Virus record (IMG/VR): IMGVR_UViG_3300046011_006593
Span: 1 to 28,552 of that record
DNA length: 28,552 bases
Source of the DNA: a virus
Reading direction: 5' to 3' (one strand)
Below, piece after piece: positions 1-28,552 of this stretch. The translations under genes and the position numbers were made by a program. Under the pieces are notes generated by a model that made no database searches, was not told where the DNA came from, and saw only the letters and a program-made list of their open reading frames with translations. Each line of letters begins with the position of its first letter. Within the stretch, counting starts at the first letter, position 1.

Positions 1-954
1 GCTCATCGCACCTTTTGCATAATCTGTCGCCCGATTTTCAAAAAAGTTAGTGTGAGTTGGCGCATTAATCATTTCCTCGACCCAGGGTAAAGGATTTCTT
101 TTTACTTTCATTATACCCTTGAGACCAAGACTAATAAGACGGCGATCAGTAATATAACGAATATAACGTTTAACGTCATCAGCAGATAGGTTATACATAT
201 CGCCCATGCCAAATGATAGATCGATAAAACGATCTTCGAGGTCAACCATTCTTGTTGCAATAGTATAGATTTCAGATTTGAGAGTATCGTTCCAAATTTC
301 ACGATTTTCCTCGATATAAGTTCTAAACAATTTAATCATTGACTCGGCGTGCATTGTTTCATCAACGATTGACCACGTTACAATCTGACCCATGCCTTTC
401 ATCTTTCCATGTCTTGGAAAATTTAACAGCATGATGAAGGAGCTAAACAATTGCATCCCTTCAGTAAATGCAGAGAATAGCGCGATATTCTTCGCAACAG
501 ATGCAGTGTTTACAAGCCCATTAGACCCATTCAAGATATAATCGTGTTTATCACGCATTTCTTGATACTCAAGAAACTGATTGTATGTGGTTTCAGGTAA
601 ACCAAGCGTCTCAATGAGATGACTATACGCTGCAATGTGCAATGCTTCGCGCGCCGCGAAGCCAGACAACATCATACGAATTTCTGGCTGAGGAAAATGA
701 GGAAGGTAATTACGAACGTAACCACCAGCAACGTCAATATCTCCTTGCGTAAAGAACCTGAATATGTGCGTGAGGAATTCTTTTTCATTTTGCGTAAGTT
801 TGTTTTTCCAGTCTTTAACATCTTCAATCATCGGGACTTCAGTATGCAACCAATGTGCTTGTTCATGTTTTAGCCAAGCGTCATATGCCCATGGATAACT
901 GAACGGTTTAAAATGTGATCTTTCGTCGGTAAGTCTAAGTTTCTTTTTAACCAT
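1..954 (-). CDS. nrdB: Class Ia ribonucleotide reductase small subunit (3' end outside window)
   Basis: The beta subunit makes the di-iron/tyrosyl radical that NrdA uses to reduce ribonucleotides to deoxyribonucleotides. The frame is open from the ATG at 954 to the window edge, giving 318 codons. The first iron-ligand motif is E103-xx-H106, with the radical tyrosine at Y110 (spacing ExxHxxxY, as E115/H118/Y122 in E. coli). The second ExxH is in DETMHAES. The visible end reads TNFFENRATDYAKG, which resembles the C-terminal part of many NrdB proteins, so only the extreme C-terminus should be missing. The start overlaps the stop of the thioredoxin gene by 8 bases (ATGGTTAA). Co-transcription with nrdA and thioredoxin is inferred from the spacing. 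Identification is from family motifs and is firm. Confidence 0.96.
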   Translation of the reverse strand, partial: MVKKKLRLTDERSHFKPFSYPWAYDAWLKHEQAHWLHTEVPMIEDVKDWKNKLTQNEKEFLTHIFRFFTQGDIDVAGGYVRNYLPHFPQPEIRMMLSGFAAREALHIAAYSHLIETLGLPETTYNQFLEYQEMRDKHDYILNGSNGLVNTASVAKNIALFSAFTEGMQLFSSFIMLLNFPRHGKMKGMGQIVTWSIVDETMHAESMIKLFRTYIEENREIWNDTLKSEIYTIATRMVDLEDRFIDLSFGMGDMYNLSADDVKRYIRYITDRRLISLGLKGIMKVKRNPLPWVEEMINAPTHTNFFENRATDYAKGAMS

Positions 955-1189
955 TTGCCCACTCTTTAATTTGATTTGGTGAATGAACGCCGACCAATCT
1001 TTTTTCAATCGACCCATCCTTTAACACCAATGTCGGCACTGAACGAATTGCGTATTCTACAGCCATGTCTTCAAATACGTCAATGTCGATAACTTCAATT
1101 GGAATGTCCAGGTTTGCTTGCTCTAAGTTCATTGACAATGCCTTACATGGTTGACACCATGAGGCAGTAAAACGATAAATCTTTTTCAT
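947..1189 (-). CDS. Minimal thioredoxin/glutaredoxin-like protein (NrdC role)
   Basis: This is an 80-residue thioredoxin-fold protein with the redox motif W11-C12-Q-P-C15 and the expected cis-proline loop SVPT (P52). It lacks the N-terminal helix and strand of full-size thioredoxin (about 105 residues), so it is glutaredoxin-sized like T4 NrdC. Placed between nrdA and nrdB, its likely job is to re-reduce the NrdA C-terminal cysteines after each turnover. The start has AAGGATTTAC in front. Its stop lies inside the nrdB start region. Fold and motif are visible; the partner is inferred from position. Confidence 0.9.
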   Translation of the reverse strand: MKKIYRFTASWCQPCKALSMNLEQANLDIPIEVIDIDVFEDMAVEYAIRSVPTLVLKDGSIEKRLVGVHSPNQIKEWANG

Positions 1190-1198
1190 GTAAATCCT

Positions 1199-1837
1199 TT
1201 ACTTGGTATACATTACATCTGTTGTATCACCTAAACGCCATTTCGGATTCGTTTCAACAACATATTTTTTTGTACACACTTTGAAGTCAGGGAACAACAT
1301 TTGTTTCGGATTGCTTGCTGCATCAAAGAATATGCACCGATTATTTGGTTGCGCTGCGTATTGCCCATTATCAAGTTCAATAAAATTAAACGACTTGTGA
1401 TCTTCAGGCCACTCGCTATAACTTGTATCAATAAGGTTTAGATCGGGACTTGCATTATCAACAGTAAACAAATAGTTTCCTGAATATAATTGTTTATCTT
1501 TCGCATAGAATTGGCATGATAAATTTCGAAGGAACGCCTTCTGCATGATTGCAATATTATAACTGAAACAGTCCCATATTTGCAATGTGTCTAAATCTAA
1601 AAAGTCATCAGGATTCAAAGCATCCTTCCTGCTCACAAATGCATTCAGAGGTAACTTGTCATATAGAGCGCCATACCGAGGAAGGTATGCTTCAATACGA
1701 AACGCTTGACTTCTTAAACTTTTTATTGACACCCATATACACGGTTCATATTCGCCGTGACCTTTTTCAAAATCATAAAGGAATTCACGGCGAATGTAAC
1801 AATGCACAGGGGGTAGATTGGCAATTAGAAAAGACAT
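1199..1837 (-). CDS. Conserved T4-like phage hypothetical protein between nrdA and thioredoxin
   Basis: A 212-residue protein of unknown function. The ATG at 1837 is preferred because it sits one base after the nrdA stop (TGATATG). A start 39 bases upstream (1876) would overlap the nrdA C-terminus. The protein is rich in aromatic residues and has no membrane segment, signal peptide or zinc motif that I can see. From memory, similar proteins with N-terminal PPVxCYIRxEFLYD and EAYLPxYGALYDKLP blocks occur in T4-like phages of aquatic bacteria. Its place inside the ribonucleotide reductase cluster suggests a link to nucleotide metabolism, but nothing in the sequence proves it. Confidence 0.8.
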   Translation of the reverse strand: MSFLIANLPPVHCYIRREFLYDFEKGHGEYEPCIWVSIKSLRSQAFRIEAYLPRYGALYDKLPLNAFVSRKDALNPDDFLDLDTLQIWDCFSYNIAIMQKAFLRNLSCQFYAKDKQLYSGNYLFTVDNASPDLNLIDTSYSEWPEDHKSFNFIELDNGQYAAQPNNRCIFFDAASNPKQMLFPDFKVCTKKYVVETNPKWRLGDTTDVMYTK

Positions 1838-1838
1838 A

Positions 1839-3638
1839 TCATCCCTCGCAAGCCAAACATTCTTCGCCCAGTGCAAGAGCCTTTAGATCGACTTCTTGAA
1901 TCACTTGTCTTTCAATCTTGTTCGATACTTTATCTGCCTTGCTGATTTTTTCTGACCTACAATAGTAAAGTGTTTTGAGACCTTGTTTCCATGCTTGAAA
2001 ATGAACTGCATGAAGATATTTTACACCTACATCTGGACGGAAAAAGAGGTTAATGGATTGTGCTTGGTCAATGAAACTTTGTCGCTGACTTGCGTGCTCC
2101 ACAACCCATCGCTGGTCAATCTCCATAGACGTTTTGAATACGTCCTTTTCCCAGTCAGACAATATGTCAAGGTGCTGTACTGATCCATCGTTTGCAATAA
2201 TACTTGACCAGATTTCTTGATAATCCAATCGCTTGTCAGCATCACACTTCTCCTTGATTATTTTGTCTAAGAACTTATTCTTGTTCAGATGAGCACCTGA
2301 TAGAGTATCTTGGCGATAAGCATTAGCACGATAAGGCTCGACGGAAGGACTTGTGTTACCCATAATAATACTAGAGCTAGCGTTAGGGGCGATAGCCATC
2401 GTATGTGAGAATCTACGTCCGGTTCCTTTTGCATCAGGAGCTTCGCCACGCTCTGAACCCAACTCCAAATTTGCTGCATCTAATTTTACTTTTACATTAT
2501 TAAAAATCTTCTTGTTTACACTTACTGCGAGGGATGATTCCCAGGGGATGTTTTTCTTTTGTAGATATGCATGAAAACCGAGGGCACCAATACCAATAGA
2601 GCGTTCCATAGTAGCAGAATATCTTGCTCGTGATATGCTATCAGGAGCATTATCAATGAAATACTGTAGAACGTTATCAAGCATCTCCGCCACGTCCCGA
2701 AGAAAAAGTTCGTTATCTTTCCAATCATCATAATACTCCAAATTCAAAGAGGATAAACAACACACGGCTGTTCGATCCTTATCTGTGGGAAGAACAATTT
2801 CACTGCAAAGGTTTGATTGTTTTACACTTAGACCTAATTTCTTTTGAAAGTCAGGCAAGTGCCTGTTACTTGTATCGATAAAATGAATATAAGGTTCGCC
2901 CGTATGCATTCGCATCTCAAGAATGCGTTGCCAAAGTTCTTTTGCTGATACGACCTCGCGAACATCACCGTTATGAGGATCTTTCAATTCCCATGAATCA
3001 TCGGCTGATGGGTCCAACATACACCTTTCAATGATTTGCATAAAGTCATCGGTGATGTTAATCCCATGATGCAAGTTTAACGCTCGCATATTAGGATCAC
3101 CTGTTGCTTTTCGCATTTCAAGGAAGAGATGAATATCAGGGTGGGAAACATCAAGATATGCAGCATAAGAACCACGGCGAGTGCGACCTTGACGATATGC
3201 CAGCGAGGAGGCATCGTAAGTACGCAAGTGAGGCATAACGCCAACAGACTTGTCATCAGCAGAACGTATTCCAATACCAATTCCAATTCCGCCTCCTAAC
3301 ATTGAAAGCCAGTTTACCTCTGAAAGACAGTCCACCAAACCTTCTGCGCTATCGTGTAGGTAGGGTAGAAAACATGAAATAGGCAAGCCACGGCGAGAAC
3401 GCCCAAAAGACAAAATGGGAGTAGAATAACTGAGCCAATGCTGACTGCTGTACTCATATAACCTTTGAGCGTGTTCCGGCGTGGAAGAGAAAGTTTTTGA
3501 GACATATGCGAACCTTTCTTGTGGTGATGTTTCATCCTCTCGCATATATGATTCTTTTAAACGCTTTAAACCCAATTCATCAAACAATGCATCTCGTGAA
3601 TAGTCTAATACAATACCATGCAAAACATTTTTGCTCAT
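1839..3638 (-). CDS. nrdA: Class Ia ribonucleotide reductase large subunit, short form
   Basis: This is the catalytic alpha subunit, 599 residues against 761 in E. coli. Active-site residues are present: C89 in PISCF (E. coli C225), N276-L-C278-S-E280 (N437/C439/E441), C293 in AVCCLSS (C462), and the radical-transfer pair Y558-Y559 in LKTLYY. The mobile C-terminal thiol pair is C594/C597. The usual N-terminal ATP cone, the domain that shuts the enzyme off with dATP, is absent: the protein begins almost at the 10-stranded barrel. The start at 3638 has AGGATTCTAC upstream. It is transcribed just before the 212-aa gene, thioredoxin and nrdB. Confidence 0.97.
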   Translation of the reverse strand: MSKNVLHGIVLDYSRDALFDELGLKRLKESYMREDETSPQERFAYVSKTFSSTPEHAQRLYEYSSQHWLSYSTPILSFGRSRRGLPISCFLPYLHDSAEGLVDCLSEVNWLSMLGGGIGIGIGIRSADDKSVGVMPHLRTYDASSLAYRQGRTRRGSYAAYLDVSHPDIHLFLEMRKATGDPNMRALNLHHGINITDDFMQIIERCMLDPSADDSWELKDPHNGDVREVVSAKELWQRILEMRMHTGEPYIHFIDTSNRHLPDFQKKLGLSVKQSNLCSEIVLPTDKDRTAVCCLSSLNLEYYDDWKDNELFLRDVAEMLDNVLQYFIDNAPDSISRARYSATMERSIGIGALGFHAYLQKKNIPWESSLAVSVNKKIFNNVKVKLDAANLELGSERGEAPDAKGTGRRFSHTMAIAPNASSSIIMGNTSPSVEPYRANAYRQDTLSGAHLNKNKFLDKIIKEKCDADKRLDYQEIWSSIIANDGSVQHLDILSDWEKDVFKTSMEIDQRWVVEHASQRQSFIDQAQSINLFFRPDVGVKYLHAVHFQAWKQGLKTLYYCRSEKISKADKVSNKIERQVIQEVDLKALALGEECLACEG

Positions 3639-3655
3639 GTAGAATCCTGTTTTAA

Positions 3656-4024
3656 TTATTTTTCTAAAATTTGTTTTATGTTTGGAGGTGAATATGTATC
3701 AGGTTTCAAAACCTTGCCATCCTCGCGCTTTACTAGAACACCATCTTTCATTTTTGAAAAGTTTGATCGTGCAACTTCGTCCCATACTTTTTGGATAGGA
3801 ATACCCAATGAATGACAAAGACCTTCAATAACCCAAATCAAATCAGCACAAGCGTCTGCAGTTTCAACAATATCAAAATGTTTAAATGCATATGAAAGTT
3901 CATAAAATTCTTCACGAACTAAATCAAAGTATAACATTGATTGTTGATTAAATGGTTGTAAATCTTCATGTACATTTTGTTTTCCTGCTTGCATAAACTT
4001 CGCAACATCATCTCGTGTATCCAT
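3656..4024 (-). CDS. MazG-like nucleotide pyrophosphohydrolase
   Basis: A 122-residue all-alpha NTP pyrophosphatase-like protein. The metal-binding helices are visible as R-E38-E39-F-Y-E42 and E54-xx-D57-xxx-D61, the EExxE/ExxD pattern of the MazG/HisE/dUTPase-2 superfamily. The C-terminal block NFSKMKDG...DGKVLKP...YSPPN matches a form common in phages. The start at 4024 is chosen for the AGGAGTAAGA leader and the 2-base gap after the thyX stop. A start 39 bases upstream would run into thyX. The likely role is hydrolysis of non-canonical or excess (d)NTPs, or of an alarmone, during infection. The true substrate is unknown. Confidence 0.85.
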   Translation of the reverse strand: MDTRDDVAKFMQAGKQNVHEDLQPFNQQSMLYFDLVREEFYELSYAFKHFDIVETADACADLIWVIEGLCHSLGIPIQKVWDEVARSNFSKMKDGVLVKREDGKVLKPDTYSPPNIKQILEK

Positions 4025-4026
4025 TC

Positions 4027-4710
4027 TTACTCCTGAACAAATTCTGTAGCCATCGGAAAACATTTTGCAATAACATCAGCACACGCCTTTGCAATTTCAA
4101 TATGTTCTTTTTGTGTTCCGTTTCCGGATCTGAGTTCAATATAATGCACCCATGATCTTAATGTACCGTTTATGTATAGGCGAGAAATTGTGTTACCTTC
4201 AGGAAGAACAGCTCGAGCAACTTCCTTTGCGATACCCTTTGAAACTGCCCACTCGTAAGCATTTTTTGCTTCAATGATAACACGTTGTTGCATCATTTCC
4301 CATTGATATGCAAGTTGACGATCTGCATCATCACGTAAATTTAAATCTACACTATTTTGTCGATTGTTGGTGTCTTGGTATCTTGCTTCTCGTAATACGA
4401 AAGCCAATTCTTTGGTGGGGTCGGCGTATCTTTGACTAAATTCCTGAAAGCTAAAACTTCGATGGCGCAAAATTTGTCGAGCAATATCTCTTGTGGTTTC
4501 AACCTCGAGGCAGGCTGAGACCATTTCGAGAGGTGACCAGTGTTTGTGCTTTGTGAGGTATCTGATGAGCTTTTCAGATGTTTGAGTGTTGAATTGGTTC
4601 GCAGGATTGGAGACACGGGCGCAATAGGCGATAAGTTCTTGAACATCATACATACCTTCCTTTTGCAGTTCAGTCGACGGTTTAGAATAACTAATTAAGT
4701 TTACTTTCAT
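4027..4710 (-). CDS. thyX: Flavin-dependent thymidylate synthase
   Basis: ThyX makes dTMP from dUMP using FAD, NADPH and methylene-tetrahydrofolate. The 227-residue length is typical. The signature RHR-x7-S is at R82-H83-R84...S92, followed by Q-R94. ARVSNP is at 31-36 and a C-terminal NGTLRSWVHYIELR block holds the substrate-binding Arg/His residues. It overlaps the upstream Cys-rich gene by ATGA and is followed after 2 bases by the MazG-like gene. Together with nrdA and nrdB it gives the phage its own dTTP supply, without the classical ThyA (td) that T4 carries. Confidence 0.97.
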   Translation of the reverse strand: MKVNLISYSKPSTELQKEGMYDVQELIAYCARVSNPANQFNTQTSEKLIRYLTKHKHWSPLEMVSACLEVETTRDIARQILRHRSFSFQEFSQRYADPTKELAFVLREARYQDTNNRQNSVDLNLRDDADRQLAYQWEMMQQRVIIEAKNAYEWAVSKGIAKEVARAVLPEGNTISRLYINGTLRSWVHYIELRSGNGTQKEHIEIAKACADVIAKCFPMATEFVQE

Positions 4711-4967
4711 TTATATTCCCATTCACATGTTTGATCAAAACTTTTTTCTTGCATTGTCTTTTCACCCCAGACATGCCGTGGGTTATCACACATAATGCAT
4801 TTTGGGTTACCACAATTTAGTACATGGTGTTTAGCAAATCTATGTGGTTGTTCAGTGTATTTTTCATCCATACCATATTGTTTTGCAATACGTACTTGTT
4901 TTTTAATTGCGTTTTCCTCTTTAAGAATTCTACGGGATCTTTTAGATTTGGTTTCTTCGTCACTCAT
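4707..4967 (-). CDS. Small Cys-rich phage protein, probable zinc ribbon
   Basis: An 86-residue protein of unknown function. The N-terminal half is lysine/arginine-rich and helical (residues 7-35). The centre has C-GNPK-C-IM-C-DNPR, a C-x4-C-x2-C group followed later by a lone Cys near the C-terminus, which together could hold one zinc. CGNPxCxxCxNPR is a pattern I recall from small conserved proteins of many tailed phages. It starts directly after the primase stop (TAAATG) and overlaps thyX by ATGA, so it is made from the primase-thyX transcript. Confidence 0.75.
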   Translation of the reverse strand: MSDEETKSKRSRRILKEENAIKKQVRIAKQYGMDEKYTEQPHRFAKHHVLNCGNPKCIMCDNPRHVWGEKTMQEKSFDQTCEWEYK

Positions 4968-5987
4968 TTAACACCTTTTCCAAGCGTAGAAGTTAGCACG
5001 CGCCTGCAATCCGCGAAAAGTATTCTTATCAATTAACGACTGTACATATGCAAGTGATTTCCCTGCTTTCACAATGTCATTAATATCTTTTTCCTTAAGA
5101 GATTGAGGCCAGATCACAACATTGTAGTCCTTTTCAACCAAATTCTCAATTACTTTACATACTTCCTTATTCCTCGGCTGATTGTCCACAATGACTGTCA
5201 TATTATCTTTTGAATATTCTAGAAGTTCCAACTTATTAAAACCTGTTCCAATCACGGCGATTGCATTAGGTAAAAACAAACTATCAATAGGACCTTCTGT
5301 GACATATATATGCTTCTTTGAATTTACACTCTCACGACCAAAAACAAGTAACTCATCCTGCTTTATTTTTACAGTTATGTATCTAAGTTCTTCGTTTCCC
5401 AATGCTCGACAAGTTACACCTGCTAATTGTAAATTGTTATCATATAAGGGCATAACCAAGCGAGGCTCTTCACCTTTTATACGATTCTTCATTGACTCAG
5501 ATATTTGTTCAATCTTTTTGATATTGTCAATAAAGTACAATGATTTAAACTTATCTGTAGGTATTTTTCTTTCGTGACAATACTTTGTAGCAATATGATC
5601 TTCAGGCAGCGTATCAAGGCGATCAAAAAGTTCATCGATTAAACTTTTTTTCTCCACAACAGGTTCGACAAATTTGAATTGAGGTGTTTTGTGTGACTTA
5701 TTCGGAGCAGCTCCGTCTGCATATCTTTCCAATGCGTATTGTGAGTATAACGTCTGATCTGTTTGTTTTAGAAATGTTCCAAAGTGTATCGATACAGAAC
5801 AATTGTGACACTTCATAAACATATCGTTTTTAACTTTATAGAAGTAACCTCTTGCCTTTGACTTTTTTGATGATGAGTCGCCGCAAATGGTACAACGAAA
5901 GTTAAAAAGATAATCACCCTTTCTTTTAAAGAGAGGTAGACGACCTGAAAGGAAATTAATATATTTTAGATCAATGTATAACGACAT
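4968..5987 (-). CDS. 61: DNA primase, T4 gp61-like
   Basis: The lagging-strand primase is 339 residues (T4 gp61 has 342). The N-terminal zinc-binding domain has C32-xx-C35 and C60-xx-C63. The TOPRIM domain follows, with the catalytic glutamate in VTEGPIDSL and an acidic motif in MTVIVDNQ. It should act with the gp41 helicase encoded at 20913-22283. A very strong SD (AAGGAGG) lies 6 bases before the start. This SD sits in the loop of a hairpin whose stem includes the start codon, and a sigma-70 promoter overlaps the 5' arm. This suggests translation depends on which promoter made the mRNA. Confidence 0.93.
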   Translation of the reverse strand: MSLYIDLKYINFLSGRLPLFKRKGDYLFNFRCTICGDSSSKKSKARGYFYKVKNDMFMKCHNCSVSIHFGTFLKQTDQTLYSQYALERYADGAAPNKSHKTPQFKFVEPVVEKKSLIDELFDRLDTLPEDHIATKYCHERKIPTDKFKSLYFIDNIKKIEQISESMKNRIKGEEPRLVMPLYDNNLQLAGVTCRALGNEELRYITVKIKQDELLVFGRESVNSKKHIYVTEGPIDSLFLPNAIAVIGTGFNKLELLEYSKDNMTVIVDNQPRNKEVCKVIENLVEKDYNVVIWPQSLKEKDINDIVKAGKSLAYVQSLIDKNTFRGLQARANFYAWKRC

Positions 5988-6012
5988 GATAGGCCTCCTT
6001 GAAACCTATCAT
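5986..6012 (-). promoter_or_regulatory. Hairpin over the primase start codon, SD in loop
   Basis: On the minus strand ATGATAGG (6012-6005) pairs perfectly with CCTATCAT (5993-5986). The 11-base loop TTTCAAGGAGG contains the SD. The first two bases of the primase ATG are in the 3' arm. The -10 box of the local promoter (6013-6008) is the 5' arm itself, so RNA started about 7 bases further on lacks that arm and cannot fold this way. The pairing is seen; the regulatory effect is inferred by analogy with T4 genes e, soc and 49. Confidence 0.6.
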
Positions 6013-6036
6013 AGTACACTACAACCAATTTGTCAA
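6008..6036 (-). promoter_or_regulatory. Sigma-70-type promoter before primase
   Basis: TTGACA (6036-6031), a 17-base spacer and TATGAT (6013-6008) form a near-consensus host promoter. The TGA stop of the 93-aa gene lies inside the -35 box. The predicted transcript starts near 6001 and has a leader of about 14 bases carrying AAGGAGG. Confidence 0.8.
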
Positions 6037-6314
6037 TTTGATTTTTTCTTTGGTGTGCGCTTTTTAGCAGGAGCTTTTTTCTTTTCAGGTTTAGCTTCAA
6101 CCGCAGGAGCAACTTCAACTGTCGATGTTGTTACTGTCAACGTCGCTTCGTGTTTTACTTCATCAAATTTTAACTCAAGCTGTTTGGGTTCTTCTTTTAC
6201 AACCGGAACAGGTTCTTCTTTTTTAACCTCAACAACAGGAGGCGGTGCGGGTGTATCCTCTTTAGGGAGGGGGACACCAAAGAAGTAATTTTTAAATTTT
6301 GCCCATGAATTCAT
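6033..6314 (-). CDS. Lys/Pro/Glu-rich low-complexity protein
   Basis: A 93-residue protein. Residues 1-15 (MNSWAKFKNYFFGVP) look amphipathic. The rest is a charged, probably unfolded tail of Pro/Glu/Val/Lys runs ending in a basic stretch of Ala, Pro and Lys (APAKKRTPKKKSN). No domain is recognised. It overlaps the 3' end of the 184-aa gene by 23 bases and has GGAAG 8 bases before the ATG. A basic tail of this kind suits nucleic-acid or virion interior contact, but this is a guess. The stop codon is inside the -35 box of the primase promoter, so it is the last gene before an early promoter. Confidence 0.65.
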   Translation of the reverse strand: MNSWAKFKNYFFGVPLPKEDTPAPPPVVEVKKEEPVPVVKEEPKQLELKFDEVKHEATLTVTTSTVEVAPAVEAKPEKKKAPAKKRTPKKKSN

Positions 6315-6846
6315 CTTTTTTCTTCCTTCTAAACATGTTAAGTTTATTCATCTTCGGTACAGGAGGTTCATCGGGAGGAAGGCCTGCTATCCCTCCAGAT
6401 ACCGCAGCATTATTGGCGGGTGCTCCGCCATCTTCTTCATCAAGATACTGTTTGAATGTCATTGAATATTTATTGTTGAAGAAATTCTCGACTAACGTTG
6501 TGTCATGTTCTTGTTTAAGAGACTCTAAGAACATTCTTTCAAGATTGATAGGTTCTACACCTTTTTCATACTGTTCACGTATGAGCGCGAAAGCGGCTGC
6601 GTAAGAGAGAAATTTTTTATTTTCGACAGGAACTTTTTCAATGATTCGCTTCAAACGAAACACAAGACGATGTAGAAGGCTGTATGCATCTCGTTCTTCA
6701 GTTGTTTTTAACTGAACTGCTTTTTTAAGGATCTTACCCTTTGCGTCTATAATACCTAAACGAAAAGCATCTGTCTTGTCAAATGGTGTGACAAGCATCT
6801 TTAAGATGCGGTAGACAATCGCGGCGTCGATAAAACGATTTGGCAT
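6292..6846 (-). CDS. Conserved phage protein of unknown function
   Basis: A 184-residue protein. Residues 1-115 look like a compact helical domain beginning RFIDAAIVYRILKMLVTPFDKTDAF. A middle low-complexity linker (GGAPANNAAVSGG) leads to a basic tail FRRKKKDEF. I recall this N-terminal block from T4-like phages of marine bacteria, where it lies near virion genes, but I cannot name a function. Its ATG overlaps the preceding stop in TAATG, so translation is probably coupled. Its 3' end overlaps the start of the 93-aa gene. Confidence 0.75.
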   Translation of the reverse strand: MPNRFIDAAIVYRILKMLVTPFDKTDAFRLGIIDAKGKILKKAVQLKTTEERDAYSLLHRLVFRLKRIIEKVPVENKKFLSYAAAFALIREQYEKGVEPINLERMFLESLKQEHDTTLVENFFNNKYSMTFKQYLDEEDGGAPANNAAVSGGIAGLPPDEPPVPKMNKLNMFRRKKKDEFMGKI

Positions 6847-7229
6847 TAAATGACTCTAAGTTTGTTGATTACTTCTGAATCCAAAGGTATATCAGATTCG
6901 TTTACTCCAGTATATAAAATGACATTTTCGGGCATAATGTTTAAAAATACTAGGAAGGTTTTCAAAGTAGGCCAGTGCTTTTTGTCAATTTTATAAAACA
7001 ACATTTTAACAGATGCTTCAGGCCCAAACAAGTTACTAATTACAATAATATGATTCAAAAGTAATCTTTCTTTCAAACCCTTCCCTGCATGATAACGCCC
7101 CAACAGTCGTTTTACATACTTAAACTTTTTCATATCTTCATTGAATTCAGATAGTCCCTTACATGCAGGGTTATCGTAATTCTTTATAGCATATATTAAA
7201 AAGTTATCTTCAGTCAAGTCAAAAATCAT
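6846..7229 (-). CDS. Conserved T4-like phage protein of unknown function
   Basis: A 127-residue soluble protein, mostly alpha-helical by composition, with the conserved-looking start FDLTEDNFLIYAIKNYDNP and the block LLNHIIVISNLFGPEASVKMLFYKI. From memory it belongs to a small family seen across T4-like phages of aquatic bacteria, often beside structural genes. No catalytic motif, signal peptide or membrane segment is visible. It starts 1 base after the stop of the 89-aa gene and ends in a TAATG overlap, so it is part of the late structural transcript. Confidence 0.75.
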   Translation of the reverse strand: MIFDLTEDNFLIYAIKNYDNPACKGLSEFNEDMKKFKYVKRLLGRYHAGKGLKERLLLNHIIVISNLFGPEASVKMLFYKIDKKHWPTLKTFLVFLNIMPENVILYTGVNESDIPLDSEVINKLRVI

Positions 7230-7230
7230 T

Positions 7231-7500
7231 TTACCAAGTGGTTAGTGCTACTCTCTTCCAAACGTTCGCAGAACCTGTATAGTCTGCTGTACAAATGTAA
7301 AGGTAGTTCGTATCAAATGCAATCATGCCTTTTTTGTCACCTGCGGCTCCTACAGTTGCTGCAGGTGCTGTTTTAACTTGTGTAAGAGCCGCAATTACAT
7401 TGCCTGCACTGATTTTTCTGCTGTTTCCACCCGATACTACATAAAGTAGATCAGAGGAAACAACAGAGTTCGTTGCAGTTTGTTCAGAAAGTTTAGGCAT
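7231..7500 (-). CDS. Small virion/tail-fibre-like protein
   Basis: An 89-residue protein. It opens with PKLSEQTATNSVVSSDLLYVVSGGNSRKIS, a pattern typical of phage tail-fibre and baseplate appendage proteins. It ends with DTNYLYICTADYTGSANVWKR, the short beta motif found at the end of such domains. No trimerisation region is present, so it may be a free adaptor or decoration subunit. It overlaps the 191-aa gene by 8 bases. The structural role is inferred from sequence style and neighbours. Confidence 0.7.
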   Translation of the reverse strand: MPKLSEQTATNSVVSSDLLYVVSGGNSRKISAGNVIAALTQVKTAPAATVGAAGDKKGMIAFDTNYLYICTADYTGSANVWKRVALTTW

Positions 7501-8068
7501 TCGTATCTCTTAATACTGTATCATCATCAGCATCAACTAACAAGTTACCTGTTGTTGGTGACAATGATGCATTTGCTGTATCATCGCGGTTAAAGTTCTT
7601 CGACATTGCAACCAATGTTTCAGTCCTTACGCGGCGAGCACCATAACCGTCTGTCCAAACAATCTGATGAATCCAACCAGGTTGATTGATGTTGTTGGCT
7701 TTATTCATTGTGTTGCCCGCTTCATTAGAATCAACACCAAATACTTTTTGAATTGTATAAGCGTTGCCACGAACGTTTTCAACAACATTAATATACTTAG
7801 GACCTTGTTGAACATTCGCTCTTACATTTGCAGTTGATCCACCATATGTAGTCGAAAGATTTAATGATGTATTTGAAAGAACATTGGCGACGTAGTATTT
7901 TACAGTTGAATTGCCTTGTACAGGACCAAAGGCAATGTAATCACCAGGTTTAACTTCGCTTAAAAATAATGTAGCGTTACCTAATGAATTAGAAACGGCA
8001 AAACTGCCGTTTGTTACTCTGACATTAGCTGTCAGTTGCTTGCTATCTAGTTTTCCCCAAGATGACAT
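7493..8068 (-). CDS. Probable virion structural protein
   Basis: A 191-residue Asn/Thr/Ser/Val-rich protein predicted to be mostly beta strands. The block FGVDSNEAGN...GWIHQIVWTDGYGARRVRTETLVAMS resembles the C-terminal part of a virion structural protein of T4-like cyanophages (pattern GWVLxTxGxGGRAGRVQxETLV), where many copies are found per particle. The N-terminal half carries a repeat-like beta domain (VTNGSFAVSN...). It starts after AGGAGACATTAA and is translated with the 89-aa appendage protein. It might be a head decoration or tail-associated protein; the sequence does not decide which. Confidence 0.75.
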   Translation of the reverse strand: MSSWGKLDSKQLTANVRVTNGSFAVSNSLGNATLFLSEVKPGDYIAFGPVQGNSTVKYYVANVLSNTSLNLSTTYGGSTANVRANVQQGPKYINVVENVRGNAYTIQKVFGVDSNEAGNTMNKANNINQPGWIHQIVWTDGYGARRVRTETLVAMSKNFNRDDTANASLSPTTGNLLVDADDDTVLRDTNA

Positions 8069-8079
8069 TTAATGTCTCC

Positions 8080-9804
8080 TTAATCTTCTAATGGATTTGT
8101 TTCGTTAGGTTTTTGAGCTTGACCTAAACTTTGAACACGTCTTACGTTTCCCTGATATATGTATTTACGACGCATTCCAGATTTATCTGTGACAACGTAT
8201 GCAGCGTAAGGTTGCCCATTCATTGTTTTTCTTTCTATGCCTGTCACCTTATTTCCACCTTTTTGATGAGCATAGATTTTATCTTGAAGTTCACTATATG
8301 TAAGTTCAGAAATAACGAATTCCTCTTGACCTTCGACAAACATTTGTTCAACAAACGTCAGGAAGGGCATCAGTGTTTCATCGTCTAATTCCTTCAGGGA
8401 TTCAATACCTTCAGCTTGCATGGCAGCTTTAAGGTAGTGTTCGTATGTTAGTTTTTCAGGTAGGTCAATAGTAAATGCATTACGGGATTCAATAATTTCT
8501 GATATTGAATCAACATCTAATTCTTCTTGTATTGAAGCCTTTGCAGCGCTTAGCGAAGGATATGATTTTCCTTTTTTATCACCCATGTAAACAGTAAATT
8601 TGTCATTCGCCATTTTTTCAATTGTATGCCCATTGCCTTTCCAAACAACTGGACCATCAGATTCGGCGACAATAGATTGTTCGCTTTCTTCCTTTACCCT
8701 TCCTGTCTTTTCAAGGTCGCGGAGCATTGCAGCTCGGTCGCTGTAACCTTTAACGCCAGGTTTAATGTCACGACCAAACATGCGCTGTTGAAGTGTTGGG
8801 TTCTTAGCATGTTTCATGGTTGTGGCGGTCTGATGGCTGACCCCTTCATTTTTCTCCATCTCATCAGATTTAGCGTGAAACCCCATCTCTGCGTTTCTTT
8901 TTCTATTTTCAGGTGTATCAACAATGACCTTTTCTTTTCCTGAAGTCTTATGTGTCACCATAACGGTTTTCTGTTTTTTTGTCATTGGACCTAAATCATC
9001 ACTCTCATCAAGTTCAACTTCTTCCATCTTTCTTAAATTTTCAATATCACTCATCGTATCTTTACGCTTTAGATCATCAAGTTTAAGAGGAAATTGCTTT
9101 CTTGCATTACCTTTTCTCATGTAAGCAGGAACTTCAGAAGGTTGAGGTCCTTTGAGTGCATATTTATTGGCAACTTGCATTTCGTCTACTTGTTCAGTTT
9201 CTTCTTTAGTCATACGGTCAGTAGCCTTAATGATAGAATCCGTTCTTTTATTCATCTTTTTTGCGGTTTTTGACCATTCAGATTTCTTATCAGATTGCCC
9301 GACGCTAATGCCTTTCTGACCCAAATCAAAAGCCGCCTTCTTCACATATGACCCGAGAGTTGTTTTCGATAATTCATCAATCTGTTCAGTTTCTTCATTT
9401 TTCTTATCAAGTTTTTTCATAGCCATTGCTACACCAGAGTCTCGTTTATCAACTTTAGCAGTAGGCAATGTTTTGCGATATCTGGCATCAGAGGCTTTGT
9501 TTTTATAAGCTGCAAGAGTTTCGCGGCTTACTTCGTCGATCTGATCAGTTTCTTCCGCTACACCTTTCAAAATATTGGACACACGCTGTGCATCTTCTTC
9601 TGAAAGGTCAGGTTTTATGCTTTCATTTTTTGATTTGGCGATAGCAGCACTGATAGCCCCGCGACGCTTTTTCAAATAAGAATCTGTCTTATCCGCATCA
9701 CCATCATTGTCAACGTCTTTATCTTCTTGACCAACGGGATCAAGTTTAACTGCTGCCTCGCCCTGTAGGACCTTTTTGGCCTCTTCTAATAATTGTCTGC
9801 TCAT
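8080..9804 (-). CDS. Large internal-head-type protein with repeated (I/L)DE sites
   Basis: A 574-residue, highly charged, mostly disordered protein. Residues 29-41 form an acidic D-x-D-x-D EF-hand-like loop (KDVDNDGDADKTD) followed by YLKKRRGAIS. A short unit then recurs: EETDQIDEVS (84-93), EETEQIDELS (137-146), EETEQVDEMQ (201-210) and EEVELDES (261-268). The first two are each followed by a Thr-Leu-xx-Tyr-xx-Lys helix. The (I/L)-x-E core matches the cleavage rule of the T4 prohead protease gp21, so these may be processing sites. The C-terminal 150 residues look folded. I infer a scaffold, core or packaged protein. It starts after GAGGAAAAT and is followed by smaller proteins of the same style. 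Confidence 0.75.
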   Translation of the reverse strand: MSRQLLEEAKKVLQGEAAVKLDPVGQEDKDVDNDGDADKTDSYLKKRRGAISAAIAKSKNESIKPDLSEEDAQRVSNILKGVAEETDQIDEVSRETLAAYKNKASDARYRKTLPTAKVDKRDSGVAMAMKKLDKKNEETEQIDELSKTTLGSYVKKAAFDLGQKGISVGQSDKKSEWSKTAKKMNKRTDSIIKATDRMTKEETEQVDEMQVANKYALKGPQPSEVPAYMRKGNARKQFPLKLDDLKRKDTMSDIENLRKMEEVELDESDDLGPMTKKQKTVMVTHKTSGKEKVIVDTPENRKRNAEMGFHAKSDEMEKNEGVSHQTATTMKHAKNPTLQQRMFGRDIKPGVKGYSDRAAMLRDLEKTGRVKEESEQSIVAESDGPVVWKGNGHTIEKMANDKFTVYMGDKKGKSYPSLSAAKASIQEELDVDSISEIIESRNAFTIDLPEKLTYEHYLKAAMQAEGIESLKELDDETLMPFLTFVEQMFVEGQEEFVISELTYSELQDKIYAHQKGGNKVTGIERKTMNGQPYAAYVVTDKSGMRRKYIYQGNVRRVQSLGQAQKPNETNPLED

Positions 9805-9813
9805 ATTTTCCTC

Positions 9814-10395
9814 TTAGCAATTCCAGCGTCTTAGCGCTTTGTTAATGGGTGAATCAGGATCTCTTGCATTTTTCGCACTTGTTAGTCGTTTTTTCATTCC
9901 AGACATGCGTGAACAAAACGATTTTCTTCTTGCTGCTCTTTTACCTTTAGGGTTCTTTTCAGTAACAGCGGTTTGAAGTTTTGATCCCGGATTTTCACGT
10001 CTATAAGCATTTACAGCTTTTTGGCTTAATCCATCTGTTCTGTCAGATTTATTTACCTTTTGCCAATCTTCATCAATTTCAACATCTTCTTTTTTCATTC
10101 TTTCACGTTTAGCTGCTGCTGTTTCTTTTCCTGATTTTGTAAAACCATCTTTCGCATATTTTCCTGCAGCAAGATCAGCAGCGTATGTTCCTGGAGCAGG
10201 AGGTAAAAACGATGCTCTTGTTTTTCTTGGTGTTACAATGCCTTCACCTTCTTCTAAACTAGCTTCATCATAGCTCTCTTTAGGAACACAATTAGGCACC
10301 CATCTGTCACCTTTTTTCTTCATGCCTTGTTGAGTGTGAGTGTCCCAACACTTCTCATCCAAAGTTTCTTCGTGAAATTGTCGGAAAGATAACAT
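9814..10395 (-). CDS. Phage protein with CWDT...NCVP motif and basic RKSFCSRMSG tail domain
   Basis: A 193-residue protein. The N-terminus MLSFRQFHEETLDE resembles the T4 capsid-targeting peptide and contains L-D-E. Residues 16-39 hold C-WDTHTQQGMKKKG...NC-VPK, a block common in phage proteins of this class. EEDVEIDE is in the middle. The last 73 residues form a very basic domain with RKSFCSRMSGMKKRLTSA and INKALRRWNC, which I recall as a phage-only domain (I believe Pfam DUF6321). An internal DNA-associated virion protein would fit. SD AAGGACAATT; a possible late promoter lies just upstream. Confidence 0.78.
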   Translation of the reverse strand: MLSFRQFHEETLDEKCWDTHTQQGMKKKGDRWVPNCVPKESYDEASLEEGEGIVTPRKTRASFLPPAPGTYAADLAAGKYAKDGFTKSGKETAAAKRERMKKEDVEIDEDWQKVNKSDRTDGLSQKAVNAYRRENPGSKLQTAVTEKNPKGKRAARRKSFCSRMSGMKKRLTSAKNARDPDSPINKALRRWNC

Positions 10396-10416
10396 AATTG
10401 TCCTTGGTTATTGTAT

Positions 10417-10424
10417 TATTTATT
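10417..10424 (-). promoter_or_regulatory. Candidate T4-type late promoter variant AATAAATA
   Basis: The minus strand reads AATAAATA, one base from the T4 late consensus TATAAATA, 22 bases before the ATG of the 193-aa gene. The TAA stop of the preceding gene lies inside it. The position is right but the first base is not consensus. Confidence 0.35.
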
Positions 10425-11583
10425 TACTTTTATGTTTCAATCTTGTTTGTTCAATTCTTCTAATCTTTGGCATCAATCGTTGAGCAAGCATTGTTTGTAC
10501 ACCTAATTGTTGCAAACGCTTTAACCGTTGTTCTAGAATATCCTTTTCTTGTGGAGACAATGCTGACTTATCACGACCTGCTAGAAATCTTTTCGACAAT
10601 AATCTTCTTGCTGCTAAAATAGATCTTTGTTTTAGTCTATCGGGGGATGATACACGTTGTAATCGCATCCCTCTCAAAATGTTTCTTTTTACACCAGTAC
10701 GTCTAAAATCTCTTTGCTTTTTTAATCTTGCTGCAGGGGTTAGACCTTCATCAACTGTTTCTGTTTCTTCAGTAACATAATCTTCTTTTTCATATGTATC
10801 TGCAATATCTTCCCATGAAAGCGTATTCGCAATTTTTTCTAATTCAGTCGTATCTATTTTCTCATTATCTTTTTTTTTAGTTTCTTCGTGCAAATCTTTA
10901 TCAGCAGTATGATATGTTTTGCCTTTTGTAATATAAGAATTTACACGTGCCATACCCCACTGCTGCGGTGTAGTTCCTGGGCGGTGACCTGTTTTCCATG
11001 CTGCAACACCACGTGAATAAACTTTCTTTAGTGTTGATAAAGAAATACCCGACTTTGCAGCTTTTGCAGCCAAACCTTTACTTGCTTCTTCATCAAGCTG
11101 ATCTATTTCTTCATTCGTGGCTTTTTTGATTCCCGCTTCTCGACGTTTAATTAAGTTTTTAGTTAAGTCACGATATTCTGAACCTTTTTTAGCGAAAGGT
11201 TCTAATTCACGCACTTGTTGTTTTGACTTTTCTGCATATCTTTGTTTTAGCGCTTGACTAATTTCGTCTAGTTGTGTTTCTTCAGCCACTTCACCTGTAT
11301 CACTCTTAGGAACATGAACGTAGGGAAGATCAGCAAGTGTTGAATCATCATGGTTTGCTAATTTCATCATCGTATTGACATGATCTATCATATACCCATA
11401 ATGGTTATCGATATCTCCCAATTGCGTTAAAGCATCATGTGCCTTTGAAAGATAAAATGAAAAATCATGTATATCTTGATTTGTGGCAAACCCATTTTTC
11501 ATTGAGTGTTTTTCCACACCCAAATATGCATCGGTTGCTCTTAAGGCAATATCAATTAAATCCTGACGTAGAACTGTATCCAT
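10420..11583 (-). CDS. Multi-domain phage internal-type protein with HRPGTTPQQWG domain
   Basis: A 387-residue protein. Residues 1-90 are helical and four-helix-like. LDE sites sit at 105-107 and 163-165, and a VDE at 277-279, each in the EET/EEI-x-(Q/T)-(L/V)-DE context shared with the 574-aa protein. Residues 168-228 (KGLAAKAAKSGISLSTLKKVYSRG, then HRPGTTPQQWGMARVNSYI) match a small phage domain that I believe is Pfam DUF5824. The C-terminal 110 residues are Arg/Lys-rich and helical, suited to DNA or RNA contact. SD AGGAAAGTAAA. No N-terminal targeting peptide is evident. Confidence 0.75.
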   Translation of the reverse strand: MDTVLRQDLIDIALRATDAYLGVEKHSMKNGFATNQDIHDFSFYLSKAHDALTQLGDIDNHYGYMIDHVNTMMKLANHDDSTLADLPYVHVPKSDTGEVAEETQLDEISQALKQRYAEKSKQQVRELEPFAKKGSEYRDLTKNLIKRREAGIKKATNEEIDQLDEEASKGLAAKAAKSGISLSTLKKVYSRGVAAWKTGHRPGTTPQQWGMARVNSYITKGKTYHTADKDLHEETKKKDNEKIDTTELEKIANTLSWEDIADTYEKEDYVTEETETVDEGLTPAARLKKQRDFRRTGVKRNILRGMRLQRVSSPDRLKQRSILAARRLLSKRFLAGRDKSALSPQEKDILEQRLKRLQQLGVQTMLAQRLMPKIRRIEQTRLKHKSK

Positions 11584-11584
11584 T

Positions 11585-12022
11585 TTACTTTCCTACTGAT
11601 CTTAGAAACCATGCATGTTTCTGGTGAGCTTGAATTCTATCCTGAAGAAAGTTTGATATGCCCAACTCTCCTATTTCTTCAGCCATTTTATATCCGGTCA
11701 TCAATGATGCCAACACTTTATTATTTTCAATAAAAAGAAGTCTTGCCATTTCAATAGGTGAAGGTAAATTTTCATCTTCTACAATAGAAGTTAACTGTGT
11801 AATTCTTGATAATGACCCGGGTGCATAAATGTCAAGAGTTCTGATTTGCTCAGCTAATGTGTCAACACTTCCTAGAACTTCTTCATAAATTTTACCGAAT
11901 AGCTCATGATATTGAAAAAAATCAGGACCTTCAACGTTCCAATGATAGTTGTGTGCCTTAAAATAAAATGTAAAGGCATCAGATAGACAAACTTTTAATT
12001 GATCTGCAAGTTGTTCTTTCAT
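11585..12022 (-). CDS. dps: Dps-like mini-ferritin
   Basis: A 145-residue ferritin-like four-helix protein. Dps ferroxidase positions are H27 (HW motif; E. coli H51), H39 (H63), D54 (D78) and E58 (E82), with identical spacing. The fifth ligand, E. coli D67, is Gly43 here (HELFG instead of HxxxD). The Lys-rich N-terminal DNA-binding tail of E. coli Dps is absent. Dps normally stores iron, removes peroxide and compacts DNA as a dodecamer. Here the gene lies between virion-type genes, with only 1 base to its upstream neighbour. It may protect phage or host DNA from oxidative damage, or be carried in the particle. Identity is firm; activity and location are open. Confidence 0.9.
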   Translation of the reverse strand: MKEQLADQLKVCLSDAFTFYFKAHNYHWNVEGPDFFQYHELFGKIYEEVLGSVDTLAEQIRTLDIYAPGSLSRITQLTSIVEDENLPSPIEMARLLFIENNKVLASLMTGYKMAEEIGELGISNFLQDRIQAHQKHAWFLRSVGK

Positions 12023-12568
12023 TTATAGACCTACATATTGTTTAAATTGCATATGTTTAAGGCGAGTAGGCTTAGCTTCTAACCCAGCCGAAACCGCAGC
12101 GTGCATGTCTTTTGTTGATTGCATCATCTTCATTTCAGCATCAGATTGAACACCTATAAGTTTTTCGAATGCAATTTTTGCTTTTGGACACATATCAAGA
12201 TTTTGTGTCTTAGTATTCAGATAAGAAATTTGCGAAGAAGCTGCGCTTTGCTCTTGCAGTCGTTGTTTTTGTGCAGTACTCATAAGTAAAAACGGAATTT
12301 TCATTGATTCTTCTCCAAACCTTTCTTTGTACCTTTTCGTGTAAATCGATTCTTTCGTTTTTGCACCTTTATCACCAGGGGCGGGTGTATACGCTGCAGG
12401 ATTATCGTCTGCCATCTTACTTGTTTTATTCCAGTGCGCTTTTCTTGCCAATTGTGTTTCGTGGGACAAATTACCTGAATACTTTTTACTTATACCTGAT
12501 CGATTTCTTGGATTCTTTTTGTAAGAACCTGATGCCGTCTTATATTTATTTTCTTTTGAATTTGTCAT
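12023..12568 (-). CDS. Phage protein with ETQLARKAHWNK...KYKERFGEE domain
   Basis: A 181-residue protein. The N-terminal 95 residues are basic and include ARKAHWNKTSKMADDNPAAY, then PAPGDKGAKTKESIYTKRYK. I recall this conserved block from many phage virion-region proteins and I do not know its function. The second half is helical (residues 105-170) and ends KHMQFKQYVGL, which faintly resembles a capsid-targeting peptide moved to the C-terminus. An ATGA overlap with the nucleotidyltransferase gene and direct abutment to dps show one transcript. Confidence 0.72.
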   Translation of the reverse strand: MTNSKENKYKTASGSYKKNPRNRSGISKKYSGNLSHETQLARKAHWNKTSKMADDNPAAYTPAPGDKGAKTKESIYTKRYKERFGEESMKIPFLLMSTAQKQRLQEQSAASSQISYLNTKTQNLDMCPKAKIAFEKLIGVQSDAEMKMMQSTKDMHAAVSAGLEAKPTRLKHMQFKQYVGL

Positions 12569-14031
12569 TTTCTTTCCAAAGGTATTGTGCCTGCTGCTAT
12601 TCCAGATTTAACCTTTTTCATTAATTTAGTAGCTTCGGGCCTTGAAAACATGGGTCCAAGATGTGCGTGAAATGTTTCAACATCACCCTCAAACGCAGCT
12701 TTACGCATCTTAGTGCCGCTCATGCCATGAGATCTATTTTCATCAGTGGGATAGTGTGTATGAACCTCATCAAACGATTTACCTTCCATCTCTTTGACTT
12801 TGCCTTTTTGTAGGCTATCTTTAATACCTTCAATGAATTTTTTACGATCAGATCCTCCAACCAGATGGAGAACCTTTTTTCCTTCTGGTAATGAATCATG
12901 TGCTTTTCTAATCACTTCTCCCATTCCTGTGATTACATGTGCATGAACTTTGTCGTTTTTACGTGACCATTGCCTTTCAAGAATATTGCCACGCTCTTGG
13001 GGAGTAAATGCTTCTGCCTTGCTCGATATGCCTACAAACTTTTTACCGGGCAACGCCATCATTGTGTCACCTAAATCTTTTGCGTGTCCCATATGTGAAA
13101 AGGGACTAAATCCCGCCATAGGCACTACTGTAGCATGATGACCCGCATCAGTTTCTTCATTAACAGCAGATTTGATACCAAGAACAGAACCCAAATGTTT
13201 TATTGCATTCGATGAATTGATCTTCTTATGCTTCTTCATATCAGAAGAAAATTTGTCAAATATCTCTTGATGTCTTTCTTGCGGGACATGTGCCTTAATT
13301 GCTTGTGCAACTTGATGAAAGGATTGAATGTGCTCCCCTTTCACCTTTGACCCGAAAAGTGTCTTAGCAATATGATCTGGTTTGTTGTTCCATTTATCTT
13401 CACCACCACGAGGAGACAATCCGTGTAGAATTGAGAACTTGTGTGTAGATCCCCCCGCAGCATTTAAAAGTATTTTATGATGAGCACCTTTTATTCCTGC
13501 TTTTGTATCATCCCAATGTGAACTGTGTGAAAACTTAGCAAATTCTGTAGGTTCATCTTTATGATATTCAGTGCCCTCAAAGTCAACTTGATGCACTTGG
13601 CCATTTTCATGTTTCATCAGCACGTGGTGTTCACCACCACCTTTACTGTAACCCGCAACTGTGTACTTACCGTAGGTAGAGCCTTTTTGCAAATGTGGTT
13701 GCAATGCATCAAAATGCTTTTTGTCTACCTTTACGTCAGCATCACCCATTTCAGATTTATGCTTGACCAATTCTTTATCAGAGATTTTCTTATCAAAAAG
13801 GTGCGCTGTAGATCCCGAGAAGGCACTTCCTGTATTTAATGCCTTTTGTCCTTTTCCAAAGATTTCGCCCCCTGTGTGCGACTTAACTGTATCATGCAAT
13901 GCACTCATCATACCATGTAAATCAGATTGAACTTGATGCCTATTGTTGTCTGTTACCTTTATAGGTGCCGCAGATACATCATCAACAACAAGATTGCCCC
14001 CCTCTAAAATATAACCCTTAAACGTTTTCAT
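12565..14031 (-). CDS. Two-domain nucleotidyltransferase: Pol-beta-like plus HxGH nucleotidylyltransferase
   Basis: A 488-residue protein, using the ATG at 14031 (MKTFKGYILEGG). An alternative start 33 bases upstream would overlap the ligase-like gene more and removes the targeting-like N-terminus. The N-terminal domain has F-S-G73-S74 followed by D97-x-D99 and D103, resembling a DNA polymerase beta/poly(A) polymerase nucleotidyltransferase. The C-terminal domain (about 300-450) has H313-M-G-H316 and S438-GTKM-R443, matching the HxGH and (I)SxTxxR motifs of adenylyl/cytidylyltransferases. The first ten residues resemble the T4 capsid-targeting peptide and contain I-L-E. Directly after a ligase-like gene, it suggests a nucleic-acid end-processing pair. 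Substrate unknown. Confidence 0.78.
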   Translation of the reverse strand: MKTFKGYILEGGNLVVDDVSAAPIKVTDNNRHQVQSDLHGMMSALHDTVKSHTGGEIFGKGQKALNTGSAFSGSTAHLFDKKISDKELVKHKSEMGDADVKVDKKHFDALQPHLQKGSTYGKYTVAGYSKGGGEHHVLMKHENGQVHQVDFEGTEYHKDEPTEFAKFSHSSHWDDTKAGIKGAHHKILLNAAGGSTHKFSILHGLSPRGGEDKWNNKPDHIAKTLFGSKVKGEHIQSFHQVAQAIKAHVPQERHQEIFDKFSSDMKKHKKINSSNAIKHLGSVLGIKSAVNEETDAGHHATVVPMAGFSPFSHMGHAKDLGDTMMALPGKKFVGISSKAEAFTPQERGNILERQWSRKNDKVHAHVITGMGEVIRKAHDSLPEGKKVLHLVGGSDRKKFIEGIKDSLQKGKVKEMEGKSFDEVHTHYPTDENRSHGMSGTKMRKAAFEGDVETFHAHLGPMFSRPEATKLMKKVKSGIAAGTIPLERK

Positions 14032-14974
14032 CAGTAGGCCTTTTTGACTTAATATTTTTTGCATCGTCAGATGCTCTGTATTTTCTAAAAGCGTCGCTTG
14101 TTACTTTAAAACGAGGTGCATCTGCGTTTTTATTGGTGGGATGAATAACAGCACCTTCAGTTCCCGATCCCCACTTAGGTGCAATGTTTAAACTTTTTAC
14201 GTGCTCATCAACCTTTGCAGAAACAGCAGTTTTAATTTTGTTGAACTTTTCTGTTTCTGCTTCCTTGTCGGATTTATTAGTTTTAGTTGTTCTTGCTTTT
14301 AAAAGATCATGGTTAAGTGACTTAAATGCCTTGTGTTCTGTTGACACATTAACCGAACCACCTTTGTGCTTGATAACATCATCGTCGAAGTTTATGTCTT
14401 TATCAGAAAGTTTTTTAAATTCTTCTGGATTGTGTTGAGCGTTTTCGGGTAGCTTCGTATGCAAAACAAATTTTCCTACCGTGCCCATATGAGAAGGATC
14501 ATAGGATGTTCCCACAAATTTGACTTCGCCCTTCTTTGTATCACTTGGGCGAGCCCAGGGCTTATAGAATGATTCACCTCTAACCTTAACTTCTTCACCG
14601 GTTGATTTGTGTTTTTTACCGAGGTATGATTGAAGTTTTTCATTACCTTGCAGAATTTTGTGTATATGCCCAAACGCCTTCGGTGCTGTTAGATCAAGAG
14701 GCTTACCTGTTTCTTGTGATCTTCTTTTGGCCCGATCAGCGTAATCTTCAGGCTTTCGCATCTTCTCATTACCTGACCCAGATGATTGTGTATAAAATCC
14801 CTGCTCATCGTGACCCATCATCATGGTTTGCCCATCAGTTTTTTCAGTAACATCATCAAAATGAATCTTACCTGTTTTGGTCAGATTATGAAACTGTTCA
14901 TGATCCATCGTAGTAATATGAGGCAGTCCCTGGCGTATCGACTCATTAAGTGTAAAAAATCTGAAAGTTAGCAT
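14018..14974 (-). CDS. DNA/RNA ligase-family nucleotidyltransferase
   Basis: A 318-residue protein with the adenylation motif K45-T-D-G48 (KxDG, motif I), motif IV in T-E273-G-A-V and a motif V-like F-K290-VT. These are the main active-site elements of ATP-dependent ligases and capping enzymes. No OB-fold or zinc domain is obvious, so it is nearer to small phage RNA ligases than to T4 gp30. The start MLTFRFFTLNE resembles a capsid-targeting peptide, with L-N-E at the possible cleavage point. It overlaps the double nucleotidyltransferase gene by 14 bases. SD AGGATTTCAC; an AATAAATA box lies 20 bases upstream. Confidence 0.8.
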   Translation of the reverse strand: MLTFRFFTLNESIRQGLPHITTMDHEQFHNLTKTGKIHFDDVTEKTDGQTMMMGHDEQGFYTQSSGSGNEKMRKPEDYADRAKRRSQETGKPLDLTAPKAFGHIHKILQGNEKLQSYLGKKHKSTGEEVKVRGESFYKPWARPSDTKKGEVKFVGTSYDPSHMGTVGKFVLHTKLPENAQHNPEEFKKLSDKDINFDDDVIKHKGGSVNVSTEHKAFKSLNHDLLKARTTKTNKSDKEAETEKFNKIKTAVSAKVDEHVKSLNIAPKWGSGTEGAVIHPTNKNADAPRFKVTSDAFRKYRASDDAKNIKSKRPTDENV

Positions 14975-14993
14975 GTGAAATCCTGTTTACTTT

Positions 14994-15001
14994 TATTTAT
15001 T
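14994..15001 (-). promoter_or_regulatory. Candidate T4-type late promoter variant AATAAATA
   Basis: AATAAATA on the minus strand, one mismatch from TATAAATA, 19 bases before the start of the ligase-like gene and overlapping the stop of the upstream fibre gene. The same variant and arrangement occur at 10417-10424. Confidence 0.35.
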
Positions 15002-16226
15002 AATAGATCTCTCGCCATTGCATTCCCACACCCACATTTGTGCTCTGTGAACCTAGGTTCGTTGCAACCACTACGTAAATTTCAGAATCTGTTGAATCGT
15101 AGTTCTGAACAATATAATTTTTCTTTGCTGACGAAGGGACATTTGATGCAGGTGAACCACCTGCCTTTTGACTACCTTGTGTAGAAGCTCCTACCCACCC
15201 ATTATCCAATTCATCCCCGTCAGTGAATGCTGTCGCATCGGTATTATATTCAACCGCACTATCAGCGTCAACAGTAGTCCACACATTTGATGTTATTTGT
15301 GATGAATCAGGCAATTTCAAAAGTCGCCATTTAATATTTTCCCCATCACTAAACATGTTGAGATTGCCCATTCGAACAATTACTCGATTTTTATATGTCC
15401 TAAAGGTATTTTTCAGACGAATAGCCATTATCGGAAGTGTTTGACCCGCAGTTAAAAGACGAGGTGTATTAGAGACTGCCCAGTCAATACCCGATTCGAC
15501 GTACCCACCTTCACTGATTACGGTCGAACATATTTGATCGAAGTACGCGCCACTAGTTGTGCCAACGTTTAACATTTCGCATCTAATAGGTAAATTTGGA
15601 TTAGACATGTAAACATTCGCCAACTCATTGCTATTAAGATATTCATGCGCTAAAACATATTCACCATTATGCACAAACCCACACCTAACTTTACCCACAC
15701 CTAACCATTGAAAATCTATCCAAAATAATTGTGTTTTTGAAATATCTAAATCAAATGCACTTGATCCAGAACCATCACAAGTATCGTTACTCCAAGTATT
15801 TTGTGTGAATCTTCTTTCAACAGGTGTGCCCGTAACATAACTTCTTAAAACTATACTCAGCGTACCGTCACCTGTTTGTTCAAAATAAATTCCATCATTA
15901 TCATCATAATACCCTGTTCTTTTAGTAACATTCTCAGTGGGTTCATAAAAATTAAAACTTGAAAGAATAAGCTGACTCTTTCCAGGCATGTAGTGGTGAT
16001 AAAATTTAGATTGATGTACTATTCTGCTAGTTGTATTACTGGTTGTTGATAATCTTGCACAAGCCTGATTAACTTGAAAAGTTAAATTTCCCCCATTAAC
16101 TTTATAATCAATAAAGTTGGGATCCAAACCATATAGGTGTTTATAATCACCTAATGTAAAAGGTACAGTAGTACGACTTCGACCAAATGCATCTGTGTTT
16201 TGATTTTCTTGAAACAAATACGTCAT
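15000..16226 (-). CDS. Tail-fibre/baseplate-type virion protein with FQENQNTDAFGR start
   Basis: A 408-residue, beta-rich protein. The N-terminal motif LFQENQNTDAFGRSR and the central block MPGKSQLIL...KRTGYYDDNDGIYFEQ...DISKTQLFWIDFQWLGVGKVRCGFVHNG belong to a family I recall from many tailed phages of aquatic bacteria, annotated as virion structural or tail fibre. The centre resembles a concanavalin-like carbohydrate-binding jelly roll, so receptor binding is possible. The ATG at 16226 is used: it has GGAG upstream and overlaps the previous gene by ATGA. A TTG 12 bases upstream is the alternative. Confidence 0.82.
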   Translation of the reverse strand: MTYLFQENQNTDAFGRSRTTVPFTLGDYKHLYGLDPNFIDYKVNGGNLTFQVNQACARLSTTSNTTSRIVHQSKFYHHYMPGKSQLILSSFNFYEPTENVTKRTGYYDDNDGIYFEQTGDGTLSIVLRSYVTGTPVERRFTQNTWSNDTCDGSGSSAFDLDISKTQLFWIDFQWLGVGKVRCGFVHNGEYVLAHEYLNSNELANVYMSNPNLPIRCEMLNVGTTSGAYFDQICSTVISEGGYVESGIDWAVSNTPRLLTAGQTLPIMAIRLKNTFRTYKNRVIVRMGNLNMFSDGENIKWRLLKLPDSSQITSNVWTTVDADSAVEYNTDATAFTDGDELDNGWVGASTQGSQKAGGSPASNVPSSAKKNYIVQNYDSTDSEIYVVVATNLGSQSTNVGVGMQWREIY

Positions 16227-16969
16227 ACTATTCTCCAACCGTTTCGATAAATCATTTGAATTCCACCATTATTAATTTTTAGAATAAATCCATCAGGATC
16301 ATTATCGACATTACCGTGTACAATGATCGGATATTTAGAACACCTACCAGATTCGTCTTTGATGATGAGATACCTACCTTGTTTGACATTTGTTGGCAAT
16401 GTTATGTTAACAACCCCCGCATAGTTGACCCCGATATAATAATCTTTTCTGGTTACCACATATGAATTGGAGGTAACCAATATCGTTGGCATGTCAAGAT
16501 TATATACTTCACCTGCGCCACCTCCAGGCCCAGTTAAAGATATCTTGCTTATCCATTGCTCAAGAACTTTAATTTTTTCTTTAATAGCTTTAATATCTGC
16601 AGGCAGAGGTGCAACCGGTTGTTGATAAGAATCTTCTTTTACGGCTACAGCTTTTTCAACCTTTTCAATTACTGCAGCAGATCTTTCAATCAGCGTAGGT
16701 TGCTTTTCTTCTTCTATTTTTGGAGGAGGTGTAAGTTCTTCAACTACTTCAACAACTACTTCTTGTTCTTTGACTTCCTCAACCTTGCTTGTCACCGCCG
16801 TGTCAAACAGCTCTTTCAAATCTTCCATCATGTTCGAACGAATGCTTTCCTTTATCGAGGATTGCATTTCTTCATACTTTTTCACTTCTTCTACAATACC
16901 GGGGTCTATAGGTTGACCCATTGACTGAGCAAACTTTACTAATAATTTCTTTTCTTTAATTGATTGCAT
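16223..16969 (-). CDS. Virion appendage protein: helical stalk plus beta C-terminal domain
   Basis: A 248-residue protein. Residues 1-60 are helical. Residues 60-130 are a Glu/Val/Lys/Pro-rich linker. Residues 130-148 are a short helix, and after GPGGGAGE comes a beta domain (about 153-248) with YYIGVNYAGVVNITLPTN and LIIKDESGR...NGGIQMIYRNGWRIV. I recall this C-terminal domain as common in phage tail-fibre and baseplate proteins. The ATG at 16969 lacks a clear SD; a GTG 6 bases upstream is possible. ATGA coupling to the next fibre-type gene supports a joint structure. Confidence 0.75.
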   Translation of the reverse strand: MQSIKEKKLLVKFAQSMGQPIDPGIVEEVKKYEEMQSSIKESIRSNMMEDLKELFDTAVTSKVEEVKEQEVVVEVVEELTPPPKIEEEKQPTLIERSAAVIEKVEKAVAVKEDSYQQPVAPLPADIKAIKEKIKVLEQWISKISLTGPGGGAGEVYNLDMPTILVTSNSYVVTRKDYYIGVNYAGVVNITLPTNVKQGRYLIIKDESGRCSKYPIIVHGNVDNDPDGFILKINNGGIQMIYRNGWRIV

Positions 16970-17024
16970 TGACACGTATTGACAAGGTGTTTAAAATAGC
17001 ATTGTTGGGAATGAATGAAACCTA

Positions 17025-18008
17025 TCAGTGTCCTAATTTCTTAGCGACTTTTTCAAGATGTTCATCTTTCATTAGATCAACATGTGAGTGTTCAAATCCT
17101 GCTGAATATACACGAAAAGCTGCATTCACTGTTCCTCCTGCTCTTTCGCGACCAATCGTAAATCTTCCTGTGCCTTTTGGTAGAGGAAACCCACCACCTG
17201 TTCTATCTCTCTTTTCACTCATTCCGCCTCGAAATGTTCCATGAGTGTGAATGTGTAAAACATCAGCTTCGTGATCTTTCATGTAAGCGTGAACGGGGTG
17301 TAAATCGCTAGTATCTGTAGAAACATTCGGAAGGTGTTTACCTCCTCGAGGATCTCCCCAATGTTTATTCAAATGTTCTAGTACGGGCGTCCCTTTAACC
17401 TTTGATTGTTCGATAGCTTTTGCTAAGTGAGGCTTCGCTTTCTTTGATTTTTCGCTCACATGCCATCCCTTTTCGGGTGTATGACTTAGCGCGATTGCCC
17501 CCATTTTTGCCTTTAAGCTAATCTTTGACTCACCACCAATTTGATTACTTTCTTTTCCGCCGTAACGAATACCTTTTTTCTTATTAATTATATGAAAATC
17601 AACTCCTCCTGTACTACCAGCTGTCACCGTTCCTTTGTCCATTAACCCTCTATTTTTCAGCTTGTCAGCAATTTTGTTTTCGGCTTCAAACCCAGCAGAG
17701 CCTCGACGAACAACGACTGATTCTGGTTTGTGCATGTAACTATGAGGAATTTCTACCTTTTTACCTGAGCTTCCGCTAACGGTAGCCATGTGCTTCCCAT
17801 CGACTTCTTTAGTCGAGTGTACGGTTACTTTTGATCCTGCCTTCAATTCGCCTACATCGCGCGCGAGCATGTGCGTCATCTTTTGTCCGATAAAGGGTTC
17901 AATGTAAGTTTTCGTATGTCGAGGTGCTTTATAACCTGTAGCAGCAATGACCGTTTCTTGAAGAAGTTCAGAAACGTTTGCATATTCTTTGAAAAATTTA
18001 ATAGACAT
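17025..18008 (-). CDS. Late protein with possible PD-(D/E)XK nuclease core
   Basis: A 327-residue protein, and the first gene after a perfect late promoter. The N-terminus MSIKFFKEYANVSELLQE could be a capsid-targeting peptide (L-Q-E). Residues 106-168 show the pattern FE108AE..., GGVD137FHI and GGE160SK162ISLKAKMG, which fits the E...D...E-x-K arrangement of restriction-like nucleases. The C-terminal half is His-rich (LHIHTHG, residues 251-257) and Gly-rich (RTGGGFPLPKGTGRF). No membrane segment is seen. A DNA-cutting or DNA-binding virion protein is my best guess; the nuclease call is motif-level only. SD GAGGG. Confidence 0.6.
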   Translation of the reverse strand: MSIKFFKEYANVSELLQETVIAATGYKAPRHTKTYIEPFIGQKMTHMLARDVGELKAGSKVTVHSTKEVDGKHMATVSGSSGKKVEIPHSYMHKPESVVVRRGSAGFEAENKIADKLKNRGLMDKGTVTAGSTGGVDFHIINKKKGIRYGGKESNQIGGESKISLKAKMGAIALSHTPEKGWHVSEKSKKAKPHLAKAIEQSKVKGTPVLEHLNKHWGDPRGGKHLPNVSTDTSDLHPVHAYMKDHEADVLHIHTHGTFRGGMSEKRDRTGGGFPLPKGTGRFTIGRERAGGTVNAAFRVYSAGFEHSHVDLMKDEHLEKVAKKLGH

Positions 18009-18035
18009 ACCGACCCTCTTAAAGGTTTTATTTGA

Positions 18036-18043
18036 TATTTATA
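18036..18043 (-). promoter_or_regulatory. T4-type late promoter TATAAATA
   Basis: Perfect TATAAATA on the minus strand, with 27 bases between the box and the 327-aa late gene start. It touches the U-tract of the terminator at 18044-18069. No -35 box is needed for T4 gp55-type late promoters. Confidence 0.75.
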
Positions 18044-18069
18044 AAATAAAAAAGGGCGCCGAAGCGCCC
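18044..18069 (-). terminator. Rho-independent terminator with TTCG loop
   Basis: On the minus strand GGGCGC (18069-18064), loop TTCG, GCGCCC (18059-18054), then TTTTTTATTTT. The 6-bp GC stem with a stable UUCG loop and U-tract is a textbook T4-style terminator. It ends transcription of the winged-helix gene. Confidence 0.93.
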
Positions 18070-18094
18070 TAAACCAACCAAGGATCCTACGAAA

Positions 18095-18340
18095 TTACTG
18101 GAAAGCGCGCTGTCCCGCTGCTTTGTAAGCCAGGGCAACCATCTCTCGGCTAGGATTGCCGAGGCGATATGAAGTGCCTTGCTTGGTGCGATTGGTATAG
18201 ACAGCGTAACCTTCACGGCGAAGTTCGCTTACACGAGCACCAAGAGAGGTTCGGCTGATACCGAAACGCTTGCCCGCTTGCTCGACGCTAAGGCTACCCT
18301 TCTGAAGAAGGTTAAGAACAGTTTTAGTTTGTGGTTTCAT
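18095..18340 (-). CDS. Small winged-helix DNA-binding protein
   Basis: An 81-residue protein. Residues 5-58 fit a winged helix-turn-helix: TKTVLNLLQKG, SVEQAGKRFGIS, RTSLGARVSELRREGY (recognition helix), then a beta wing VYTNRTKQGTSYRLG. A short tail, NPSREMVALAYKAAGQRAF, follows; I recall it as common in phage copies of this protein. It is a likely early or middle transcription regulator. SD GGAGTAAAT. It is the last gene before a strong terminator and follows the 132-aa gene, both probably read from the promoter at 18777-18805. Confidence 0.85.
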   Translation of the reverse strand: MKPQTKTVLNLLQKGSLSVEQAGKRFGISRTSLGARVSELRREGYAVYTNRTKQGTSYRLGNPSREMVALAYKAAGQRAFQ

Positions 18341-18359
18341 ATTTACTCCGATAATAAAA

Positions 18360-18758
18360 TTAAGCTACCAGTTGTTTCAATTCTTCCAGAACAAGATCAT
18401 CATCTGGTTTCTGGGGCTTGTTAAGCACAACCTTGGGTTTCTGCTTCCCAGCAGTAACTTGCTTTTGTGCAGGAACTTTTGCTACTTTAGGTGTAGCAGC
18501 TACTGGAGTCGAGGTTTTCTTGTCAAAGGTTTCTTGAATAACATCTTTGAACTTTTGAAAACGTTCAATCTTCAGCAATTCTTCGCAAACTTGTGCTTTA
18601 GTCAGCTTAGTGGGAAACTCAATCAGATCGATCTCAGTGTGCTCCTCTTTGATCATCATCTTGATACGAGTTACCATATCTCCTTGACCGACTCGAACTT
18701 TATATTGTCCGATACGTTTAGAGATGCCACCAAAGTTGTATTTTGCAACGTCACTCAT
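18360..18758 (-). CDS. Hypothetical early protein
   Basis: A 132-residue protein of unknown function. The ATG at 18758 is used because AGGAG lies 6 bases upstream. A start at 18776 would fall at the predicted transcription start and has no SD. Residues 1-85 look folded (YNFGGISKRIGQYKVRVGQGD, then a helix with LTKAQVCEELLKIERFQKF). Residues 86-118 are an Ala/Pro/Lys/Val linker, and the end is acidic. The leader is only about a dozen bases after the promoter at 18777-18805. It is co-transcribed with the winged-helix gene. Confidence 0.75.
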   Translation of the reverse strand: MSDVAKYNFGGISKRIGQYKVRVGQGDMVTRIKMMIKEEHTEIDLIEFPTKLTKAQVCEELLKIERFQKFKDVIQETFDKKTSTPVAATPKVAKVPAQKQVTAGKQKPKVVLNKPQKPDDDLVLEELKQLVA

Positions 18759-18776
18759 CTTCACTCCTAAAAACAT

Positions 18777-18805
18777 AATATAAGTTAAAAAACGTCAATT
18801 GTCAA
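18777..18805 (-). promoter_or_regulatory. Sigma-70-type promoter
   Basis: TTGACA (18805-18800), 17 bases, TATATT (18782-18777). The TGA stop of the 30-aa membrane peptide lies inside the -35 box, as with the primase promoter. It should drive the 132-aa and winged-helix genes up to the terminator at 18044. Confidence 0.78.
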
Positions 18806-18894
18806 TCAAAAAGTTGTGAAACAAGAAGTACAAAAACAGGAAAACCTACGATCCCAACAGCAGAAATAACATCATAAACGAGTTCTTTATTCAT
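18802..18894 (-). CDS. 30-aa single-pass membrane peptide
   Basis: The product is 30 residues, with MNKELVYDV followed by one hydrophobic helix (ISAVGIVGFPVFVLLVSQL). SD AGGA is 5 bases before the ATG, and the reading frame fills the gap between two real genes. No similar sequence is recognised. It could act at the inner membrane like many small early phage peptides, but function is unknown. It is read from the promoter at 19347-19374. Confidence 0.55.
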   Translation of the reverse strand: MNKELVYDVISAVGIVGFPVFVLLVSQLFD

Positions 18895-18904
18895 GTCAAT
18901 CCTA

Positions 18905-19312
18905 TTATTTCAAAAGTTCGTAGGGCTTGTTCCACTTTCCGATATTAACATCTACATACCAGCCTACATTGAAGTAGTCGGTTTGGACATCCGACTTGTC
19001 CCAATTGCCCTCTTGCATTGCAGCAAGGAGTTGCTCGAGGGCTTGTTTTGCTTTCCCAGAAAAGTGGTCGCGGAAGTGGTACGGATTCACATCAATAGAT
19101 GTAGTAGCAGGAGTAAAACTTACTCGCCGACCAAACTCAGTTTGGCAAGTTTCATTGAAGTTCTTGATGAAATCGATCTTGCCGGCCTTGATATTCAGGA
19201 CCAGCGTCGAATAATTCCGAACAGAAAGAGAACCCTTCAACCCGTTCCGGGCCAGAATGGCTTTGATTTTGGGGGCTATTTTCGCTTTGGTTTCTTGGGA
19301 CATATAGGCCAT
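18905..19312 (-). CDS. Conserved phage protein, LPD29-like
   Basis: A 135-residue protein starting MAYMSQETKAKIAPKIKAIL. The ATG at 19312 has CGGAG 7 bases upstream; a start 18 bases earlier has no SD. A conserved-looking helix 1 is followed by GLKGSLSVRNYSTLVLNIKAGKIDF, then NPYHFRDHF, and the C-terminal NWDKSDVQTDYFNVGWYVDVNIGKW. I recall this pattern as the LPD29 domain (large polyvalent-protein-associated) in phages and mobile elements, function unknown. It follows a very strong promoter and is probably expressed early. Confidence 0.78.
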   Translation of the reverse strand: MAYMSQETKAKIAPKIKAILARNGLKGSLSVRNYSTLVLNIKAGKIDFIKNFNETCQTEFGRRVSFTPATTSIDVNPYHFRDHFSGKAKQALEQLLAAMQEGNWDKSDVQTDYFNVGWYVDVNIGKWNKPYELLK

Positions 19313-19318
19313 GAAAAT

Positions 19319-19389
19319 TCTCCGAATCAATCAATCAACAGAATCAATTATACAGGAACTAGAAACTTTGTCAACCGGTGTTGTTTTTA
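19319..19389. repeat. Promoter/leader cassette, copy 1
   Basis: This copy is nearly identical to 19472-19537. Both contain TTGACA, a 16-base spacer, TATAAT, and a leader rich in GATT repeats up to the GGAG SD. Differences are one base in the spacer, one just after the -10 box, and a few added bases in the leader. Confidence 0.85.
19347..19374 (-). promoter_or_regulatory. Consensus sigma-70 promoter, copy 1
   Basis: TTGACA (19374-19369), 16 bases, TATAAT (19352-19347): both boxes are exact consensus. It should drive the 135-aa LPD29-like gene and the 30-aa membrane peptide. Confidence 0.87.
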
Positions 19390-19397
19390 CGCAACAC

Positions 19398-19466
19398 TCA
19401 TAGAAAAAAGCCAATCACTGTAACACCGATAAAAACAAGGGCGACTATCATACCAGGAAGAATCAT
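19398..19466 (-). CDS. 22-aa hydrophobic micropeptide
   Basis: The product is 22 residues, almost entirely one hydrophobic segment (MILPGMIVALVFIGVTVIGF). GGAG is 6 bases before the ATG, and a consensus promoter lies just upstream with a leader of about 22 bases. It is the only reading frame between the two promoter copies. Such small membrane peptides are easy to miss; coding status rests on SD, promoter and composition. Confidence 0.48.
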   Translation of the reverse strand: MILPGMIVALVFIGVTVIGFFL

Positions 19467-19471
19467 GTCTA

Positions 19472-19537
19472 TCTCCAATCAATCAACATAATCAATTATA
19501 CAGTAACTAGAAACTTTGTCAACCGGTGTTGTTTTTA
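19472..19537. repeat. Promoter/leader cassette, copy 2
   Basis: Second copy of the cassette at 19319-19389. The two copies flank the 22-aa peptide gene, so the unit promoter-leader-small gene looks duplicated with divergence of the coding part. Confidence 0.85.
19495..19522 (-). promoter_or_regulatory. Consensus sigma-70 promoter, copy 2
   Basis: TTGACA (19522-19517), 16 bases, TATAAT (19500-19495), both exact. It should drive the 22-aa peptide and possibly read on into the 135-aa gene. Confidence 0.87.
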
Positions 19538-19545
19538 TGATACAG

Positions 19546-19770
19546 TCAGAAACTGTGCAAATAGGCGCAAACATCGGGAAATTCCTGCATTCCATCAACT
19601 TCTTGGTCGATAGCCTCCAAGAGCATCAGCTTTAGAAGGAGTAGACAATCACGTTTATCTGTATCGCTCGGGAGATTTTCAATCATCTGATCTAGTTCAT
19701 CTGTAGACCCTAGCTCCCACATCATGTTAGCGAGTTGGTGTTGTCGTTTGTTTAGGCCTCGGAGTTCCAT
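19546..19770 (-). CDS. Small helical phage protein of unknown function
   Basis: A 74-residue acidic, helical protein (ELRGLNKRQHQLANMMWEL, then LLLLKLMLLEAIDQEVDG). No known motif, membrane helix or zinc site is seen. SD AAGG lies before the ATG, which directly follows the stop of the SWIM protein (TAAATG). Similar small proteins occur in T4-like phages, as far as I recall. Probably early. Confidence 0.7.
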   Translation of the reverse strand: MELRGLNKRQHQLANMMWELGSTDELDQMIENLPSDTDKRDCLLLLKLMLLEAIDQEVDGMQEFPDVCAYLHSF

Positions 19771-20175
19771 TTAATTTCCTTTCAGAAAAGAGGTTACTTT
19801 GGCGGAATGCTTGCATGTTTTACGAAATGAGAATCCCGTACAGGTGCAAGTGATTTGATTTGGTGCAGCAGTGACAATATAAGATTTACCTGACGATTTA
19901 CTAGTGATTTTAAAGGTGCGAATATTCGAATCAACTACTTGTCCTGATCCACCTTTATGATACTGTATGTCAACAACATAGGCGCTGTTAATGATTGATC
20001 GAGGAAAATCTTTGTTTCCTGTAGCAATCGCAAATTCAGAAGGAATCATCCACTTCTCGGGATTCAGGACCACACCCGTGTAGCGTTGTTTGATTTGTGC
20101 AGGTTCACCCAACCGCACATTCTTATGCTGTGTGGTGACTGTCACGGAAGACCCAACCTTTGGGACAGAAATCAT
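19771..20175 (-). CDS. SWIM zinc-finger protein
   Basis: A 134-residue protein. The last 30 residues carry C110-T-C112 and C121-K-H123, the CxC...CxH pattern of SWIM zinc fingers, which bind DNA or protein. The N-terminal 100 residues look beta-rich (VPKVGSSVTVTTQHKNV...YTGVVL), like a small SH3-type or KOW-type barrel. The ATG at 20175 is preferred for GGAG 7 bases upstream. Two upstream ATGs (20187, 20196) lie close to the predicted transcription start. A regulator or DNA-repair accessory role is possible. Confidence 0.75.
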   Translation of the reverse strand: MISVPKVGSSVTVTTQHKNVRLGEPAQIKQRYTGVVLNPEKWMIPSEFAIATGNKDFPRSIINSAYVVDIQYHKGGSGQVVDSNIRTFKITSKSSGKSYIVTAAPNQITCTCTGFSFRKTCKHSAKVTSFLKGN

Positions 20176-20197
20176 GGTTTGCTCCATCAGAACCATT

Positions 20198-20226
20198 ATT
20201 CTGCAGGAGAAAGTTCACTTTGTCAA
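20198..20226 (-). promoter_or_regulatory. Probable sigma-70-type promoter
   Basis: TTGACA (20226-20221) is perfect. After 17 bases the -10 is CAGAAT (4 of 6). It lies over the 3' end of the HExxH gene and before the SWIM gene, sharing the sequence TTGACAAAGT with the other early promoters. Confidence 0.5.
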
Positions 20227-20886
20227 CCACCCGTATTGCATCTTTACAACAGGCAGCCATCTGTATGTTTTTCGCAACAGTTCGTTTCTAACGTGAATCC
20301 ATCTGGCTTTTTTAAAGGTCCTTCTATATACTTTCCAGGTATGAAGTTGATCAAAATCATTAATATTTTTTAATACAGTTTTATAATCAATGTTTGGGTA
20401 ATAATAACAAATTTCCATAGCCAGATCATGAGAAAATGCATCAATCTCCTCAACCATTGCAAAATATTCTAGTTTTTGCAATGAACTTCTTGATTGACCC
20501 TTTGAAAAGTTATAGTAATGGGTATAAAAATTTTCACAACCGCGGTTCTTAAATTGGCTCAAATGTATTAGTTCATGTTGTAACGTTTGTGACAACAAAA
20601 ATATAAACCGTTCTTTTTTCTTTTTGCTAAAATACACATATCCTTTTTCTGCAGATATGCATATTTCTATCGTGATTGGTTTACGAAAAACATCGGGAGC
20701 GAATTCGCCCCCGACCATAAAATCTGTTTTTTTGTTAGTAAACTTTTGATTGATAATTTTTGTTTTGGCTCTATAAGGTAAAATGATTTCGTCTACTTTT
20801 TCTTTTATAGTAGACGCCATCACCCTACCTTTGATCCAATCAGAATTCTTGAACAAACGCTTCCAGATAGCTTTTCCTTGATACAT
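20215..20886 (-). CDS. HExxH metallopeptidase-like late protein
   Basis: A 223-residue protein with H104-E-L-I-H108 in QTLQHELIHLSQF, the zinc-binding motif of metallopeptidases. A downstream acidic helix MVEEIDAFSHDLA (E146/E147/D149) could supply the third ligand. The N-terminal part (residues 20-100) contains strands ITIEICI and GYVYFS. The C-terminus is basic. No signal peptide is seen. SD AGAGGAG. It is preceded by a perfect TATAAATA late promoter, so it should be made late. Possible roles are virion protein maturation or cell-wall work, but peptidase activity is inferred only from the motif. Confidence 0.72.
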   Translation of the reverse strand: MYQGKAIWKRLFKNSDWIKGRVMASTIKEKVDEIILPYRAKTKIINQKFTNKKTDFMVGGEFAPDVFRKPITIEICISAEKGYVYFSKKKKERFIFLLSQTLQHELIHLSQFKNRGCENFYTHYYNFSKGQSRSSLQKLEYFAMVEEIDAFSHDLAMEICYYYPNIDYKTVLKNINDFDQLHTWKVYRRTFKKARWIHVRNELLRKTYRWLPVVKMQYGWLTK

Positions 20887-20909
20887 GGGGCACTCCTCTG
20901 GGTTTTGTT

Positions 20910-20917
20910 TATTTATA
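20910..20917 (-). promoter_or_regulatory. T4-type late promoter TATAAATA
   Basis: A perfect TATAAATA on the minus strand, 23 bases before the HExxH gene, inside the palindrome GTTTATAAATAAAC. The TAA stop of the gp41 helicase is the third to fifth base of the box. Confidence 0.75.
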
Positions 20918-22283
20918 AACGAATGCTAGAGAAATCTCGACTTGCCTTTCTTGTAATACTTTCTACTTCAATGTTGCCAGAATCGTGGATATTTCTTTGT
21001 GCAGATTCTTCCAGATCATACAAACGCATCTTTGCTCGATCTACACCAATCAAAAATCTTTTGTAAGCAGACGGATCGTTATATCGATTCTTCAATTGCT
21101 TAACCATCAATTGACCCATCTTCTCCAGTTCTTCTGTACTAATAAGAGCAAACATAAAGTCAGCAGTTGCAGGCAATCCAAACGATTCAGACGTGTCGGT
21201 CAGTTCAACATCAGTGTTACCATAACCACCTCGAGTCGTTTGTGTTGCTGATACGATGGGCAGATTATACTCAACCGCAAGGCCTCGCAATTCTTCTGCA
21301 ATTGCCTTGACCATTGTGTAACTATTGACGTTTGAACTTGGCTTGAATCTTGCACTGGAACAAATGTTCAAGTAATCAATAAAAATAATATCAGGTTTGA
21401 AGTTACGCTTCAAACTAAGTTCATTCAACAGAGCCTTAAAATGTCCCACATGTGCTGATGCAGTTGGATATTCTTTGATGATGAGCTTGCCTTGGGTCTT
21501 TGTCAAAATCTTCTTGACACGATTTTCAAAAGTTTGTTTTGGAATGTCTTTCAATTCGTCGATTGGTGTATCCATAAGATTTGCATCGATACGTTCTGCA
21601 ATTCTTTCTTCTGCCATCTCTAACGTAATGTACAATACGTTCTTATTTTGTTGCAGACATGATGCTGCAACATGACACATAAACAACGACTTGCCCACAC
21701 CTGTTCCTGCAAGTGCAACGTTTAATGTCTTTCGAGGCAATCCATCCTTTGTGATTAAATTGAAATGATGCAAGTCAAAAGGAATTCGATCTTCTACACG
21801 ATTATAAAATTCATATCGGTTAAGAGCATCATCAATATAGTCATGACCAACAGATGTATCGAAGCACACCCCTAATGCTTCTTGCAACAGTGTCGGAATA
21901 CCATCCTTCGAATGAATTTTATCTCGACCATCAAGAATACTAATTGATGTTACGATTGCATTGTACACTGCTCGATCTTTGCAATACTTTTCTGTTTCAT
22001 TGACCACCCAGTCAATATTTGTTTCTTCCTTTACGAAGGAATCAACAATCGCCATAACTTCTGAAAAGGTATCTTCAGGAATGTCTTTATCATTATGAAA
22101 AGCAATTTGCAACGCTTCACGCGAGGGGAGCGTGTTGTAAGTGTTAATAAAATCTGAAATATGTTTATAAACTATCTTAGTGTTTACTTCACTGAAGTAT
22201 TCTTGTTTAAGAAAGGGAAATACCTTTCTCATGTACGCATCATTGTACATGAGATTGCTAAGGATAGTATTTTCTATTGTCAT
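20913..22283 (-). CDS. 41: Replicative DNA helicase, T4 gp41-like (DnaB family)
   Basis: A 456-residue protein (T4 gp41 is 475). The N-terminal helical domain covers 1-150. The RecA-like core has Walker A A192-GTGVG-K198-S199, then ITLEMAEERIAERI (motif H1a), Walker B IIFIDYLN and a sensor-type block PIVSATQTTRGGYG. The late C-terminal LMVKQLKNRYNDP is typical of DnaB-type arginine-finger/H4 regions. The hexamer unwinds the lagging-strand template and works with gp61. It overlaps the previous gene by ATGA, and its stop codon is part of a late promoter. Confidence 0.95.
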   Translation of the reverse strand: MTIENTILSNLMYNDAYMRKVFPFLKQEYFSEVNTKIVYKHISDFINTYNTLPSREALQIAFHNDKDIPEDTFSEVMAIVDSFVKEETNIDWVVNETEKYCKDRAVYNAIVTSISILDGRDKIHSKDGIPTLLQEALGVCFDTSVGHDYIDDALNRYEFYNRVEDRIPFDLHHFNLITKDGLPRKTLNVALAGTGVGKSLFMCHVAASCLQQNKNVLYITLEMAEERIAERIDANLMDTPIDELKDIPKQTFENRVKKILTKTQGKLIIKEYPTASAHVGHFKALLNELSLKRNFKPDIIFIDYLNICSSARFKPSSNVNSYTMVKAIAEELRGLAVEYNLPIVSATQTTRGGYGNTDVELTDTSESFGLPATADFMFALISTEELEKMGQLMVKQLKNRYNDPSAYKRFLIGVDRAKMRLYDLEESAQRNIHDSGNIEVESITRKASRDFSSIRL

Positions 22284-22555
22284 TTTTCCTCTTTATGCAA
22301 TTGAACAGCTTCTGCAATTATATCAGAAATAATCAATTGCATCAGTTCAAAAAATTCATTTGTTTTATAATCTTTTTCTAACAAACCTTCAGCCAAATTA
22401 ACCATATGATAATCGACTAACAGTTCTTCTGAATCCTTGTCTTTAAATTCAATGTTTTCGATTTGAATGACTGTATCTTTAAACTTCCCATCAGCAATTT
22501 CAATACCCCACTTCCCATCAACTGCCCACGGCAGGTACATTTCTTTAATTTGCAT
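22280..22555 (-). CDS. Small protein in the T4 gene 40 position
   Basis: A 91-residue acidic protein between uvsX and 41, exactly where T4 has gene 40. The ATG at 22555 is chosen for GGAG 7 bases upstream; an ATG at 22561 is too close to that SD. It starts MQIKEMYLPWAVDGKWGIEIADGKF and looks like a small beta domain followed by two helices. I see no detectable similarity to gp40 by eye, so only the position is shared. It overlaps the uvsX stop by 11 bases and the helicase start by ATGA. Confidence 0.75.
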   Translation of the reverse strand: MQIKEMYLPWAVDGKWGIEIADGKFKDTVIQIENIEFKDKDSEELLVDYHMVNLAEGLLEKDYKTNEFFELMQLIISDIIAEAVQLHKEEK

Positions 22556-23597
22556 TTCCATACTCCTCCTCAATGTCATGAGTAGACATATCCGACATAA
22601 TACTATTTGCTGATACGCGGTATTTGTTCTCAACAAAGTCGCTAAATTGTTTACTCGTTAGAATAGGCAACCAGAAGTCTTTATTGTTTGTATCGGCAAG
22701 GCGATATTTTTTATCTTCTCCTGCACGTGAATACCATCCGTTAGAAGGTTTTACTACAAATCCTCCGTCAAGTGCAACATCAAGCAATCCCGACCACTTA
22801 CTAATACCGCCTTCAAATGATACTTCAACAGGGAGTTTTGATTTCTCGCGCACGTAACGCGACTTTTCAACATTGATGATAAAGTTGTATCCTGTCAAAT
22901 CAGTGCCGTCTTTCTCTTGTTGACGACCAATGATAAAAATGTTATCAGCCGAATAGTAAACACCTGTACCTCCTGACACAACATCTTTCGGATACAACCC
23001 AATCTCTTTGTAAGTATGATTGACAACAACCATCGGAATATCCTTAATGGTAAGGTGAGGTGTAATCATTCTAAACAAAGATTTCATTTGTTTTGCGCGA
23101 CTCATATCCGCAACTGACTTGCCTTCAAGCGCATCTTCGACTTCTTTTTTCGAAGCAAGGTTACCTACAGAGTCAACAATAATGATGATATGGTCGCCCC
23201 GACCAATGTTGCTAAGCTGAGCCATAGCGTCATGTTTAAGCTGCTCAATGTCGGTGATGGGTGTGTGGACGACTCGATTAGTGTCAATACCAAAACTATC
23301 GAAATAAGATTGAGGACTACCGAACTCAGAATCGTAAAATAGAACAACACTATCATCGTACTTATCCAAATATGATTTTGCCAGCATGAGAGCAAATGCG
23401 GTTTTAAAATGTTTTGACGGGCCTGCAAAGACAGTCAATCCAGGAGTAAGGCCTCCCGTCAAACTACCCGACAAAGCTACGTTTAGAATAGGCACAGGTG
23501 TCTGAATCATATCTTTCTTATTGAAAAATTTTGATTCAGACAGAGTAGCAGTTTCTTTGATGGTGCTATTCTTTTTAAGTTTTTCTAGAAGTGACAT
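22545..23597 (-). CDS. uvsX: UvsX recombinase (RecA/Rad51 family)
   Basis: A 350-residue protein (T4 UvsX is 391). Walker A is G59-PSKHF-K65-T66, the phage form of GPxxxxKT/S; T4 has GPSKSFKS. Walker B is IIIIVDSVGNL, followed by MSRAKQMKSLFRMI (loop region) and VVVNHTYKE (sensor). It drives strand exchange in recombination-dependent replication and repair. It lies 9 bases after the polymerase stop with SD AAAGGAAACCT. Order 43-uvsX-40 position-41 is as in T4 (which has further genes between). Confidence 0.95.
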   Translation of the reverse strand: MSLLEKLKKNSTIKETATLSESKFFNKKDMIQTPVPILNVALSGSLTGGLTPGLTVFAGPSKHFKTAFALMLAKSYLDKYDDSVVLFYDSEFGSPQSYFDSFGIDTNRVVHTPITDIEQLKHDAMAQLSNIGRGDHIIIIVDSVGNLASKKEVEDALEGKSVADMSRAKQMKSLFRMITPHLTIKDIPMVVVNHTYKEIGLYPKDVVSGGTGVYYSADNIFIIGRQQEKDGTDLTGYNFIINVEKSRYVREKSKLPVEVSFEGGISKWSGLLDVALDGGFVVKPSNGWYSRAGEDKKYRLADTNNKDFWLPILTSKQFSDFVENKYRVSANSIMSDMSTHDIEEEYGNAN

Positions 23598-23606
23598 AGG
23601 TTTCCT

Positions 23607-26105
23607 TTAATCAAATAAACTTGCCAGGGATGCTTGTGGTTTTGCACTCCATCCCATACCTTCAATGATTGCATTAAGTGGTTCAATAAATGACTTCTCG
23701 AACATTGTATTATAGTCAACAAATTTTGTCAATCCCAATTCATCAGGCAACTGTCCAATGAAGGCAATGCAGTTCTCTGAGATAGGATTGGGTTCAACAA
23801 GGTATAGGAACTTGATCTTCTCGCCTTCTTGGATTAGTTCAAATTTCTTTTCAAGATTTTTCTTTTTAACATGAAAGTTATACAACAAACTTCCTCGCAC
23901 ATGCATCGGTGTTGCACTTTTGTAAATGTTGGCATTGTCTGAATATTTTGCCAAACCCTTTACACCTCGAGGAAAGGCAATCTCATGTGGTTTAAGAGTT
24001 TTGAATTTACTTTCTGTGTCATCGATGAATTTGTGTAGCTCCCCCTCTGTTGATGTGAGGGCAAGACGAACTGCTTCGCGCAAGGATTCACGAACAGGTT
24101 CTGGTGTTGATGACTTGACAATCTCTAATCCCATTACTTTTAGTTTAGGATCTTTATATCGCACACCTTCATTATCATAAACGTTTAGCGCATACCTTTT
24201 CTTAGCAACCCAGATCCCGCGGTCACTGATTGCCTCGCGCTTGAATATAATTTTCCTTTGGAATGCGTTTGTATAATCACCGATACCATCACATGCTTTG
24301 TTAATAACTTTAACAATCTTGTCTTCGCAAATTTTATCGAGGATCTCAATGATCTTGTCCTTCGGTTGCCCAGCATAGAATTTCCTTACAAGAGGATCAA
24401 GAGTAATATAACAGCTATCAGTGTCACTATAGAATGCATAATCAAACTTCTCAGTCCCACAAATTTTATTTAAGTATTCATTCAATGCAATTCCAACTCG
24501 TTGAATGATGTATTGTCCTGTAATTGTAATACCTTCAGCAATTCGATCATCGTAAAACCTAAAATATTCGTTACCCCATGCACCGAACAATGAATTCAAC
24601 TGAATCTTTCTTGCCATCTGAAAGTTGTTGAACTTAGAAATTTCTTTCTGATACTTTTTGTCTTTTGTTTCTTCGTATTGCTTTTGTGCTGCAATCATCA
24701 ACTTCTTATATCGTTGACGGTCATCAAATAACTTTTGAACGATCTCAGGAAACATGCCTTGACGATCTCGTTTGTAAAAGTATCCATTTGCTGCCATTGT
24801 TAGATCAACATCAACTGTCTCGTTTGAAATATCGAAAACATGATTGACCATACCTTCAATGGTTGTGTCATATGAATGGTTGGGAATCATTGTCTCAGGA
24901 GACATGTTGTATTGCATAATGATTGAAGGATACAGTGAAGTTGCATCAAAAGACACAACCCAATCATATTTGCCCGGGACAGGTTCTTTGACAAAGGCGC
25001 CAATGATTTGTCTGCCGCGGCGCGATTCGTCTCGTTGATGAACGATAACTTTCTTGTTCCACAAGTGATTGTAAATGATACAATCCCAAGTACGAACAGC
25101 CGAAAATACATCTGCATAGTTACACTTTGCATCATACGCCATCGTAATGATGAGTTCAACTAGTCGCATCTTATCTTCAAGCTGGTCGACCAGTTCGGTA
25201 TCGATTACGTTGTAATCAACAAACATTTGCCAGTCATTTGTGTAGAACTCTCGAAACGTATCGTAAGGATTCTCAAGTTTCTGTTTGCCTAGTTCAACCT
25301 TTGCGATATAGTCGAGTTTGTAGGACTCTTGTGCTGAATAGGTAAATTTTTTATACAAATCAATGTAATCAAGAATAGCAACACCAAGAATATCAAACGC
25401 AAGGATTTCCTTTCCTGCCCTCTCAAAGGATTTGTCATTAATCACATTCCATGGTGATAGACGGCGTGTCATCTCAACACCAAGGACCTTTTCCATTCGA
25501 CGAATAAGATAAGGAACGTCAAAGGTATCGATATTCCAACCCGTCAAAATATTTGGGTAATCCTTTTGCCAAAATAGCAAAAACTTACTCAATAGATCAT
25601 ACTCATCCTTGCACTTTGCATAGATGTGGTTGGGTTTGTTGCCCACATAATCACCACATCCGAATGTTATGATCTCTTTAGTGACTGAGTTTTGTATACT
25701 TATGAGAAGAACAGATTCGATGGGATTGTTTACATTCGGGAATCCGTGTTCTGAAGATGTCTCAATGTCGATTGAGTAGATACGAATATTGGAAATATCA
25801 AACTGTATTTCACCTGAGTAGTTTTCGGTGATATACTGATAGGCAAAATTCTTGTTGCCAAAAATCTCAAAATTTTCTACATCGCTGTATTTGCTAATGA
25901 ATTCTTTTGCGTCATTGATATCCGTGAACTGAATAGGTTCAAGGTTGTCACCAAAGACAGAAAGATATTCATCGTGCGATTTCTTTGACTTGACAAATAG
26001 TTTTGGTGCAAAAGGAATCTTTGCCTGTGTATGATACCCGTTATCTACACCTCGAAACAGAATACGATTACCATATTGAATAACACTTGTGTAGAATTTA
26101 GACAT
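23607..26105 (-). CDS. 43: Family B DNA polymerase with 3'-5' exonuclease, T4 gp43-like
   Basis: An 832-residue protein (T4 gp43 is 898). Exonuclease motifs: Exo I D113-I-E115, Exo II N191-IDTF-D196, Exo III Y298-NVI-D302. Polymerase motif A is D387-ATSLYPS, motif B is in ARKIQLNSLFGAWGN, and motif C is YSDTDS, with KKRYALNVYD after it. All catalytic acids are intact, so the enzyme should be active and proofreading. The SD AAGGA begins 4 bases after the CCA end of the CAU tRNA, so the mRNA is probably released by tRNA 3' processing. Confidence 0.97.
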   Translation of the reverse strand: MSKFYTSVIQYGNRILFRGVDNGYHTQAKIPFAPKLFVKSKKSHDEYLSVFGDNLEPIQFTDINDAKEFISKYSDVENFEIFGNKNFAYQYITENYSGEIQFDISNIRIYSIDIETSSEHGFPNVNNPIESVLLISIQNSVTKEIITFGCGDYVGNKPNHIYAKCKDEYDLLSKFLLFWQKDYPNILTGWNIDTFDVPYLIRRMEKVLGVEMTRRLSPWNVINDKSFERAGKEILAFDILGVAILDYIDLYKKFTYSAQESYKLDYIAKVELGKQKLENPYDTFREFYTNDWQMFVDYNVIDTELVDQLEDKMRLVELIITMAYDAKCNYADVFSAVRTWDCIIYNHLWNKKVIVHQRDESRRGRQIIGAFVKEPVPGKYDWVVSFDATSLYPSIIMQYNMSPETMIPNHSYDTTIEGMVNHVFDISNETVDVDLTMAANGYFYKRDRQGMFPEIVQKLFDDRQRYKKLMIAAQKQYEETKDKKYQKEISKFNNFQMARKIQLNSLFGAWGNEYFRFYDDRIAEGITITGQYIIQRVGIALNEYLNKICGTEKFDYAFYSDTDSCYITLDPLVRKFYAGQPKDKIIEILDKICEDKIVKVINKACDGIGDYTNAFQRKIIFKREAISDRGIWVAKKRYALNVYDNEGVRYKDPKLKVMGLEIVKSSTPEPVRESLREAVRLALTSTEGELHKFIDDTESKFKTLKPHEIAFPRGVKGLAKYSDNANIYKSATPMHVRGSLLYNFHVKKKNLEKKFELIQEGEKIKFLYLVEPNPISENCIAFIGQLPDELGLTKFVDYNTMFEKSFIEPLNAIIEGMGWSAKPQASLASLFD

Positions 26106-26118
26106 AGTATCCTTTTTA

Positions 26119-26195
26119 TGGTAGGCGCGGTTGGGTTCGAACCAACGACCAATGGATTATGAGTCCACTGCTCTGACCGACTGAGCTACACGCCC
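26119..26195 (-). tRNA. tRNA with CAU anticodon (elongator Met or Ile2)
   Basis: A 77-nt cloverleaf with encoded CCA. The acceptor GGGCGTG/CGCGCCT has a G-U first pair. The D arm is GCTC...GAGC, the anticodon stem GTGGA/TCCAT with loop CTCATAA, and the T arm GTTGG-TTCGAAC-CCAAC. It lacks the initiator C1:A72 mismatch and GGG:CCC stem. The variable/T region resembles Ile2 tRNAs, in which C34 becomes lysidine to read AUA, useful for an AT-rich phage. Met versus Ile2 cannot be settled by eye. Confidence 0.93.
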
Positions 26196-26253
26196 TTAAC
26201 TTGGTGCCAGTGACCGGACTCGAACCGGTACGCATTTGTGTGCGGCGGATTTT

Positions 26254-26468
26254 CTTACCACTATAGTTTTCACTACCTGCTCACGCAGTTTGTGGTCTGG
26301 ACTATACCTTCACCATTGCTCTCACTTATTGCTCTCACTTTAGGTGCCTGCCGTCTAGTCTCTACACCTTCCCTTTCGGGCTTGGCTCGGTATTAGCATT
26401 TTACAGCTTTCACCGAATTTGACAGGTTCTACTTCTACCGTTTCCAGTAGAGCACTCAAATTGTCTAT
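26254..26468 (-). ncRNA. Group I intron (IC3-like) in tRNA-Leu(UAA)
   Basis: A 215-nt intron. P1 is exon ACUU with guide GAGU (26457-26454), giving the U-G pair at the 5' splice site. P3 is CUGUC/GACGG and P4 is UCGGU/ACCGA, followed by GAGCCAAGCCC and the P6 hairpin CCC-GAAA-GGG. The P7 strands are in GTGTAGAGACTAGACGG (26367-26351) and AAGGTATAGTCC. P8 is CACC/GGUG. P9 is ACCAC/GUGGU with two tetraloop hairpins (GUGA, GAAA), and the terminal omega G is at 26254. The conserved blocks and splice position match cyanobacterial and plastid tRNA-Leu(UAA) introns. There is no room for a homing endonuclease. Self-splicing is expected but not shown. Confidence 0.93.
26315..26340. repeat. Exact 13-bp tandem duplication in the intron P8 loop
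   Basis: ATTGCTCTCACTT occurs twice head to tail (26315-26327 and 26328-26340). It lies between the two P8 strands CACC and GGUG. Confidence 0.95.
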
Positions 26469-26481
26469 AAGTCCGCTGGGT

Positions 26482-26610
26482 CTACCTATTCCCCCACACT
26501 GGCAAATCACGTAATACACCAATTATAATACCTGCCGCAGGAATTAACAACAAAGAAAGTGCAAAGAAAAAACTTAATGTGAGTAGCAGGTATATAATCT
26601 TTTTTATCAT
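26482..26610 (-). CDS. Possible 42-aa membrane peptide overlapping tRNA-Leu
   Basis: The frame codes for MIKKIIYLLLTLSFFFALSL and further hydrophobic residues to about 33, then a short polar tail that runs 22 bases into the tRNA-Leu 5' exon. The composition is that of a real membrane segment with a lysine anchor. There is no clear SD, and the tRNA promoter lies inside it. Coding is uncertain; the stretch may only carry the tRNA promoter. Confidence 0.35.
   Translation of the reverse strand: MIKKIIYLLLTLSFFFALSLLLIPAAGIIIGVLRDLPVWGNR
26522..26550 (-). promoter_or_regulatory. Probable sigma-70 promoter for tRNAs and polymerase
   Basis: TTGTTA (26550-26545), 17 bases, TATAAT (26527-26522). The -10 is perfect and the -35 matches 4 of 6. 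The predicted start is about 12 bases before the tRNA-Leu 5' end. The spacer contains the palindrome CCTGCGGCAGG. Confidence 0.6.
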
Positions 26611-26616
26611 GAAAGT

Positions 26617-26919
26617 TTAATAAGTGTCAATACCACTAGTGCGGTTTACTGAGTTGATGCCAATGCCCGAAGTGATTTTAGATGGGCAATCACCTCTGCT
26701 ACAAACATAACCTTGCACGCTATCAAGATGACACACAGCACATTTATTACGCCATGATGATACGGGTTTAATATCCTCAATAGACAAAGGTTTAATAGTT
26801 CGAATCATCCCGTCCTTATTCAGCTCAGACACAAGATAGTCAAAAAGAATTTTTCTAACATCATGTGCTTTACACCCTTCAATAATAGAAACAAGTTTTG
26901 CAATATCATCAATTGTCAT
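26617..26919 (-). CDS. Small Cys-rich hypothetical protein
   Basis: A 100-residue protein. The N-terminal half is helical (TIDDIAKLVSIIEGCKAHDV). Residues 60-80 hold C-AV-C-H and C-SRGD-C, which could form a zinc site, and the tail is Ser/Gly/Asn-rich. No family recognised. It overlaps the previous gene by ATGA with SD GAGGAAG. Part of the early-type run of small genes. Confidence 0.68.
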   Translation of the reverse strand: MTIDDIAKLVSIIEGCKAHDVRKILFDYLVSELNKDGMIRTIKPLSIEDIKPVSSWRNKCAVCHLDSVQGYVCSRGDCPSKITSGIGINSVNRTSGIDTY

Positions 26920-27377
26920 TTTTTATCTTCCTCTTTTGAATGTTCATCGCAAGCAGTATAGAACCAATATTTACCTCGAAATTTTCCTAAATTACCACAA
27001 GCCTCGCAGGTAATTGCACTCATCGCTTCAGCCATTCGAACCATGCCATCGATTGTTTCATCACCACCATCATAGTAGAACCGAAGTGTACTGTACTTCT
27101 CTTTAACTTGTGTTACCGTAACTTGTGGTATATATTCAAACACCATTTGTTGATCAATCTGACCCTCGGGGTCAGCTTCTTTGTTTCGCTCAATAATTCG
27201 TTTATTAAATTCTACACGGTAATCAATATATGATTGAATCTGGTAGCAGAGTGTATCGAGGAGAGGGATCCAGCCATCTCCACATTCAACACCAAACATA
27301 CAAAACGGTTCAAGCTCATGACCCTCCCGAACTTGAAAGATCAAAGGGTATTTTTGAATCAGTTCAGTCATTGTCAT
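26916..27377 (-). CDS. Conserved phage protein with CGDGW and zinc-type cysteines
   Basis: A 153-residue protein, ATG at 27377 (AAGGAG 7 bases upstream); an earlier start would overlap the previous gene by 86 bases. The block FGVECGDGWIPLLDTLCYQIQ, then VKEKYSTLRFYYDGG, then EAMSAITCEACGNLG...C-DEH make up a family I recall as widespread in tailed phages and prophages. CxxC plus a late Cys/His suggest one zinc. Function unknown. It overlaps the Trp-rich gene by 14 bases. Confidence 0.8.
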   Translation of the reverse strand: MTMTELIQKYPLIFQVREGHELEPFCMFGVECGDGWIPLLDTLCYQIQSYIDYRVEFNKRIIERNKEADPEGQIDQQMVFEYIPQVTVTQVKEKYSTLRFYYDGGDETIDGMVRMAEAMSAITCEACGNLGKFRGKYWFYTACDEHSKEEDKK

Positions 27378-27723
27378 ATTTTGGCTCCTTAATAGCAGGC
27401 TTTCTTCGCAGGAATTCTGAGAGTTTAATTGACCATTGCCAATAAACATGCCTCACACCAATCGTAATTCGCAGGTAAGGTAGAATAGCACCGACATAGA
27501 CTTCATTCGGTGCAATACCAGCATCAACACCGAGAGAAAAGTGTTCCATCGACCAAACATTAAATAGTAACCAATGAACACTCCAATTGTTTGAGTTCCA
27601 CTCATCACCTTCTCGATAGTGCCACCGAGGCACCAATGGGCATACATCATTACACCACCATTTATGCAGTGGATAATGTTCCCACCATTCTTTATCTCTA
27701 CAAGGTCTTTCTTCACTCATCAT
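27364..27723 (-). CDS. Trp-rich conserved phage hypothetical protein
   Basis: A 119-residue protein with about a dozen tryptophans. The N-terminal half is polar and Trp/His-rich (KEWWEHYPLHKWWCND). The core SVHWLLFNVWSMEHFSLGVDAG...LPYLRITIGVRHVYWQW looks like a small beta sheet. I recall similar short proteins with an HWLxFxVW motif from phages; function unknown. It starts by ATGA overlap, with GGAG 4 bases before the first of two adjacent ATGs. Confidence 0.72.
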   Translation of the reverse strand: MMSEERPCRDKEWWEHYPLHKWWCNDVCPLVPRWHYREGDEWNSNNWSVHWLLFNVWSMEHFSLGVDAGIAPNEVYVGAILPYLRITIGVRHVYWQWSIKLSEFLRRKPAIKEPKYDND

Positions 27724-28049
27724 GGTGCTCCATGTTGTTTCTTCAGATTTTTAATTTCTTGCTTGAGTTTATGATTTTCAAGTTTAACCCAACCTAAATC
27801 ATCCTGCATCTTTCGCATTTGTTCAGCAAAGTCACGATCAGCAGGTGTTAGGTTTTCTTCTGGTGTGATAATGAACTTACCTGCGTCCCAGTCAAATCCC
27901 ATACCAATGTGTTTAATCTTAACTGTAGGATGAGCACCTACAGTAGAGTATGGAAGTTTAATTTGAATTACAACTTCTGGATCTTCACGCATCATACGTT
28001 CTTCATTGTGATGAGCATTCACCAATCGGTGCAGTTCACTTAGTTTCAT
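27720..28049 (-). CDS. Conserved phage hypothetical protein
   Basis: A 109-residue protein. Residues 25-67 (PEVVIQIKLPYSTVGAHPTVKIKHIGMGFDWDAGKFIITPEENL) are a compact beta domain known to me from other phage early regions. Residues 75-105 form a charged coiled-coil-like helix. GGAGTAAATA precedes the ATG. It overlaps both neighbours, so it is in one operon. Function unknown. Confidence 0.75.
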   Translation of the reverse strand: MKLSELHRLVNAHHNEERMMREDPEVVIQIKLPYSTVGAHPTVKIKHIGMGFDWDAGKFIITPEENLTPADRDFAEQMRKMQDDLGWVKLENHKLKQEIKNLKKQHGAP

Positions 28050-28254
28050 TATTTACTCCAAAATGTTTAGCAATTCTCGCAGCAGCAGTATCAGCGCCAT
28101 AAATCATATCATCATTTACACCACGCGAATCAGCCACAGAATGGGCTTGTTCAATGCATTCTTGCACAATTAACATGGCGAACTTATCAGTATTCAAATG
28201 ATTGGTTTGATGATCCCAACATTGTTTTTCAAGTTCTCTCATTCGTTCGTTCAT
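28036..28254 (-). CDS. Small phage protein with KFAxLIVQEC motif
   Basis: A 72-residue protein, ATG at 28254 with GGGGAAAGCG upstream. The start MNERMRELEKQCW, the core DKFAMLIVQECIEQA and the end ARIAKHFGVN are typical of a very common small phage protein of unknown role. A related sequence lies at 28391-28549. ATGA overlap with the preceding membrane protein gene. Confidence 0.75.
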   Translation of the reverse strand: MNERMRELEKQCWDHQTNHLNTDKFAMLIVQECIEQAHSVADSRGVNDDMIYGADTAAARIAKHFGVNNETK

Positions 28255-28391
28255 CGCTTTCCCCAAAGAAATCGCAGAGTCAACCCATCAACAAAATTCC
28301 TCTTGAATCGTGTTTCGGGTGCCCAGACAACATAGCCAATGAGAATGCCTACGATCCAACCAACAAAAAACCAAACAGTAATTTCGTTCAT
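28251..28391 (-). CDS. 46-aa single-pass membrane protein
   Basis: The frame codes for 46 residues: one transmembrane helix (about 5-27, VWFFVGWIVGILIGYVVW) then a basic tail (ETRFKRNF). The start is one of two adjacent ATGs at 28394/28391, overlapping the upstream stop. GGAG lies 4 or 7 bases before. It ends in ATGA with the next gene. An inner-membrane location with the tail inside is expected; function unknown. Confidence 0.65.
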   Translation of the reverse strand: MNEITVWFFVGWIVGILIGYVVWAPETRFKRNFVDGLTLRFLWGKR

Positions 28392-28549
28392 CATTCAACT
28401 CCGAAATGTTCTTTGACTTTTTCAACACAGTCTCTACGGAACGCATCTTCGATCTGATTGCGATAGTCTTGGTATCCTGGGCTTAGATCTTCTACAATAT
28501 CAACACATTCCTGAACAATCAACTCGGCGAACTTTTCCGAAAAATAGTC
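28391..28549 (-). pseudogene. Fragment related to the KFAxLIVQEC protein, with an in-frame stop at the window edge
   Basis: The open frame gives SEKFAELIVQEC...VEKVKEHFGVE, clearly related to the gene at 28036-28254 and ending in a TGA that overlaps the next start. Upstream, codon 28552-28550 is TGA in the same frame, before any normal start for this family. One base gained or lost in the five-A run at 28540-28544 would restore an open frame into the conserved core. It may be a decayed copy, a frameshift error, or a gene using an unusual TTG start at 28522. Confidence 0.45.
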
Positions 28550-28552
28550 TCA

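Follow-up and report, generated by a model that had tools for sequence, protein, structure and literature searches.

A phage tRNA-Leu(UAA) gene split between anticodon bases 34 and 35 by a group I intron of the bacterial tRNA-Leu(UAA) type

We examined a linear IMG/VR virus record of 28,552 nt (hereafter the window), whose minus strand carries an intron-bearing tRNA gene. In intron mode, ARAGORN read this gene as a tRNA-Leu(UAA) in which a 215-nt intron separates anticodon bases 34 and 35 (U34/A35), the site of the bacterial tRNA-Leu(UAA) intron, and the original prediction of a 215-nt split at this point proved exact to the base (26254–26468). Without intron mode, the program reported only the neighbouring tRNA-Met and missed the split tRNA-Leu. 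The features of the locus are as follows.

26202–26503, minus strand: class II tRNA-Leu(UAA) gene in two exons, with the CCA end encoded (called by ARAGORN -i as tRNA-Leu(taa) c[26202,26503])
26469–26503, minus strand: 5′ exon, 35 nt, ending GCGGACTT, last base U34
26254–26468, minus strand: group I intron, 215 nt, without an endonuclease ORF (RF00028 match and ARAGORN boundaries)
26202–26253, minus strand: 3′ exon, 52 nt, with AAAATCC at its start and CCA at its end
26454–26457, minus strand: internal guide GAGU, which pairs with ACUU of the 5′ exon (P1), with splice-site U34 opposite a G
26421–26426, minus strand: 5′ strand of P3, CCUGUC; partner GGCAGG at 26347–26352
26356–26360, minus strand: 5′ strand of P7, GACUA; partner UAGUC at 26300–26304; crosses P3
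26315–26339, minus strand: loop 8, containing a ~13-nt tandem duplication (AGTGAGAGCAATA), read from the sequence
26254, minus strand: omega G, the intron's terminal G, invariant in the intron alignment (A1)
26119–26195, minus strand: tRNA-Met(CAU), adjoining the tRNA-Leu gene (ARAGORN; RF00005, 71.7 bits)
23607–26105, minus strand: T4-like family B DNA polymerase (gp43), downstream (phrog_262, 1038 bits)

Once joined, the exons form a canonical class II tRNA-Leu(UAA) with an encoded CCA (ARAGORN), in agreement with the stem pairing originally described for the gene after intron removal. UUA makes up 21% of the leucine codons counted in the main ORFs of the window. A separate IMG/VR record (L204) contains an identical intron next to genes whose proteins are 99.8–100% identical to those of the window, demonstrating that the intron is not an assembly artefact. 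The carrier is a phage, with genes for ribonucleotide reductase (RNR), ThyX, primase, helicase, UvsX, gp43, and a virion protein. As evidence on the host, its protein sequences would point both ways: gp43 (~50% identical) and gp41 (66%) are nearest to cyanophage proteins, but NrdA is nearest to those of a human-gut phage and an Alcaligenes phage (61–62%) rather than of cyanophages. The suggestion that the locus may point to a cyanobacterial host thus finds a mixed answer in these proteins and draws no support from the intron.

A covariance search with the Rfam Intron_gpI model (RF00028), the check proposed in the original prediction, matched positions 26282–26478 of the minus strand at 65.2 bits against a gathering cut-off of 50 (E = 1.2e-14; cmscan). 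After writing out helices P1–P9.1, with P3 and P7 crossing, we tallied pairing across an alignment of 85 related introns. Standard pairs filled 96.8% of cells, compared to 76.5% in shuffled controls and 26–42% when one partner was slid by 1–3 columns; the alignment was not fitted to the fold, but the fold itself came from reading the window sequence, an advantage for it over the slid controls. Two-sided changes occurred at 38 of the 53 pairs. P3 was paired in 99.2% of cells, with two-sided changes in all 6 pairs, and P7 in 99.8%, with an A-U to U-A swap in 27 sequences; the splice-site U-G pair was present in 84 of the 85 relatives. Within the phage-only clade described below, 98.5% of cells were paired and 31 of the 53 pairs showed two-sided changes, indicating that the fold has been maintained since these copies diverged.

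The intron thus has the P3–P9 core with crossing P3 and P7, the P1 U-G pair, and the terminal G of a group I intron, and the helices named at the outset stood up on the 85-intron alignment, as did the U-G pair and the terminal G; pairing of P2, P5, and P9.0, absent from the first reading, is also present. The precursor folded better than 100 of 100 shuffled sequences (z = −4.5). No other intron of alignment A1 showed the loop 8 duplication, which explains part of the length of the window intron. Placement in subgroup IC3 rests on kinship and the literature, the covariance model used being the single Rfam Intron_gpI. These results establish that a phage tRNA-Leu gene is split by a well-formed group I intron of the bacterial tRNA-Leu(UAA) type.

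From its fold and covariation, we predict that this ribozyme is capable of guanosine-initiated self-splicing. The phage would transcribe tRNA-Leu with the intron in place at U34/A35, and the RNA would fold. In the infected cell, exogenous guanosine bound in P7 would attack just after U34, which the P1 U-G pair holds in position, and the freed 5′ exon would attack after the terminal G, joining the exons into a normal tRNA-Leu(UAA) that would read UUA codons. Carriage of the intron may benefit the phage or be neutral to it.

To find relatives, we combined a scan of IMG/VR for a 3′ splice-site pattern with GenBank. At least 89 viral loci, including the window, parse as tRNA-Leu(UAA) with an intron at U34/A35, and further viral loci parse under ambiguous tRNA labels; most hits of a scan of viral contigs with a three-part pattern were chance matches. 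Phages in GenBank with the intron (BLAST) include Agrobacterium phage Atu_ph07, LR756501, and Lak phages, the last read by eye. The premise that such introns are rare in phage tRNA genes therefore does not hold. Using a similar pattern in bacterial genomes, we obtained at least 101 loci that parse as tRNA-Leu(UAA) with a related intron, in at least eight non-cyanobacterial phyla; carriers include Pseudomonadota, Bacteroidota, Acidobacteriota, Planctomycetota, Bacillota, Chloroflexota, Bdellovibrionota, Mycoplasmatota, and others. The phage and bacterial sets were collected with different 3′ patterns, and the bacterial set consists of the first 120 matches listed; these include no cyanobacterium, as the different cyanobacterial 3′ sequence would lead one to expect. 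For three loci (L002–L004), cmscan found nothing above threshold and ARAGORN found a split tRNA in two, showing that a single Rfam model misses relatives.

The closest known counterparts are chromosomal introns of non-cyanobacterial bacteria, such as Sediminibacterium (L307) and the group I introns known from tRNA-Leu-TAA of Beggiatoa and Thiomargarita (PMC4853749). They interrupt the same tRNA, those of the Sediminibacterium kind share the U34/A35 site and the helices, and the best bacterial BLAST match among the matches listed is 76% identical to the window intron; they differ in lying on chromosomes, outside the phage clade, and in being typically longer (median 225 versus 202 nt). Among jumbo phages, Atu_ph07 and LR756501 (a 735-kb phage) have a complete intron at the same site (ARAGORN), LR756511 (L424, a 595-kb phage) has at 368–1154 an unannotated tRNA-Leu(UAA) with a 700-nt intron at that site (ARAGORN), and Prevotella Lak phages have a tRNA-Leu(UAA) intron there, read by eye; in the stretches of these jumbo phage records that we read, the intron is not annotated as such. 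Like the introns of phage protein genes (T4 td, nrdB, and nrdD; DNA polymerase, terminase, and capsid genes), the window intron is a phage group I ribozyme of a type often associated with homing endonucleases, but those introns lie in coding genes, whereas this one lies in a tRNA gene. According to the review by Hausner, Hafez and Edgell (2014), the phage introns known at the time were all in protein genes (PMC3984707), and we found no report in the open literature of group I introns in phage tRNA-Leu.

Several related sequences lie outside this pattern. Seventeen distinct phage copies (L133, L138, L146, L151, L169, L178, L181, L185, L188, L195, L196, L207, L212, L221, L224, L228, and L239) and none of the bacterial copies split a tRNA with a UAA anticodon that lacks a long variable arm and is a doubtful leucine tRNA. 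In the putative cyanophage Microcoleus phage My-WqHQDG (L422, OR578706), a 213-nt intron partially matching the tRNA-Leu(UAA) intron family interrupts a tRNA-Arg(CCU) at 813–1098, and one GenBank phage record has a tRNA-Arg annotation long enough for an intron. Stretches resembling the window intron separate two pieces of a capsid gene in Pelagibacter phage HTVC120P (L418, 1501–1655) and in KT997847 (L419, 1501–1578), and two pieces of a ribonucleotide reductase gene in Rhizobium phage RHph_N3_13 (L420, 1501–1590), suggesting that the tRNA-Leu intron family may enter protein genes too. In Pelagibacter phage HTVC105P (L421, 1001–1031), 31 nt beside an integrase gene exactly match the 5′ exon of a phage tRNA-Leu followed by AAA; this is probably an attachment-site-like piece rather than a tRNA.

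By BLAST, the intron closest to that of the window is from a phage (L126, 82.8%), the best bacterial introns among the matches listed reach 75.8%, and 20 phage introns score above the best of these; the kinship with tRNA-Leu(UAA) introns thus seen, at up to 83% in phages and 76% in bacteria, agrees with the trees. In a maximum-likelihood tree, the window falls in a phage-only clade of 42 rows with UFBoot/SH-aLRT support of 99/98. When 45 bacterial rows were added, support was 92/75 for the 42-row clade and 95/90 for 39 rows, and with truncated cores of long introns it weakened to 89/59 and 70/85. In none of these three trees did a sampled bacterium, among the matches listed, fall inside the clade; an unsampled bacterial donor within it is possible. 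The phage copies as a whole do not form one clade, although a single clade is not firmly rejected (p = 0.06). The phage-only clade spans the T4-like window, Atu_ph07 (490 kb), and T7-like contigs with the tRNA beside DNA polymerase A; besides L204, only three other contigs of the clade have genes in common with the window. We considered whether the 14-member T7-like group might be non-phage and rejected this on account of its phage genes and adjoining DNA polymerase A.

KT997847 (Autographiviridae, T7-like) has an uninterrupted tRNA-Leu(UAA) beside DNA polymerase A, syntenic with the split gene of related contigs, and thus provides an empty site. Introns of 600–780 nt in phages and bacteria contain HNH-type ORFs that are 35–56% identical between phage and bacterial copies, and three of the four long-intron proteins tested matched Pfam HNH families. 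The 215-nt window intron, which lies on a fragmentary 28.5-kb contig, has no homing endonuclease ORF, and its own spread would need help in trans or recombination. Together with the distribution among phages, the empty site and the HNH genes of relatives are signs of horizontal spread, in contrast to the mostly vertical inheritance that had been assumed for this intron. The idea that a phage copy could be a vehicle for it fared better, as phages look like carriers, with at least 89 viral loci and a phage-only clade.

The best explanation of these results, which we regard as very probable, is that the window intron, a group I ribozyme that lacks an ORF and belongs to the bacterial tRNA-Leu(UAA) type, was acquired by a T4-like phage from a pool of tRNA-Leu(UAA) introns circulating mainly among phages. 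It would have entered the conserved anticodon arm by homing or recombination, perhaps helped by HNH endonucleases of the kind still encoded in some copies. A broader proposal, in which our confidence falls somewhat short of even, is that phages hold their own mobile tRNA-Leu(UAA) intron lineage, which would move among jumbo, T4-like, and T7-like phages and, by means of HNH endonucleases, into and out of bacterial chromosomes; phages would then be main vectors of the intron, and some copies would have entered UAA tRNAs without a long variable arm.

It is rather unlikely, but deserves serious weight, that the phage instead captured the tRNA-Leu gene and intron whole from its own bacterial host, the clade reflecting one unsampled host lineage or several captures. 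In its favour, tRNA-Leu(UAA) genes with related introns occur in bacteria of many phyla, and phages outside the 42-row clade mix with Bacteroidota and others in the trees. In samples of ~1,180 bacterial genomes, none known to be cyanobacterial, matches were present in 24 of 395 Bacteroidota (6%), 37 of 398 Pseudomonadota, and 40 of 385 Alphaproteobacteria genomes (9–10%), in tRNA-Leu(UAA), tRNA-Leu(CAA), tRNA-Arg, and other tRNAs by ARAGORN label. Host capture fits poorly, however, with a 42-row clade that contains no sampled bacterium among the matches listed, with clade carriers that are largely unrelated phages with few genes in common, and with a phage locus at which the tRNA is constant and the intron present or absent.

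Far less probable is the original proposal of a true cyanobacterial or plastid-lineage intron in a cyanophage. The window intron shares its tRNA, insertion site, and kind of catalytic core with the cyanobacterial/plastid (IC3) intron, and the T4-like gp43 and gp41 are nearest to cyanophages. The label 'cyanobacterial-type', however, draws no support from the blocks cited in its favour, which non-cyanobacterial bacterial introns also have: of 108 such introns, 50 contain GAGCCAAGCC and 32 contain GGTGTAGAGACTAGACGG. Our comparison used a single sequence, taken to be the Anabaena tRNA-Leu(UAA) gene, which ARAGORN reads as tRNA-Leu(UAA) with a 247-nt intron. Its core has a different block, present in 0 of the 189 introns compared, and its P7/P9.0 sequences differ from those of the window; identity to the window intron, scaled to the longer sequence, was 58% for this sequence compared to 78–82% for the best Bacteroidota and phage introns. 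Among 2.9 million viral contigs, none matched a 3′ signature of the cyanobacterial type, the presumed Anabaena pre-tRNA had no match in the phage records searched, NrdA is nearest to non-cyanophages, and tRNA-Leu(UAA) is uninterrupted in the T4-like cyanophage S-SSM7. The intron trees placed the window in the phage-only clade, and an AU test did not reject its grouping with Anabaena (p = 0.275), with Anabaena represented by this one sequence on one long branch that carries little information.

That the intron is a dead relic that no longer splices and the tRNA a pseudogene is very unlikely: the Rfam score is moderate (65 bits), but the exons are fully canonical with CCA, the helices are all intact, invariant residues are kept, and covariation supports the structure within the phage clade.

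Long a model of vertical inheritance, the tRNA-Leu(UAA) intron is the textbook case of an ancient intron. The large phage-borne set of introns at the same site offers a possible route for its horizontal spread. One phage locus has alleles with and without the intron, which suits tests of homing, and tRNA-Leu(UAA) genes can be overlooked when phage tRNAs are counted without intron mode.
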